Assembly (NCBI RefSeq): GCF_023612255.1
Contig: NZ_CP063231.1
Coordinates: forward strand, 3,206,001-3,270,000
Direction: 5' to 3'
DNA length: 64,000 bases
DNA from: Luteibacter flocculans
GTDB taxonomy: Bacteria; Pseudomonadota; Gammaproteobacteria; Xanthomonadales; Rhodanobacteraceae
Below are positions 1-64,000 of the stretch, piece by piece. A program made the position numbers and the translations under genes. How positions within the stretch are numbered: position 1 is the stretch's first letter; every line of letters starts with the position of its first letter. The notes below the pieces were generated by a model. The model was not told where the DNA came from. It saw nothing but the letters and a program-made list of their open reading frames with translations, and ran no database searches.

Positions 1-116
1 ACGCCAACTTCGTGGCGAACGCACCGGCCGAGGTGGTGGAGCAGGAACGCCAGCGCATCGCGGACTGGACCCGTCAGGCGGATGCCATGCGCGAGCAGGC
101 TCGCAAGCTGGGCTAA
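1..116 (+). CDS. valS: Valine--tRNA ligase, C-terminal end (partial)
   Basis: Only the last 37 or so codons are present; the gene begins outside the window and stops with TAA at 114-116. The tail reads as an amphipathic helix with [13 protein letters not shown] and ends in ARKLG. This matches the C-terminal coiled-coil arm of bacterial ValRS, which contacts tRNA while valine is charged. In many gammaproteobacteria valS follows pepA and holC on the same strand. Here it points towards holC, so the three genes no longer form a single transcription unit. The family call rests on a short segment. Confidence 0.75.
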
Positions 117-324
117 GGACGCTTGGTGGGAACCGCTTCAGCGGCGATGAGGTCCTTGCGGCCAGCTCGCCCGCTGTCGCAGGATCGCCGCTGAAGTGGA
201 AGAAGGTGCGGCCCGCCTGGCATCTGCTGGTGGGAGCCATCCTGATGGCGATGGGGGCCTGCCTCACTCCTACACCGCTCCGTTGGCTTTTCGCCACCAG
301 GGTGGCTCCCACCAACGGCACCGC
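117..324. repeat. REP/BIME-like palindromic repeat cluster A (valS/holC convergent gap)
   Basis: The gap between two converging 3' ends is filled with short inverted repeats. One pair is CTTCAGCGGCGAT near 135-147 and its complement near 183-197. A second pair is GGTGGGAGCCATCCTGATGG at about 229-248 and CCACCAGGGTGGCTCCCACC at 294-313. The core is a GTGGGAGCC head plus an imperfect palindrome and GGCGA tail, as in REP elements of Pseudomonas and relatives. The block 224-313 is almost the same as 17121-17210 and is found inverted at 14656-14740, so it is a composite, BIME-like unit. Confidence 0.8.
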
Positions 325-747
325 TCACATGTCGTGCTTGGTGACCTCGAAGCCCAGTTTCTTGTACTGAGTCCAGCGGACGCGGGAGCCGTCGCGCTCC
401 GCCGGGTCGGCTGCGACCACTTCGAGCACGCGATCGAAATGCCCCGGCGCGCAGGTGTCGCGCAGGTTGATCACCAGCGGACGATCCGGCGTGTCGACAC
501 CGGGAGGCACGATGAGGACCGCGCAGATCGCGTCGTCCTCGTCGCCCGCCAGTTGGTGCGGCACGTAGACGTCCTCGCCCAGATCCCACAGGCGCTCGTC
601 GATGGCTTCGGCCTGTTCGAAGTCGCGCGTGAGGATCAGCGTGGGCTGCTGCGCGCCGACCGCTCGCTTGGCGAGTTCGCACACGAGCAGCAGCGGATCC
701 TCGCGAAAACGCGGCTTGTCGATCAGGTAGAAGTCCGCGCGCGGCAT
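325..747 (-). CDS. holC: DNA polymerase III chi subunit
   Basis: 140 aa, the usual length for HolC. The chi subunit binds SSB and, through psi, the clamp loader, tying the replicase to single-stranded DNA. The sequence has the family pattern: N-terminal ADFYLIDKPRF, LVCELAKRA helix, the RDFEQAEAIDERLW segment and the HQLAGDEDD block. It lies 10 bases downstream of pepA on the same strand, as in many gammaproteobacteria, so the two are probably co-transcribed. The 3' end faces a repeat cluster and then valS. Confidence 0.93.
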   Translation of the reverse strand: MPRADFYLIDKPRFREDPLLLVCELAKRAVGAQQPTLILTRDFEQAEAIDERLWDLGEDVYVPHQLAGDEDDAICAVLIVPPGVDTPDRPLVINLRDTCAPGHFDRVLEVVAADPAERDGSRVRWTQYKKLGFEVTKHDM

Positions 748-757
748 GCCGAAGCGA

Positions 758-2248
758 TCAGCCGGCCGCGACGCGGTCGAGCAGCCACTGGGTCAGCAGC
801 GGCACCGGGCGGCCGGTGGCCATGCCCTTGCGCCCCTCGTCCCACGCCGTACCCGCGATGTCGAGATGCGCCCAGCGGCGCCCCTCGGTGAAGCGGGCGA
901 GGAAGCAGCCAGCCGTGATGGCACCGGCGTACTTGCCGCCGATATTCGCCACGTCGGCAAAGGTGGACTCTAGCTGGCTCTGGTAGTCGTCCCACAGCGG
1001 CAGGCGCCATGCACGATCGAGCGTGGCCTCGCCGGCGGCGAGCAACTCGGCCGACAGGGTCTCGTCCTTGGTCATGAGGCCGCTGGCATGCTTGCCCAGG
1101 GCGACGACGCAGGCGCCGGTCAGGGTGGCGGCGTCGATGAGGGTGTGCGGATCGAAGCGCTTGCCCGTGTAGGTCAGCGCATCGCAAAGGATGAGGCGGC
1201 CTTCGGCGTCGGTGTTCAGCACCTCGATCGTGATGCCGGCGAGGCTCGTGAGCACGTCGCCCGGACGGTAGGACGCGCCGTCGGGCATGTTCTCTACCGC
1301 GGGCACCACGCAGACCAGGTTCACCGGGAGGCGCAGCTTCACGGCGGCCACGAAGGCGCCGAGCACGCCCGCCGCACCGCACATGTCGAATTTCATTTCT
1401 TCCATGCCGGGGCCGGGCTTCAAGCTGATGCCACCGGTATCGAAGGTGATGCCCTTGCCGACGAAGGCATAAGGACGCTCGCCCTCCTTGCCACCGTTCC
1501 ACTGGAGGATGACCAGGCGCGGTGCGTTGGCGGAACCGCGGGCCACGGCAAGCAGCGAGCCGAAGCCTTCGCGCTCCATGTCGGCGCGATCCAGCGCCTC
1601 GTAGGTGACGCCTTCATGGGCTTCCGCGAAGGCGCGGGCCTGTTCGGCGATGTAGTCCGGATTGCAGATGTTCGGCGGCAGATTGCCCAGCTCGCGGGCA
1701 TAGCGCACGCCCTCGGCGATGGCACGCGCCTCGTTCAGGCCGGCTTCGCCCTCGGCGGGACCCACCAGGGTCAGGCTGGTCAGTTCCGGCTGGGCCTTGT
1801 CGCGCGGCTTCACCGTGGCGGTGTACCGATACGCGGCGTGGTCGGTCGCGAGGGCGGCCACACGCAGGCGCCACGCGGCGTCGCGCCCCGGAACGTCGAT
1901 TTCAGGCAGCCAGCTCACGGCCTCCGACACCGGCAGCCGGCCGATGGCGCGAGCCGCTTCCATCGCGACCCGCTGGTAGCGCGCGGCATCGAACGACTTC
2001 TGCGGGCCCAGGCCCAGGACCAGCACGCGCTCGGCGGACACGCCGGCCGGATGCAGCAGGGTAACGACCTGGCCCACCTTGCCGTTGATGTCGCCAGCCT
2101 CGACGAGGCGCTTGATCGCCCCGCTGGCGGCGGTGTCGATCCGTGCCGCGGCACTGGTCAGGACACCGTTCTCGTAGACGCCGACCACGGCCACCGGGGT
2201 GGCGGTCGATTCGGGAGCATTGGAACCGAGGCTGAACTGAACCGTCAT
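758..2248 (-). CDS. pepA: Cytosol (leucyl) aminopeptidase PepA, M17 family
   Basis: 496 aa, full length. Metal-dependent exopeptidase that removes N-terminal residues; homologues also act as DNA-binding accessory factors for site-specific recombination. The N-terminal macrodomain-like half is followed by the catalytic half with [14 protein letters not shown] at 264-277 (metal-binding K and D residues) and the M17 signature NTDAEGRL at 345-352. It is divergent from lptF, whose start is about 100 bases away, the same layout as in E. coli. The promoter for both directions should lie in 2249-2346. Confidence 0.96.
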
Positions 2249-2346
2249 AGCTAACTGCCTTGCGAAAGCCCGCCGGGGGTCCGGACAGGCTAGACTTGTG
2301 GTTTGCCGGCCGGGACTGACGCGGCACGAACCGCCAATTCTATCAA

Positions 2347-3450
2347 ATGCTCAGCATCCTCGACCGTTATTTCCTGCGCGAACTCGCCTATGGGGTCCTG
2401 GCGACAGCCATCGTGCTGCTGGTGATCTTTGCCGGCGGTGCCTTTGCGACCGTGCTGCAGAAGGTGGCCAACGGCAGCATCCAGCCCAGCGTCATGTTCG
2501 AGGTGCTCGGTCTGCAGATGGTGGACCTGCTCTCGACCCTGCTCCCCATGTCCGCCTTCCTGGGCACCCTGATCGCGCTCGGCCGCATGTACCGCGAGAG
2601 CGAGATGCACGTACTCGCCTCCTCCGGCATGGGCCCCCGCGGCATGCTGCGCCCGGTCACCCTGCTGGCGGTGGTGGCGACCATCGTGGTCGGCCTCGTC
2701 TCGCTCTGGCTGGGGCCTCTTTCGTCGCGCACGGCCGATCAGGTGATCGCCGCGGCCAACAAATCGGTCATCGCCGCCGGCCTCGATGCCGGCCGCTTCA
2801 CCGAACTGCCCGGCAAGGGCGGCATCATCTTCGTCGACACGCTCAGCCGCGACGGCACCGTGCTGGGCAAGACCTTCCTCGCCACGGACCGGGTGGACAG
2901 CGACGGCAAGCCCCAGGTCCGCGTCGTGAATGCCAAGCATGGCCAGATGTATCAGGAAAGCGATGGCCAGAACCGGTTCCTCGCCTTGTTCGACGGCTGG
3001 CAATACGAAATCCCGCTGGGCGCCGACAACTGGCGTCGGATGAAGTACGAGCGCAACGACATTTCGCTGTCCAACATCACCGACGATGACGACGACACCG
3101 ATCCGGCGCACGAGGCAAGCACGACCGATCTGTTCAAGATGAATACGGCCGATGGTCTGGGCGAGCTGGTATCCCGCTTTGCCGCGCCGGTCAGCACGCT
3201 CGTGCTGATGATGATGGTGCTGCCGATGTCGCGGCAGGCGCCCCGCGACGCCCGCTACGGGCGCCTGCTGATCGCTGTGCTGGCGTATTTCCTCTATGTG
3301 GTCTGGCAGTTGATCGCGCGCGCGCAGATCATCAAGGGTCACCTGCATACCTCCGCGCCGATCTGGCTGTTGCACGCCATCGTGTTCGGTGTGGCGGCCT
3401 GGTACTTCTGGCGACAGAACACCGCCCGGCGCGTGAAGGGAGCTGGCTGA
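2347..3450 (+). CDS. lptF: LPS export ABC transporter permease LptF
   Basis: 367 aa YjgP/YjgQ-family permease. With LptG and the LptB ATPase it extracts lipopolysaccharide from the inner membrane and passes it to the periplasmic LptC-A bridge. The first residues ([14 protein letters not shown]) are typical of the family. Hydrophobic spans occur near residues 15-35, 60-80 and 100-120, followed by a large periplasmic beta-jellyroll region and three C-terminal spans from about residue 275. Its TGA shares a base with the ATG of lptG, showing translational coupling. Confidence 0.95.
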
Positions 3451-4547
3451 TGGCGACGTTGACGATCAAGCGCGCCGATCGTCTGATCGGCGCCAGCGTG
3501 CTCGGCACGCTGTTGCTGGTGTGGCTGGTGCTCACCGGCTTCGATGCGCTCACGCAGTTCGTGCGCCAGTTGGGCAACATCGGCAAGAACGGCTTCACCC
3601 TGTACGACGCCATCGCGTACATCATGCTCACGGTGCCGCGGCGCCTGTATCAGATGTTCAGCAATGCCGCGCTCATCGGCGGCCTGCTCGGCCTCGGCGG
3701 CCTGGCCGCCACCGGCGAGCTGACCGCGCTCCGCGCAGCAGGCATGTCGAAGCTGCGCATTGCGGCATCGGCAGCCGGCGTCATCGCCGTACTGACTGCG
3801 GGCGTCGTCGTCATGGGCGAGACTGCGGCGCCCTATGGCGACCAGCACGCCCAGGCCATCCAGGTGAGGATGCGATCGAGCAACCTCGGCTCGACGAGCA
3901 GCGGGCTGTGGGCACGCGACGGCGGCAAGATCATCAACGCGAAGTCGGCCATCGCGACGCAGGACGGCGATCGCACCACGGTCAAGCTGGTGGACGTTCG
4001 CGTGTACTCGTTCACCCCTGACGGCCAGGTGACCACGTTCGCGCACGGCGACAGTGCCATCCACGACGGCAACCACTGGATCATGACCAACGTGCGCACT
4101 ACGGCACTCGATGCCCAGGGTACGCATTCCTCCCACGCGGACACGCAGACGTGGGAATCCCGGCTCAATCCGCACGTGCTCGAGCAGTCGGTGATCCATC
4201 CCGAATACCTGTCGATGGCGGACCTTCGCCGCAACATGCGCTACCTGGAAGCCAACGGACAGAATCCGGGTGCCTACGCCGTCGCGTTCTGGGGCCGGGC
4301 GCTGTTCGCCCTGAATACGCTCGTACTCGTGCTGTGCGCCATGCCGTTCGCGTTTGGCTCGCTTCGCTCGGGCGGCCTCGGCAAGCGCCTTTTCGTCGGC
4401 ATCATCCTCGCCATCGGCTGGTACTTCCTGCAAGGCGCCATGGTGAACTTCGGCACCGTGTACGGATTGCCGCCGTTGCTCGCAAACCTTCTGCCAACGT
4501 CGCTGCTGATCGTCGGCGCACTGGCTTACTTCAGACGATTCGGTTAG
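3450..4547 (+). CDS. lptG: LPS export ABC transporter permease LptG
   Basis: 365 aa, second YjgP/YjgQ permease of the LptB2FG complex. Three N-terminal membrane spans, a periplasmic domain from about residue 130 to 260, and three C-terminal spans match LptF in layout. The motif ARDGGKIINAK in the periplasmic part is typical of LptG. It starts on the last base of the lptF stop codon. The 3' end converges on the kinase gene at 4596 with only 48 bases between and no clear terminator. Confidence 0.95.
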   Translation: MATLTIKRADRLIGASVLGTLLLVWLVLTGFDALTQFVRQLGNIGKNGFTLYDAIAYIMLTVPRRLYQMFSNAALIGGLLGLGGLAATGELTALRAAGMSKLRIAASAAGVIAVLTAGVVVMGETAAPYGDQHAQAIQVRMRSSNLGSTSSGLWARDGGKIINAKSAIATQDGDRTTVKLVDVRVYSFTPDGQVTTFAHGDSAIHDGNHWIMTNVRTTALDAQGTHSSHADTQTWESRLNPHVLEQSVIHPEYLSMADLRRNMRYLEANGQNPGAYAVAFWGRALFALNTLVLVLCAMPFAFGSLRSGGLGKRLFVGIILAIGWYFLQGAMVNFGTVYGLPPLLANLLPTSLLIVGALAYFRRFG

Positions 4548-4595
4548 CCGGTCTCTTCGCCATTCGGTGAACAAGGCGAAACAGCGCGCCGCATT

Positions 4596-7500
4596 TCACG
4601 ACGCGCGCGCGGCGCAGACGCTTTCCAGCGTGGCGTCGAGATCGTCGCCCGTCATAGGCTTGCGCAGCAGCGCATTCATGCCGGCTTCGCGGATGGCCGT
4701 CACCTCGTCGCCAGCCGATCGCGCGGTAACCGCCACGATCGGCAGGCCGTCGAGGTGATCCATGCGCCGCACGAGACGCGCGACCTGAAAGCCGTCCACC
4801 ACGGGAAGATCGAGGTCGAGCAGCAGCGCATCGAAGTTACCCTGGGCCAATTCGGTCATGGCGGCAAGACCGTCGCCCACCGCGTTGACGACGTGGCCAC
4901 GCTGGCGCAGCAACCCGGCGATGACGTCGCTGACTACCGGATCGTCTTCGACGAGCAGCAGGCGCTTACCCGACGTCACCGTCGGAGTGGCAGGAGCCGC
5001 ACCCGATGAGCACGCCTCGCACGTGCATGGCAGCAAGGGCAGTCGAACGATGAAGGCGCTGCCACTGCCCGGCTCGCTGCGCACATGGATGTTGCCGCCC
5101 ATAAGGGTGCAAAGCTCGTGGCAGATCGCGAGACCGAGACCGCAGCCCTGCGACCGTTGCGGCGACCCGCCCTGCTCGAAACGAGAAAACACGCGAGCAC
5201 ACAGCTCCGGACACATGCCCGGCCCCGTATCGTTTACCGTCATGACCAGCCACGTACCGTCGCGCGCCACGTGTACGGACACGCCCCCGCCGTCCGTGAA
5301 CTTCACGCCGTTGTTCACCAGGTTCTGCAGGATCTGACGAAGGCGAATGGCGTCGCCACGAAGGGTCGCAGGCACATCGGCATCGACCGATGAGGTGAGG
5401 GTCAGGCCTTTGTCCTTCGCCGCGCCCACCGCCAGCGCAACGACCTCTTCCGTCAGGATGCGAATGGGCACGCACTCCGATTCGAGCACCAGGCGACGCG
5501 CTTCGATGCGCGTAATGTCCAACGCGTCGTTCACGAGCCGCAGCAGTGTCGTGCCCGATCGACGCACGGCTTCGACATAGGCGCGCTGGGTGTCGTCGAG
5601 CGCCGTCTGCGCCATCAACTCGGCCATGCCAAGCACGCCGGTCATCGGCGTCCTTATCTCGTGACCCAGCGTCGCCATGAAGTCGGTCTTGGCCGCATTG
5701 GCTTCTTCCGCGAGCCGCCGCTGTTGCTCCGCGAGCTTGAGCCGCATGGCCTGACGGACGCGGCGCCGTGCGCCGATCACGATGGTGCCGACCGCCGCGA
5801 GGGCGAGTGCGGCATACGTCAACCACGCCCACCAGCGCAGCCACGGCGGCGCATCGACCACGATCGTGAGCGGGCGATCGAGCGACCCGTTCACGCCGTC
5901 GCGTCCCGAGCCCGAGATCGCCAGCCGGTACGTGCCCGCGGCGAGCGGGCCGAACGCGCGCCGTCCATACTTGTCCGTGTGCAATTCCGTTGTCTCACTG
6001 CCCTGAGCGAGGGTGAACACGAGATGGTTGCGGTCGGGATTGACGTACGAGAGCGCGCGCGCACGCACGATGAGTTCCCTGTCGTTCCAGCCGAGCCGCA
6101 GGACGCCGCCCTCCATGGCGATGGGCTGGCGCATACCGTTGCGGGATACGCTGGCACCGAGCACGACGATGGAAGGCTTGCGTGTGTGATCGCGCTGACG
6201 ATCGGGACGGAAGCCCACCAGACCGCCGAGGGTGGCACCGTACATCGTGCCGTCGTCGAGCTGGACCGTGGTGCCATTGGTGAACTCGCCGCTCGCAAGA
6301 CCGTCCGCGAGGCCAAAGGGGCGGAACGTAGCGGTACCGGGATCGAAACGCCACACGCCGGTCTCGCCGTATAGCCATATGCGGCCTGCCACATCCCTGC
6401 GCACGTTCAATATGTCGGCTGACGGGAAGCCCTCGGTGCCGCCGATGCATCGATCCCGCTCGGCACGTCGACCGTCCCAGCGATAGTGTTCCAGCGCGTC
6501 CGAGCGCACCAGCCAGAAGCCGTCTTCGTCCGGCTCGAATGCATTGATGCGACCACGCGCCACGCCGTCGACGAACTCCATCCGGCCCGACGCCCTGTCC
6601 AATCGCGTGAGCCCGGCAAGGCTCGCCTGCCACAGTTCATCACCGACGACCTCGATCTGGCGCGTGTCCGCCACACCGCGCTGCGCGACGGCGAACGGAA
6701 TCTCGCGTGCGCGGGACAGGCTGCTGTCCAGTGCGAACAACCCTTGACCGAGCGCAGCCGCGTAAACCGTCCCGTCAGGTGCCGACACCAGCGAGATCAC
6801 GGGATGATGGATGGCACTACGCAGCAACGGCCGTGACTTGCCGGCATGCGCGATGAAGAGTCCTTCAACGGTGCCGACGAGCAAGCCACGCGGCACCTCG
6901 AGCAACGATTGCACGCGCAGCGAATCGAGAGTGAAGCCCTCGGCGGTCTTGCCGGTGGCAGGGTCGAAGCTGCGGACCCATCCGCGCAGGCCGCCCACCC
7001 AGAGCTGCGTATTGCCCTGCGCGGCGACGGCCGTCACGGTGCGGCCGGGGAAACTGAAAACATCGGTCGCCACGTGGGCGAAGCGGGTGAAGTCCTCCCA
7101 GGCAGGACCGAGATACGCGAGCCCGCCGTCACTCAGCGCAAACCAGAGTCCATGTTCGCGGTCCTCCAACATGCCGCGAACCGCGCGTCCCGGCAGTCCG
7201 CCCGACGCCGTCCACGACCCGCGGATATCATGCAGGCGCCCGTAACGATCGAGCATGGAGAGCCCATGCGGACCCGCGACCCATAACGTGCCGTGGCTGT
7301 CGGCGAGCGATGCGTGGAAGGCCGATATCGGCAGCCGGCGATCGCGTCGCAGCTGCCCGTCATGAGCGAGCCGGTACAGGCCACGGTCCGTGGAAAAACG
7401 CAGCTCCGCGGCGTGTCCGTCGATTCGCAGGACGCGAGGCCGGCTGCCATCTTCGAACGGCACGGGCGTCATGACGCCCATGGCATCGACAACGTCCACA

Positions 7501-8099
7501 CCAGCGTCCGAGCCAATCCATACTCGGCCGTCATCCGACGCGTGCAGCGCGTGGACCGAGGGCGAGGAAGGTCCGTCTTCGCCCGCAGCAAGACGCGTGA
7601 GCCCACTGCCATCGGCGCGCATGTGTGCAAGCCCACCCGACGTACCGACCCAGATCGTGCCGTCACGCGCCTGTGCGATGGCGCGCACATCGTCGTCGAT
7701 GAGACCATCGCGCCAATGCACGAAACCGCCGGTCGCCGGGTCGTAGCGCCCCAGGCCCATGTCGGGGCCGCCGATCCAGAGACGATTTTCCGAATCCACC
7801 AGCAAGGCATTCACACTGCCCGACGGGAGCGGATGCGAGCGGTCCGGGCCGATCGCCGGCGTGGTGAATTCCACGCCGTCGAAGCGCGAAAGGCCAACGG
7901 CTGTGCCGACCCAGATGAATCCGTGACCATCCTGCGCCACGGCCTGCACCTTGCTGCTGGGCAGGCCCTCGTGCAGACCATAGCTGCGGAATTGCGGCGT
8001 GGGCACGGGCGGCATGGTGGCTGCCGTGGCGATCGGAAGGGTCACGATCGAACCGATCATGACCACGAGGATCCATCTCGTGATGAGCGTGCAGTGCAT
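4596..8099 (-). CDS. Two-component hybrid sensor kinase with beta-propeller (Reg_prop) sensor
   Basis: 1167 aa from the ATG at 8099, chosen because an AGGAA site lies 8-12 bases upstream and a signal/anchor peptide (LITRWILVVMIGSIVTLPIATA) follows at once. An in-frame start at 8180 would be too long. Order: periplasmic ligand-sensor propeller with repeated short blades of the type IWVGT..GLSRFDG to about residue 660, a Y_Y_Y immunoglobulin-like domain, one membrane span near 750, HisKA with GHEIRTP (H about 813), HATPase with DTGPGM and GCGLGLAI, then a receiver from about 1044 (LLLVEDD, phospho-acceptor in LLLDLDLP). Unlike Bacteroides homologues it carries no AraC domain after the receiver and no HPt domain. 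A CTCEAC cluster links HATPase and receiver. The partner output protein and ligand are unknown. Confidence 0.9.
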   Translation of the reverse strand: MHCTLITRWILVVMIGSIVTLPIATAATMPPVPTPQFRSYGLHEGLPSSKVQAVAQDGHGFIWVGTAVGLSRFDGVEFTTPAIGPDRSHPLPSGSVNALLVDSENRLWIGGPDMGLGRYDPATGGFVHWRDGLIDDDVRAIAQARDGTIWVGTSGGLAHMRADGSGLTRLAAGEDGPSSPSVHALHASDDGRVWIGSDAGVDVVDAMGVMTPVPFEDGSRPRVLRIDGHAAELRFSTDRGLYRLAHDGQLRRDRRLPISAFHASLADSHGTLWVAGPHGLSMLDRYGRLHDIRGSWTASGGLPGRAVRGMLEDREHGLWFALSDGGLAYLGPAWEDFTRFAHVATDVFSFPGRTVTAVAAQGNTQLWVGGLRGWVRSFDPATGKTAEGFTLDSLRVQSLLEVPRGLLVGTVEGLFIAHAGKSRPLLRSAIHHPVISLVSAPDGTVYAAALGQGLFALDSSLSRAREIPFAVAQRGVADTRQIEVVGDELWQASLAGLTRLDRASGRMEFVDGVARGRINAFEPDEDGFWLVRSDALEHYRWDGRRAERDRCIGGTEGFPSADILNVRRDVAGRIWLYGETGVWRFDPGTATFRPFGLADGLASGEFTNGTTVQLDDGTMYGATLGGLVGFRPDRQRDHTRKPSIVVLGASVSRNGMRQPIAMEGGVLRLGWNDRELIVRARALSYVNPDRNHLVFTLAQGSETTELHTDKYGRRAFGPLAAGTYRLAISGSGRDGVNGSLDRPLTIVVDAPPWLRWWAWLTYAALALAAVGTIVIGARRRVRQAMRLKLAEQQRRLAEEANAAKTDFMATLGHEIRTPMTGVLGMAELMAQTALDDTQRAYVEAVRRSGTTLLRLVNDALDITRIEARRLVLESECVPIRILTEEVVALAVGAAKDKGLTLTSSVDADVPATLRGDAIRLRQILQNLVNNGVKFTDGGGVSVHVARDGTWLVMTVNDTGPGMCPELCARVFSRFEQGGSPQRSQGCGLGLAICHELCTLMGGNIHVRSEPGSGSAFIVRLPLLPCTCEACSSGAAPATPTVTSGKRLLLVEDDPVVSDVIAGLLRQRGHVVNAVGDGLAAMTELAQGNFDALLLDLDLPVVDGFQVARLVRRMDHLDGLPIVAVTARSAGDEVTAIREAGMNALLRKPMTGDDLDATLESVCAARAS

Positions 8100-8190
8100 T
8101 CGCGGGTTCCTGGTGCGGCGCCGATCATGCCATGCGTCACGAAGGGAAAAAACCTGAATGGCACGTAGGTGGATACCCACACCGTGCGCT

Positions 8191-8196
8191 TAGAAT
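8191..8196 (+). promoter_or_regulatory. Possible -10 box giving a leaderless GTPase transcript
   Basis: TAGAAT lies 6 bases before the ATG at 8203, which would place transcription start on or next to the start codon. No Shine-Dalgarno sequence is visible and the -35 region is weak. Inference from spacing only. Confidence 0.35.
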
Positions 8197-8202
8197 GCAG
8201 AC

Positions 8203-9669
8203 ATGTCCCGTCGACTCCGCCTGCTCGTGACAACCGTAGGCCTGGCCGCTCTCGCCTGGCTCCTGCTGGCGTCGATCGAGCGCGCCATAGCGCTGGCAGA
8301 GCGCTTCGAGGGCCTTCCGCAAGGCGTGCGCTGGCTCGTGGGCGGTGTGTTGCTGTTGCTCGTGAGCCTCGGCGCGGCGGTGACGGTATGGTGGTTGCGG
8401 CCGCGCAGACCGCGTGCGCCCGTGACGGCACCGGATCGCACGTCGCTCGAAGCGCGCATCGCGCAACTGCGCCACGACGACGCCGGCGTTGAGGAACTTC
8501 GTAGTGAGCTGACGGAACTCGACCGCCGTCGCGCGAGTGCCCGCACGTATCTCGCCGTTTTTGGTGAGATCTCGACGGGCAAGTCGTCGCTGATCGCAGC
8601 CATGGTGCCCGGCGCGGCGCCTGCAAGCGATGCGCGCGGGGGCACCACGCGCGAGGTCACGCATTACGAGACGTCCGCGTGGGGCGACGGGTGGACCATT
8701 GCCGACGTGCCCGGCTCCGCCGAGGCAGGTGGCGAAGCCCGCGAACGTCTCGCACGCGCGGAAGCGCTGCGCGCGCATGCGGTGGTCTACGTCTGCGCTG
8801 GCGATCTCACCCGTTCGCAGGCCGAGGAACTGCGCTGGCTCGGCGACTTCGGCAAGCCGCTCGTGCTGGCGGTCAACAAGGCCGATCAATGGACTGACAT
8901 CGAACGCGACCAGATTCTGCAACACGTTCGCGAACAGGCCGACGGCATCCCGGATGCCGTGCTCGCGATCAGTGCCGGCGGCGAAGAGCGCTTCACCCGT
9001 CGGCTTGCGGACGGCAGCACTGAGGACGTCACGCGGCGCCGGCCCGCGCAATGGCAGCCGTTGCGCGACGCCCTGCGCCGCCTGCTCGCCGCGGGCCCGT
9101 CGGCGCTGGAAGCGCAGCGCGAGAACGCCGTGCTGGCGAGCCTTCACGAACGCACCGGCGAACGCGAGCGCGCCTATCGCGCCGACGAGGCGGAACGCAT
9201 CGTCAGCCGCTACGCACGGCGCGCCATCGTCGGGGCGATGGCGGCCGTAGCGCCGGGCAGCGACCTCGTCATCCAGGGAGCGCTCGCCGCCAGCATGGTG
9301 CGGGCGCTGGCGTCGCTGCACGACGTGCGCGTCACCGACGTGGAAGTGGACAACCTTTTGCGCCAGGTTCGCATGACCTTGCGCACCGGAACGTCGGTGG
9401 TCCTCGCCGTGGCGGGCAACGCCCTCAAGGCGTTTCCAGGCCTCGGCACGCTGGGCGGCGGCGTGCTGCACGCCTTCGCCTACGCCTTGATCTTCGACAG
9501 TTTCGGTCGCGCGCTCGCGGCCACGCTTGCCGAGCGTCAGGCGCTCGACCAGGCCGATGCGGGCGAGCGCATGCGCGAACTGCTGAACGAGGTGGACGCC
9601 TCGCGGCTGCGACGATTGGCCGACCTCACTGGTGAGGCGCTGCGGTTGCGTCACGAACCTTCCGATTAG
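8203..9669 (+). CDS. Membrane-anchored GTPase with C-terminal DUF697-like region
   Basis: 488 aa. Two N-terminal membrane spans (about 5-25 and 43-65) are followed by a coiled segment and a P-loop GTPase domain: G1 GEISTGKS at 121-128, G3 DVPG at 168-171 and G4 NKAD near 225. The C-terminal third (IVGAMAAVAPGSDLVIQGALAASMV and a second hydrophobic stretch) resembles the DUF697/YcjF-type membrane region. It is the first gene of a run that continues with two YceI proteins, cytochrome b561 and a second GTPase of the same kind at 11537. Function is unknown; such dynamin- or Era-like GTPases are usually linked to membranes or envelope stress. Confidence 0.8.
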   Translation: MSRRLRLLVTTVGLAALAWLLLASIERAIALAERFEGLPQGVRWLVGGVLLLLVSLGAAVTVWWLRPRRPRAPVTAPDRTSLEARIAQLRHDDAGVEELRSELTELDRRRASARTYLAVFGEISTGKSSLIAAMVPGAAPASDARGGTTREVTHYETSAWGDGWTIADVPGSAEAGGEARERLARAEALRAHAVVYVCAGDLTRSQAEELRWLGDFGKPLVLAVNKADQWTDIERDQILQHVREQADGIPDAVLAISAGGEERFTRRLADGSTEDVTRRRPAQWQPLRDALRRLLAAGPSALEAQRENAVLASLHERTGERERAYRADEAERIVSRYARRAIVGAMAAVAPGSDLVIQGALAASMVRALASLHDVRVTDVEVDNLLRQVRMTLRTGTSVVLAVAGNALKAFPGLGTLGGGVLHAFAYALIFDSFGRALAATLAERQALDQADAGERMRELLNEVDASRLRRLADLTGEALRLRHEPSD

Positions 9670-9774
9670 GTGAACAATCCGTTCGCGGCGGCCCCCGCTG
9701 ACAAGGCCGCCGCGCTCGGCCACACTTGGCTCCCACGGCCGCTCGACGGCCCTTCGCGCGACAGGCCAGCCCGT

Positions 9775-10404
9775 ATGCGTCACGCCCGTTACCTGATCCC
9801 CATCGCGCTGGCGACGCTCCCCGTCGTCTCGATGGCCGCCCCCGTCGCCTACACCATCGACCCGGTGCACAGCCAGGTCGTGTTCAACGTCGATCACAAC
9901 GGGTTCTCCCGCTCCTTCGGACGCCTGCGCATCACCGAAGGCACGATCGTCTTCGATCGCGACGACTGGTCGAAATCGTCGGTGCAGGCCACCGTCGACC
10001 TTGCGTCGGTCGACATGGGCGATGCCTCATGGGACAAGGCCGTTCGCGGCTCCAGCCTGCTCGACAGCGATCGCGCATCGACCGCACGCTACGTCAGCGA
10101 ATCGGTAGAGAAGCGCAACGACGACGAAGGCGTCGTCCATGGCAAGCTCACCCTGCGCGGTACCACGTTGCCGCTGGACATCCCGTTCCGCGTGAACCGC
10201 ATCGGCAAGACCATCTACGGCCTGCATACGGTGGCGGGCTTTTCTGCGCAGGTGACGCTCGACCGCACCGCCTACGGCATGACATCCAATCGCAATTCGA
10301 TCGGCACTAACGTATCCGTCTGGCTGGAGATCGAAGGCATTCGCAGCGGCGAAGCCAGCCGCACATCCGACGAGAAGGAGACTACCCATGCCCCTGCGCA
10401 GTGA
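9775..10404 (+). CDS. YceI-family periplasmic lipid-binding protein (first copy)
   Basis: 209 aa from the ATG at 9775, chosen because a clean Sec signal peptide (RYLIPIALATLPVVSMAAP) follows it; a GTG at 9670 would add 35 unlikely residues. The mature part begins VAYTIDPVHSQVVFNVDHNGFS, the YceI lipocalin-like signature, and keeps the beta-barrel pattern to LTLRGTTLPLDIPF and SVWLEIEG. YceI proteins bind isoprenoid (quinone-like) chains in the periplasm. The gene overlaps the next one, a cytochrome b561, by 17 bases, as in yceI-yceJ pairs. The C-terminus carries a short polar tail (GEASRTSDEKETTHAPAQ) produced in that overlap. Confidence 0.88.
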   Translation: MRHARYLIPIALATLPVVSMAAPVAYTIDPVHSQVVFNVDHNGFSRSFGRLRITEGTIVFDRDDWSKSSVQATVDLASVDMGDASWDKAVRGSSLLDSDRASTARYVSESVEKRNDDEGVVHGKLTLRGTTLPLDIPFRVNRIGKTIYGLHTVAGFSAQVTLDRTAYGMTSNRNSIGTNVSVWLEIEGIRSGEASRTSDEKETTHAPAQ

Positions 10405-10972
10405 CGCCACCCGCTGGAGCACCATCACCAAGACCTTCCACTGGACGATGGCATTGCTGATTCTCGGCAACGGCTTCTTCGCCCTGTGGATGGACGGCCT
10501 CAAGCCGTCGATGGAAAAGATCAACATGTTCGCGCTGCACAAATCGATCGGATTGACCGTGCTGGCGCTGTTCTTCCTGCGTCTGGTGTGGCGCCTGGCC
10601 GATCGTCGGCCGCCGGAGGATGCGGCGCCCCGATGGCAGCGTGTCGCTGCACAGGTGGTGCATGGTTTCCTCTATCTGCTCATCGTGGCGTTGCCGCTTA
10701 CCGGCTGGGCCTTCAACTCGGCACACGGTTATCCGCTGCAGTACTTCAAGCAGTTCAACCTGCCGGCGCTGGTGGAAAAGAACGACGCCTTGTCCAGCGT
10801 ATTCGGCGAAGTGCACGAATACCTGTTCTGGTTCCTGATCCTCGTGCTCGTCGCTCACGTCGGCGGCGCGCTGAAGCATCACCTCATCGACCGCGACGAC
10901 ACGCTTCGCCGCATGCTGCCCTTCGGTCGCGCCAAGCGCGCCACCCCCACCCTGCCTGGAGACACGCCATGA
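10388..10972 (+). CDS. Cytochrome b561 (YceJ-type)
   Basis: 194 aa, four-helix di-haem b membrane protein that passes electrons between quinone and periplasmic partners. Likely haem-ligand histidines are in TKTFHWTMALL (helix 1), FALHKSIGLTVL (helix 2) and VLVAHVGGALKHHLID (helix 4). A good GAAGGAG site sits just before the ATG at 10388, inside the end of the upstream YceI gene. Its stop overlaps the start of a second YceI gene by four bases (ATGA). The sandwich between two YceI proteins suggests that they serve one redox or lipid-carrier function. Confidence 0.92.
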   Translation: MPLRSDATRWSTITKTFHWTMALLILGNGFFALWMDGLKPSMEKINMFALHKSIGLTVLALFFLRLVWRLADRRPPEDAAPRWQRVAAQVVHGFLYLLIVALPLTGWAFNSAHGYPLQYFKQFNLPALVEKNDALSSVFGEVHEYLFWFLILVLVAHVGGALKHHLIDRDDTLRRMLPFGRAKRATPTLPGDTP

Positions 10973-11529
10973 ATCCGACCATCCGCCGCCTGTCCGCTCT
11001 TGCCCTCGCGCTCGCCTTGCCTTTCGCCGCCAGCGCGGCCGACTACAAGGTGGGCCCGGGCAGCACCCTCGGCTTCAGCGGCAAGTTCCAGGGCCAGCAG
11101 TTCGACGGCAGCTTCGGCAAGTTCGACGCCGCCATCAGCTACGACCCCGCCAATCTCGCCACGGCAAAGTTCGACGTGACGGTGGACGTCGCCACGGCCA
11201 AGACCGGCGACAACGACCGCGACAATGCCCTGCCCGGCAGCGATTTCTTCGACGCCGCCAAGTATCGTCAGGCGCATTACGTCACCACGGGCTTCAGCAA
11301 AGACGCCAAGGGAAATGTCATCGCCAACGGTAACCTCACGCTGCACGGGGTCACCAAGCCGGTGCAACTCAAGGTCGTGTTCAATCCGAATGCCGGTGGC
11401 GCGCGTCTGTCGGTGACCGGCACGCTCAACCGCCTCGACTTCGGCGTCGGCAGCGGTGAGTACAAGGACACCTCGACCATTGCGAACGAGGTGCTGGTCA
11501 ACGGCTCGCTCAATCTGCTGCCGAAGTAA
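10969..11529 (+). CDS. YceI-family periplasmic protein (second copy)
   Basis: 186 aa from the ATG at 10969, which overlaps the cytochrome b561 stop (ATGA). Signal peptide of about 22 residues (ALALALALPFAASA|ADYKV). The mature protein has the YceI pattern: STLGFSGKFQGQQFDGSFGKFDA, the LPGSDFFDAAKYRQAHY motif shared by the family, NLTLHGVTKPV and LNRLDFGVGSGEY. It keeps the FF-D-YP-like segment better than the first copy, so the two are diverged paralogues rather than a recent duplication. Confidence 0.92.
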   Translation: MNPTIRRLSALALALALPFAASAADYKVGPGSTLGFSGKFQGQQFDGSFGKFDAAISYDPANLATAKFDVTVDVATAKTGDNDRDNALPGSDFFDAAKYRQAHYVTTGFSKDAKGNVIANGNLTLHGVTKPVQLKVVFNPNAGGARLSVTGTLNRLDFGVGSGEYKDTSTIANEVLVNGSLNLLPK

Positions 11530-11536
11530 GCGCCAA

Positions 11537-12886
11537 GTGACCGACTGGCGCGAACGCCTGCACGGCCTCACGTCGCGCTTTCGTCGCGGCGGGCACACGC
11601 GGCCCGCCGATGACGAACGCGGTGGCGCGGTGGCCGCCAGCCTTCGCGACCTGCTCCACGATGCGTCGATCCCGGCCGACGTTCGCGCCGCCATGGCGGC
11701 AGATTTCGAACGCGTGGAGCGCATGCTCGACCGACTGGAGAGCGACGAGCTTCACGTGGCGGTGTTCGGCCGCGTCTCGGCGGGCAAGTCGGCGCTGTGC
11801 AATGCCTTGCTCGGCCGCGACGCGTTCGCGGTAGGCGTGTTGCATGGCACGACCACCGAGGCGGATGCCGCGCGGCTCGACGAGGCCGCGTCGGCCGGGC
11901 TCGTGCTCATCGACACGCCGGGCATCAACGAACTGGGTGGCGAGGCCCGCGAGAAACTCGCCTTCGAGGTCGCAGAGGTCAGCGACCTCATCGTTTTCGT
12001 GGCCGACGGCGATCTCACTCGCGAGGAACGCGATGCGCTGCGCACGCTGGCCGCCACCCGCCGTCCTCTGCTGCTGGTACTCAACAAGGCCGACCGGTAC
12101 GGCGACGACGAGCGCGACGGCCTGCTGGAAAGGTTGCGTGAGCATGCCGCGGGACTGATCCGTCGTGAGGACGTGCTGGCGACGATGGCACGCCCCGCAC
12201 CACAACACGTGGTGGAAGTGGACGCGCAGGGGCACGAGCGGCGCTTGAGTGAAGCCCGCGCGGCTGACGTCGAAGCACTCAAGGCCCGGCTGCTCGCCAT
12301 CGCGGAGCGGGAGGGCAAGACCCTGTCGGCCATCAACGCGGGCCTGTTCGCCGGCAAGCTCACCGATCAGGTCACCGCGCGCATCGCCAGCACCCGACGC
12401 GAGGTCGCCGATGGCGTCATTCGCCAGTATTGCATCGCCAAAGCGGTCGCCGTGGCACTCAATCCCGTGCCGGTGGCGGACCTGCTGCTGGCCGGCGGCC
12501 TCGATGCCGCGATGGTCGTGCAGCTCGGCCGGGTCTACGGGTTACCGCTCACGCGCAGCGAATCCGGCCGGCTCGTCGCCGTCATCAGCACGCAGCTCGC
12601 CGCGCTCATGGGTGCGGTGTGGGGCGTGCAACTGGCGGCGTCGGCGCTCAAGGGCCTGAGCGGTGGTCTGTCCGTCGTGGTGACCGCTGCCGCCCAGGGC
12701 GCACTCGGCTGGTACGCCACGGTGCTCATCGGCCGGGTCGCGGAGCATTACCTGGTGTCCGGCAAGTCCTGGGGCGAGCACGGGGCGAAGCGTGCCGTGG
12801 CCGATATCGTGGCGGGACTCGACCGGGATTCCATCCTCCGCGAGGCGCGTGAGGAAATTCTGCGGCGGCTGAAGACGGCGCGCTGA
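11537..12886 (+). CDS. GTPase with DUF697 domain
   Basis: 449 aa from a GTG at 11537, seven bases after the YceI stop; this start excludes a 27-residue extension that would overlap the YceI gene. G1 is GRVSAGKS at 78-85, G3 DTPG at 126-129 and G4 NKAD near residue 178. The C-terminal half (AVALNPVPVADLLLAGGLDAAMV, then ALKGLSGGLSVVVTAAAQGALGWY) is a DUF697-type hydrophobic region. It is a paralogue of the GTPase at 8203 but lacks the N-terminal membrane spans. Both bracket the YceI-cytochrome genes, so all five are probably one transcription unit. Role unknown. Confidence 0.85.
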   Translation: MTDWRERLHGLTSRFRRGGHTRPADDERGGAVAASLRDLLHDASIPADVRAAMAADFERVERMLDRLESDELHVAVFGRVSAGKSALCNALLGRDAFAVGVLHGTTTEADAARLDEAASAGLVLIDTPGINELGGEAREKLAFEVAEVSDLIVFVADGDLTREERDALRTLAATRRPLLLVLNKADRYGDDERDGLLERLREHAAGLIRREDVLATMARPAPQHVVEVDAQGHERRLSEARAADVEALKARLLAIAEREGKTLSAINAGLFAGKLTDQVTARIASTRREVADGVIRQYCIAKAVAVALNPVPVADLLLAGGLDAAMVVQLGRVYGLPLTRSESGRLVAVISTQLAALMGAVWGVQLAASALKGLSGGLSVVVTAAAQGALGWYATVLIGRVAEHYLVSGKSWGEHGAKRAVADIVAGLDRDSILREAREEILRRLKTAR

Positions 12887-12892
12887 TCGCGC

Positions 12893-13132
12893 CTAGGGCG
12901 CATCCACTGCGATAGAGAAAGCCTGCACCGTCGCCACATCGAACGGCCAATCCAGTTCGGCGCCGTCGGCCCGGCGTAGAACAGGCACCCGCGCACCGTA
13001 ACTCGCTTCCAGCGCGTCGTCCTCGTCGATCCAGATCGACGTGAAATCCGGAAAGCGGGCCTGCGCCAGCACGGCCAGTGCCTGATCGCAGAGATGACAA
13101 TCGTCGCGCTGGTAAAGAGTGAAGGCGTGCAT
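12893..13132 (-). CDS. Glutaredoxin-like protein (DUF836 type)
   Basis: 79 aa. Starts MHAFTLYQRDDCHLCDQAL, with a thioredoxin-fold CxxC (C12-H-L-C15) after the first beta strand, then WIDEDDALEASYGARVPVL containing the cis-proline loop. Size and layout fit the small glutaredoxin-like DUF836 group. The substrate is unknown. It ends six bases from the converging GTPase gene and is divergent from sdaA. Confidence 0.8.
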   Translation of the reverse strand: MHAFTLYQRDDCHLCDQALAVLAQARFPDFTSIWIDEDDALEASYGARVPVLRRADGAELDWPFDVATVQAFSIAVDAP

Positions 13133-13205
13133 GCGCGGGTGTATGGGGTCGGTGGACACGGCAGCGTAGAATAACCGGTCATTCCCCGCAGCCCACCTCC
13201 CCGCC

Positions 13206-14588
13206 ATGGCAGTCAGCGTCTTCGACCTTTTCAAGATCGGCATCGGCCCGTCCTCGTCGCACACGGTAGGTCCGATGCGCGCGGGTGCGCGTTTTGCCGA
13301 GCATTGGCTGGAGGAAAAGGGCGTACTGGATCGTGTGTCGCGGGTCCGCTGCGAACTGTTCGGCTCGCTGGCGATGACCGGGCGCGGCCATGGTACCGAC
13401 AAGGCCGTGCTGCTCGGTTTCGAGGGCGAATGGCCGGACCGCGTGGACCCCGACAGCATTCCCGCGACGCTGGAACGCATCCGTTCCAGCAAGCGCATAC
13501 GCATCCTGGGCCGGCACGAGATTCCGTTCGACGAGAAGGCCGACCTGGTCTTCAACAAGCGGCAGAAACTTCCGTTCCATACGAACGGCATGCGTTTCTC
13601 GGCGTACGACCACGCCGGCAACGAACTCGCCACGCGCGACTACTACTCGGTGGGCGGCGGCTTCGTGGTGAATCCCGACGAAGCGGCGGAAGATCGCATC
13701 GTCGCCGACACCAGCGAACAGCCGTTCCCGTTCTCCACGGGCGACCAGCTCATGTCGCTGTGCAAGGAACACGGGCTCACGATCGCGCAGCTCATGATGC
13801 GCAACGAAAGCATCTGGCGCCCCGAGCACGACACCCGAGCCGGTCTGCTACGCATCTGGAAGGCCATGCAGGACTGCGTGGCGCGTGGGCTGCGCTCGCC
13901 TGGCGTATTGCCCGGCGGCCTCAAGGTGAACCGCCGCGCGCCTGCCATGGCCGCCGAACTCCGTGCGCAACCGGAAGCGTCGCTACGCGACCCGCTGACG
14001 ATCCTCGACTGGGTGAACCTCTACGCGCTCGCGGTCAACGAGGAAAACGCTGCGGGCGGCAGCGTCGTCACGGCACCGACCAACGGCGCCGCCGGCATTG
14101 TGCCGGCCGTGCTGCATTACTACCGTCATTTCTGCCCGAGCGCCTCGGAAGACGGCGTCATCGAGTTCCTGCTCACGGCCGGTGCCATCGGCATCCTCTA
14201 CAAGGAAAACGCCTCGATCTCCGGCGCCGAGGTCGGCTGTCAGGGCGAGGTGGGCGTGGCCTGCTCCATGGCCGCAGGCGGTCTTGCCGCGGCCCTCGGC
14301 GGCAGCGTGACCCAGGTGGAAAACGCCGCCGAGATCGGCATGGAGCACAACCTGGGACTCACCTGCGATCCCATCGGCGGCCTGGTGCAGATCCCGTGCA
14401 TCGAGCGCAACGCCATGGGCGCGGTAAAGGCGATCAACGCCAGCCGCATGGCGCTCAAGAGCGACGGCAAGCATCACGTGTCGCTAGACAAGGTGATCGC
14501 CACCATGCGCGACACCGGCCGCGACATGAAGGACAAGTACAAGGAAACCTCCCGCGGCGGCCTGGCAGTGAATGTCATCGAGTGCTGA
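13206..14588 (+). CDS. sdaA: L-serine ammonia-lyase (iron-sulfur type)
   Basis: 460 aa single-chain enzyme that converts L-serine to pyruvate and ammonia using a 4Fe-4S cluster. The N-terminal beta domain has the family start [23 protein letters not shown]. The alpha domain has [32 protein letters not shown] and [23 protein letters not shown], which supply the cluster cysteines. The length matches SdaA of E. coli. It stands alone; downstream lies repeat cluster B. Confidence 0.95.
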
Positions 14589-14599
14589 AAAGCACGGAG

Positions 14600-14827
14600 C
14601 CGCCAACAGAGCGCATGTGGGAGCCGCTATAGCGGCGAGAAGCCAACAAAGCGAGGGTAGGAGCCACCCTGGTGGCGAAAAGCCAACGAAGCGGTGTAGC
14701 CGTGAGGCAAATTCCCATCGCCAGCAGGCTGGCTCCCACCCGCAAGTTCCCATCGCCAGCAGGCTGGCTCCCACCGGCAAGTTCCCACCAGCAGGTTCCC
14801 CACCATAGGCTCCGACCGGCAGGACCG
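14600..14827. repeat. REP/BIME-like palindromic repeat cluster B (sdaA/secreted-protein convergent gap)
   Basis: Direct-strand units begin with GTGGGAGCCGCTATAGCGGC at 14617 and GGTAGGAGCCACCCTGGTGG at about 14656. Two opposite-strand units (CCATCGCCAGCAGGCTGGCT) at about 14715 and 14750 stand in tandem with a 35-base period. The unit 14656-14740 is the reverse complement of the composite in clusters A and C. Shorter decayed pieces continue to the stop codon at 14828. No gene is seen here. Confidence 0.8.
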
Positions 14828-15208
14828 TCAGCGTGACGGGCACAGCCGCGGGAGGCGGTCCACCGTCTCCACGCGCACCGGTTCGTCCTCGCCCCACCAG
14901 TTCGCGACCGCCGTGTAGCAGATCCGCAGCTTGCCCCGGCGGGTGTCGAACCGCTGCTTGCTGGTGTAGGCGAAGCAGGACACCGAGGCCAGATGCCCCA
15001 GTTCGCGCATGGCAATGGCGCAGCGCCGCACGGATTCCACCGGATCTTCGCCAGGGTACAGCGTGAAGTAAAAACCCTTGGCGGTACGGTCGTAGGACTC
15101 CGAATCGATCAGTCGACCCTTGTCGCTCCAGGGCTCTTCGGCTGCGGCAACGCCGCATACCGTCAAGGCCATGAGCAACATGCCGCTGGCGACCACCTTC
15201 GAACGCAT
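14828..15208 (-). CDS. Small secreted protein of unknown function
   Basis: 126 aa from the ATG at 15208, selected for its GAAGGGG ribosome site and immediate signal peptide (VVASGMLLMALTVCGVAAA|EEPWS). Mature part about 105 residues with four cysteines (CAIAM, CFAYT, CYTAV, CPSR), which could form two disulfides in the periplasm. I do not recognise a family. It is divergent from the amino-acid permease and ends at repeat cluster B. Confidence 0.65.
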   Translation of the reverse strand: MRSKVVASGMLLMALTVCGVAAAEEPWSDKGRLIDSESYDRTAKGFYFTLYPGEDPVESVRRCAIAMRELGHLASVSCFAYTSKQRFDTRRGKLRICYTAVANWWGEDEPVRVETVDRLPRLCPSR

Positions 15209-15368
15209 CCGAACCCCTTCGTCCCTACCGCGTCGGCCAGTGTATATCGATGACGTGGCGGTTGGGGTGGGCCATCGCTGGCTGACATGAGCGGCCGGGG
15301 CTGTCATCATCCGGCCCTTGTGCCGCCCTGGGTCGGGTTCCAACCCGTCCCGTCCGACCGGAGTCACC

Positions 15369-17039
15369 ATGTCTCACAGCGCTATCCGCCGCGATGTCGG
15401 CGCCTTTGCCCTCATGCTTACCGGCCTGGGCTCGATCATCGGCTCAGGCTGGCTGTTCGGCGCCTGGCACGCGGCGCAGCTCGCCGGCCCCGGCGCCATC
15501 TACGCCTGGATCATCGGCGCCGTCATCATCCTGTTCATCGCCCTCACCTACGCCGAACTCGGCGCGATGTTCCCCGAATCGGGTGGCATGGTGCGCTACG
15601 GCCACTATTCGCACGGCTCGCTCGTGGGCTTCATCGCCGGCTGGGCAAACTGGATCGCGATCGTGTCGGTGATTCCGGTGGAAGCCGAGGCCTCCGTCCA
15701 GTACATGGCGTCGTGGCCGTGGGAATGGGCTGCGTGGACGAAAGAACTCTACGTCGTCACCAACGGACACGGCGAGCTGACGCCTCCCGGCCTCGCCATC
15801 GCTGCCGTGCTGGTGATGGTGTATTTCTTCCTCAATTTCTGGAGCGTGAAGCTCTTTGCCAAGAGCAACACCGCTATCACGGTCTTCAAGCTCGTGGTTC
15901 CCGCCGCCACCGGCATCGCGCTGATCGCCACCAGCTACAACCCGGGCAACTTCGACATCGGCGCGCATGGCGGCACCCACGCCATCGACATTTCGTCGAT
16001 CCTGACCGCCGTTGCCATCTCGGGCATCGTCTTCAGCTTCAACGGCTTCCAGAGCCCGGTGAACCTCGCCGGCGAAGCGCGCAATCCGGGCCGCAGCGTG
16101 CCGTTCGCGGTCATCGGCTCGATCCTGCTCGCAACCGTCGTTTACGTGCTGCTGCAAGTGGCCTTCATCGGCGCCGTGCCGCCCGACCAGCTCGGCAAGG
16201 GCTGGGCCGGCCTCGAATACGCGTCGCCCTTCGCCCAGCTCGCCACCGCACTGATGATCAACTGGATGGCCATCCTGCTCTACGCGGATGCCTTCGTCAG
16301 CCCGAGCGGCACGGGTGCCACCTATACGGCGACCACCGCGCGCATGATCTACGCCATGGAGCGTAACGGGCAGTTGCCGAAGATCTTCGGCCACATCCAT
16401 CCGCGCTTCGGCATTCCGCGCCCGGCGATGTGGCTGAACCTCGTGGTGAGCTTCATCTTCCTGTTCTTCTTCCGCGGCTGGGGCACGCTGGCCGCGGTGA
16501 TCTCGGTCTCCACGATCATTTCGTACCTGACCGGCCCGGTCAGCGTGATGACCCTGCGTCGCACTGCGCCGGAACTCAAGCGCCCGCTGCGTATCCCCGG
16601 CCTGCCGATCCTCGCCGCACTCGCCTTCATCTTCGCCACCGAACTGCTGTACTGGGCGAAGTGGCCGCTGACGGGCGAGATCATCCTGCTGATGGTCGTG
16701 GCGCTGCCGATCTACTTCTACTACACCGCCAAGAGCGGCTGGGAAGACTTCCGTCGGCACCTGAAGGGCGCGTGGTGGCTGATCGTGTACCTGCCGGTGA
16801 TCGCCGCCGTGTCTTGGGGCGGCAGCAAGACCTTCGGTGGGCACGACTACATCCCGTACGGCTACGACCTGGCCCTGGTCGCCGTGATCGGTGTGGTGTT
16901 CTATTTCTGGGGCATTGCCACCGGCTGGCGCACGCCGATGGTGGAAGCGGCGCGCTTCCACCACGACGACGGTCTGCCCGGTGACCCGGAGCTTCCGCCG
17001 AGCGTGGACGAGGCCGAGCGAGTCACCGGCCACCGCTGA
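15369..17039 (+). CDS. APC-superfamily amino-acid permease
   Basis: 556 aa from the ATG at 15369. About 12-14 hydrophobic spans. The first has the APC helix-I signature (LTGLGSIIGSGWLFG) for substrate binding, followed by LAGPGAIYAWIIGAVIILFIALTYAELGAMFPESGG. The extended length and sequence such as WANWIAIVSVIPVEAEASVQYM are like the aspartate:proton symporter group (YveA/AspP-like), but the substrate cannot be fixed from sequence. Ends at repeat cluster C. Confidence 0.88.
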   Translation: MSHSAIRRDVGAFALMLTGLGSIIGSGWLFGAWHAAQLAGPGAIYAWIIGAVIILFIALTYAELGAMFPESGGMVRYGHYSHGSLVGFIAGWANWIAIVSVIPVEAEASVQYMASWPWEWAAWTKELYVVTNGHGELTPPGLAIAAVLVMVYFFLNFWSVKLFAKSNTAITVFKLVVPAATGIALIATSYNPGNFDIGAHGGTHAIDISSILTAVAISGIVFSFNGFQSPVNLAGEARNPGRSVPFAVIGSILLATVVYVLLQVAFIGAVPPDQLGKGWAGLEYASPFAQLATALMINWMAILLYADAFVSPSGTGATYTATTARMIYAMERNGQLPKIFGHIHPRFGIPRPAMWLNLVVSFIFLFFFRGWGTLAAVISVSTIISYLTGPVSVMTLRRTAPELKRPLRIPGLPILAALAFIFATELLYWAKWPLTGEIILLMVVALPIYFYYTAKSGWEDFRRHLKGAWWLIVYLPVIAAVSWGGSKTFGGHDYIPYGYDLALVAVIGVVFYFWGIATGWRTPMVEAARFHHDDGLPGDPELPPSVDEAERVTGHR

Positions 17040-17270
17040 CCAAACCTCGAGGCAAGTTCCCCTCGCCGCCATGGCGGCTCCCATCTTTGCTTGGGAGCTA
17101 CCCTGATGGCGAAGGGAATCTGCTGGTGGGAGCCAGCCTGCTGGCGATGGGGATCTGCCTCACGGCTACACCGCTCCGTTGGCTTATCGCCACCAGGGTG
17201 GCTCCTACCTTTGCGCTGGTGGGAGCCGCCATGGCGGCGAGAAGCCAACAGGGCGGCGACGCCGGAACCC
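17040..17270. repeat. REP/BIME-like palindromic repeat cluster C (permease/hom convergent gap)
   Basis: Five units in alternating orientation: inverted near 17060-17083, direct near 17092-17115 and 17125-17148, inverted near 17187-17210, direct near 17218-17241. Stems include GCCGCCATGGCGGC and GCCACCCTGGTGGC variants with compensating changes, so the hairpin rather than the bases is conserved. The block 17121-17210 shares most positions with 224-313, including the spacer CTACACCGCTCCGTTGGCTT. Confidence 0.82.
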
Positions 17271-18338
17271 TTAGACGGCCAGGATGTCGCCCAGCAAGGC
17301 CTGCGCCGTGATTTCGGGGCCTGCACCGGGCCCTTGGATCACCAGCGGTGTGGCGTGGTATCGCGTGGTGGTCAACGCGAACTGATTGTCGGTGCCCGAG
17401 AGCCGCGCGGCGGGGTGATCGGCGTCCACCTCGACGAGGCCCACGCGCGCCCGTCCGCGCTGGTTAAGTCGTGCGAGATAGCGCAACCGCTTGCCGTTGG
17501 CCTTGGCTTGCGCATGACGCGCGCGCAGCGGTTCGTCCAGTTCCTCGAGGCGATCGAGAAACGTCTGCGTGTCGACGCCACGAAGCGCCTCGGGTACCAG
17601 ACTCTCGACCTCCACCTCGTCGCTGCCGAGCGCAAAGCCGGCATGGCGGGCGATGATCAGCAGCTTGCGCGCCACGTCCTCGCCGGAAAGATCCGAACGC
17701 GGATCGGGCTCGGTGAAACCAAGCCGGCGCGCATCGCGCAGCAAGGCTGAAAACGGACGACTTCCGTCGTACTGGTTGAACAACCACGACAGCGAGCCGG
17801 AAAACACGCCTTCGAGCGTGAGCAGGCTGTCGCCGCACTGGCGCAGGCGTCGAAGCGTGGACAGCACCGGAAGGCCCGCGCCAACCGTGGCGGCGTCGCC
17901 GTAGACTGCGCCGTGGGCAAGCGCCTTCTGCAGGGCACGCCAACCGGCAAGCTGCCCCCCGGCCAGCGCCTTGTTCGCTGTGACGACGTGGTATCCCGCG
18001 GCGAGCCAGTCCGCATGACGCCCTGCTTCGATTGTGCAGGCCGTGGCATCCACGACGATCTTGTGGGTCGCACCGGCTGCGTCCAACGCCGCCAACAAGG
18101 GTCCGTTGTCGCGCCCTTCGTGGCTGCGGGCGAGGTGTTCGACGGCATCGCCGGGTAACGCACCATCGGGCAGCACATGCTGGCGCCTCGAATTGGCAGC
18201 GCCGACAAGGCGCAAGGAGGCTGCCGCGGGTGTTCCGAGCAACGTCAGCAAGGCACGTCCGACGACGCCCGTGCCCAAAAGGACAAGCGCGCTGCGCGGC
18301 GCGGTATCGACGCGCGGAGCGAAGGCCACCGCGCTCAT
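17271..18338 (-). CDS. hom: Homoserine dehydrogenase (monofunctional)
   Basis: 355 aa. Reduces aspartate semialdehyde to homoserine, the branch point to methionine and threonine. The Rossmann motif is VLLGTGVVGRALL near residues 20-32; the catalytic part has NKALAGGQ, GAGLPVLSTLRRL, GVFSGSLSWLF and TEPDPRSDLSGEDVARKLLI, all typical of the ThrA/MetL dehydrogenase half. There is no aspartokinase or C-terminal ACT domain, so threonine feedback may be absent. It starts within the metB stop (ATGA) and is the last gene of the metX-metB-hom operon. Confidence 0.93.
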   Translation of the reverse strand: MSAVAFAPRVDTAPRSALVLLGTGVVGRALLTLLGTPAAASLRLVGAANSRRQHVLPDGALPGDAVEHLARSHEGRDNGPLLAALDAAGATHKIVVDATACTIEAGRHADWLAAGYHVVTANKALAGGQLAGWRALQKALAHGAVYGDAATVGAGLPVLSTLRRLRQCGDSLLTLEGVFSGSLSWLFNQYDGSRPFSALLRDARRLGFTEPDPRSDLSGEDVARKLLIIARHAGFALGSDEVEVESLVPEALRGVDTQTFLDRLEELDEPLRARHAQAKANGKRLRYLARLNQRGRARVGLVEVDADHPAARLSGTDNQFALTTTRYHATPLVIQGPGAGPEITAQALLGDILAV

Positions 18339-19528
18339 GCGCCAACCAGACGCTGGGAAGCGACGGCGCCCGCGGCGGCAGCACGCGCCAGACCGGCTTC
18401 CAGATCGGCGAGCAGGTCGTCGCCGTCTTCGATGCCGATCGACAGACGCAGAAGATTGTCGGCGATACCGGCAACGCGACGGGCCTCCGGTGCCATGGCC
18501 GCATGCGTCATCGTGGCCGGATGGGCCACCAGGCTCTCTACGCCACCCAACGATTCGGCGAGCGAGAAGAAGCGCAGGCCATCGACGAAGGCCTCGATCG
18601 CGGGAATGCCACCGGCGATCTCGAAGCTCAGCATGGCGCCGAAGCCAAGTTGTTGGCGCTGCGCCAGCGCATGCCCCGGGTGCGACGCGAGACCGGGGTA
18701 GTACACCCGCTCCACCACCTCATGCGCATCCAGGCGTGCCGCAATACGCCGCGCATTTTCCTCGTGCGCGCGCAGTCGCACGGCCAGGGTACGTACGCCG
18801 CGCAACGTCAGAAAGCTGTCGAACGGCGAACCGGTCAGGCCATTGCAGTTGCCCCACCACTTCAACTGCTCGGCCACGACGGGGTCGGCGGCGATCACCG
18901 CGCCACCCACGACGTCGCTGTGTCCATTGATGTACTTCGTGGTCGAATGCACGACGATGTCGGCACCCAGTTTCAAAGGCTGCTGCAAAGCGGGCGAAAG
19001 AAAGGTGTTGTCCACGACGACGAGCGCGCCCACGGTATGCGCGGCCTGGGCCACATGGCGGACATCGGTGATACGCAGCAACGGATTCGACGGGGTCTCG
19101 ATCCATACCAGCGCGGGGCGGGCGGCGAGGCCATCCGCAAGCGCCGTCGGGTCGGTGAAATCGACGAAGCGGACCGCAAAGCGGCCCTTCTTCGCCCACG
19201 CGTCGAGCAGACGCCAGGTGCCGCCGTAGCAATCGTGCGCCGCCAGGACCAACGCGCCGGCCGGAACCAGTTCGAGAGCCAGGGCGACGGCAGACATGCC
19301 GCTGCCGGTGACGACGGTGCCCGCGCCCTCTTCCAGCTCGGTGAGCGCTTCCGCGAGCAGATCGCGCGTGGGATTGCCGCTGCGCGAGTAGTCGTAGGCG
19401 CGCTTGCGACCGAATCCCTCGAACGAGTAGTTGGTGGACAGGTGCAGGGGCGGCACCACGGCCCCATGCTGGGTATCGGATTCGATGCCGGCGCGCACGG
19501 CACGGGTACAAAGACGGGAATCGGTCAT
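18335..19528 (-). CDS. metB: Cystathionine gamma-synthase / O-succinylhomoserine sulfhydrylase family
   Basis: 397 aa PLP enzyme of the Cys/Met metabolism fold. It joins activated homoserine with cysteine (or sulfide). N-terminal YSRSGNPTRDLLAEAL, then VVVDNTFLSP, and the PLP lysine K198 in HSTTKYINGHSD. The C-terminal SLGGVESLVAHPATMTHA block is typical of MetB/MetC/MetZ. Sequence alone does not separate cystathionine synthase from direct sulfhydrylation. It lies two bases after metX and overlaps hom by four. Confidence 0.92.
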   Translation of the reverse strand: MTDSRLCTRAVRAGIESDTQHGAVVPPLHLSTNYSFEGFGRKRAYDYSRSGNPTRDLLAEALTELEEGAGTVVTGSGMSAVALALELVPAGALVLAAHDCYGGTWRLLDAWAKKGRFAVRFVDFTDPTALADGLAARPALVWIETPSNPLLRITDVRHVAQAAHTVGALVVVDNTFLSPALQQPLKLGADIVVHSTTKYINGHSDVVGGAVIAADPVVAEQLKWWGNCNGLTGSPFDSFLTLRGVRTLAVRLRAHEENARRIAARLDAHEVVERVYYPGLASHPGHALAQRQQLGFGAMLSFEIAGGIPAIEAFVDGLRFFSLAESLGGVESLVAHPATMTHAAMAPEARRVAGIADNLLRLSIGIEDGDDLLADLEAGLARAAAAGAVASQRLVGA

Positions 19529-19530
19529 GG

Positions 19531-20568
19531 TCAGCGGTCTCCGCGACAGTCGTTGAGTGCGTGACGCAGCACGGGAGCGAGCTGCACGGTCTCTTTCAGA
19601 AAGGCATCGTGGCCGTAAGGCGAATCGACGACCTCAAGCGTCGCGGTGCCACCGAGGCGGCGCTGCAGTTCGCACAGGTCGGCAAGCGGCACGAGGCGGT
19701 CGGAAGGAAAGCCGACCAGGGTGGTCGTTGCGTGGATGCGTTCGGGTGCGATGTCGTGCAGATCGATCGATTCCGACAGTGCGAGGAATCGCGACGCATC
19801 GAAGCGCTCGACGAAACGTCGGCCGGCGTGCTCCAGGTAATCCTCCACAGGGAAGTGGAAGCGTCCCTCGCGCAGCTCCGGGCCGGCGGCGAAGCGGCGG
19901 GAGAACTCCTCGCTGCCGCGATAGGTGGTCATGGCCAGTTGCCGTGCCAGCGCGAGCGCTTCGTCCGTGCATCCCGTGGCAAGACCCAGCCGCACGATGC
20001 CGCGCTGTACCGAGCGCTGCGCCGTGGCGAGCGGATGCGGACGATGGGCGCCGGCCAGCAGCACCAGTGACTTCACCTTGTCGGCATGGTTCGCCGCGAA
20101 GGCCAGCCCGACCATGGCGCCGTAGGAACTGCCGACGAACGCCTGCACGCGACCGATGCCGAGTTCGTCCACCAGTGCCGCAAGCGCCGCGGCCTGATCT
20201 TCGCTCGAGACCGAGGGCACGCCTTCGAGTTCCGCGGGCACGATCCAGTCGATCGAGAGCACGCGGCATTCCAAAAGGTCGATGGCCGCACCCTGCCCCA
20301 CCAGATCCTGCCACCATCCTCCGACGCGCTCACGGCCAGCGCAGACGTCGCGATCGGCCGATATGCCACCCTGGACGATGACCGTCGGGGCATGTGGCGC
20401 GCCGCACCACAGATAGCGAATGTCGACCTCGACCGGACCGCTGCCGTACTTCGGCGTAAAGACGACGCGGCGCGTACCGCGGTGTTCGGTGAGATCGGCC
20501 GCGCGTCGCGCCGCAGCGGGGGCAGCCACTTCAGGGAGGGAGATCACGGTAAGGGGCTCTGCTGACAT
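19531..20568 (-). CDS. metX: Homoserine O-acyltransferase MetX
   Basis: 345 aa from the ATG at 20568; a further in-frame ATG at 20670 falls inside the riboswitch and is rejected. Alpha/beta-hydrolase fold acyltransferase that activates homoserine. Nucleophile S148 in VGSSYGAMVG, acidic residue in GFPSDRLVP and C-terminal histidine in SPYGHDAFLKE. The short form and GSSYGA motif resemble the Xanthomonas-type enzymes reported to use succinyl-CoA; the acyl donor is an inference. First gene of the metX-metB-hom operon, with the SAM riboswitch in its leader. Confidence 0.92.
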   Translation of the reverse strand: MSAEPLTVISLPEVAAPAAARRAADLTEHRGTRRVVFTPKYGSGPVEVDIRYLWCGAPHAPTVIVQGGISADRDVCAGRERVGGWWQDLVGQGAAIDLLECRVLSIDWIVPAELEGVPSVSSEDQAAALAALVDELGIGRVQAFVGSSYGAMVGLAFAANHADKVKSLVLLAGAHRPHPLATAQRSVQRGIVRLGLATGCTDEALALARQLAMTTYRGSEEFSRRFAAGPELREGRFHFPVEDYLEHAGRRFVERFDASRFLALSESIDLHDIAPERIHATTTLVGFPSDRLVPLADLCELQRRLGGTATLEVVDSPYGHDAFLKETVQLAPVLRHALNDCRGDR

Positions 20569-20665
20569 GTCCGGAGGTTCCTGCGTTCGGGATCGAGGCC
20601 CCCGCGGATACCGGCGTCGGATTGTCTGCGCCACGGGTACGCCAAAGCGCGCCCAGAACGGACAT

Positions 20666-20774
20666 CCCATCTATCGGCTGGCGTGAAACACGCCCCGCAG
20701 GAGTTGGCACCGTCGCGGAAATCCGCAGGTTGCCCCGGCTTCAAAGGGCCTGTCCCTCAGCCGGTCTCGATGAG
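20666..20774 (-). promoter_or_regulatory. SAM-I (S-box) riboswitch upstream of metX
   Basis: On the minus strand the conserved blocks occur in order: CTCATCGAGA, GAGGGAC, GGCCC, TGAAGCC, GGCAACC, GGTGCCAACTCCTGC, then a hairpin GGCGTGTTTCACGCC (P4) and GATAGATGGG. P1 can form between CTCATC (20769-20774) and GATGGG (20666-20671). These are the hallmark SAM-I core sequences, so binding of S-adenosylmethionine should lower metX-metB-hom expression. In the 98-base leader that follows, ATGTCCG (20659-20665) can pair with CGGACAT, which covers the metX start codon, suggesting translational control. No U-run terminator is visible. Confidence 0.92.
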
Positions 20775-20782
20775 TGAAACCG

Positions 20783-20811
20783 ACGATACGCTCGCCAAAC
20801 CATGCTGTCAA
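20783..20811 (-). promoter_or_regulatory. Sigma-70 promoter of metX-metB-hom
   Basis: On the minus strand a perfect -35 TTGACA (20806-20811), a 17-base spacer and a -10 TATCGT (20783-20788). Transcription would start near 20776, at the 5' edge of the riboswitch. Confidence 0.75.
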
Positions 20812-20812
20812 C

Positions 20813-20844
20813 AGACGTTTAGACGTCCAGATGTCCAGACGTCC
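20813..20844. promoter_or_regulatory. Four tandem MetJ-type met boxes
   Basis: Plus strand reads AGACGTTT, AGACGTCC, AGATGTCC, AGACGTCC without gaps, each close to the enterobacterial MetJ half-operator AGACGTCT. The array abuts the -35 box of the metX promoter and also lies upstream of the divergent cysteine synthase gene. MetJ binds tandem 8-base boxes cooperatively with SAM as co-repressor. That a MetJ-like protein exists in this organism is inferred; none is in the window. Confidence 0.75.
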
Positions 20845-20977
20845 TATCGCAATGCCACTGCTTGGATTACCGCCCATCGCTTGGCGCGCATGGCTTCCAG
20901 CGCCAATTCATGCGCCACGACAGCGCACATATCGAGACATCAGCCACGATCTCGATCACCCGCGGACTTCTGCGGGT

Positions 20978-20983
20978 TACGAT
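20978..20983 (+). promoter_or_regulatory. Possible -10 box with leaderless start for cysteine synthase
   Basis: TACGAT stands six bases before the ATG at 20990 and no Shine-Dalgarno is seen, so transcription may begin at the start codon. The -35 region is poor. Spacing inference only. Confidence 0.3.
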
Positions 20984-20989
20984 CCACCC

Positions 20990-22006
20990 ATGACTATCCA
21001 TGCCAACTTCGCGGCCGCCATCGGCCATACGCCGCTCATACGCCTTCGCAACGCCTCCGAAGCCACGGGCTGCGAGATCCTCGCCAAGGCCGAATTCCTC
21101 AATCCCGGCGGTTCCGTGAAGGACCGCACCGCCCTTGGCCTGGTCGACGACGCCGAGCGTCGCGGACTCCTCCGCGCCGGAGGCACCGTGGTCGAAGGCA
21201 CCGCGGGCAACACAGGCATCGGGCTGGCCCTGCTGGGCGCCAGCCGCGGGTATCGCACCGTGATCGTCATGCCCGAGACGCAGAGCCGCGAGAAGATCGA
21301 CGCCTTGCGCGTCACGGGTGCCGAGGTGCGCCTCGTGCCCGCCGCACCATACAAGGACCCCGGCCACTACGCGCACGTCGCCCGCGCGTTGGCCGAGGCA
21401 TTGAACGCCCGCGATCCGGGCAGCGCCTGGTTCGCCAACCAGTTCGACAACACCGCCAACCGGGACTGGCACGAGGTCCATACCGGCGCCGAGATCTGGG
21501 CCCAGACGGACGGCCGCATCGATGGCTTCGTCTGTGCCGCAGGTACGGGAGGCACGCTGGCCGGCGTCGGTCGCGCCTTAAAGGCACGGCGTAGCGACAT
21601 TCGCATCGCCCTGGCAGACCCTTGTGGCTCGGCCCTCGCCCATTTCGTTACCCATGGCGAACTGCACGCGGAAGGGAACTCGATCAGCGAGGGCATCGGC
21701 AGCAGTCGGATCACGGCCAATTTCGCCGATGCGCCCGTGGACCTGGCCTGGTCCATCCCCGACGACGAATCGCTGCCCCTGGTCCACGACCTGCTGCATG
21801 CGGAAGGCTATTGCGTGGGCGGCTCCAGCGGCGTCAACGTGGCCGGGGCGATCCGCCTGGCGCGGGAACTGGGCCCCGGCCACACCGTCGTCACGGTGCT
21901 GTGCGACGGCGGCATGCGCTATCAGGGCAAGCTGTTCAATCCAGCGTTCCTGCGCGGGAAAGGCCTGCCAGTGCCCGACTGGCTGGACGCCGCGTTTCCC
22001 GGCTAG
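20990..22006 (+). CDS. Cysteine synthase (O-acetylserine sulfhydrylase family)
   Basis: 338 aa from the ATG at 20990; longer in-frame starts would run into the met-box array and riboswitch region. PLP fold-type II enzyme that makes cysteine from O-acetylserine and sulfide. PLP lysine K44 in EFLNPGGSVKDRTA, phosphate-binding GTAGNTGIGLA near 73-83, QFDNTANRDWH, and GTGGTLAGVGRALK. A long C-terminal segment (YQGKLFNPAFLRGKGLPVPDWL) is found in the cysteine synthase A form of xanthomonads. Divergent from metX, whose operon needs cysteine, so shared control by the met-box array is plausible. Confidence 0.9.
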   Translation: MTIHANFAAAIGHTPLIRLRNASEATGCEILAKAEFLNPGGSVKDRTALGLVDDAERRGLLRAGGTVVEGTAGNTGIGLALLGASRGYRTVIVMPETQSREKIDALRVTGAEVRLVPAAPYKDPGHYAHVARALAEALNARDPGSAWFANQFDNTANRDWHEVHTGAEIWAQTDGRIDGFVCAAGTGGTLAGVGRALKARRSDIRIALADPCGSALAHFVTHGELHAEGNSISEGIGSSRITANFADAPVDLAWSIPDDESLPLVHDLLHAEGYCVGGSSGVNVAGAIRLARELGPGHTVVTVLCDGGMRYQGKLFNPAFLRGKGLPVPDWLDAAFPG

Positions 22007-22047
22007 CCGCCCGTACGAGCGTTGCCTGAGCGCCGGCCCTAACCCCC

Positions 22048-22056
22048 TGATACAAT
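22048..22056 (+). promoter_or_regulatory. Extended -10 promoter for prfC
   Basis: TGATACAAT fits an extended -10 element (TG, one base, TACAAT). It would start transcription near 22063, about 25 bases before the prfC ATG. Confidence 0.4.
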
Positions 22057-22087
22057 TCGCGGTTAGCCCTTCGATCCGGCCCGCCTC

Positions 22088-23689
22088 ATGTCCTCACACC
22101 TCACCGAAACCCGCCGTCGGCGCAGCTTCGCCATCGTCAGCCATCCCGACGCCGGCAAGACCACGCTGACCGAAAAGCTCCTCCTGTTCGGCGGTGCGAT
22201 CCAGATGGCCGGCTCCGTGAAGAGCCGCAAGGCCGCCCGCCACGCCACCTCGGACTGGATGGCCCTTGAAAAGGAGCGCGGCATTTCCGTGACCTCCTCG
22301 GTCATGCAGTTTCCGTACAACGACGCCATCGTGAATCTGCTCGACACCCCGGGCCACGCGGACTTCTCGGAAGATACCTACCGCGTGCTCACCGCGGTGG
22401 ACTCCGCTCTGATGGTGATCGACTGCGCCAAGGGCGTCGAGGAACGCACGATCAAGCTGATGGAGGTCTGCCGGCTGCGCGACACGCCGATCATGACCTT
22501 CATCAACAAGCTCGACCGCGAGGGCCGCTCGCCGATCGAACTGCTCGATGAAGTGGAATCGGTGCTCGGTATCGCCTGCGCCCCGCTCACCTGGCCGATC
22601 GGCATGGGCTCGCGCCTTAAGGGCGTGTATCACGTGCTGCTCGACGAAGTGCACGTGTTCGAGCCGGGCAAGAACTTCACGCGCCAGGACTCCACGATCT
22701 TCAAGGGTCTGGATCATCCGGACCTTGCCGGCCGCATCGGGCAGGCCGCGCTCGACGAACTGCGCGACGAGCTGGAACTGGTGCTCGGGGCGTCCAATCC
22801 ATTCGACGTGGAGGCCTATCTCGCCGGCACGCAGACGCCCGTCTTCTTCGGCTCGGCCGTGAACAACTTCGGCGTGCAGCTGCTGCTCGACTTCTTCGTG
22901 GAGCACGCGCCGTCGCCGCGTCCGCGCAACACGCTCACGCGTGAGGTGAAGCCCGAGGAAGAAAAGCTGACCGGCTTCGTCTTCAAGATCCAGGCGAACA
23001 TGGACCCGGCACATCGTGACCGCGTGGCGTTCATGCGCGTCTGTTCCGGCACCTATACCGCCGGCATGAAGATGCAGCAGACGCGCACGGGCAAGGAAGT
23101 CCGCATCGCCAACGCCCTCACCTTCATGGCGTCGGATCGCGAAATCGTCGAGCGCGCCTATCCGGGCGACGTCATCGGCCTGCACAACCACGGCACCATC
23201 ACCATCGGCGATACGTTCACCGAGGGCGAGCCGCTGTCGTTCACCGGCATCCCCAACTTCGCGCCCGAGCTGTTCCGCCGCGCACGGCTGCGCGATCCGA
23301 TGAAGATGAAGGCGTTGCAGAAGGGCCTCGCCCAGCTCTCCGAAGAAGGCGCCACGCAGTTCTTCCGTCCGCTGATGTCGAACGACCTCATCCTCGGTGC
23401 GGTCGGTGTGCTGCAGTTCGACGTGGTCGCGTATCGCCTGAAGGACGAATACAACGTCGACGCGACATTCGAGCAGGTCGGCGTCGCCACGGCGCGCTGG
23501 ATCCACTGCGACGATGCGAAGAAGCTGGAGGAGTTCCGCGAGAAGAACGCGGGCAATCTCGCCATCGATGCCGCCGGTGAACTGGTGTACCTCGCGCCGA
23601 CGCGCGTCAACCTGCAACTGGCGCAGGAACGCTGGCCGGGTGTTCGCTTCTCGGCCACGCGTGAGCACGCGGCCTCGGTAGAAGTCTGA
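22088..23689 (+). CDS. prfC: Peptide chain release factor 3
   Basis: 533 aa translational GTPase that recycles RF1/RF2 from the ribosome after termination. G1 [15 protein letters not shown] near residues 18-32, switch [17 protein letters not shown]4 NKLDREG. The C-terminal domains ([38 protein letters not shown]) are specific to RF3. Monocistronic; converges on the oxidoreductase gene with a hairpin between. Confidence 0.96.
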
Positions 23690-23698
23690 TGGCGATGC

Positions 23699-23723
23699 CG
23701 GCGGCGCAGGGGAGGCGCCGCCG
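23699..23723. terminator. Bidirectional hairpin between prfC and the oxidoreductase gene
   Basis: Nine-base GC stem (CGGCGGCGC / GCGCCGCCG) around a 7-base loop, centred in the 43-base gap between two converging stop codons. There is no U-run, so it may act as an RNA-stabilising or factor-assisted terminator. Confidence 0.5.
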
Positions 23724-23732
23724 CGACCCGCG

Positions 23733-25391
23733 TTACAAGGGCGACGGATTCAGGAAGCGATGGATCGCCTGCACCACCACCGAGCCCTCGCCCACGCTCG
23801 ATGCCACACGCTTGATCGAACCCGAACGCACGTCGCCCACGGCGAACACACCGCGCAGCGTGGTCGCGAAGGGCGACGGCGTGGCGTAGCCGTCAGCATC
23901 GCGACCCGTGACCACAAAACCCTTGCGGTCAAGATCGAGACAACCTTCCAGCCAGGCGGTATTCGGCTCAGCACCGATCATCACGAACAGGCTTCCCGCC
24001 TTGACTCGCGTCTGCGTGCCGTCGACGCAACGCCAGCCCACCTCGCGCAGATAGGCGTCGCCGTCGAGATGGTCGATCGTGCAGCGCGTGTGCAGCGTGA
24101 TCCGCGGCGATTGAAGAATGCGCTGTACGAGATAGTCGGACATGGTGGACGCGAGGCCATCGCCGCGCACGAGGATGTGCACGTGCTTCACGGTACGCGC
24201 GAGGAACACCGCGGCCTGGCCTGCACTGTTGCCGCCGCCGACCACCACGACGTCCTCGCCGGCGCAGAGGGTCGCTTCCATCGCCGTGGCGGCATAGTGA
24301 ATGCCTTGCCCTTCGAAGCGCTCGTAGTCGAGATGATCGAGCTTGCGATAACGTGCGCCCGTCGCCACGATCACCGCGCGGGCGCGCACCGATGTGCCGT
24401 CGTCGAGCATCAGGCGGTAGGGGTGCCTGCTGCAATCCATCGCCTGCACCGATCTCGCCATCGCCATGTGCGCACCGAACTTCATGGCCTGGACCTGGGC
24501 GCGCCCCGCCAGGGCTTCGCCCGAGATGCCCGTCGGAAAACCGAGATAGTTTTCGATCTTCGAACTCGTACCGGCCTGCCCACCGGGCGCGAGCGCTTCG
24601 AGCACCAGCGTGTCGAGTCCCTCGGACGCGGCATAGACGGCTGCTGCCAACCCGGCTGGCCCTGCCCCGATCACCGCCACATCGTGAATGTGCTCGCTGT
24701 CGAGGTGAATGGAGATACCAAGCTCGTCTGCCAGCTCGCGCGTGGTGGGGCAACGCAGCACACGGCGGTCGGGCATGATCACCACCGGACACTCGGACGG
24801 ATCGAGCCCGAACCCGTCGATGAGGTGCCTTGCGTCTTCGTCGATGTCGGTATCCAGCAGGCGATACGGATAACCATTGCGGATGAGGAAGCTGCGCAGG
24901 CGCACGGTATCCGCCGCGTGCGCGGAGCCGGCAAGCGTGACGCCACCCTGCCCGCTCTGGATGAGCCCGACGCGCCGCAGGATGAAGGCGCGCATGATGA
25001 CTTCGCCGATGTCCGGCTCGCCGGAGACCAGCTTGCGGAAGTTCACCGGGTCCACGCGCACCAGCCGCGTCTCGGAACCGGTGCGGCCGTTGACCATGAT
25101 CTGGCGTTCGCTGAACAGATCGACCTCGCCCGTGAACTGGTTGGGCCCGTGTACCGTGAAGACGTTGGGCTGGCCGTTCTCGTCGAGATCGTAGACCTCG
25201 ATGCAGCCCTCGATCACGAAGAAGTAGTCGATCCGCCGATCGCCGCGCCGGAACAGCACGGTACCTTCGGGAACCACCTCCTCGACGCCGTACTTCACCA
25301 GCCGCGTCGCCATGTCCTCGTTGAGACGCGGGAAGGTCTGCTCCTTGCGGTTCTGCGGGCTGGCGGGATCGTTCTGGGACGGAATGGCCAT
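23733..25391 (-). CDS. cNMP-binding domain / thioredoxin-reductase-like FAD oxidoreductase fusion
   Basis: 552 aa with three parts. Residues 25-140 are a Crp-type cyclic-nucleotide fold (VPEGTVLFRRGD, FFVIEGCIEVYD). Residues 160-225 look like a thioredoxin/glutaredoxin fold (LRSFLIRNGYPYRLLDTDID) without a CxxC. Residues 236-552 form a TrxB-like flavoprotein with FAD motif GAGPAG (242-247), NAD(P)H motif GGGNSAG (385-391) and C-terminal GVFAVGDVRSGSIKRVASSVGEG. Where TrxR has its redox CxxC there is AATAME (367-372), so it cannot reduce thioredoxin in the normal way. The electron acceptor is unknown. Alone in its transcription unit. Confidence 0.85.
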   Translation of the reverse strand: MAIPSQNDPASPQNRKEQTFPRLNEDMATRLVKYGVEEVVPEGTVLFRRGDRRIDYFFVIEGCIEVYDLDENGQPNVFTVHGPNQFTGEVDLFSERQIMVNGRTGSETRLVRVDPVNFRKLVSGEPDIGEVIMRAFILRRVGLIQSGQGGVTLAGSAHAADTVRLRSFLIRNGYPYRLLDTDIDEDARHLIDGFGLDPSECPVVIMPDRRVLRCPTTRELADELGISIHLDSEHIHDVAVIGAGPAGLAAAVYAASEGLDTLVLEALAPGGQAGTSSKIENYLGFPTGISGEALAGRAQVQAMKFGAHMAMARSVQAMDCSRHPYRLMLDDGTSVRARAVIVATGARYRKLDHLDYERFEGQGIHYAATAMEATLCAGEDVVVVGGGNSAGQAAVFLARTVKHVHILVRGDGLASTMSDYLVQRILQSPRITLHTRCTIDHLDGDAYLREVGWRCVDGTQTRVKAGSLFVMIGAEPNTAWLEGCLDLDRKGFVVTGRDADGYATPSPFATTLRGVFAVGDVRSGSIKRVASSVGEGSVVVQAIHRFLNPSPL

Positions 25392-25523
25392 CGGGGGGTC
25401 CAGGTGGTCGGGGCGGGCACGGCCGAGACCGCAACCCTAACGGAAGCGACGCGACACGATCTTGTATCGGAGCACCATCATGCCTGCGTAGACTGCGGCT
25501 GCAAGCCCCTCCACGAGCCCTCC

Positions 25524-26429
25524 ATGCCCACCGAACCGAACGCCGTCACGACATCATCCCTGCCTCTGCGCCTGCTGCGATCGCCGCTTGGACGCATCCT
25601 CGTCTTCTTCCTCACGCTGACCCTCATCGGCATGGTGCTGGGGCGCATCTACAGCGGCCTGAACCTGCCGCAGGGCCATCTCGCCATGCGCGACGTCACG
25701 CCCCTGCTGGCGGCATTCAAGATCGCGCCCGCCGTGCTCGCCTACTGGCTGCTCGTACGTACGATCGAGAACCGGCGGGTCGACGAACTGGCGCCCCGCA
25801 AGGCCCTGCCCCATCTGCTTGCCGGCATCGCCGCGGGCGCGCTGGTGTTCTCGCTCGTCGTCGGCAGCCTGTGGGCCTTCGGCGCCTATGTGGTGGACGG
25901 TACGAACCGCGACGTGGCCTGGCTCGGGCCGATCCTCGTGCTGGGCGTGGGCGCGGGCGTGGTCGAGGAAATCATCAGCCGCGGCGTCATCTTCCGCATC
26001 GTGGAGGAAGGGCTCGGAACCTGGGCGGCGCTGTTCATCTCCGCGGCGCTGTTCGGCGGGCTGCATATCTGGAATCCCAACGCCACGGCATGGAGCGCCA
26101 TCGCCATCGCCCTGGAAGCGGGCCTGCTGTTCGGCCTGCTCTATCACGTCACCCGCTCGCTGTGGGTGTGCATGGGCGCGCATGCGGCGTGGAATGTCAC
26201 GCAAGGTCCGGTCTACGGCATTCCGGTATCCGGCTTCGAACAGCAAGGCCTGCTGAGATCGCATATGCAGGGGCCGGACTGGCTGACCGGCGGCGCGTTT
26301 GGCGCCGAGGCTTCCGTGGTCGCTCTGGCCATCTGTTCCATGGTGACGGCGGGCTGCCTGGCCGTTGCCGTCCGCCGCGGCTCGCTGGTAGTACCCGCAT
26401 GGCGCCGGAAACGCGTCACGTCGGCCTGA
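25524..26429 (+). CDS. CPBP-family intramembrane metalloprotease (CAAX protease-like)
   Basis: 301 aa from the ATG at 25524. Eight or so hydrophobic spans; the Abi/CPBP motifs are EEIISRG (E148, E149, R153), FGGLHIWN (H181) and HAAWNVTQG. These residues form the membrane glutamate/histidine active site of Rce1-like proteases. The substrate is unknown. The upstream 130 bases separate it from the divergent oxidoreductase; the next gene downstream is a sensor kinase 96 bases away. Confidence 0.85.
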   Translation: MPTEPNAVTTSSLPLRLLRSPLGRILVFFLTLTLIGMVLGRIYSGLNLPQGHLAMRDVTPLLAAFKIAPAVLAYWLLVRTIENRRVDELAPRKALPHLLAGIAAGALVFSLVVGSLWAFGAYVVDGTNRDVAWLGPILVLGVGAGVVEEIISRGVIFRIVEEGLGTWAALFISAALFGGLHIWNPNATAWSAIAIALEAGLLFGLLYHVTRSLWVCMGAHAAWNVTQGPVYGIPVSGFEQQGLLRSHMQGPDWLTGGAFGAEASVVALAICSMVTAGCLAVAVRRGSLVVPAWRRKRVTSA

Positions 26430-26525
26430 CAGCATCCCCGTTATGTGGTCCCTGCCATGGAAGGCGGCACGACCGGATGTCACAGTTGCCACGCCCTCGC
26501 CTTATCGAGAACCGACGGTCCACGC

Positions 26526-29500
26526 ATGAATTCTTCCGACAATCGGCATACCTGGCTGGCCGACCAGCCGCTGCAGCGCAAGATCGTCTTGGTCATCGGC
26601 GCCTTGCTTGCCCTCTTCGTGGCGACGAATCTCGGCAATCTCCTGTCGCTGTCGCGCGATCAGGAAGTCCGCGGGTGGACCGCACATACCCACGACGTCC
26701 TGCTCTCGCTCGAGACCCTGGACAGCGCTGCACTGACCCGACAGGTCGCGGTGCGAGGCTACCTCTTGAGCCAGGCCGAGAGTGAATACGCCGACTTCGA
26801 GACCTCCGACCGCGCGGTGACACGCGAACTGGCGAATCTGAGGGCACTCACCTCCGACAACCCGCTGCAACAGGCGCGGATCGATCGCCTCCAGGACATG
26901 CTGGAGCGCTGGAAAACCGAAGCCGTGCAGATCGGCCTGGAACCGATACGCGCGGTCGGCAGCGCCGACTCGCCCAGCCTGGTGGAAACCCGCGTCGGCA
27001 TTCAGCGGAATTACCTCGCCCATCGCACCGTCCATATGGAGGAGATCCGCGCACTCCTTGCCGAGATGTCAGCCACGGAGCGCACCTTGCTGGCGCAGCG
27101 CAGCGCGGCGGTGGATCGGCAACAGACGATCACCACGTACTTCGACATCGGCTCGCTGGTGCTGTGCCTGATCTTTGGCGGCTTCGTCATCGGCATGACC
27201 TTCCGCCTGATCACCCGGCCGATCGTGCGAATGACCGGGCTGATGACGCGGCTCGCCAACCACGATCACACGATCGAGGTGCGTCAACTGAACCGCGCCG
27301 ACGAGATCGGCGAGATGGCCCGCGCCCTGCAGGTGTTCAAGGAAATGGCGATCGAGACGGCGGGACAGACCTGGCTGAAGTCCACCGTCACCCGGATCTC
27401 CAATCGCCTGCAGGAAGCCACCTCCTATCGCGAGTTCGCCGGCACGCTGATGTCGGAACTGGTGCCCTGTGTGCAGGCTGGCCTGGGCATGTTCTACGTA
27501 TTCCGCGAAGACATGGCGCGACTCGAACTGCTCGGCAGTTACGGCTACAAGGAACGTCGCCACGTCACGCCCGAATACGCCCTGGGCGAAGGGCTCGTCG
27601 GCCAAGCCGCCATCGAGCGGCACATGATCGTGCTGCAGGACGTACCCGACGATTACGTGCGCATCCATTCCGGCAGTGGCGAGGCGTCGCCGCGCAGCGT
27701 CGTGGTGGTTCCCGTGCTGTCGCGCGATACCCTGCTCGGCGTGATCGAGATCGCGAGCTTCGCGCACCTCACCGGCTTGCATGAACGCCTGCTCGAAGAA
27801 CTCATGCCGATCGTCGCGCTGTCGCTGGAAAATCTCGCGCGCGCCCTGCGCACCAGCGACCTGCTGGAACAGACCCGCAGCCAGGCCGACGAGTTGCGCG
27901 CCTCCGAGGAGGCCCTGCGTTCGCAGCAGGAAGACCTGCGCACGACCAACGACGAACTCAAGGCGAAGACAATCGAACTGCAGGAGCAGTCGCAGCGCCT
28001 TGTCGCCTCCGAAGAAGAGCTCCGCGTGCAGACCGAGGAACTGCACGCCTCCAACGAGGAGCTGCGCGAGAAGGGCGTCGTGCTCCATCGCCAGAAGGAG
28101 GCACTGGAAGCGCTGCAGAAGGACACCCAGGAGAAAGCAGAGGAACTGGCGCGCGCGAGCCAGTACAAGTCGGAATTCCTGGCGAACATGTCGCACGAGC
28201 TGCGCACGCCGTTGAACAGCCTGCTGATCCTGTCGCGCAGCCTGGCCGACAACGATGACGAGAATCTCAATGCCGAGCAGGTGGAATCGGCGCGGATCAT
28301 CCACGATGCGGGCTCCAACCTTCTGCGCCTCATCAACGACATTCTCGATCTGTCTAAGGTCGAGGCCGGGAAGATGGAACTGGCGGTCGAGCCGTTCCCA
28401 CTGGCCGACCTGGTCCGCACACTGGGGCGCACCTTCAACCACGTCGCCCAGGAAAAGAAGCTCGCCTTCCAGGTGCACCTGTCGCCCGACCTGCCCGGCA
28501 CGATCCGCACCGACGGCGGCAAACTCGAACAGGTGGTCAACAACCTGTTGAGCAATGCATTCAAATTCACGGCCAACGGCGGCGTCACGGTGACGATCGG
28601 CCGACCGGCCCCGGGCGACGAGGTACCGGAGGGGATCGACCGGGCACGGAGCATCGCCCTCGCGGTCACGGATTCCGGCATCGGCATTCCGCCGGAGAAA
28701 TTCCAACGGGTCTTCCACGCGTTCGAGCAGGTGGATGCCAGCACGAGCCGCCAGTACGGCGGTACCGGCCTGGGGCTTGCCATCTCGCGACGCATTGCCA
28801 TGTTGCTCGGCGGCGATATCGCGCTGCGCAGCGTGCCCGGCGAAGGCAGCACGTTCACCGTCTACCTTCCCGAAGAGCCCACCCACAGCGGAAGCGGCCC
28901 CGTCTCGGTGCCCCTGGAGCAGGCCGCCGCGGAAGCCACGCTGCCGCTTTCACCGGGCTTGCTCGCGGAGCGCATCGACGACGATCGTGACACGCTCGCC
29001 CCTGGCGACACGGTCATCCTCGTGGTGGAGGACGATCCCGCTTTTGCCCGCATCCTCGCCGACATGATCCACCGCAAGGGCCATCGCGTTCTCGCCGCAG
29101 CCGACGGCGAATCGGGGCTCGCACTGGCTCGCCGCTATCGCCCCACCGGCATCCTGCTCGACGTGATGCTGCCCGGCATGGACGGCTGGACCGTCATCGA
29201 TCGGCTCAAGCACGATCCCGCCACGCGGCACATCCCGGTGCACTTCATCTCAGCCACCGACGACGCGACGCGCGGCCTGGAACTCGGCGCGGTAGGCTTC
29301 CTGACCAAACCTGTCAGCCGCGAGGCGATCACGACCGCCTTCGATCGCCTGATGCATTTCGCCGAGGGTCGCATGCGCCACCTCCTGGTGGTCGACGACG
29401 ACGCCAGCGCGCGCGCCGCGGTACGCACGCTGCTCAAGGACGATGCCGTGGCTATCGAGGAAGCCTCGTCCGGCGAAGAAGCGCTCGCCAAGACGGCCAG

Positions 29501-30179
29501 CGAAGCCTACGACTGCATCGTGCTCGACCTCGGCCTGCCCGGCATGTCGGGCTTCGAATTCCTGGAGCAGATGGCACAGCGAGGGCATACGCCGCCCGTG
29601 GTGGTGTATTCGGGCCGCGACCTTTCACGCGAGGAGAGCCTGCGCATTCGCCAGTACACCGACAGCATCGTGGTCAAGGGCGCGCGCTCACCCGACCGCC
29701 TGCTCGACGAAGTGAGCCTGTTCCTGCATTCGATCCGCCACGGCAACGCCACGAGCGCGGATGAGGCGCGGCCGGCGGGGGGTGTGGACGAAGCCGATCT
29801 GCGCGGCCGTCGCGTACTGATCGTGGACGACGACATGCGCAACCTCTTTGCGCTGTCGAAAGTCCTGCGCACGAAGGGCGTGGACGTCGCCATGGCCCAG
29901 GACGGCCGCAAGGCAATCGATACGCTCGAAAAGGACCCGGCCATCGAGCTGGTCCTGATGGACATCATGATGCCGGTGATGGACGGCTACGACACGATGC
30001 GCGCCATCCGCGAGCAGCACGCCTTCGCCAGGCTGCCGATCATCGCGCTCACGGCCAAGGCCATGCGTGGCGACCGCGAGAAGTGTCTCGAAGCGGGCGC
30101 GAACGATTACCTGTCCAAGCCGATCGACGTGGACCGCCTGCTTTCGATGATTCGCGTCTGGTTGCCCCCGCGGAGTTGA
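26526..30179 (+). CDS. Hybrid histidine kinase: CHASE3-HAMP-GAF-HisKA-HATPase-3x receiver
   Basis: 1217 aa from the ATG at 26526. Membrane span near 19-38, CHASE3-type periplasmic four-helix region to about 200, second span near 205-225, HAMP, GAF (about 290-430), a long glutamate-rich coiled coil (about 435-545), HisKA with NMSHELRTP (H557), HATPase with DSGIGIP and GGTGLGLAISR, then receivers starting near 828 (ILVVEDD), 950 (LLVVDDD) and 1094 (VLIVDDD), each with its aspartate. No HPt domain. It stands two bases before cheR, and the following cheB and diguanylate cyclase overlap by ATGA, so the four form one operon. Confidence 0.93.
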   Translation: MNSSDNRHTWLADQPLQRKIVLVIGALLALFVATNLGNLLSLSRDQEVRGWTAHTHDVLLSLETLDSAALTRQVAVRGYLLSQAESEYADFETSDRAVTRELANLRALTSDNPLQQARIDRLQDMLERWKTEAVQIGLEPIRAVGSADSPSLVETRVGIQRNYLAHRTVHMEEIRALLAEMSATERTLLAQRSAAVDRQQTITTYFDIGSLVLCLIFGGFVIGMTFRLITRPIVRMTGLMTRLANHDHTIEVRQLNRADEIGEMARALQVFKEMAIETAGQTWLKSTVTRISNRLQEATSYREFAGTLMSELVPCVQAGLGMFYVFREDMARLELLGSYGYKERRHVTPEYALGEGLVGQAAIERHMIVLQDVPDDYVRIHSGSGEASPRSVVVVPVLSRDTLLGVIEIASFAHLTGLHERLLEELMPIVALSLENLARALRTSDLLEQTRSQADELRASEEALRSQQEDLRTTNDELKAKTIELQEQSQRLVASEEELRVQTEELHASNEELREKGVVLHRQKEALEALQKDTQEKAEELARASQYKSEFLANMSHELRTPLNSLLILSRSLADNDDENLNAEQVESARIIHDAGSNLLRLINDILDLSKVEAGKMELAVEPFPLADLVRTLGRTFNHVAQEKKLAFQVHLSPDLPGTIRTDGGKLEQVVNNLLSNAFKFTANGGVTVTIGRPAPGDEVPEGIDRARSIALAVTDSGIGIPPEKFQRVFHAFEQVDASTSRQYGGTGLGLAISRRIAMLLGGDIALRSVPGEGSTFTVYLPEEPTHSGSGPVSVPLEQAAAEATLPLSPGLLAERIDDDRDTLAPGDTVILVVEDDPAFARILADMIHRKGHRVLAAADGESGLALARRYRPTGILLDVMLPGMDGWTVIDRLKHDPATRHIPVHFISATDDATRGLELGAVGFLTKPVSREAITTAFDRLMHFAEGRMRHLLVVDDDASARAAVRTLLKDDAVAIEEASSGEEALAKTASEAYDCIVLDLGLPGMSGFEFLEQMAQRGHTPPVVVYSGRDLSREESLRIRQYTDSIVVKGARSPDRLLDEVSLFLHSIRHGNATSADEARPAGGVDEADLRGRRVLIVDDDMRNLFALSKVLRTKGVDVAMAQDGRKAIDTLEKDPAIELVLMDIMMPVMDGYDTMRAIREQHAFARLPIIALTAKAMRGDREKCLEAGANDYLSKPIDVDRLLSMIRVWLPPRS

Positions 30180-30180
30180 C

Positions 30181-31020
30181 ATGGACGTCGAGGACATCGA
30201 GATCCAGCTCTTCATCCAGGCGATGCAGTTGCGCCACGGCCATGACTTCAGCGGCTACGCGCCAGCATCGTTAAAGCGACGCGTGCTGGAACTCGTGCGC
30301 ATGCACGCCACCGGCACTATCAGTGAATTGAATCGACGCGTGCTGCACGACGAGGGTTTCGTCAGCAGGGTGATCGAAGGACTGTCCGTGCCCGTCTCGG
30401 AGATGTTCCGCGATCCGTTCGTGTTCAAGACCTTGCGCGAGACGATACTCCCCGTACTCGCCTCGCATCCGCAGATCAACGTCTGGCAGGCCGGTTGCGC
30501 GCAGGGGCAGGAAGTCTATTCGCTGGCGATCCTGCTCGAAGAGGAGGGACTCTACGAGCGCACGCGGATCTACGCCACCGACTTCAACGACGCCGCACTG
30601 GCGGCGGCCGGCGAAGGCATCTACGCCACGCGCGACGCACGCGACTGGTCGCGCAACTACCTCGAAGCCGGTGGCAAACGCTCCTTCAGCGATTACTACA
30701 GCGCCCGCTACGATTTCATCAAGCTCGACCAGCGGCTGCGGCGCAACGTCACCTTCTTCAACCACAACCTCGTCACCGACGTCGTGTTCTGCGAGGCGCA
30801 TCTCATCCTTTGCCGCAATGTGCTGATCTACTTCGGCAATGCCTTGCAGGACCGAACACTCGGACTGTTTCGCGACAGTCTCGTCCGTGGCGGCTTCCTC
30901 TGCCTCGGAACGCGCGAGAACATCGACTTCTCGCCGCTGGCGGCCGATTTCCAGGAAGTGGACTCGGCGGCACGCATCTACCGTGTCGGTAATCAGGGCA
31001 CACGGCCATCGGTGCGATGA
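30181..31020 (+). CDS. CheR-type protein-glutamate methyltransferase
   Basis: 279 aa. N-terminal helical domain (SLKRRVLELVRMHATGTISEL) and SAM-binding methyltransferase with VWQAGCAQGQEVYSLAI (motif I), ATDFNDAAL and ILCRNVLIYFG. CheR uses SAM to methylate glutamates on chemoreceptors; here no receptor gene is nearby, so the target may be the coiled coil of the adjacent kinase (inference). Overlaps cheB by four bases. Confidence 0.92.
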   Translation: MDVEDIEIQLFIQAMQLRHGHDFSGYAPASLKRRVLELVRMHATGTISELNRRVLHDEGFVSRVIEGLSVPVSEMFRDPFVFKTLRETILPVLASHPQINVWQAGCAQGQEVYSLAILLEEEGLYERTRIYATDFNDAALAAAGEGIYATRDARDWSRNYLEAGGKRSFSDYYSARYDFIKLDQRLRRNVTFFNHNLVTDVVFCEAHLILCRNVLIYFGNALQDRTLGLFRDSLVRGGFLCLGTRENIDFSPLAADFQEVDSAARIYRVGNQGTRPSVR

Positions 31021-31586
31021 GCCACCATGCCGCGATCGTCATGGGATGCAGTGCCGGCGGCCTGACCGCCCTGCAGCGCGTGCTACCGCGCCTCGATGCA
31101 CGCCTGCCGGTTCCCATCGTGATCTGTTGCCACACCGGATCGCCGGACGTGTCGTTACTGGTCGAATTGCTGGCACATGCATCGTCGCTTCCCGTCGTCG
31201 AAGCGCAGGAACGTTCGATGGCGGCGCCAGGCGTGGTTCACGTCGCGCCCACCGGCTACCATCTGCTGGTCGAAGCGGACCTGCACTTTTCTCTCAGCGT
31301 CGATCCGAAGGTCACCTATGCGCGACCATCGATCGACGTCTTGTTCGAAGCGGCCGCAGACGCATGGCGCGAGACGCTGATCGCCGCGTTGATGACCGGC
31401 GCGAATTCCGACGGCGCAAACGGGTTGCTCGCGGTTCGCCGAGCGGGCGGTTACGCGATCGTACAAGACCCGGACGAGGCGGAATCGGATGTCATGCCAC
31501 GAGCGGGACTGGCGGTAGCGGGCGCGGACGCTTGCTTGCCACTCGATGAAATTGCCACGAGATTGAACGCACTGTGCCTGCCATGA
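31017..31586 (+). CDS. CheB-type methylesterase (stand-alone catalytic domain)
   Basis: 189 aa, the esterase domain without the receiver domain of classical CheB. Catalytic serine S12 in MGCSAGGLTAL, histidine in VICCHTGSPD, and aspartate in LMTGANSDGANGLLAV. It would reverse the CheR reaction, without direct phosphorylation control. Starts in the cheR stop and ends in the start of the diguanylate cyclase gene. Confidence 0.9.
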   Translation: MSHHAAIVMGCSAGGLTALQRVLPRLDARLPVPIVICCHTGSPDVSLLVELLAHASSLPVVEAQERSMAAPGVVHVAPTGYHLLVEADLHFSLSVDPKVTYARPSIDVLFEAAADAWRETLIAALMTGANSDGANGLLAVRRAGGYAIVQDPDEAESDVMPRAGLAVAGADACLPLDEIATRLNALCLP

Positions 31587-32572
31587 CTTCGAACCGTCCC
31601 AAGATCCTCGTCGTCGACGATACGCCTGCGAATCTGGTGGCAATGCGTCGCCTGCTTGCGCGGGCGGATGCCGATATCTTCGAAGCCGCCAGCGGCAACG
31701 AAGCGCTGGCGCTGTGCCTCGATCACCAGTTCGCGCTGGTGCTGCTCGACGTCAACATGCCTGAGATGGACGGCTTCGAGGTGGCGAAGCTGATTTCCGA
31801 AAGCGATCATCTGAGCGAGACGCCCATCATCTTCGTCACGGCCGCCTACGCGGATGACGTCAACCGGATCAAGGGCTATACGTCGGGCGCGGTCGATTAC
31901 ATCGCCAAGCCAATCAACGACGTGATCCTGCAGTCGAAGGTCCGGGTTTTCCTGGAGCTGTACCGGGCGCGCGCACTGCTTCAACAGGCGCTCGACGAAC
32001 TGTCGCTGCGCAACGAGCAGCTCAGTGCAGAGGTTGCCGAACGTACGCGCATGGAGGAGCTGGTTCGCCATCAGGCCACGCACGACGCGCTCACGGGCAT
32101 ACCCAACCGCGTGCTGTTCCGCGATCGCCTGGAAGCGGCTATCGCCCTTGCCGAGGAACGGGATGCGCCGTTCGCCCTAGCCTATATCGACATCGACGGT
32201 TTCAAGGGCGTCAACGACAACGAAGGCCATGCTGCCGGCGACGCGCTGCTCAAGGTGATCGCTGCGCGTATCGCCGGCCGCACGCGGGCGTCCGACACCG
32301 TGGCCCGGCTGGGCGGCGACGAGTTCGCCGTGCTGCTGCACGACGCCCCGGACGCCTCGACTGCCCTTGCCCGCTGCCAGACGCTCTGCGACGTGATCGC
32401 GCAGCCGTACACGCTGGACGTGGGCGACCGCCATGTGCCTGCGCAGGTCGGCGCAAGCATCGGTGTGACGCTCTATCGTGCCGGTGCCGCCTACGACGAT
32501 ATCGTCGCCGCGGCCGACGAAGCGATGTACACCGCCAAGCGCAGCGGAAAGAACCGCTGCGTGCTCGGCTGA
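31583..32572 (+). CDS. Response regulator diguanylate cyclase (REC-GGDEF)
   Basis: 329 aa from the ATG at 31583 (ATGA overlap with cheB); a GTG nine bases earlier is less likely. Receiver 7-125 with ILVVDDTP, acceptor aspartate in VLLLDVNMPEMDGF and the KP lysine in YIAKPIND. A coiled helix leads to the cyclase domain with RLGGDEFAVLL near residue 243, an intact active site. An inhibitory RASD I-site stands five residues before it. Makes cyclic-di-GMP, probably when phosphorylated by the operon's kinase. Confidence 0.94.
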   Translation: MTSNRPKILVVDDTPANLVAMRRLLARADADIFEAASGNEALALCLDHQFALVLLDVNMPEMDGFEVAKLISESDHLSETPIIFVTAAYADDVNRIKGYTSGAVDYIAKPINDVILQSKVRVFLELYRARALLQQALDELSLRNEQLSAEVAERTRMEELVRHQATHDALTGIPNRVLFRDRLEAAIALAEERDAPFALAYIDIDGFKGVNDNEGHAAGDALLKVIAARIAGRTRASDTVARLGGDEFAVLLHDAPDASTALARCQTLCDVIAQPYTLDVGDRHVPAQVGASIGVTLYRAGAAYDDIVAAADEAMYTAKRSGKNRCVLG

Positions 32573-32584
32573 CGGCGGCGTCGA

Positions 32585-33460
32585 TCAGACGCTTGCCAGG
32601 AAGGCGTCCAGTACCGGACCGCGATAGCGCTGCCGGTGCAGAAGTACCGAAAGGGTCCGTTTGAGGTCGAGGAACGGCGTCGGCAGCACCGCGATTCGCC
32701 CTGCCTGCACCGCGTCGCCGACGGCGACTTCGGGCACGCAGGCAATGCCCAGACCTGCGATCACCGCCTGCTTGATCGCTTCGGACTGATCCAGTTCGAG
32801 CACCGTGCGCCCTTCGGGCAACGCCGCGAGCGCCCGCTCGCTCAGGGCGCGCGTTGCCGAACCGCGCTCGCGCAAGACCCAGTGCTGACCGGCGAAGTCC
32901 TCTCGCCGCAGACGTTTCTTGGCCGTGAGCGGGTGGCCCGGCCGTGCGCACACCACCAGCCTATCCTCGCGCCAGGGCCTCACCTCCAGCGAAGGATGCG
33001 TCACGGGGCCCTCGACGCAACCCACGTCGAAGTCGTGATCGAGCACGCCCTGCGCAATCCTCGCCGTGTTCGCCACGCCCAGCCGCAGCGAGACAGCGGG
33101 ATGCGCCGAAGCGAACGGCCCCAACAGATCGCCGACGAGGTAATTGCCGATCGTGTTGCTGGCGCCCACCCCGATCTCGCCACTCAGTTCCGCCGCGGTG
33201 CCGCGCGCGCGCCGGCCGAATTCCGCCTGCCGTTCCAGCAGCTCCCGCGCCAGAGGCAGCAGGTCGCGTCCGCGATCGTTGAGCCGGAGGCGTCCGCGCT
33301 CACGGGCGAACAGGGGAAAGCCGATCTGCCGTTCGAGTTCGGCCAGCGCCATGCTGGCGGCCGGTTGACTGAGGAAGAGCCGTTCGCTCGCGGCTCGCAC
33401 GCTGCCGGTGGTCGCGATAGCGACAAAGACCTCGAGCTGTCGGGGACTGGGCGATTGCAT
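32585..33460 (-). CDS. LysR-family regulator, YeiE-like
   Basis: 291 aa from the ATG at 33460 (a TTG two codons upstream is possible). Winged helix-turn-helix QLEVFVAIATTGSVRAASERLFLSQPAASMALAELE, then the effector-binding domain with GASNTIGNYLVGDLL. Divergent from a YeiH-type gene as in the yeiE-yeiH pair of enterobacteria; YeiE there senses sulfite. That name is inferred from context and general similarity. The palindrome at 33482-33504 is its likely operator. Confidence 0.88.
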   Translation of the reverse strand: MQSPSPRQLEVFVAIATTGSVRAASERLFLSQPAASMALAELERQIGFPLFARERGRLRLNDRGRDLLPLARELLERQAEFGRRARGTAAELSGEIGVGASNTIGNYLVGDLLGPFASAHPAVSLRLGVANTARIAQGVLDHDFDVGCVEGPVTHPSLEVRPWREDRLVVCARPGHPLTAKKRLRREDFAGQHWVLRERGSATRALSERALAALPEGRTVLELDQSEAIKQAVIAGLGIACVPEVAVGDAVQAGRIAVLPTPFLDLKRTLSVLLHRQRYRGPVLDAFLASV

Positions 33461-33481
33461 AACCAATGCTTATGGGATGGA

Positions 33482-33504
33482 TAAAGTATTTTCAATATAC
33501 TTTA
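33482..33504. promoter_or_regulatory. LysR-type operator palindrome
   Basis: Perfect 8-base arms TAAAGTAT and ATACTTTA separated by 7 bases, an AT-rich island in GC-rich DNA. It includes a T-N11-A core and lies between divergent lysR and yeiH starts, where LysR proteins bind. Confidence 0.7.
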
Positions 33505-33552
33505 AGCCACCCCAGCGTCGACAATGCGTCCACTTCTTCAAGGATCGCCGCC

Positions 33553-34566
33553 GTGTCCGCCGCTTCCCTCCCCGTTGCCTCGCCTTCCCGCCTTCCGGGC
33601 ATCCTGCTTGCCTTTGCTGTCGCTGCCGTAGCCTACGGGCTCGGCCGCATGCTGCCGCTGGTCGGCGGCGCGGTCTTCGGCATCGTGCTCGGCATCGTGG
33701 TGCGCCAGGTCGTACCGCTCGATGCTCGCTTCCAGTCGGGCATTCGCTTCGCCTCCAAGCAGGTGCTGCAGTGGTCGATCATCGCGCTGGGGTTCGGCCT
33801 GAGCATCACGCAGGTGGCGCGCACGGGACTCGAGTCCCTCTCGGTCACGCTCGCTACGGTGACGGCCGCCGGCCTGGCGGCCTGGGGTCTGGGCCGACTG
33901 CTGCGTGTGCATGACGCACTGAAACTGCTGATTGGCATCGGCACGGCGATTTGCGGTGGCTCGGCCATCGCCGCTGTCGTACCCATCCTCAAGCCCGACG
34001 AGCACGACACGGCCTTCGCCATATCCACGATTTTCCTGTTCAACCTCGTGGCCGTGCTGACCTTTCCCGCGCTGGGGCACTGGATGGGCCTTTCCGATCT
34101 CGGCTTCGGCTTGTGGGCTGGCACGGCCATCAACGATACGTCCTCCGTGGTGGCTGCCGGCTACGCCTATAGCCACGCCGCGGGCGACTACGCCACGATC
34201 GTGAAACTCACCCGCGCCACGCTGATCATTCCCATCTGTCTCGTGATCGCGCTCGTCGTGGCGTGGAAGCACAAGCGCAGCGGCGCCACGGATTTCAGCC
34301 TGGCACGCATCTTTCCGTGGTTCATCCTGTGGTTTCTGGTGGCCTCGGCCATCCGCACAGCCGGCGTGATTCCTGCCGCGGCCTTGCCGGTGATCCACTT
34401 CGTTGCCGAGTGCCTGATCATCGTGGCGCTGACCGCCATCGGTCTGTCTGCCGACCTGCGCCGCATGGCATCCACCGGTCCGCGACCGATCCTGCTAGGG
34501 CTGGGCGTATGGGCTGCGGTGGCGCTTACCAGCCTGCTGGTACAGCACCTGATCGGGCGCTGGTGA
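33553..34566 (+). CDS. yeiH: YeiH/UPF0324 family putative sulfate exporter
   Basis: 337 aa from a GTG at 33553 with AAGGA about nine bases upstream; an earlier in-frame start would begin inside the lysR gene. About ten membrane spans. Family blocks include LGRMLPLVGGAVFGIVLGIVVR, LIGIGTAICGGSAIAA and WAGTAINDTSSVVAAG. Assigned to the putative sulfate exporter family; substrate is not proven. The last 41 bases overlap the converging arginase-like gene. Confidence 0.88.
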   Translation: MSAASLPVASPSRLPGILLAFAVAAVAYGLGRMLPLVGGAVFGIVLGIVVRQVVPLDARFQSGIRFASKQVLQWSIIALGFGLSITQVARTGLESLSVTLATVTAAGLAAWGLGRLLRVHDALKLLIGIGTAICGGSAIAAVVPILKPDEHDTAFAISTIFLFNLVAVLTFPALGHWMGLSDLGFGLWAGTAINDTSSVVAAGYAYSHAAGDYATIVKLTRATLIIPICLVIALVVAWKHKRSGATDFSLARIFPWFILWFLVASAIRTAGVIPAAALPVIHFVAECLIIVALTAIGLSADLRRMASTGPRPILLGLGVWAAVALTSLLVQHLIGRW

Positions 34567-35428
34567 GGTTCGCCTCGATCAGCGCAAGCAGGCGCAGGTT
34601 CAGTGCATGCTGCTGCGCCTGCCAGGTCGCAAGCAGCGCAGCATCGGGTTCCACCTGACCATCCATCGCACTCAATCGGCGTTTCCACCAGGTGCGATAG
34701 CGGTAGCGGGAGATGTCACCGGTCACGTCGCTGCCAACGATACGACCACGCAGCGATGTGACGATCGCGGCACCGCCGGCCTCGCTCAGGGTGCCCTGGT
34801 CCCAGTTCGTCATCGCCACGTCGGGCGCGTAGGCGTCCTTGTCGATCGACAGGTACGCCGGGCGGGATCCGCCCCCCTGCTCGCTCACGAAAGCATCGAC
34901 CATGGCATCGGCCGACGGAAATGTACGGAACGCCGCGCCGAGACCGAGGCGCTGTGCCCAGCCGACATCCACACCATTGGACCAGTAGGTGAGCTTGCCG
35001 GCGCGCAGCGGACCGAGGTAGTTCTCCCACGCGTGGCCGCGGCCGATGTCGCCCGAGGTGATACCGATGACGTGCACGTGCGCTACCTGCGGCAGCATCG
35101 CCACGCGACGGACCCACGAACCGCAATGCACGCCGAAGGGAAAGCGCATGTTGTCGGGATGATTGTCGAGCACCACCACCTCGAAGCGCTCGCCGAGGTC
35201 CACGCGCTCGACAAGCGGCCAGGTGAGATGGTGGAAATCGCCACTGCCAAGGAACACCGTGCCATGCTTGCGCGGCAGCGTCTCGTCAAGCATCCGTTGA
35301 AAGCGACGCATGCGACCGAGCGAACAACCGAAGCGGATCGACTCCTCCCACTCGCGCAGCACGAGTACCGTGGCGTGAGTCAGACGTCCGACCGAACCGT
35401 CGAGATCAAGAACGACTGGCGACCGCAT
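34526..35428 (-). CDS. Divergent arginase/ureohydrolase-fold protein
   Basis: 300 aa from the ATG at 35428 with GGGGAA upstream; a TTG at 35458 is an alternative. It keeps the binuclear manganese ligands of the ureohydrolase fold in modified motifs: GSGDFHH (61-67) for GGDH, LDNHPDN (87-93; D88, H90, D92) for DAHxD, and SIDKDAYAP (194-202; D196, D198) for SxDxD. Otherwise it is unlike arginase or agmatinase, so substrate is unknown. It is the last gene of a four-gene operon and its 3' end overlaps yeiH on the other strand. Confidence 0.72.
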   Translation of the reverse strand: MRSPVVLDLDGSVGRLTHATVLVLREWEESIRFGCSLGRMRRFQRMLDETLPRKHGTVFLGSGDFHHLTWPLVERVDLGERFEVVVLDNHPDNMRFPFGVHCGSWVRRVAMLPQVAHVHVIGITSGDIGRGHAWENYLGPLRAGKLTYWSNGVDVGWAQRLGLGAAFRTFPSADAMVDAFVSEQGGGSRPAYLSIDKDAYAPDVAMTNWDQGTLSEAGGAAIVTSLRGRIVGSDVTGDISRYRYRTWWKRRLSAMDGQVEPDAALLATWQAQQHALNLRLLALIEANLTSARSGAVPAGW

Positions 35429-36470
35429 CCGGCGTTCCCCATTGGCTGTCAGATTCAAAATGATGCGCGAAGCGCCTGAGCACCGCGCGAAGCAGCGGAT
35501 GGCGCACGAACACCGCGTGTCGCGTCAGGTGGAACTTGGCACCGAGCGAGGCCTTGACCTCCGGATCGGTCCATCCCGCGACATAGAACTGCAGCCCGCG
35601 TTCCAGGGCGTATTCCAGATTGACGAACCAACTCACGAAGTAGAGATCGAGTTCCCGCGCCATCGGGTAGGCAAACCCGACGTACTTGTCGAGCAGGTTC
35701 CCGCCATGCTCGTAGCAGAGGTTCCAGCCGATCAGTGTGCCTTCCGCTCGGTAGCTGAACACGATGCCGCCGGGTTGCCGCAACACGGCCGCGAAGAACT
35801 CGCGCGTGGGCTTGTCGAACTGCATCTCGCCCTGTGCGCGAACGTTCTCGAACAGTGCGTAATACGCATCGACGACGGCATCGCTGGCGAAAGTCGCCCC
35901 CGTCTCCAGGCGGTGGATATCGAGGCGTTCGCGCGAACGCAGCTTGCGCCGGAGGTTCTTCCGCCGCGACGCGGACAGCCGTGAAAGATAGTCGTCGATC
36001 GACATGAAGTCGATCGGCACATAGGCCAATGCCTGTCCCTCGACGATGAGATAGCCGGCATCACGCGCGGCATCGAGAAAGCGCGCTGTCCACGACCGAT
36101 CGGCCTGCGTGGTGAGCGGCGAATCCAGTGCGAGATCCTTCACGATCAGCAACGGATACTCGCGACCGAACGTGCGCGCCCACGCCGTGGGCACGGTCGT
36201 CGGATCGCTCGACGCCGAGAACAGCGCATATTCCGAGATGGTCGTACCGGCGAAGCAGGTTCGCGGCGTAAGCAGGCGACGAAGCCAACGCTGCAGCGGC
36301 AGCGACGCGACGCGCTTGCGCAGGTCGGCGTCGGCGGTGGTCAAAAGATCGAACGGCGCCACGAAAAGTGGCGCGCCATCCGCCGCACGAACGGGGACGA
36401 AGTCGTGCGGCGGATGGCGCTCGAACTGCTCGAGCAGCGCGTCAGGCTCGAGCTGGTTTACGAAGGCCAC
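35406..36470 (-). CDS. FemAB/GNAT-like N-acyltransferase
   Basis: 354 aa from a GTG at 36470. The central part (SIDDYLSRLSASRRKNLRRKLR, then GIVFSYRAEGTLIGWNLCYEHGGNLLDKYVGF and the ELDLYFVSWFVNLEYALERGLQFYVAGWTDPEVKASLGA tail) has the layout of the acetyltransferase-6/FemAB-like GNAT group, which attach acyl or aminoacyl groups to amines. Stop overlaps the arginase-like gene by 23 bases; starts 16 bases after the aminotransferase. Acyl donor and acceptor are unknown. Confidence 0.7.
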   Translation of the reverse strand: MAFVNQLEPDALLEQFERHPPHDFVPVRAADGAPLFVAPFDLLTTADADLRKRVASLPLQRWLRRLLTPRTCFAGTTISEYALFSASSDPTTVPTAWARTFGREYPLLIVKDLALDSPLTTQADRSWTARFLDAARDAGYLIVEGQALAYVPIDFMSIDDYLSRLSASRRKNLRRKLRSRERLDIHRLETGATFASDAVVDAYYALFENVRAQGEMQFDKPTREFFAAVLRQPGGIVFSYRAEGTLIGWNLCYEHGGNLLDKYVGFAYPMARELDLYFVSWFVNLEYALERGLQFYVAGWTDPEVKASLGAKFHLTRHAVFVRHPLLRAVLRRFAHHFESDSQWGTPDAVASRS

Positions 36471-36486
36471 CGAGGGCTGCCGGAGA

Positions 36487-37890
36487 TCAGCCGCGCTTGG
36501 CCAGCGTGATGAGCTGGTCGAGCAACGCGATGGCGAGGTCGATTTCCTCGTGACTGATGTCGAGCGACGGGGCGAACGTGATCACGTTCTTGTACCAGCC
36601 GCCCACGTCGAGCACGAGACCGATCTTCTTTCCTTCGTGTACCAGGCCGCCGGCCAGACCGATGTCGACCATGCGGTCGAGCAGCGCCTTGTTCGGCGTA
36701 AAGCCATCGTCGGTGCAGATTTCGGCACGCAGGGCGAGGCCCAGGCCGTCCACGTCACCGATTTCCTTGTGGCGCTTCTGCAGGTCGCGCAGGCCGTCCA
36801 GGAAGTGCTTGCCCTTCTCCGCCACCTTGGTGCCGTAGTCGAGCTCGTAGCCCATCTTGATCACTTCCAGGCCCAGCGCCGTACCGAGCGGGTTGGAATT
36901 GAACGTGGAATGCGTGGAGCCGGGCGGGAACACCGTCGGGTTGATGAGCTCTTCGCGGGCCCAGATGCCGGACAATGGATTGAGGCCGTTGGTCAGCGCC
37001 TTGCCGAAGACGAGCACGTCCGGCTGCACGCCGAAATGCTCGATCGACCAGAGCTTGCCCGTGCGCCAGAAGCCCATCTGGATTTCGTCGACAACCATCA
37101 GGATGCCGTACTTGTCGAGCACCTTCTTCAAGTCGATGAAGAAGTTCTTCGGCGGTACGACGTAGCCACCCGTGCCCTGGATGGGCTCCACGTAGAAGGC
37201 CGCGTATTCCGCCTCGTTGACCTTGGGGTCCCACACGCCGTTGTATTCGGTTTCGAACAGACGCTCGAACTGGCGCACGCAGGCGTCCGAGTATTCCTCG
37301 GGCGTCATGCCCTTCGGGCGACGGAACGGATACGGGAACGGGATGAACATCGCGCGCTCACCGAAGTGGCCGAAACGGCGACGGTAGCGGTAGCTGGACG
37401 TGATGGCCGAAGCGCCGAGCGTGCGCCCGTGATAGCCGCCCTCGAACGCGAACATGAGGCTCTTGCCGCCGCGCGCGTTGCGCACGAGCTTCAGGGAGTC
37501 CTCGACCGCCTGAGCGCCGCCGACGTTGAAATGCACGCGACCGTCCAGACCGAACTTCTGCTTGGCATCCACGGCGATCGTCTTCGCGAGTTCGATCTTG
37601 CCCTGGTGCAGGTACTGGCTGGCTACCTGCGGCAGCAGGTCGATCTGCGCCTTGAGCGTGTCGTTGAGGCGCTTGTTGCCGTAGCCGAAGTTGACGGCCG
37701 AGTACCACATCTGCAGATCGAGGAACGGGATGTTTTCGCTGTCGTAGATGTAGCTGCCTTCCGCGTGACGGAAGATCTTCGGCGGGTCCACGTAATGCAC
37801 CGTGTCACCGAAGGAGCAGTACTTCGCCTCGTCGGCGAGCAGGGTCGCGTCGTCGATGACGAGCTGCGGATTCTTGGCGAGGATGTTCAT
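36487..37890 (-). CDS. Class III pyridoxal-phosphate aminotransferase
   Basis: 467 aa from the ATG at 37890, which overlaps the phosphatase stop by four bases. Omega-aminotransferase fold: NVGGAQAVEDSLKLVR (cofactor phosphate), FEGGYHGRTLGA, VVDEIQMGFWRTG (D268) and the PLP lysine K297 in FGKALTNGLNPLSG. An N-terminal extension of about 55 residues (YCSFGDTVHYVDPPKIF) is unlike GABA or ornithine aminotransferases. Substrate unknown; the adjacent phosphatase hints at a phosphorylated amino product. Confidence 0.88.
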   Translation of the reverse strand: MNILAKNPQLVIDDATLLADEAKYCSFGDTVHYVDPPKIFRHAEGSYIYDSENIPFLDLQMWYSAVNFGYGNKRLNDTLKAQIDLLPQVASQYLHQGKIELAKTIAVDAKQKFGLDGRVHFNVGGAQAVEDSLKLVRNARGGKSLMFAFEGGYHGRTLGASAITSSYRYRRRFGHFGERAMFIPFPYPFRRPKGMTPEEYSDACVRQFERLFETEYNGVWDPKVNEAEYAAFYVEPIQGTGGYVVPPKNFFIDLKKVLDKYGILMVVDEIQMGFWRTGKLWSIEHFGVQPDVLVFGKALTNGLNPLSGIWAREELINPTVFPPGSTHSTFNSNPLGTALGLEVIKMGYELDYGTKVAEKGKHFLDGLRDLQKRHKEIGDVDGLGLALRAEICTDDGFTPNKALLDRMVDIGLAGGLVHEGKKIGLVLDVGGWYKNVITFAPSLDISHEEIDLAIALLDQLITLAKRG

Positions 37891-38624
37891 GCGAGGGTTT
37901 CCTGGTGAATCGGCGCGGGAACAGGCAGGACGGTGCGCGGCGGGAGCCGGCCGTCGAGAAGGTCGGGAAGCAGGGCCAGGGCTTCGTCGAAGCTGGCGAT
38001 CGGCGCGTACGGAATACCGGCGGCGCGGCAATGTTCGATAAGGCGGTTCTTGGCGAAGACGAAGTCCACGCGGTCGGCGGCGCAGAAGTCCGAGGCACCG
38101 TCGCCGATCAGCAGCGTCTTGCCACCGCGCTGGCGTGCAGCGTCCACACGCGCGCACTTGCAGGTACCGCTGCGGCAACCGGGCACCGAGAACGGCGAGG
38201 TCAGTTCCCAGCGGCGGGCAGCGGACTGGCGCAGGTGATTGGCCGATGCCGACAAGCCGTCGATACCGTGATTGGCGAGGATCGCGTGGATGGCGTGATC
38301 GAGTCCGTCGCTCACGATTTCCATCGGGATGGCATGCTCGATGGTGGCGCGCACGAACGCAGCAAAGCCGTGGTCGATGCGCAGCCCGCCCAGGTGTTCC
38401 TGGAGTTCGCCGTGGCTCATGTCGAGCAGCGCCACCTGTCCCGCCATGCACACGGCAGAACCGATGAGGCCCGCACGCCAGTCGCGTTCGAGCACCTCCC
38501 AGCCGGGACGGCCGAAGCGATCGAGCAAGGAGTCGATCACGTCCTCCACGGCGATCGTGCCGTCGAAGTCGCAGAGAATGTTCCAGGAGGGAGAGCTGAG
38601 CACGAGGGATGCGCCATTGGCCAT
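37887..38624 (-). CDS. MtnX-like HAD-IB phosphatase
   Basis: 245 aa from the ATG at 38624; no clear ribosome site, so the start is uncertain. Phosphatase of the haloacid dehalogenase superfamily: nucleophile motif DFDGT (19-23), SDG (S105), and GDGASD (174-179). A cysteine cluster GCRSGTCKC (149-157) in the cap region is like the metal-site cysteines of MtnX/PHOSPHO1-type enzymes. No other methionine-salvage gene is present, so the dioxopentane substrate of MtnX is not implied. First gene of the four-gene operon. Confidence 0.82.
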   Translation of the reverse strand: MANGASLVLSSPSWNILCDFDGTIAVEDVIDSLLDRFGRPGWEVLERDWRAGLIGSAVCMAGQVALLDMSHGELQEHLGGLRIDHGFAAFVRATIEHAIPMEIVSDGLDHAIHAILANHGIDGLSASANHLRQSAARRWELTSPFSVPGCRSGTCKCARVDAARQRGGKTLLIGDGASDFCAADRVDFVFAKNRLIEHCRAAGIPYAPIASFDEALALLPDLLDGRLPPRTVLPVPAPIHQETLA

Positions 38625-38712
38625 TTCGATGCGGAGGCTAAAGGGGTATCCTTTCCGAGCCCTTTCCCACGCAGAAAGCCATTCGTAAGGCGCTTGTGCC
38701 ACCGTTTGGCTG

Positions 38713-39507
38713 ATGATCCGCACCGGCTCTCCGCGCATGCGTCTTACTCGCGTCTCCCTCGTTCTCCCGCTGCTGCTCTTGACGATCACCGCTGCGCGGG
38801 CGGCTGACGACAGTGCGCCAAGCTATGCCTTTGGCGCCGGTGTCCAGCGCATGCCGTCCTGGATGGGCGCCAAAGACCAGCGCAACCAGGCGATCCCGTA
38901 CGTGGATATCGAGCTTCCCGGCGTCGGGGAGCTTTCCACCGCGGACGGGCTGACCCTCGATCTCATCGACGGGGAGCACTGGCACGGCGGAATCTATGGC
39001 AATTGGCTCTGGGGCCGCACACACAACGACCTCGGCACGCTGGGCGGCAAGGTGGCCTCGCTGTCGCCGCGCTTCCAGGGTGGCGGCTACCTCGAATATG
39101 CCTTCGACAAGCGCTTCAGCGTCGGCGGCCACCTGGCCCACGACACCGACGGCGCGGGCGCATACGCCGCGCTGTACGCCGATTACACGCTGCCGAACAT
39201 CTGGTACATCGAGCATTCGCTTGAAGTGCAGGTGGAGGGCATGAACGGCCCGGCCATGCGCCGCTTTTTCGGCGTCACGCCCACCGAGGCCGCCGTGCTT
39301 GGCACCTCGTCATGGCGTCCGGGAGCCGGCTGGCAGGCAGCCCACATCGAATACGACGCCTTCGTGCCCACCTCGCAACACACGGGCTTCGCCCTTTCCG
39401 TCTCGTACGGAAAGCTGTTCGGCAATGCGTCGGACAGCCCGCTCGTGCGCCACTTCGGCTCGACGCGCCAGGTCACCGAGACGCTGGCGTTCGTCTACCA
39501 CTTCTAG
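38713..39507 (+). CDS. MipA/OmpV-family outer-membrane protein
   Basis: 264 aa from 38713; the ATG at 38737 gives an equally good signal peptide (SLVLPLLLLTITAARA|ADD) and is the main alternative. The mature chain is rich in alternating beta strands and aromatic residues with terminal F (VYHF), typical of outer-membrane barrels. The start SYAFGAGVQRMPSWMGAKDQRNQAIPYVDIE fits the MipA/OmpV group, linked to peptidoglycan-enzyme scaffolding and stress. Divergent from the phosphatase operon. Confidence 0.82.
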   Translation: MIRTGSPRMRLTRVSLVLPLLLLTITAARAADDSAPSYAFGAGVQRMPSWMGAKDQRNQAIPYVDIELPGVGELSTADGLTLDLIDGEHWHGGIYGNWLWGRTHNDLGTLGGKVASLSPRFQGGGYLEYAFDKRFSVGGHLAHDTDGAGAYAALYADYTLPNIWYIEHSLEVQVEGMNGPAMRRFFGVTPTEAAVLGTSSWRPGAGWQAAHIEYDAFVPTSQHTGFALSVSYGKLFGNASDSPLVRHFGSTRQVTETLAFVYHF

Positions 39508-39529
39508 TCGAAACGCTCGCGCTTGCCGC

Positions 39530-39844
39530 TCAGCGGTCGTCGCGCGTCCAGATGAGTCCGTCGGCTTCACGCACGGGAAAGGTCGTCACCGGCTCGTAGG
39601 CCGGCGGGCAGGTTACCGCGCCGGTACGCAGGTCGAAACGCGCGCCGTGACGCACGCATTCCACCTCGAAGCCCTCGACCGGACCGCCAGCCAGTTCGCC
39701 GCCGTCGTGCGTGCAGACGTCCTCGATGGCGTAGAGGTCGCCGTCGATGTTGTAGACGGCAATGGCCGTATCGCCATCCCAGACCACGCGAAATTCGCCC
39801 GGAAGCAGCTCACCACGTGTACCGACACGCACCCAGCCGTTCAT
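39530..39844 (-). CDS. Rieske [2Fe-2S] ferredoxin-like protein
   Basis: 104 aa. Rieske ligands are in CTHDGGEL (C, H) and CVRHGARFD (C, H), for one 2Fe-2S cluster. Resembles small subunits of non-haem iron oxygenases or nitrite reductase, but none is present. It overlaps the GNAT gene by ATGA and ends the SUF operon, so it may be a client or electron donor of Fe-S assembly (inference). Confidence 0.88.
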   Translation of the reverse strand: MNGWVRVGTRGELLPGEFRVVWDGDTAIAVYNIDGDLYAIEDVCTHDGGELAGGPVEGFEVECVRHGARFDLRTGAVTCPPAYEPVTTFPVREADGLIWTRDDR

Positions 39845-40371
39845 GCCAGCGCCTTCGTGAGGTATTCGAAACGGAGATCGTCGCGCTGCGGCAGGCCGAA
39901 ATGGTCGTCATCGTACGGGAACGGCTTGGTGATGCCCGTGCGGGCATAACCGCGGCGTTCGTACCAGGCGATCAATTCGGCACGGATGTCGATCACGGTC
40001 ATTTCCACGCGACCGCATCGCCATTCGTCCCGCGCGATGCGTTCCACCTCCGCCAGCACGAGGCGACCGATGCCCGAGCCCTGCAGGGGCGGATGCACAG
40101 AGAACATGCCGAAATAACACGCACTGCCCTGCTTCTCGATGTAGCACGACGCGACCACGGTGCCGTTCCGTTCAAGGAGCAAGAAGCGCGCGTTCGCCTT
40201 CGCCATCAGCTCCTCGATTTCCGCAGCGTCGGTGCGCCGTCCATGCAGAAAATCGGCCTCGGTGGTCCAGCCGACCCGGCTCGCATCCCCGCGATAGGCG
40301 GATTCGACGAGCGCGGCAATGGTCGGGACGTCAGCCGGGGTGGCAAAGCGAAAGATGTCTGTGCTGATCAT
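39841..40371 (-). CDS. GNAT-family N-acetyltransferase
   Basis: 176 aa. Acetyl-CoA site in SVHPPLQGSGIGRLVLAEVE (motif A, Q/GxGxG/A) and the C-terminal AWYERRGYARTG. Substrate unknown. It lies 63 bases after sufS and overlaps the Rieske gene, so is co-transcribed with the SUF genes. Confidence 0.88.
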   Translation of the reverse strand: MISTDIFRFATPADVPTIAALVESAYRGDASRVGWTTEADFLHGRRTDAAEIEELMAKANARFLLLERNGTVVASCYIEKQGSACYFGMFSVHPPLQGSGIGRLVLAEVERIARDEWRCGRVEMTVIDIRAELIAWYERRGYARTGITKPFPYDDDHFGLPQRDDLRFEYLTKALA

Positions 40372-40434
40372 GCGGCCATGTTAGCGCCAGCCAGCCGGCG
40401 CGTGCATACCTCGCGGCGAGCCGCCGTACGCCAT

Positions 40435-41682
40435 TTACATCAGCAGCTTGCGGACGCGCCCGATGGCATCGACGAACCCGTCCACTTCGGCCTTCGTGTT
40501 GTAGAAGGCGAGCGAGGCACGCAACGTGGCAGGCACCCCGAAGAAGTGCATCAGCGGGTGAGCGCAGTGGTGGCCCGAACGAACGGCCACGCCTTGCAGA
40601 TCAAGCAGGGTCGCCATGTCGTTGGCATGCGCACCTTCCAGCAGGAACGAGATGACAGGCTCCTTTTCCTTCGCGCGCCCGAAGATCCGAATACCTGGCA
40701 GGTTTTCGAGCGCCGCCGTGGCGTACGCCAGGAGATCCTGCTCGTACGCCTTCAGGCGATCGAAGCCGATGCCTTCCAGATACTCGATGGCGGCGGCCAC
40801 GCCGGCAAAACCGGCGATGTTCGGCGTGCCCGCCTCGAAGCGATGCGGCGGATCGGCGAACACCGTCCCTTCGAAGCGCACTTCGCGGATCATCTCGCCG
40901 CCACCGAAAAACGGCGGCATCGCCATCAGGTGCTCGCGCTTCGCCCACAGCGCGCCCGTACCCGTCGGGGCGAGCATCTTGTGGCCGGTGATGGCGTAGA
41001 AGTCGCAGCCCAGCGCCTGCACGTCGATCGGACGATGCGGTGCCGCCTGCGAGCCATCGACCAGCAGCGGGATGCCACGCTTACGGCATTCCCTGGCGAT
41101 CTCGCGAATGGGATTCACCGTGCCGAGTACGTTCGACACGTGGGTGACGCAGGCGAGCTTGACCTCGGGGGTCAGCATTTCCACGAACCGTTCGACGATC
41201 AGTTCCCCGTTGGCATCGATCGGCGCCGCTTTCACCGTAGCGCCCGTGCGCTCGGCCACGAGCTGCCACGGCACGATGTTCGCGTGATGCTCCATGACCG
41301 TGGTGAGGATCGCGTCGCCCGCCTTGAGGCGCGGCAACGCGTAGCTGTAGGCCACGAGATTGATCGATTGCGTGGTACCGGAGGTGAGAATCACCTCGTC
41401 ACGCGAAGGCGCGTGGATGAAGCGGGCGATCGCGTCGCGTGCGCCCTCGTAGGCTGCCGTGGCCTCCTCACCCAACAGATGGACCGCACGCGCCACGTTG
41501 GCGTTGTGCTCGCGATAGTGCCGGTCCACCGCCTCGATCACCGAACGAGGTTTCTGCCCGGTGTTCGCGTTGTCGAAATAGATCAGCGGCTTGTCGTGCA
41601 CCTTGCGCGCCAGCAACGGGAAGTCGGCGCGGATGCGCTCGACGTCCAGCGGCGGCAGGAGGGGCTCGGGCTTGGCGTTCAT
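40435..41682 (-). CDS. sufS: Cysteine desulfurase SufS
   Basis: 415 aa from the ATG at 41682. PLP enzyme that strips sulfur from cysteine for cluster assembly. PLP lysine K235 in ITGHKMLAPTG and active-site cysteine C373 in RSGHHCAHP, the group II (SufS) form. Ends FYNTKAEVDGFVDAI, as usual. No sufE or sufU partner is found in this window. Confidence 0.96.
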   Translation of the reverse strand: MNAKPEPLLPPLDVERIRADFPLLARKVHDKPLIYFDNANTGQKPRSVIEAVDRHYREHNANVARAVHLLGEEATAAYEGARDAIARFIHAPSRDEVILTSGTTQSINLVAYSYALPRLKAGDAILTTVMEHHANIVPWQLVAERTGATVKAAPIDANGELIVERFVEMLTPEVKLACVTHVSNVLGTVNPIREIARECRKRGIPLLVDGSQAAPHRPIDVQALGCDFYAITGHKMLAPTGTGALWAKREHLMAMPPFFGGGEMIREVRFEGTVFADPPHRFEAGTPNIAGFAGVAAAIEYLEGIGFDRLKAYEQDLLAYATAALENLPGIRIFGRAKEKEPVISFLLEGAHANDMATLLDLQGVAVRSGHHCAHPLMHFFGVPATLRASLAFYNTKAEVDGFVDAIGRVRKLLM

Positions 41683-41698
41683 GGCGTGGCTCCAGGCG

Positions 41699-43017
41699 TC
41701 AGTCGGCAGCGGGACCGGTCGGCAGATGCGCGACCAACCGCTCACCGAGATGCTCGCGCAGGACGGCGTTGGGCAAGGATTCGAGCGCGGCGCGGCAGAA
41801 CGCCAGCGTCAGCAGGCTGCGCGCTTCGGCGGACGGAATGCCGCGCGAACGCAGATAGAACAGCGAACGTTCGTCGAGCTGGCCGATGGTGGCGCCATGG
41901 GCGGCCTTCACCTCGTCCGCGTAGATTTCCAGTTCGGGCTTCGTATCGATCTCCGCCTGACCGGACAGGAGCAGATTCTTGTTGCTGAGCGAGGCGTCGG
42001 TACCGTCGGCGCCCTCGGCAACCACGATAGCCCCGCGGAAGACGCCACGCGAGCGACCGTCGGCCACGCCGCGCCAGAGCGCATCGGAGGCCGTGTCGCG
42101 GGCCATATGGCGCACCTCTAGCTGGGTGTCCACATGCTGGCGGCCGGACAGCGCGAACACGCCGCGGGAATCGAAGCGCGAGCGATCGCCCGTCAGTTCC
42201 GCCTGCAGTTCGTGCCGGACCATCGCGCCGCCGAGTTCAAGCGCATGCACCGTCGCTTCGGCACCGGCATCCAGGCGTACCTGGGTGCGACGAACCAGCG
42301 TCGTGGCGGTGGAGGCATCCTGCAACGCCATGAGACCCAGCCTGCCGCCTTCGCGCACGTTAACGTTCGCGACCACGGTACCGAGTTGCGCGGCGTCGCC
42401 AGCGGTGGCGAAGTGCTCCACCACATCGAGGGCGGCGTGCTTGCCGATCTCGATCAGCAAGCGAACGTGCCAGGCGCTATCCGGCTGGACACCACTGGAA
42501 AGATGCACGACGTGCAGCGGCCGGCTCGCGACCACGCCGTCCGTCACGCGGACGACCAGACCATCCGTCGCCAGGGCGGCATTGAGGTGAGCGAACGCGT
42601 CCGCGGCACCGTGCGGGTAGCGATGAGCGAGCGCGAAGCGCAGGGGCTCGGGCTGCTCCGCAAGCGCGACGGCGAGGGGAACGAGTTCGATGCCGTGCCC
42701 GTCCAGCGAGGACAGATCGCCGCGGAACGCACCGTCGACAAAGACCACGCAAGCGCCTTCCACGCCCGGCAAGGCGTAGTTCGACGGATCGACCGCGAGA
42801 CCGGCGGCCACCGTGCGATCGGCCAGCGCCAAGGCGCGTTGTGACAGCGCGCGCAACGGCGTGTATTTCCAAGCTTCGTTGCGTCCTTCGGGCAGGCCCG
42901 CCGCGGCAAAGGCTTCCAGGTTCTCGCGACGCGCGGCGTCCAGCCAGGCGATGCCGCTGGCCGGCGTGGCGGAAGCGGCATCCAGGGCCGCCCGCACGAA
43001 CGGGGACGGCACGGAGT

Positions 43018-43021
<4 letters not shown>
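41699..43021 (-). CDS. sufD: Fe-S assembly scaffold subunit SufD
   Basis: 440 aa from the ATG at 43021 (ATGA overlap with sufC). N-terminal LPEGRNEAWKYTPLRAL is the SufD signature. The beta-helix core and C-terminal YADEVKAAHGATIGQLDERSLFYLRSRGI with the conserved histidine follow. Together with SufB and SufC it forms the SufBC2D scaffold. Confidence 0.95.
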
Positions 43022-43809
<788 letters not shown>

Positions 43810-43821
43810 GGCGCGGTCCAA

Positions 43822-44229
43822 TCAGGGCGTGAGGTGCGAGAGCGCATCGAGGGCGTCGTCGCGGCGTTCCCAGGGCACGAAGAGGTGATCGTGCAGGAAC
43901 GCGGATACGGGGTTGCAGGGAATGCCGCGCTTCGCGAGCGCAGCGGATACGGCGGCCATCATGCCCACCGCGGTGAGGCTGGACTGCACGCGCAGGGTGA
44001 TGTGCGCCCAGAGCATCCGCTCGCCGCCCGACGCCTCGGGATCGACGTCGACGATCAGCGTGCTGCCCTCGGCCTCGCGAAACATCATCAAGGCTTCGGG
44101 AAGCCGCTCGCGCGCCTTCTCGTGCGACACGTGCAGGAAGCGCTTCGGAATGGGGTCCACCTCGGGATCCAGCGCAGCGAGCAACGCGCGCAGATCGGTG
44201 ACGCCCGGTGCAGAGCCGGCGATACCCAT
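43822..44229 (-). CDS. ACT-domain protein (DUF2241-like) inside the SUF operon
   Basis: 135 aa. Two ACT-like halves with the family block WAHITLRVQSSLTAVGMMAAVSAALAKRGIPCNPVSAFLHDHLFVP. ACT domains usually bind amino acids. It sits between sufB (2 bases away) and sufC (about 12 bases), so it is made with the scaffold. Function in Fe-S assembly is not known; a cysteine or other amino-acid sensor is a guess. Confidence 0.82.
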   Translation of the reverse strand: MGIAGSAPGVTDLRALLAALDPEVDPIPKRFLHVSHEKARERLPEALMMFREAEGSTLIVDVDPEASGGERMLWAHITLRVQSSLTAVGMMAAVSAALAKRGIPCNPVSAFLHDHLFVPWERRDDALDALSHLTP

Positions 44230-44231
44230 CG

Positions 44232-45706
<1,475 letters not shown>

Positions 45707-45710
<4 letters not shown>

Positions 45711-46159
45711 GCGTTTGCCTGTGCGGCGTGTGCCGCCTCCGTGGCCGGCGCCGTCGGGCGCGCAGCCAGCATCTGTGCAAGGGTCATGGCGCGCAGCAGG
45801 CCATCGATCGCCCCGGAAACGGATCGCCAGCTACCGCTGACGCCGCACTGCGACTGCCGCTCGCACTGGCCCTGAGCCATGCTGCATTCGGTGAGGCCGA
45901 TCGGCCCTTCCATCGCTTCGACGATCTCGGCAAGGCTGATCGCCTCGGCCGGCCGTGCGAGCCGGTAGCCACCGTTGACCCCGCGAAACGATTCCACCAG
46001 CCCTGCGTGACCAAGCAGCTTCAGCAGCTTCGACACGGTGGGCAGCTCAAGGCGCGCCTCTTCCGCGATCTGGGCAGTGCTCAGAACGTCATTCGGGTGG
46101 GCGGCGATGCAGGTCATCACCACCGTCGCGTAATCGGTCAGTCGGCTGACACGCAGCAT
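45707..46159 (-). CDS. Rrf2-family Fe-S regulator of the SUF operon
   Basis: 150 aa from the ATG at 46159. Winged helix [44 protein letters not shown], followed by three cysteines in [14 protein letters not shown] (C-x6-C-x5-C), the cluster site of IscR/NsrR-like sensors. Likely represses sufBCDS when Fe-S status is good. The operator overlaps its own -10 box, so it is autoregulated. Frequently named SufR/IscR-like; the specific name is not fixed here. Confidence 0.9.
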
Positions 46160-46178
46160 GGGGAAAGGGGAGTCGTCA

Positions 46179-46202
46179 ATACCGGACCAAAATGGTACTG
46201 AT
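46179..46202. promoter_or_regulatory. Rrf2/IscR-type operator
   Basis: Imperfect palindrome ATACCGGACC, AAAAT, GGTACTGAT on the plus strand, similar to IscR type 1 sites in its ATA-x4-GAC and GGT-x-CTxAT arms. It covers the -10 box of the SUF promoter. Confidence 0.6.
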
Positions 46203-46220
46203 TTTGGCGCCCTGGCGCAA
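46192..46220 (-). promoter_or_regulatory. SUF operon promoter
   Basis: On the minus strand -35 TTGCGC (46215-46220), 17-base spacer, -10 TACCAT (46192-46197). Transcription would start near 46185, giving a leader of about 26 bases. Confidence 0.5.
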
Positions 46221-46242
46221 TGGCGGGGCTCGCTGCGCATAG

Positions 46243-48034
<1,792 letters not shown>

Positions 48035-48055
48035 TCGCACCGCGCTTCGTACGAT

Positions 48056-48077
48056 GGCCCGGCCAACCGGCCGGGCC
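48056..48077. terminator. Bidirectional hairpin between amtB and ridA-like gene
   Basis: Perfect 9-base stem GGCCCGGCC / GGCCGGGCC with a 4-base loop, placed between two converging stop codons (48034 and 48088). No U-run follows on either side. Confidence 0.6.
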
Positions 48078-48087
48078 TGGTGACGCT

Positions 48088-48579
48088 CTAGTGGCGCACC
48101 GCGGTCACTTCGATCTCGACAAGAAACGCGGGTGACGCCAGTCCTGCCACCTGCATCGCGGAACGCGACGGCAGGTTCGGCTGCGTCGGCGTGCCGAAGA
48201 ACTGCGTGTATCCCGCCATGAAGCCGGCGAAGTCCATCTTGCCGCCCTTCGCCGGATCGCCCACCAGGAACACCTGCATCTTCACCACGTCGCTCATCGA
48301 CAGACCCATGTCCTTGAGCTGCTTCTCGATCGAGCGCAACACGCCGATCGTCTGCGTCTTCGTATCGCCGTAGGCCTGCGGGCTGTCCTTGGACGCGTTG
48401 CTGTCCGCCACGGGCGGCACCACGCCACTCAGAAAAACGAGCGTGCTGCCGGCGGGCACTTCGACGGCTGCCGAAATCGGGAAGGTGCTGTTGGGAATCT
48501 TGTGCCGGACCACGTCGCCGCCGAAGGCCGGCGCCGCGAGGGCGAACGAGAGGGACAACAAGGCGGCGTGCATACGCAT
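48088..48579 (-). CDS. Exported RidA-family (YjgF/YER057c) protein
   Basis: 163 aa with a signal peptide (LLSLSFALAAPAFG|GDVVRH), unusual as most RidA proteins are cytosolic. The core has LVFLSGVVPP, DTKTQTIGVLRSIEKQLKDMGLSMSDVVKMQVFLV and a C-terminal AFLVEIEVTAVR. The catalytic arginine of RidA (usually in NLPARS) appears in NLPSRSAMQVAGL, so imine hydrolysis is possible. It follows the cytochrome c gene by three bases and thus belongs with the amine oxidase. Confidence 0.85.
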   Translation of the reverse strand: MRMHAALLSLSFALAAPAFGGDVVRHKIPNSTFPISAAVEVPAGSTLVFLSGVVPPVADSNASKDSPQAYGDTKTQTIGVLRSIEKQLKDMGLSMSDVVKMQVFLVGDPAKGGKMDFAGFMAGYTQFFGTPTQPNLPSRSAMQVAGLASPAFLVEIEVTAVRH

Positions 48580-48582
48580 GGA

Positions 48583-48993
48583 TCAATGCTCCTCGGGATG
48601 GGGGGCGGGTCGGAACGCTTTCACGTCTTCCGCCGTCAGCGCGTCTTGGTAGGTATTGCCGAAATGGGTACGGACGTAGTTCACCACGTCTGCCACCTGC
48701 GCGTCGCTGAGAAGCATACCGAACGGCGGCATACCGCCGCGGCCGTTGATGACCATGGCCGCAGGATAGGCCGCGGAGGCCAGCTTGGGATTGCCGGCCA
48801 ACGCGGGATATCTGCCCGCACCGACCGCGCCTTTCGCGTCGGGCATGTGGCAGCCCTGACATACGTGCGTGAAGATCTGTTCCCCAGTGACGTGCGCGGC
48901 GTCCTTGCGGTCAATGAACTCGGCATCCGTCGCCTGCGCCGATGCAGCGCTGCACACCAACAGCAACGCCAGGCCAAGACGTACGGCGTTCAT
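48583..48993 (-). CDS. Periplasmic c-type cytochrome (single haem)
   Basis: 136 aa. Signal peptide (LGLALLLVCSAASA) and one haem motif CQGCH at 45-49; distal methionine likely in GGMPPFGMLLSD. Class I cytochrome c fold. It overlaps the amine oxidase gene by ATGA, so it is probably its electron acceptor. Confidence 0.9.
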   Translation of the reverse strand: MNAVRLGLALLLVCSAASAQATDAEFIDRKDAAHVTGEQIFTHVCQGCHMPDAKGAVGAGRYPALAGNPKLASAAYPAAMVINGRGGMPPFGMLLSDAQVADVVNYVRTHFGNTYQDALTAEDVKAFRPAPHPEEH

Positions 48994-50591
48994 GCGGCGG
49001 CTCCCGCCGTGGCGCGCCGATGCAGCGCATCGATGGCCGAAAGCGACGAAAGAATCGCCCCCTCCTGCCACGCGGGAAGATAGGACGCGTGCTCGCCGGC
49101 CAGCACGATGCGGCCATCCATCGAGCACAGGTTGGCGTAATGCTTCTCGCGCAAGGCATCCGTCCACCAACCGAAGCAGCCGAGCGTGAACGGTGCACGA
49201 TGCCAGGCGACGGCCATCCCGTTCTCGAAGGCTTCCGTGTACTGCGGATGGATCTGCGCACCGTATTCCACGGCCTTGCGAATCCGTGTGGCGGGATCGA
49301 GCGCGGTGAATTCGTAGGCTTCGAGAAAGAACGTATACGAACCCAGCAACACGCCCTTCTTCGTACCGATGCCATGGCTGGGATAGGCAATGAAACCGAT
49401 CGGCAGATCGGTGGTAGTGATGCCGCCGTAGATCGCCTCGTCCTCTTCCCAGAAACGGCGTTTGAACTGCAGGCCGATCTTCGAGGAGGCCATGTAAGGC
49501 ACGGCCGAGATCGCCGCCCGCTTCGCATCGGATACCTGGACCGGAAGCTGGCTCAGGATCGACAACGGAATCGTGCAGACGCACCAGTCTGCCGTGGCCT
49601 GGTGCGTCGTGCCCGGCGACGCGGTGTCTTCATAGGTAACGGTCACGCCGCGATCGTCCTGCGCAATGGCGGTGACCTTCGCGCCGTAACGAATCACGCC
49701 GCCGCCAATCTCGCGCACGAATGCCTTGCCGATCGCATCCATGCCACCGACAGGCTGCAACAACGTGGTCTGGTATTCGTAAAGCTCGCTCATGCCCAGC
49801 GCCTTCCACAGACGCGCATTGAGCATGTCGGAGATGCCGATGGGCTGGGAGAACGTCGGCTTGCCATCGGGACCGCCGCCCGGTGGCTTTGCGTAACCGC
49901 GGTGCTCATTACTCTCGCGGCCGGCCACGTAGCGAAACTGGTGATCGAGCCCGCCGAAGTCGCGCAAGGCTTCGAGCAGGATCTCGCTATCCTCCTTACT
50001 CACCGCATCGTCCAGGCCACCCTTCCCCGCCACCTTCGCCAGCAGCTCGGCGATGCCGCCGTGGAAATCCGCCTGCACTTCGCGAAGACGTTGCGGCTTG
50101 CCACCGAATGCATTCGTTCCATGCGCATAGGCGTTGTAGTTCACCTGCACGAAGGGTTCGAGGGTGACGCCGAACTGGCGACAGTAATCGAGCACGCCAT
50201 GGTGGTGATACGGAATGCGCCACGGGCCGGGATTGAAATACTGACCTTCGTCGTAGCGGCACTCCTGGCGATGGCCGCCAAGCTCGGTGTAGACGTCGCC
50301 GCCGCGCAGCGTCCAGTTACGCCCGCCAGCGCGATTGTTGTACTCGAGCACCTGCACGCGATAGCCCGCCTTGCGCAGCTCGTACGCCGCGACGAGGCCC
50401 GCCAGCCCGGCACCAAGCACGAGCACGCTGCCGCGACCGGACCCTTGCAACGGAGCGGGACGCTTGTACGTCGAAGGGCTGGCGAAACCGAGACCGGCCA
50501 TCGCCTGGTACATCACGGCGCCACCACCGGCGAGGCCGATCATGCGCAGGAGGTCGCGCCGCGTGATGGGCGCCGTATCCTCGTGTTTCAT
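48990..50591 (-). CDS. Tat-exported flavin amine oxidase/dehydrogenase
   Basis: 533 aa from the ATG at 50591. The N-terminus has a twin-arginine signal (TRRDLLRMIGLAGGGAV, R11-R12) for folded export. FAD site VLVLGAGLAGLVAAYE (GAGLAG 60-65), then YNNRAGGRNWT, and the amine-oxidase C-terminal block DGRIVLAGEHASYLPAWQEGAILSS. Similar to bacterial L-amino-acid or monoamine oxidases; the substrate is not determined. Operon with cytochrome c and exported RidA suggests it works as a dehydrogenase in the periplasm and not as an oxygen-using oxidase. Confidence 0.88.
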   Translation of the reverse strand: MKHEDTAPITRRDLLRMIGLAGGGAVMYQAMAGLGFASPSTYKRPAPLQGSGRGSVLVLGAGLAGLVAAYELRKAGYRVQVLEYNNRAGGRNWTLRGGDVYTELGGHRQECRYDEGQYFNPGPWRIPYHHHGVLDYCRQFGVTLEPFVQVNYNAYAHGTNAFGGKPQRLREVQADFHGGIAELLAKVAGKGGLDDAVSKEDSEILLEALRDFGGLDHQFRYVAGRESNEHRGYAKPPGGGPDGKPTFSQPIGISDMLNARLWKALGMSELYEYQTTLLQPVGGMDAIGKAFVREIGGGVIRYGAKVTAIAQDDRGVTVTYEDTASPGTTHQATADWCVCTIPLSILSQLPVQVSDAKRAAISAVPYMASSKIGLQFKRRFWEEDEAIYGGITTTDLPIGFIAYPSHGIGTKKGVLLGSYTFFLEAYEFTALDPATRIRKAVEYGAQIHPQYTEAFENGMAVAWHRAPFTLGCFGWWTDALREKHYANLCSMDGRIVLAGEHASYLPAWQEGAILSSLSAIDALHRRATAGAAA

Positions 50592-50734
50592 CGACCCATT
50601 CCCCGATGCCACCCCGACGACCGAGCATAGACACACTCGGGATGCACAACAATAAGACCGACGGCCAGCCTTGCCATGACAGTCATGCCCAAAGGCTCTA
50701 AGCTCCCCGCGGCATTCGCTTATCAGTGACCCGC

Positions 50735-51748
50735 ATGACTCCGATCGCCGACCGCTCCGCCGCACGACTCGCCTGGGCCCGCCACGCAACGGGTGCGCCC
50801 GCGCTCGTTCTGGAACCCGCTTCCGCCGACGCGAGTTTCCGCAGCTATTGGCGCGGCTACGTGGACGGGCAGCCAGTGATCGTGATGGATTCGCCGCCCG
50901 ATCGCGAAGACCCCGCGCCATGGGTCGAGATCGGTCAGCGACTGGCCGCGGCAGGCCTGCACGTGCCGACGGTGATGGTTGCCGACCTGACGCAGGGCTT
51001 CCTGCTGATCGAGGATCTGGGCACGCGCACCTACCTGCCGGAGCTGAGCGACACGACAGTGGACGCGCTCTACGGGGACGCGCTGGACGCCCTCCTGCGC
51101 ATGCAACGGCAGGTGGACACCGCGGGCCTGCCTGCGTTCGATCACGCCTGGCAGACGATGGAACTCGAACTCATGCCGACCTGGCTGATCGAGCGACACC
51201 TGGGCATGAGCCTCGCGTGCGAGGAATGGGACGTGGTGGAATCCGCGTTCACCGCGATCATGCACGCGATCGCCGAACAGCCGCGTGCCTTCATGCATCG
51301 CGACTATCACAGCCGCAACCTGCTGGTGACGGCGGAACGTTCGCCCGGGATCATCGACTTCCAGGGCGCGATGTCCGGCCCGATCACCTACGACCTCGCC
51401 TCGCTGCTTCGCGATGCGTACGTGGTATGGGACAACGAGCGCGTGGAAGGTTGGGTGGAGGCCTATCGCCTTCGCCTGCTCGATGCACGACTGCTCGACG
51501 AGACCGTGGACACCGACCGGTTTCGCCGCTGGTTCGACCTCACCGGCCTGCAGCGACACATCAAGATTCTTGGCCTGTTCTGCCGCCTCTGCTATCGCGA
51601 CGGAAAACCCGGTTACCTCGACGACCTGCCGCGTGTGCTCCGCTACGTGCTCGACACCGCGCGCCGCCATGCAGACATCGCACCGCTGGCCGACCTGATC
51701 GAGGCAAAGATCGGCGATCGTGACATTCGCCAGGCGACACACGCGTGA
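50735..51748 (+). CDS. amgK: Anomeric MurNAc/GlcNAc kinase AmgK
   Basis: 337 aa from the ATG at 50735. Aminoglycoside-phosphotransferase fold kinase: HRDYHSRNLLV (catalytic loop) and GIIDFQGAMSGPITYDLASLL (metal site). With the next gene it forms the AmgK-MurU route that recycles MurNAc from cell-wall turnover to UDP-MurNAc and bypasses fosfomycin-sensitive MurA, as known from Pseudomonas. Its stop overlaps the murU start (GTGA). Confidence 0.93.
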   Translation: MTPIADRSAARLAWARHATGAPALVLEPASADASFRSYWRGYVDGQPVIVMDSPPDREDPAPWVEIGQRLAAAGLHVPTVMVADLTQGFLLIEDLGTRTYLPELSDTTVDALYGDALDALLRMQRQVDTAGLPAFDHAWQTMELELMPTWLIERHLGMSLACEEWDVVESAFTAIMHAIAEQPRAFMHRDYHSRNLLVTAERSPGIIDFQGAMSGPITYDLASLLRDAYVVWDNERVEGWVEAYRLRLLDARLLDETVDTDRFRRWFDLTGLQRHIKILGLFCRLCYRDGKPGYLDDLPRVLRYVLDTARRHADIAPLADLIEAKIGDRDIRQATHA

Positions 51749-52422
51749 GGCACGCACTCATTCTCGCGGCGGGCCTCGGCGAACGCATGCGGCCACTGAC
51801 CGATCACACGCCGAAGCCACTGCTTCACGTCGCCGGCAAGCCACTCATCGTTCACCACATCGAGAAGCTCGCCGCCGCCGACGTGCGCTACATCGTCGTC
51901 AATACGTCGCACCTGGCCGAACACTTTCCCGAGGCGCTGGGCGACGGATCGCGCTGGGGTGTCCGCATCCGTTATTCGTATGAAGGGCCGACGCCACTGG
52001 AAACCGGGGGTGGCATGTTGAAGGCGTTGCCCTTGCTGGGTGCCGATCCCTTCATCGTGGTGAGCGCGGACATCTGGAGCGATGTCGATTACGCCGCGCT
52101 GCCGCGCGAACCGCAGGGTGTGGCGCACCTGGTCATGGTGCCCAATCCCTCGTTCCATCCACATGGGGACTTTTCACTCGCCGACGGTCGCCTTTACGAC
52201 GCCAACGGTCCCGCAGGCGCCGAACGCCTGACCTTCGGCAACGTGGGGGTCTATCGCCGGGAAATCGTGGAGCACGAGCAACCCGGACGCTTCAAGCTGT
52301 TGCCGATGTATCGCAAGGCCATCGCCGAAGGTCGCCTGACTGGCGAACGCTTCGACGGTTTCTGGCGCAACGTGGGCACGCCGGCACAACTGGACGAACT
52401 GCGCGCCATCGCCGGCGCGTAG
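51745..52422 (+). CDS. murU: MurNAc-1-phosphate uridylyltransferase MurU
   Basis: 225 aa from a GTG at 51745. Nucleotidyltransferase motif LILAAGLGERMRPLTDHTPKPLLHVAGKPLI, typical of sugar-1-phosphate uridylyltransferases. Metal-binding VSADIWSDVDY. Short form without left-handed helix, as in Pseudomonas MurU. Paired with amgK. Confidence 0.93.
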   Translation: MRHALILAAGLGERMRPLTDHTPKPLLHVAGKPLIVHHIEKLAAADVRYIVVNTSHLAEHFPEALGDGSRWGVRIRYSYEGPTPLETGGGMLKALPLLGADPFIVVSADIWSDVDYAALPREPQGVAHLVMVPNPSFHPHGDFSLADGRLYDANGPAGAERLTFGNVGVYRREIVEHEQPGRFKLLPMYRKAIAEGRLTGERFDGFWRNVGTPAQLDELRAIAGA

Positions 52423-52448
52423 CGCTGTGAAAGCGATGCCGCCGGGAT

Positions 52449-52676
52449 TTACTGCACGGTATCGACGCCGAGTTCGCGTAGCCGCTCGTGCCCGAGCGCG
52501 AACGCTTCATTGAAGGCGCTGGTGATATCCGAGAAATCGTTGGTGCCCGTGCTGGCTTCGATTTCCTCGCCGATATGGTCGAGGATGCGGTAGCTGGCTC
52601 GGTAGACTTGCTCGCCCGCCTGGCCGTTATGTTTTACCGCCTTCGCTACCACTCTGTATTTACTGTGATTTTCCAC
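52449..52676 (-). CDS. Small conserved-looking protein of unknown function
   Basis: 75 aa from a GTG at 52676 with GGGGAGGGG about nine bases upstream; a start at 52730 is possible. The N-terminus is KYRVVAKAVKHNGQAGEQVYRASYRILDHIG. Acidic overall at the C-terminus (FNEAFALGHERLRELGVDTVQ). No family recognised. Lies between murU and recQ. Codon use is ordinary, which supports but does not prove coding. Confidence 0.5.
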   Translation of the reverse strand: MENHSKYRVVAKAVKHNGQAGEQVYRASYRILDHIGEEIEASTGTNDFSDITSAFNEAFALGHERLRELGVDTVQ

Positions 52677-52761
52677 TGCGCGTCCCCTCCCCTGTTCCTC
52701 GATACTGCCGGGGCGGGGTGACCGTTGCAAGTGACTTCGATGGCGATCCTGCGTCAGCCCG

Positions 52762-54576
52762 TCAGCCGGCCGCGGTCAGCACGGCGAGGAAATCCCTGCC
52801 GTAGCGCTTCAGCTTGTTCTCGCCCACGCCACTGATCGAGCCCAGTTCTTCTTCATTACCGGGCAGCGCACGCAACATCGCGAGCAATGTCGCGTCGTGG
52901 AAAATCACATAGGCCGGGACGCCATGCTGCTTGGCAAGTTCCGCACGCACCCGGCGCAGTTCGTTCCACAGCGGCAGCTCGATCTCCTCGATGCCCAGCG
53001 ACGTACCCGTCGCAGCAGGCGTGGCACGTGCCGCGCGACGTCCCTTCGCAGGACGCGCATCCTCGCGCAGCCAGACCTTGCATTCACCCTTCAACACCGG
53101 GCCGCTCTGCGTCGACAAACGCAAGGTGCCGTAGCCGTCGGGATCGGCTTCGATCAGTCCTGCTGCGAGCAACTGGCGAAACACCGAGCGCCATTGCGTC
53201 GCATCCATGTCGGCACCCACGCCGAAGACGCGCAATTGATCGTGACCGAGATTGCGCAGGCGCTCGTTACCCTCGCCTCGTAGAACGTCGATGAGATGGC
53301 CCGCGCCGTAACGCTGCCCCGTGCGATAGATGCACGACATGGCCTTCTGCGCAGCGAGCGTGGCATCCCACGTCTTCGGCGGCGCCAGGCAGTTGTCGCA
53401 ATTGCCGCAGGGCTCGGGATAAATCTCCGCGAAGGCTTCGAGCAGAAGCTGACGACGGCAACGCGTGGCTTCCGCATAGCCCAGCAAGGAATCCAGCTTC
53501 AGGCGTTCGATGCGCTTGCGATCGTCGCCCGCTTCCGACTGCGCGATCATCTGGCTCATCGTAACGACGTCGCCGAGACCGTAGACCATCCACGCCTCGG
53601 CCGGCAGGCCATCGCGACCGGCACGACCGGTCTCCTGGTAATAGCCTTCCATGCTGCGCGGAAGATCGAGGTGGGCGACGAAGCGCACGTCGGGTTTGTC
53701 GATGCCCATACCGAAGGCCACCGTAGCGACCATGACGACACCGTCTTCGCGCAGGAACCTTTGCTGGTGCCGCGTACGCGTTTGCGCGTCGAGGCCCGCG
53801 TGGTAAGGCAGCGATTCCACGCCCGCCTCGGCGAGCCACGCGGCGGTCTCATCCACCTTGCGCCGGCTGAGGCAATAGACGATGCCCGCCTCGCCGCGAT
53901 GCCCGTCGAGAAAGTCCAGCAACTGCCGGCGCGCGTTCTGTCGCGGCGCCACGCGATAACGGATGTTCGGGCGATCAAAGCTTGAAACGAAGCGTCGTGC
54001 CGCCTGCAAACCGAGCCGCTCGACGATCTCCTCGCGAGTGCGCTCATCGGCGGTGGCCGTGAGTGCGATGCGCGGCACCTCCGGAAAGCGCTCGTGCAGG
54101 ATCGCCAGCTCACGGTATTCCGGACGGAAGTCGTGTCCCCACTGGGACACGCAGTGCGCTTCGTCGATGGCGAACAGCGCAATCGGCACGCGATCGAGCA
54201 AGCCAAGAAAACGCCCGGTGAGCAGGCGTTCGGGCGCGACGTAGAGCATGTCCAGTTCGCCCCCCAGCATGAGGTCTTCGACCTCGCGCTGCGTCATCGC
54301 GTCCAGGCTGGAGTTCAGATACCGCGCCTTCACGCCTGCTTCGTTGAGCGCATCGACCTGGTCCTGCATCAGAGCGATCAAGGGCGAGACGACGATGCCG
54401 ATACCTTGGCGTATGAGAGCAGGAATCTGGAAGCACAGCGACTTGCCACCGCCCGTGGGCATCAGCACGAGGGCGTCGCCACCCTCGGCGACGTGTTCGA
54501 CGATGGCCTGCTGTTGACCGCGGAAACCGGGGTAGCCGAAAACGGAATGGAGAAGATCGAGGGCTGGGGAAGACAT
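52762..54576 (-). CDS. recQ: ATP-dependent DNA helicase RecQ
   Basis: 604 aa from the ATG at 54576 (ATG at 54585 is an alternative). Superfamily 2 helicase: Walker [30 protein letters not shown], motif [10 protein letters not shown]. The zinc-binding RQC region has CRRQ and CGNCDNC. HRDC domain at the C-terminus ([25 protein letters not shown]..). Acts in recombination repair and replication restart. Confidence 0.96.
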
Positions 54577-54749
54577 GTGCGCCATGCTAGCAAACCCGTG
54601 ATCTGCGCCTTCACACAGTGCGCGCTGAACGGGCGGTTTTCCTACACCGATTTGAGACAAAGATCGTTTTATTTTTCCTGGCGCCAGCAGGTAATGAGGC
54701 CGGGGTTCCCACCTATCAACAGCGTTTCCATGTCCCAGAAGGGGATGCC

Positions 54750-55040
54750 ATGAAGCAAGCGCTCGTACGCACCGTCCTGCTCGCCGTCAGTGTCTTTGCC
54801 GGCGCCCTTCCCACGCATGCTGCGGAGGGCCACCTCGGCTTCCAGGGCGCCATCACGGAGGTCACCTGTCGTGCCGATGGCGCGAGACTCGCCTGCCCTC
54901 AAGGGCGATCCATTCCAACAAACGTTCGCTGGTTCCACACCGGCACCGCCGCCGGCCTGGACCACACCGCCTTGTTCGCCTATGCCCGGCAACGGGACGC
55001 TTCGACCTCATGGCGAATCATGGAGATCACCTACCGCTGA
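54750..55040 (+). CDS. Small secreted protein, fimbrillin-like N-terminus
   Basis: 96 aa from the ATG at 54750 with AAGGGGA seven bases upstream. Signal peptide ([18 protein letters not shown]), then [18 protein letters not shown], which is like the first strand and first cysteine of type 1 fimbrial subunits (G-x-I-x3-C). It has only two cysteines and is too short for a complete pilin. No usher or chaperone gene nearby. Could be a stub, a secreted single-domain protein, or unrelated. Confidence 0.55.
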
Positions 55041-55055
55041 CCGCCGGCCAGCCGG

Positions 55056-55439
55056 TCAAGCCGGTGAGCCCCAGATGGCGCGATCCAGATCGTGATCGAG
55101 GCCAAAAGCGCTCATCGGTACGCGTCCTTCCTTCACCGTCACGCCTTCCGAGGTGAGCCGCCGGCACTGCTCGCGGTAACCGCGCGTGCCCGCGGGAATG
55201 CCTATACGACCGTCGGCACGGAGCACACGGTGCCAGGGCAGGTCGGCGCGGTTCGGCGCATCGCCGAGCACCTTGCCGATCAGCCGGGCGCGACCTGGGT
55301 AACCCGCGCGCGCCGCGATGGCGCCGTAGCTGGCAACGCGGCCGCGCGGAATGGCTGCGACCGCGTCGATGATCCGTTGCGCACGCAGCGCGCGGGCTTC
55401 GTCATCGTCGACTTCATCGTTCATGGTGATTTCGTGCAT
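55056..55439 (-). CDS. Alkyltransferase-like (ATL) protein
   Basis: 127 aa, MGMT/Ada C-terminal fold. The site where methyltransferases have PCHRV reads PWHRVLRADGRIGIP, so the alkyl-accepting cysteine is replaced by tryptophan. ATL proteins bind O6-alkylguanine and hand it to nucleotide excision repair. The start is uncertain (ATG at 55424 is also possible). Confidence 0.88.
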   Translation of the reverse strand: MHEITMNDEVDDDEARALRAQRIIDAVAAIPRGRVASYGAIAARAGYPGRARLIGKVLGDAPNRADLPWHRVLRADGRIGIPAGTRGYREQCRRLTSEGVTVKEGRVPMSAFGLDHDLDRAIWGSPA

Positions 55440-55499
55440 GTTTGGTCTCGCATGTCAGCGTACCATCAGGCTTCTCTGACGACGGACCGGTACAAGCCC

Positions 55500-55904
55500 A
55501 TGCGGCACTTCGAAGCGATTCGCTCCCATGTCGGCAGCATCCACAGGCTCCGCCAGAACGAGCCCTACATCATCAGCTTCGACCTCGAGCTACCCGACGG
55601 GCGGCATCAGGGTATCTATCTCGCCGAACTGGAAGACGCGGACGGCCAACGCTTCCTGCGCCTGTCCACGCCGATCGGGCCGCTGGTAGGCGTGGATGCG
55701 CGGCGCTGCCTGCGCTTCAACTGGGAGCAACGCACGGGCTACCTGGCCGAGGCCGATCTGGACGGCTCTCCCTATCTGCACCTGTGCGAGAACCGTCCCT
55801 ACGACTATCTCGACGAGCGCGAGCTGGCTCGCCTGATCGAAGAACTGGGCGCGACCGGCGATCAGCTGGAACAACTGGTCAACGGGGAAGCGGACGCGCT
55901 CTGA
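55500..55904 (+). CDS. YbjN-like or secretion-chaperone-like protein of unknown function
   Basis: 134 aa from the ATG at 55500; the ATG at 55452 would leave only 12 bases to the divergent gene. Alpha/beta pattern with EPYIISFDLELPDGRHQGIYLAELED, then LSTPIGPLVGVDARRCLRFNWEQRTGYLAEADLDG and a helical acidic tail (RLIEELGATGDQLEQLV). This resembles small YbjN/CesT-type folds. Function not assigned. Confidence 0.65.
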   Translation: MRHFEAIRSHVGSIHRLRQNEPYIISFDLELPDGRHQGIYLAELEDADGQRFLRLSTPIGPLVGVDARRCLRFNWEQRTGYLAEADLDGSPYLHLCENRPYDYLDERELARLIEELGATGDQLEQLVNGEADAL

Positions 55905-55940
55905 GCGTCCGCACGCAGCAAGAGCCTCAGAACAGCGGCC

Positions 55941-57065
55941 TCAGAACAGCAGGTGGCCCAGCTTCACCAGGCCGTAGCCGATGCCGGCCGTGATGGGCAG
56001 CGTGAGTATCCAGGCCCAGACCATGCGCTCGACCACCGACCAGCGGATGGCATTGAACCGCTTCGCCGCACCCACGCCCATGATCGATGCCGACACATTG
56101 TGCGTGGTCGAGACCGGCACGCCGAGCACCGATGCCGTGAGAATCACGGCGGCCGAACTGCCTTCCGCAGCGAAGCCGTTGATCGGATGCAATTTCACCA
56201 TTTTGTGGCCGAGCGTCTTGATGATGCGCCAGCCGCCACCTGCCGTGCCGCCCGCCATCGTCAGCGCGCAAACGACCTTGACCCAGATCGGAATCGGAAA
56301 GCCGCCCGCGGCGGCCGGGTCGTGCGGAATGCGGAGGAAATGCAGAAAGGTCGGCAGGTGATCGAACTGGCCCGCGGCGGTGGCGCCGGCAAGCGCCAGC
56401 GCGATGATACCCATGCTCTTCTGCGCATCGTTCATGCCGTGGGAGATGCCCATGGCGCTGGCCGAGAAGATCTGCGCCTTGCCGAAGAAACTGTTCACGA
56501 ACGGCGTGCGGCCGAATCGACGCAGGGGACCCTTGCGGCTGGAGAAGAAGCCGAGCAGCGCGTACAGCCCGCCCATGATCAGGAAACCGATCACGAAGCC
56601 CAGGAACGGCGAGACGATCATCGGCACGATCACCTTGGGCAGCACGCCCTTGCCGAGCCACCAGTGCGCGCCGCCCTCCCACCAGATGATGGAATGGAAG
56701 TTGTCGCCCGCCGCGGCCAGGGCGGCACCGCACAGGCCGCCCACGAGGGCATGGCTGGAACTCGACGGCAGGCCGAGCCACCAGGTGATGAGGTTCCAGA
56801 TCGTGGCGCCCAGCAGCGCGCTGATGAGCAGTTGCGAGCCGACCTCGACGACGCCGGTGTCGATCAGGCCGGACGCGATCGTCGCGGCGACGGCGGTGCC
56901 CCACAGCGCACCGGCGAGATTGGTGACCGCCGCCAGCAGCACAGCCTGCCCCGGCGTGAGTACCTTGGTGGCGACCACGGTCGCAATGGAGTTCGCCGTG
57001 TCGTGGAAGCCATTGATGTACGTGAACGCGAGGGCGATCAGAACGACCGCGATGACCATGCTCAT
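55941..57065 (-). CDS. pit: Low-affinity inorganic phosphate transporter (Pit family)
   Basis: 374 aa, about ten membrane spans. PHO4 motifs: FTYINGFHDTANSIATVVATKVLTP at the N-terminus and the repeat copy PVSTTHNVSASIMGVGAAKRFNAIRW in the C-terminal half. Imports metal-phosphate. Starts 13 bases after the DUF47 gene, the common Pit accessory pair. Confidence 0.93.
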   Translation of the reverse strand: MSMVIAVVLIALAFTYINGFHDTANSIATVVATKVLTPGQAVLLAAVTNLAGALWGTAVAATIASGLIDTGVVEVGSQLLISALLGATIWNLITWWLGLPSSSSHALVGGLCGAALAAAGDNFHSIIWWEGGAHWWLGKGVLPKVIVPMIVSPFLGFVIGFLIMGGLYALLGFFSSRKGPLRRFGRTPFVNSFFGKAQIFSASAMGISHGMNDAQKSMGIIALALAGATAAGQFDHLPTFLHFLRIPHDPAAAGGFPIPIWVKVVCALTMAGGTAGGGWRIIKTLGHKMVKLHPINGFAAEGSSAAVILTASVLGVPVSTTHNVSASIMGVGAAKRFNAIRWSVVERMVWAWILTLPITAGIGYGLVKLGHLLF

Positions 57066-57078
57066 GGGACGCCCGCCG

Positions 57079-57708
57079 TCAGGAGTTCTTGAGCACGATG
57101 GAATAGACGACGTTGCCCACGTCCCGGCACTTGTCCACGGCTTTCTCGATCAGCTCGAACAGATCCTTGGCGAGAATGGCGCGCAACGGGTCCGACGCCT
57201 CGGCGTACAACGTGCGGTAGGGGTCGAGAAGAAGCCGGTCGGCTTCCGATTCCAGAGCCTGGAGCTGATCGCGCAGCTTCTTCACCGGGTCGATCTTCAG
57301 CCCATGGCGCAACTGGCCGATCATCGCCACCACCACGTCGGCCGACCGTTCGAGCAGCGCGGCGCGCTGGCTGAAATCGATGCCCTGGAGGCGCTCGGCG
57401 ACGATCACGTAGCGCTCGGCGAACTTCTCGATGGTCTTGGGGATCTTGTACAGCGCCGAGTTCAGCGCCTCGATGTCTTCGCGGTCCAGCGCGGTGACGA
57501 AGGTGTTCACCAGTTCCTCGCCGATCTGCGCGTGCAGGGCCTTCTCGCGGGCGCGTGCCGTGCTGAAGGCGGCCATGACGGGGGTGCGATCGGTCTGGAT
57601 GACCAGCTCATGCATGGCCTTGGCGCTCTCGCGAGCAGCCTCGGCGCTCGCTTCGAGCAGGCCGTAGAACTTGTCGCCCTTACCGAAGATCGTCTGGAGT
57701 GAAAACAT
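57079..57708 (-). CDS. DUF47 (PhoU-like) Pit accessory protein
   Basis: 209 aa. Helical protein of the DUF47/TIGR00153 group, beginning MFSLQTIFGKGDKFYGLLEASAEAA, with EDIEALNSALYKIPKTIEKFAERY and VDKCRDVGNVVYSIVLKNS. PhoU-like folds bind metals and tune phosphate uptake. Co-transcribed with pit. Confidence 0.92.
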   Translation of the reverse strand: MFSLQTIFGKGDKFYGLLEASAEAARESAKAMHELVIQTDRTPVMAAFSTARAREKALHAQIGEELVNTFVTALDREDIEALNSALYKIPKTIEKFAERYVIVAERLQGIDFSQRAALLERSADVVVAMIGQLRHGLKIDPVKKLRDQLQALESEADRLLLDPYRTLYAEASDPLRAILAKDLFELIEKAVDKCRDVGNVVYSIVLKNS

Positions 57709-57812
57709 GGCGTCGCCTGGGGAACCTGGGGATTTGTGACGACAATGTTACCGGACTGGCCCGTCGCTGGGGTGGGCGAGCCCCTGCAGGACCGATCCGG
57801 CCCCATCTGCTA

Positions 57813-57818
57813 TATAAG
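57813..57818 (+). promoter_or_regulatory. -10 box giving a likely leaderless corC-like transcript
   Basis: TATAAG (in the AT-rich run TATATAAG) ends six bases before the ATG at 57825. Transcription would start on the ATG. There is no Shine-Dalgarno sequence. Confidence 0.45.
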
Positions 57819-57824
57819 CGGCCG

Positions 57825-59144
57825 ATGCTCACCGAACTCCTGCTGGTCCTCTTCTTGTCCCTCGGCAACGGGTTCTTCGCCCTGTCCGAAATGTCCGTGG
57901 TCGCCTCCCGCAAGAGCCGCCTCAAGCAGCTCGCGCGGGACAGCCGGCGCGCGCGGGTGGCCCTGCAACTGGCCGAAGCGCCGGAGCGCTTCCTGTCCAC
58001 CGTGCAGGTCGGCATGACCTTGATCATCCTGGTCACCGGCGCCGTGGCAGGCGATGGCCTGGGCGAACGGTTCACCGACATCGTCCACGGCGACGGGCCC
58101 GCCTGGCTGGAGCCTTATGCCCGTATCGTGGGCTGGCTGCTCGGCTTCCTGCTCATGTCGCTGGTGCAGATCGTCATCGGCGAGCTGGTGCCGAAGCGCG
58201 CGGCGCTCTCGGCGCCCGAGCGGATCGCCTGCCAGATCGCCGTGCCGATGCTGATCGTGTCGCGGATCACGCTGCCCATGGTCTGGCTGCTGAACCACCT
58301 GTCCACCGGCATTCTGCGCGTGTTGCGCCTGCACCGGGCCGGCGCCAATGCCGCCACCGAAGAAGAGATCCGCCTGCTGGTCGCCGAAAGCGCGGAACAG
58401 GGCATCCTCGACAGCGACGAGCGGAACATGGTCAACCGCGTGTTGCGCCTGGGCGATCGCAGCGTGGACTCCGTGATGACCCCGCGCATGAAGATCGCCT
58501 GGCTGGACATCGCCGCGTCGCGCGAAGACAACCTGGACGTTCTGAGGGAAAGCCAGTTCTCCCGCTACCCGGTGTACCGGCGCGACGAGAGCGAGGTGGT
58601 CGGCACGGTCGAGGTGAAATCGCTCATCGGATCGCTGGAAGGTGGCGAGGCCGATTTGTTCGCGCACATGGCCCGCCCCTTGTTCGTGCCCGCGACCGCT
58701 CGCGCGCTCGACCTCCTCGAAGCCTTTCGCGACGCCGACACGCAACTGGCGCTCGCCGTGGACGAGTACGGCGACATCGAAGGCCTGGTCACGCTGAACG
58801 ACCTGCTCGGCGCGGTCATCGGTGCCACGGCTCCCGCAGCGGACGATGCGACCCAGGATGGCCCCATCATCCGGCGCGACGACGGCAGTTGGCTGATCGA
58901 TGGCTCGCTGCCGGCGGACGACCTGCGCGAGCTGCTGCAGCTCGACCGCCTGCCCAATGAAGAGGCGCACGATTTCCGCACGGTCGCGGGCATGGTCACG
59001 ACGCAATTCGGCCACATCCCCCGCGCAGGCGAATCCTTCCTATGGCAAGGCCGCCGCTTCGAAGTGATGGACATGGATGGCGCACGCATCGACAAGATTC
59101 TCGTGAGCGAGGCTACCGTCGACGAACCGGCCATCGAGGAATAG
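57825..59144 (+). CDS. CorC/HlyC-family membrane protein (DUF21-CBS-CBS-CorC)
   Basis: 439 aa from the ATG at 57825. DUF21 membrane domain with three or four spans (residues about 1-185), FFALSEMSVVASRKSRLKQL at the start, then two CBS domains (VDSVMTPRMKIAWLDI and ALAVDEYGDIEGLVTLNDLLGAVIG) and the CorC_HlyC C-terminal domain (FRTVAGMVTTQFGHIPRAGESF). Linked to Mg/Co efflux in homologues. Confidence 0.92.
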   Translation: MLTELLLVLFLSLGNGFFALSEMSVVASRKSRLKQLARDSRRARVALQLAEAPERFLSTVQVGMTLIILVTGAVAGDGLGERFTDIVHGDGPAWLEPYARIVGWLLGFLLMSLVQIVIGELVPKRAALSAPERIACQIAVPMLIVSRITLPMVWLLNHLSTGILRVLRLHRAGANAATEEEIRLLVAESAEQGILDSDERNMVNRVLRLGDRSVDSVMTPRMKIAWLDIAASREDNLDVLRESQFSRYPVYRRDESEVVGTVEVKSLIGSLEGGEADLFAHMARPLFVPATARALDLLEAFRDADTQLALAVDEYGDIEGLVTLNDLLGAVIGATAPAADDATQDGPIIRRDDGSWLIDGSLPADDLRELLQLDRLPNEEAHDFRTVAGMVTTQFGHIPRAGESFLWQGRRFEVMDMDGARIDKILVSEATVDEPAIEE

Positions 59145-59200
59145 CGCCCCCCCCGGTACGATTCAATACCGGTTCAAGGCGGTGCAGCGAGAGTCACCGC

Positions 59201-59809
59201 ATGGACCCCGCCGAGCCCCGCGAAGAAAAGACCGTCGCCCTGCTGAGGGCGGCACTGATGGCGGCTTCGGACGAGCGCATCTCCGTGGAGGAACTGCTCG
59301 ATTCCTTGAAGCGCCGGGCCTTCGGTTTCGTGCTGCTGCTACTCGCCATTCCGAACTTCATCCCCGTGCCGCTGGGCATCGGCGGCATCATGGGCGTGTT
59401 GGTGATTGGCCTGGGGCTCGAAATGCTGATCGGCCTGGAACATCCGTGGATTCCGGGCTTCCTGCGCCGCCGGACGATTTCACGGGAAGGCCTGCTGCGC
59501 TTCCTCGACCGCATCGCCCCGTTCAGCGGGCGCCTGGAGCGGATCTGCAAACCGCGGCTGCAACGGCTCACGCGGCGGCCATTCACCTTCGTGTCCGGCG
59601 CGATCATGCTCCTCGTCGGCATCCTGCTCGCCCTGCCGATCCCCTTCACCAACTACGTGTTCGGCGGCATGCTCATCGCCTTCGCCTTCGCGCTGGTGGA
59701 GCGCGATGGCGTCCTGCTGGCCATGGTCTGGGTGACCACGGTGGCGATCGTGATTGCGTCCGCCACGTTCAGCCACGCCCTGGCCGGGTTCTTTCGCGAC
59801 CTGTTCTAG
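59201..59809 (+). CDS. ExoD-family membrane protein
   Basis: 202 aa from the ATG at 59201. N-terminal cytoplasmic helix RISVEELLDSLKRRAFGFVLLLLAIPNFIPVPLG, followed by four to five spans. Matches the exopolysaccharide synthesis ExoD family, whose exact role is not defined. Fifty-six bases after corC, so possibly in the same transcript. Confidence 0.88.
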   Translation: MDPAEPREEKTVALLRAALMAASDERISVEELLDSLKRRAFGFVLLLLAIPNFIPVPLGIGGIMGVLVIGLGLEMLIGLEHPWIPGFLRRRTISREGLLRFLDRIAPFSGRLERICKPRLQRLTRRPFTFVSGAIMLLVGILLALPIPFTNYVFGGMLIAFAFALVERDGVLLAMVWVTTVAIVIASATFSHALAGFFRDLF

Positions 59810-59815
59810 CCGCCC

Positions 59816-60589
59816 CTACGGCGTCTTGTCGCCTTCGTGCGCGATGCTCGCCATGCGCTGGGCGTCCGCCAGAATCCCGTGCAGAATGCGCAGCTCGCGC
59901 AATTCGGGCCTCGCGCGAAGGAACAGCTTGCGCAGTTTCAGCATGATGGTCGTGGGCGACCGCCCCTTGTGAAACTCGATGTCATCGAGCGTCTGGCCGA
60001 GATGATCGAAGAACCGTTCGAGCTGCTCGGCGTCGGCCGGCGCCTCGTCGGGGTCCAGTGTGACGACCGGGGCAGCAGCTTCGTCGGCGAGCAGGGCCAG
60101 GCGCACCTCGTAGGCCACCACCTGCACGGCCTGCGACAGGTTGAGCGAGCTGAAGTCGTCCACGCTGGGGATACGGACCATGGCATGGCAGCGCGACAGC
60201 TCGTCGTTCTCCAGCCCCGTGCGCTCGTTGCCGAACACGAGGGCCACCTGCTCGCCGCGCTTCGCGGCGGCTACGGCCTGGGCAGCCCCTTCCCGAGGGT
60301 CCAACTCCGGAAGGTTCACGCCGCGACGGCGCGCGGAGAGGCCGAGCGAAAACGTCGCACCGGCCAGACCCGACACGAGATCGTCGTGAATCGCCGCCTG
60401 GGCGAGCACATCGTCCGCGCCCGCCGCGAGCGCCGTCGCCTCGGGGTCGGGAAAACGGTGCGGCGCCACGAGGGTCAGACGGTCGAAGCCCATGGTGCGG
60501 ATGGCGCGCGCCGCCGAACCGATGTTCCCCGAATGCGAGGTGCGGACGAGGACGAAGCGGAGGCGGTCGTGAAGCTCGGAAAGGGCCAT
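59816..60589 (-). CDS. trmJ: tRNA (cytidine/uridine-2'-O-)-methyltransferase TrmJ
   Basis: 257 aa from the ATG at 60589. SPOUT methyltransferase: RFVLVRTSHSGNIGSAARAIRTMGF (motif 1), ALVFGNERTGLENDEL (motif 2) and IPSVDDFSSLNLSQAVQVVAYEVRLA (motif 3, knot). Methylates position 32 of tRNA. Divergent from suhB as in many gammaproteobacteria. Confidence 0.93.
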   Translation of the reverse strand: MALSELHDRLRFVLVRTSHSGNIGSAARAIRTMGFDRLTLVAPHRFPDPEATALAAGADDVLAQAAIHDDLVSGLAGATFSLGLSARRRGVNLPELDPREGAAQAVAAAKRGEQVALVFGNERTGLENDELSRCHAMVRIPSVDDFSSLNLSQAVQVVAYEVRLALLADEAAAPVVTLDPDEAPADAEQLERFFDHLGQTLDDIEFHKGRSPTTIMLKLRKLFLRARPELRELRILHGILADAQRMASIAHEGDKTP

Positions 60590-60640
60590 GGCGGGCGGGG
60601 TGGCTGACGGCAGGACCGGAAAGTCTACAACGGCAATGAC

Positions 60641-60669
60641 TTGGGCGAGGCGCGAGGGGATGGTAAACT
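60641..60669 (+). promoter_or_regulatory. suhB promoter
   Basis: -35 TTGGGC (60641-60646), 17-base spacer, -10 TAAACT (60664-60669), giving a leader of roughly 50 bases. Confidence 0.5.
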
Positions 60670-60724
60670 CCCCGGCCGACGCGGCTTTCGACCGCTCCTT
60701 CGTTCTTTTGCCAAGCCGATCCCC

Positions 60725-61531
60725 ATGCCAAGACCCGCCGTCAACGTCGCGGCGCGCGCCGCGCGCTCCGCAGGAAACATCATCCTGCGCTACATGAATC
60801 GCATCGAAGGCCTTGCGGTCGTCGAGAAGCAGCGGATGGACTTCGCCTCCGAGGTCGACCGGCTCGCCGAAGCCGAGATCGTCAAGGAACTCCGCCGCGC
60901 CTACCCCACCCACGCCATCGTGGGCGAGGAATCGGGGCAGACCGGCAAGGGCGGCCCGCTCACATGGGTGATCGATCCCCTGGACGGCACGCACAATTAC
61001 CTGCGCGGCATCCCCCATTTCAGCGTATCCATCGCGCTGCTCGACAAGGGCGAGCCCGTATACGGCGTGGTTTTCGATCCCCTGCGCGATGAACTGTTCA
61101 CCGCGAGCAAGGGCGATGGCGCCTACCTCAACGACCGCCGCATTCGCGTAGCCAAGCGCGAGAACCTGACCGGCGCATTGATCGGCACCGGCTTCCCGTA
61201 CCGTGTGCGCAACCATCTCGAATCGCAATTGGCCATGACGGCTGCCCTGCTCAAGGAAGCCGAGGATGTCCGCCGCATGGGCTCCGCAGCCCTCGACCTG
61301 GCCTACGTGGCCACCGGTCGTCTCGACGGCTACTTCGAGCCGGGCCTCAACGTGTGGGACATCGCTGCAGGCGCCCTGCTCGTGCGCGAAGCCGGCGGCG
61401 TGTACGGCGACTTCGCCGGACGCGAAGGCCTGCCCGAGAGCGGCAACATCATCGCAGCCAACCACAAGGTGGCCGCCGCCATGACCGAGGTCATCGGTGC
61501 CAACGCCACGCCGCGCCTGCTCGGCGTGTAA
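60725..61531 (+). CDS. suhB: Inositol-1-monophosphatase SuhB
   Basis: 268 aa from the ATG at 60725. IMPase metal motifs: IVGEESG, WVIDPLDGTHNYLRGIPHF, and WDIAAGALLVREAGG. In E. coli SuhB also joins the rRNA antitermination complex. Divergent from trmJ. Confidence 0.95.
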   Translation: MPRPAVNVAARAARSAGNIILRYMNRIEGLAVVEKQRMDFASEVDRLAEAEIVKELRRAYPTHAIVGEESGQTGKGGPLTWVIDPLDGTHNYLRGIPHFSVSIALLDKGEPVYGVVFDPLRDELFTASKGDGAYLNDRRIRVAKRENLTGALIGTGFPYRVRNHLESQLAMTAALLKEAEDVRRMGSAALDLAYVATGRLDGYFEPGLNVWDIAAGALLVREAGGVYGDFAGREGLPESGNIIAANHKVAAAMTEVIGANATPRLLGV

Positions 61532-61667
61532 AGGCCTCACGGCGGTGTAGGAAAACCCTGCACCGCCGCCTTCCCTGCGCCTACATACGGGCGCGGGCAC
61601 GGCCCCTAATCTGTCGCCGCGAACGGGACGTTCGCTTTCCCCTACGACGGATCAAGGAAACTACGCC

Positions 61668-62711
61668 GTGATGTACCCCCCATCCCCCTTCGGCCGCCTG
61701 TCGGCCGCGCTGACGCTTGCCTTGGCTTCGGCCTGTCTTGTCCCGACGGCCTCCGCCGAAGTACGCACCATGATCGTCACCTCCGATCCGCAATACCCGT
61801 GGACGAGCAAAACGGATGCCAAGCTACCGGAGAGCGACGCGCAGACACAGGCAGAGTCGGAGCGCCTCATCGAGGAACAGTACCGCAGCATTGCCGCTTA
61901 CCGTGCCGCACGACCGGATCAGCAGATCCCCGTCTTCATCAATGGCGACCTCACCGCGTACGGGCACGGTTGGCAACGCGCAGTCATGGAGCGCATGTAC
62001 CGGATTCTGGGCGACAACGTGCACCTGGGTCTCGGTAACCACGACTACGCGAACAATATCCGCGAAGCCGACGGCAGTGGCTGCTACAACAATGGCTGTG
62101 CCCGCGACAGCATCAACGATCTCGTTCGCCACGTTCGCAACAAGCGGAGCACCGTGGCGTTCGACTTCGCCGACATGTCGCAAGGCCTTTTCAAGAAGAG
62201 CTACTACGGAAGCCTGGGCTATGCCGTCGAAACACCGGGACTCGAACGCGTACTCAACGTGCAGCTCAACTACCACCCGACCTACACGGTGAGCTTCGAC
62301 ACCACCGAAAAGCTCCGGCCCGCACACTACGAGATCGTGTCATCGCTGCCATGGCTGGACGGTCTGCTGGACACGCACCTGTCGGTACCGCGCTATGGCA
62401 CGCCCGCCGATCGTGCCTACGACTTCGCCATCCTGCACATGCACGATCCGCTTGAGGATGCCTGGGAACTGGAAGGGCTGCCCGATCGCGAGCACATCGC
62501 TGCCATCTTCGGCGGGCATATCCACGCACTCATGGGCCGCTATCCCAACGAAAACGGCATACCGATCTTCTTGAGCGGCTCGGCGTCGCAACGCACGTAT
62601 CTCGTCGTCGAACACGATACCGATGCGGCCGTACTCCGCGTCTACGGCGTGTACCGAAACGATCCCGAACGCAAGCAGTTGCTGAGTGTCGTCCCCGTCC
62701 CGACGTCCTGA
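61668..62711 (+). CDS. Secreted calcineurin-like metallophosphoesterase
   Basis: 347 aa from a GTG at 61668 (ATG at 61671 is equivalent); AAGGAA upstream. Signal peptide (LTLALASACLVPTASA|EVRTM). Metal ligands in TSDPQY, INGDLTAYG, GLGNHDY, LHMHDP and FGGHIHA, the full metallophosphoesterase set. Two cysteines in GCYNNGC. Periplasmic or secreted; substrate unknown. It converges on hda with four bases between. Confidence 0.88.
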   Translation: MMYPPSPFGRLSAALTLALASACLVPTASAEVRTMIVTSDPQYPWTSKTDAKLPESDAQTQAESERLIEEQYRSIAAYRAARPDQQIPVFINGDLTAYGHGWQRAVMERMYRILGDNVHLGLGNHDYANNIREADGSGCYNNGCARDSINDLVRHVRNKRSTVAFDFADMSQGLFKKSYYGSLGYAVETPGLERVLNVQLNYHPTYTVSFDTTEKLRPAHYEIVSSLPWLDGLLDTHLSVPRYGTPADRAYDFAILHMHDPLEDAWELEGLPDREHIAAIFGGHIHALMGRYPNENGIPIFLSGSASQRTYLVVEHDTDAAVLRVYGVYRNDPERKQLLSVVPVPTS

Positions 62712-62715
62712 CGTT

Positions 62716-63411
62716 TCAGTCGCTGCGCAACAGATGCCGCAGGAACGGCACCGTCACTCGTCGCTGTGCGGCGAGTGAGGCGCGATCGAGGGTATCGAGC
62801 AGATCCAGCAAGGTGCCGAGATCACGGGCATGGTGAGCGAACAGCCAGTCCAGCACCACGTCGTCCAACTCGATGCCACGCGCACTCGCCTGCTCGCGCA
62901 GCACCGCGCGGCGCTCGCTGTCGTCGAGCGGTTTCAGCACGGCCTGGGTGAGCGAGCCCAGGCGCGAGCGCAGATCGGGCAAGGCGATCTCCAACGACGC
63001 CGGCGCCCCGTTCGCGGAGAAGAGCAAGGTGCATCCTTCGGCGCGATAGCGGTTGAACGTGTCGAACAGCGCATGCTCGGCATCGCCTTCACCCGCAATG
63101 GCATCGATGTCGTCGATGGCGAGCAGATCGCTGCCGGCCATGCCACGAATCGCTGCTGCACGCGGGCCGCGCATGCCTGCCAGTGGCAGGTATTGCGCAG
63201 TACGCCCCGCGTCGATCGCCGCCTGGCATGCTGCGATCAGGAGATGCGTGCGGCCGCTGCCGATCGGTCCAGCGACAAACACCCAGGGAGCATCCGCGTG
63301 CGTAGCGGCAGCGCGGACCGCTTCGACGGCCACCGCATTCTCACCCGCGCGAAAATGCTCGAAGCGCTGGCGTCGCGGCCAGCGCAGGGCGAGAGGAAGC
63401 TGGGTCGTCAT
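62716..63411 (-). CDS. hda: DnaA regulatory inactivator Hda
   Basis: 231 aa. N-terminal sliding-clamp motif QLPLAL (4-9), then an AAA+ domain with AGPIGSGRTHLLIAACQ (Hda-type P-loop with R for K) and LLAIDDIDAIAG (Walker B). Stimulates ATP hydrolysis by DnaA after initiation. It starts within the stop of the permease gene (ATGA). Confidence 0.93.
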   Translation of the reverse strand: MTTQLPLALRWPRRQRFEHFRAGENAVAVEAVRAAATHADAPWVFVAGPIGSGRTHLLIAACQAAIDAGRTAQYLPLAGMRGPRAAAIRGMAGSDLLAIDDIDAIAGEGDAEHALFDTFNRYRAEGCTLLFSANGAPASLEIALPDLRSRLGSLTQAVLKPLDDSERRAVLREQASARGIELDDVVLDWLFAHHARDLGTLLDLLDTLDRASLAAQRRVTVPFLRHLLRSD

Positions 63412-64000
63412 GGCGCCTCGTCGCGCGGCGACGGCGGCCGTTCGTCGATGGTGACTTCAACATCCACCTCGATCGCTTCCGCGTTGGCGGCCGGCTCGGT
63501 ATACAGCTGGCTTTCCCGGTAGCGCTCGACCATGTAGCGCAGCAGCACCACCACCACCGATGCCGCAGGCAGCGCCAGCAGCACGCCGAGAAAACCGAAC
63601 AGATGGCCACCCGCGAGCACGGCGAAGATGACCGCCACCGGATGCAGGCCGATCTTGCCACCCACCAGTCGCGGCACGAGCACGTACCCTTCGAGCAACT
63701 GGCCGATGGTGAAGACGACGACCACCAGGATGACGTGCATCCAGTCGCCGTACTGCACGAGCGCGGCGATCATCGCCGCCACGAAGCCGATCATGAAGCC
63801 GAGGTAGGGCACGAAGCTCAGCAGTCCGGCGACCATGCCGATCAGCGGGCCGATGGAGATACCCACGAGGGTAAGACCCAGACCGTAGAACACGCCGAGA
63901 GCGAGCATGACCAGCAACTGGCCGCGCACGAAGGCGCCGAGCACGTGGTCCGACTCGCGCGCCAGATGCACCACCGTCGGCTCGATCGAACGCGGCAGCA
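63408..64000 (-). CDS. AI-2E/PerM-family permease, C-terminal part (cut by window edge)
   Basis: At least 196 codons; the frame is open to base 64000 and the start is outside. Four or five membrane spans with SFVPYLGFMIGFVAAMIAALVQYGDW, QLLEGYVLVPRLVGGKIGLHPVAVIFAVLAGGHLFGFLGVLLALPAA and a polar C-terminal tail, typical of the AI-2E transporter superfamily. Function of the perM member linked to hda is not known. Confidence 0.9.
   Translation of the reverse strand, partial: LPRSIEPTVVHLARESDHVLGAFVRGQLLVMLALGVFYGLGLTLVGISIGPLIGMVAGLLSFVPYLGFMIGFVAAMIAALVQYGDWMHVILVVVVFTIGQLLEGYVLVPRLVGGKIGLHPVAVIFAVLAGGHLFGFLGVLLALPAASVVVVLLRYMVERYRESQLYTEPAANAEAIEVDVEVTIDERPPSPRDEAP

Follow-up and report, generated by a model that had tools for sequence, protein, structure and literature searches.

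The closest described systems are cited here from portions of the respective papers, and the statements drawn from them are limited to those portions. In Yersinia, functional MetJ metboxes lie at the start of the btuB transcript, which carries a cobalamin riboswitch, and the same 2011 paper infers, conditionally and in the portion cited, that riboswitch control extends to none of the other genes it studied (PMC3228920). The Luteibacter met operon described below resembles btuB in that MetJ boxes are found ahead of a riboswitch transcript. However, two different signals act on btuB, whereas both layers of the Luteibacter operon would read SAM. The E. coli mntP gene, with MntR and a manganese riboswitch, is alike in that one ligand is read by a DNA-binding regulator and a translational riboswitch; it differs in its metal ligand and in being activated rather than repressed (PMC11647493).

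The Xanthomonas campestris met operon shares with that of Luteibacter the gene order of homoserine succinyltransferase, metB and hom together with a SAM-I leader (PMC6230763, PMC7270179), and its riboswitch acts mainly on translation (PMC7270179, PMC6230763). It is set apart by a metJ gene reported missing and by a promoter unresponsive to methionine (PMC6230763); contrary to this, a passing remark in PMC7270179 has the E. coli system apparently conserved in Xanthomonas. A comparative study predicted a SamR regulon of Xanthomonadales with a 24-bp palindrome and target genes including metX2, metB and hom, and it described MetJ in six gammaproteobacterial groups, with none in the 4 Xanthomonadales genomes studied (PMC4239095). 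SAM-I was not among the riboswitches of its scan, as far as the cited portion goes, and in Rhodanobacteraceae we find MetJ octamers at the place of the palindrome.

Here we analyse a 64,000-nucleotide stretch of Luteibacter flocculans DNA (the window) in which a metX-metB-hom operon appears to carry two stacked SAM brakes, MetJ and a SAM-I riboswitch, a reading to which we assign a probability of about 0.8. MetJ and SAM-I are each known; their combination on one operon is new as judged within the open-licence full-text literature, in which neither this pairing, nor MetJ in Rhodanobacteraceae, nor a tailed MetJ was found. A protein sensor and an RNA sensor for one metabolite would thereby share a promoter across a whole family of soil bacteria, and why cells would read SAM twice becomes testable. 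The results also extend the range of MetJ past the groups given in the cited portion of the comparative study (PMC4239095), suggest an operator exchange above a retained riboswitch, and reveal a histone-like tail on a met repressor.

Organization of the met operon leader

On the window's minus strand, four octamers, a promoter and a SAM-I aptamer precede the metX-metB-hom operon. Its genes encode a metX-type homoserine O-succinyltransferase (19531-20568; NF006449, 371.1 bits against a cut-off of 296), a metB-type cystathionine gamma-synthase / O-succinylhomoserine thiol-lyase (18335-19528; TIGR02080, 597.1 bits against a cut-off of 504.55) and the homoserine dehydrogenase Hom (17271-18338; PF00742, 151.6 bits, with NCBIfam matches under their cut-offs). 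The closest named relatives of the metX gene come from Luteibacter (at most 88% identity), followed by Dyella and Rhodanobacter among others.

The four MetJ-type octamers are gapless tandem copies that occupy 20813-20844 in plus-strand coordinates and read GGACGTCT GGACATCT GGACGTCT AAACGTCT on the minus strand. One base downstream lies a -35 box, TTGACA (20806-20811), and a spacer of 17 separates it from the -10 box TATCGT (20783-20788), which ends 6 bases ahead of the aptamer. In an initial annotation made from the letters of the window, four gapless octamers directly upstream of a -35 box, a TTGACA-17-TATCGT promoter and a SAM-I riboswitch on the minus strand had been proposed. The octamers proved correct in letters and positions. 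The promoter was borne out as the only sigma-70-like site within 20500-20960 (mean 0.0, sd 0.2 in shuffles), and a covariance-model search for RF00162 returned a full-length match (model positions 1-108 of 108) over 20664-20776, scoring 78.4 bits where the gathering score is 44.4. The locus thus has what characterizes a MetJ operator, namely at least two gapless octamers near AGACGTCT at the promoter of a met gene.

The array scores 27/32 against four copies of the consensus AGACGTCT. The best non-overlapping place in the window scores 19/32, the best four-octamer scores in ten 64-kb sequences from a first-order Markov model range from 18 to 20, and 200 shuffles of the 200-base upstream region of this operon all stay below 27. 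A pair alone would fall short of genome-wide significance, and the regulon list derived from 16-base matches in the own genome is mostly noise. It might be argued that the octamers are an artefact of chance or of repeats and that MetJ regulates other genes, for the motif is short and degenerate, and a pair (16 bases, 3 mismatches) gives 13 matches in the own genome versus 12 for a reversed control. The four-copy score and the conservation of the array are, however, far beyond shuffles, and a chance origin was rejected; the probability left to this reading is negligible.

Conservation of the octamer array

MetJ was found in all 117 Rhodanobacteraceae genomes and SAM-I in 113 of them (the exceptions being G248, G260, G270 and G275), under stricter filters of the SAM-I surveys by which weak matches may be lost. 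Together with one leader from the order draw (G198), the 113 from the family draw make up a set of 114 family leaders. Whether the octamers are kept in related species had been raised along with the initial annotation, and the check gave a clear answer: an octamer pair of at least 12/16 stands beside a TTGAY -35 box in 114/114 leaders, at no more than 9 bases from it. The pair scores at least 13/16 in 113 leaders and 12/16 in one; among 5,700 shuffles, 36 reach a score of 12 and 6 a score of 13. The gap between pair and TTGAY is 1 base in 90 leaders, -1 in 10, 9 in 10, 6 in 3 and -9 in 1. Three octamers of at least 17/24 are found beside TTGAY in 107 of the 114 leaders (8 of 11,400 shuffles reach 17), the third copy being weaker in the other 7.

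Similar results were obtained with 80 named loci, a set that overlaps with the unnamed family draw: the array lies beside TTGAC in 79, the miss being L254. A strict three-octamer pattern matches in 100 of the 117 family genomes and not in the remaining 17, with 3 matches in all for its reversed control (G184, G226 and G277). All 23 genomes of the own genus match, and none does so with the reversed control. As the co-occurrence of MetJ and the array follows one lineage, it would count phylogenetically as about one event.

The idea that MetJ and SAM-I coincide merely because both are common was rejected. Of 369 genomes drawn from the class, 5 have MetJ and 10 have SAM-I; the 2 with both belong to the Rhodanobacteraceae. 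An order draw of 200 genomes contains MetJ in 53, SAM-I in 127 and both in 35, these being 34 Rhodanobacteraceae and G113, which has two SAM-I leaders, neither with an octamer array.

The preserved distance between octamers and promoter also bears on a divergent cysK-type cysteine synthase gene (20990-22006, plus strand; NF007989, 518.2 bits against a cut-off of 387, in a scan that covered 20960-22006). The gene lies on the opposite strand with its start about 146 bases away from the array, in a common intergenic region, and could be a second target. That the array serves mainly cysK and not the met operon would fit this proximity, as well as the cysK-like genes seen by eye beside the array in L179, L181 and L359. 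By contrast, the distance of the octamers to the met -35 box is kept in the 114 leaders, and in leader L172 (genus g5) a different ORF lies in the divergent position. We therefore consider it very unlikely that cysK is the main target.

A MetJ protein with a histone-like tail

The genome contains one MetJ gene, located about 37 kb past the end of the window (G000:C1:3306905-3307165, minus strand). The search for it, suggested together with the initial annotation, was thus successful, with matches above curated cut-offs to the NCBIfam equivalog NF003622 (136 bits, cut-off 110) and to Pfam PF01340 (129.8 bits, cut-off 25). In an alignment to E. coli MetJ (1cma), 52 of 69 core residues are identical (57 of 86 when all aligned residues are counted), and K23, T25, E39, R42, E59 and F65 are kept. 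We take K23 and T25 to belong to the DNA-contacting beta-strand of MetJ, and E39 and R42 of the E. coli protein are presumably SAM contacts. The residues aligned with the latter two are L and H/Y/E in 11 of 34 family MetJs (L136-L146, from genera g7, g9 and g11, none of them Luteibacter), and effector recognition may differ in the MetJs of these genera.

The tail is the least expected part of the system. In place of an E. coli-like C-terminal region, which the curated MetJ models do not demand, the protein has a Lys/Ala-rich extension and is hence a variant MetJ. Lys+Arg make up 40% and Ala 32% of its C-terminal 118 residues, which include no acidic ones and match histone-H1-like models at 29.7 bits (cut-off 80) and 27.8 bits (cut-off 40), both below cut-off. 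The bacterial proteins AlgP and PhaF also have a Lys/Ala-rich, histone-H1-like region, which is not known to be attached to a sequence-specific met repressor in either. Such a tail, 41-183 residues long, was found in all 34 Rhodanobacteraceae genomes read, and the MetJ open frame extends to at least 126 aa in 114 of the 117 family genomes; the three shorter frames (G230, G275 and G279) start no more than 6 bases from a contig end. By comparison, 13 MetJs of order family f9 and 6 of f12 have no tail. One tailed MetJ locus outside the window lies at L001:1180-1767 (minus strand).

The tail probably adds non-specific DNA affinity. A bolder proposal is that the Rhodanobacteraceae MetJ has become part specific repressor and part nucleoid protein. 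Its tail would make local DNA compaction depend on the SAM level, both at the met promoter and at any other promoter that has an array, leaving the riboswitch to trim the remaining transcripts; we regard this proposal as doubtful. The tail can also be read differently, in that the riboswitch alone would respond to SAM and the array would be a constitutive or architectural site for MetJ acting as a nucleoid-like protein. The varied residues at the SAM contacts in 11 of 34 family MetJs are in line with such a role, as is the promoter of X. campestris that does not respond to methionine (PMC6230763, cited portion). However, X. campestris reportedly has no metJ, according to the same portion of PMC6230763, and hence provides no test of a MetJ operator. 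Moreover, the MetJ of the window genome retains all six residues named above, and in 90 of the 114 leaders the octamer pair stops 1 base short of TTGAY, a placement to be expected of a repressor site. An array without SAM-dependent function is thus unlikely.

Expression platform and the two-brake reading

The expression platform of the window leader extends from the aptamer to the start codon (20569-20663, minus strand). A transcription terminator was looked for in this leader and not found, and a transcription-terminating riboswitch was rejected on that ground. Folding predicts the Shine-Dalgarno region to be partly paired, with a likelihood of 0.3-0.98 per base, and the platform probably acts on translation. 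Among 78 of 80 leaders (L191 and L253, with no recognised start, were left out), 53 have a Shine-Dalgarno-blocking duplex at a level reached by no more than 5 of 100 shuffles, and the segment that pairs with the Shine-Dalgarno region lies mostly 19-33 bases upstream of that region. The 10 testable leaders titled Luteibacter (L183-L192 and L261, less L191) are divided at this level, 4 passing and 6 failing. A translational switch is likely because of the missing terminator, the Shine-Dalgarno pairing and the mainly translational action of SAM-I in X. campestris (PMC7270179, cited portion), and the evidence for it is weaker in Luteibacter than in Dyella and Rhodanobacter.

With two stacked brakes, SAM-bound MetJ dimers would occupy two to four of the octamers that extend up to the -35 box, and would obstruct RNA polymerase. 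Transcripts that escape would begin almost at once with the SAM-I aptamer, on which SAM would favour downstream folding in which the ribosome-binding site is masked, and translation of metX would stop. SAM-dependent binding, repression and translational switching are what the sequence leads us to expect, and the combined effect would be tighter than that of either brake alone. The proposal of the initial annotation that one operon reads SAM at both levels thus gains support, at the level of sequence, from the array, the SAM-I match, the MetJ gene and their conservation.

SAM-I leaders outside the family

The DNA layer of SAM-I leaders differs outside the Rhodanobacteraceae. We examined 37 such leaders from 36 of the 93 non-family SAM-I genomes of the order draw (Lysobacterales), chosen by hand to spread over families, and the octamer array was present in none of them. 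Their best four-octamer scores range from 13 to 18 out of 32, and the top one (G098) is equalled by 1.5% of its own shuffles. At the place of the array, 19 of the 37 leaders carry a 24-bp SamR-like palindrome with up to 3 mismatches, a count that is partly circular in that the pattern was derived from the same leaders. For each of these 19 leaders, none of 100 shuffles is as good. The palindrome has a GAT end and runs into the -35 box or to within 2 bases of it. In length and target genes it agrees with the description of SamR in the cited portion of PMC4239095.

The palindrome is distributed unevenly: it is present in 14 of 14 leaders of family f2, which is probably the Xanthomonadaceae, and absent from all 114 Rhodanobacteraceae leaders and from the 16 leaders of f8, f9 and f10. 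Since the family array stands at the place of the SamR-like palindrome of relatives (f2 to f6), the DNA operator was probably exchanged above a riboswitch that was kept. Elsewhere in the genome, the palindrome occurs at no more than 2 mismatches in 8 of 8 own-genus genomes of the order draw (reversed control, 2 of 8), and a SamR-type regulator may persist in this genus. In genus g37 of family f9, MetJ (12 genomes) and SAM-I (G071, G088, G098 and G162) do not overlap in the order draw and may replace each other.

Arrays at metJ and other genes

An octamer array is also found upstream of metJ itself in 22 of 34 family genomes, at a distance of about 160-190 bases and at scores equalled by no more than 5 of 200 shuffles. 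The MetJ protein is therefore tied to the octamer motif. In Luteibacter, none of 8 genomes has an array upstream of metJ. In family f12, the MetJ encoded by L149 has about 80 aa and no tail, and its gene is preceded by a strong array (22/24) at a distance of about 200 bases.

Further array targets were named by eye from ORF lists that contain spurious frames. In the own genus, arrays lie upstream of Oar-type TonB-dependent receptor-like genes at six loci (L061, L345, L361, L362, L365 and L366, near 1501). In L154 and L162, also near 1501, they adjoin a CysB-like LysR gene; the array of L162 additionally has a cysteine-synthase gene beside it, in divergent orientation.
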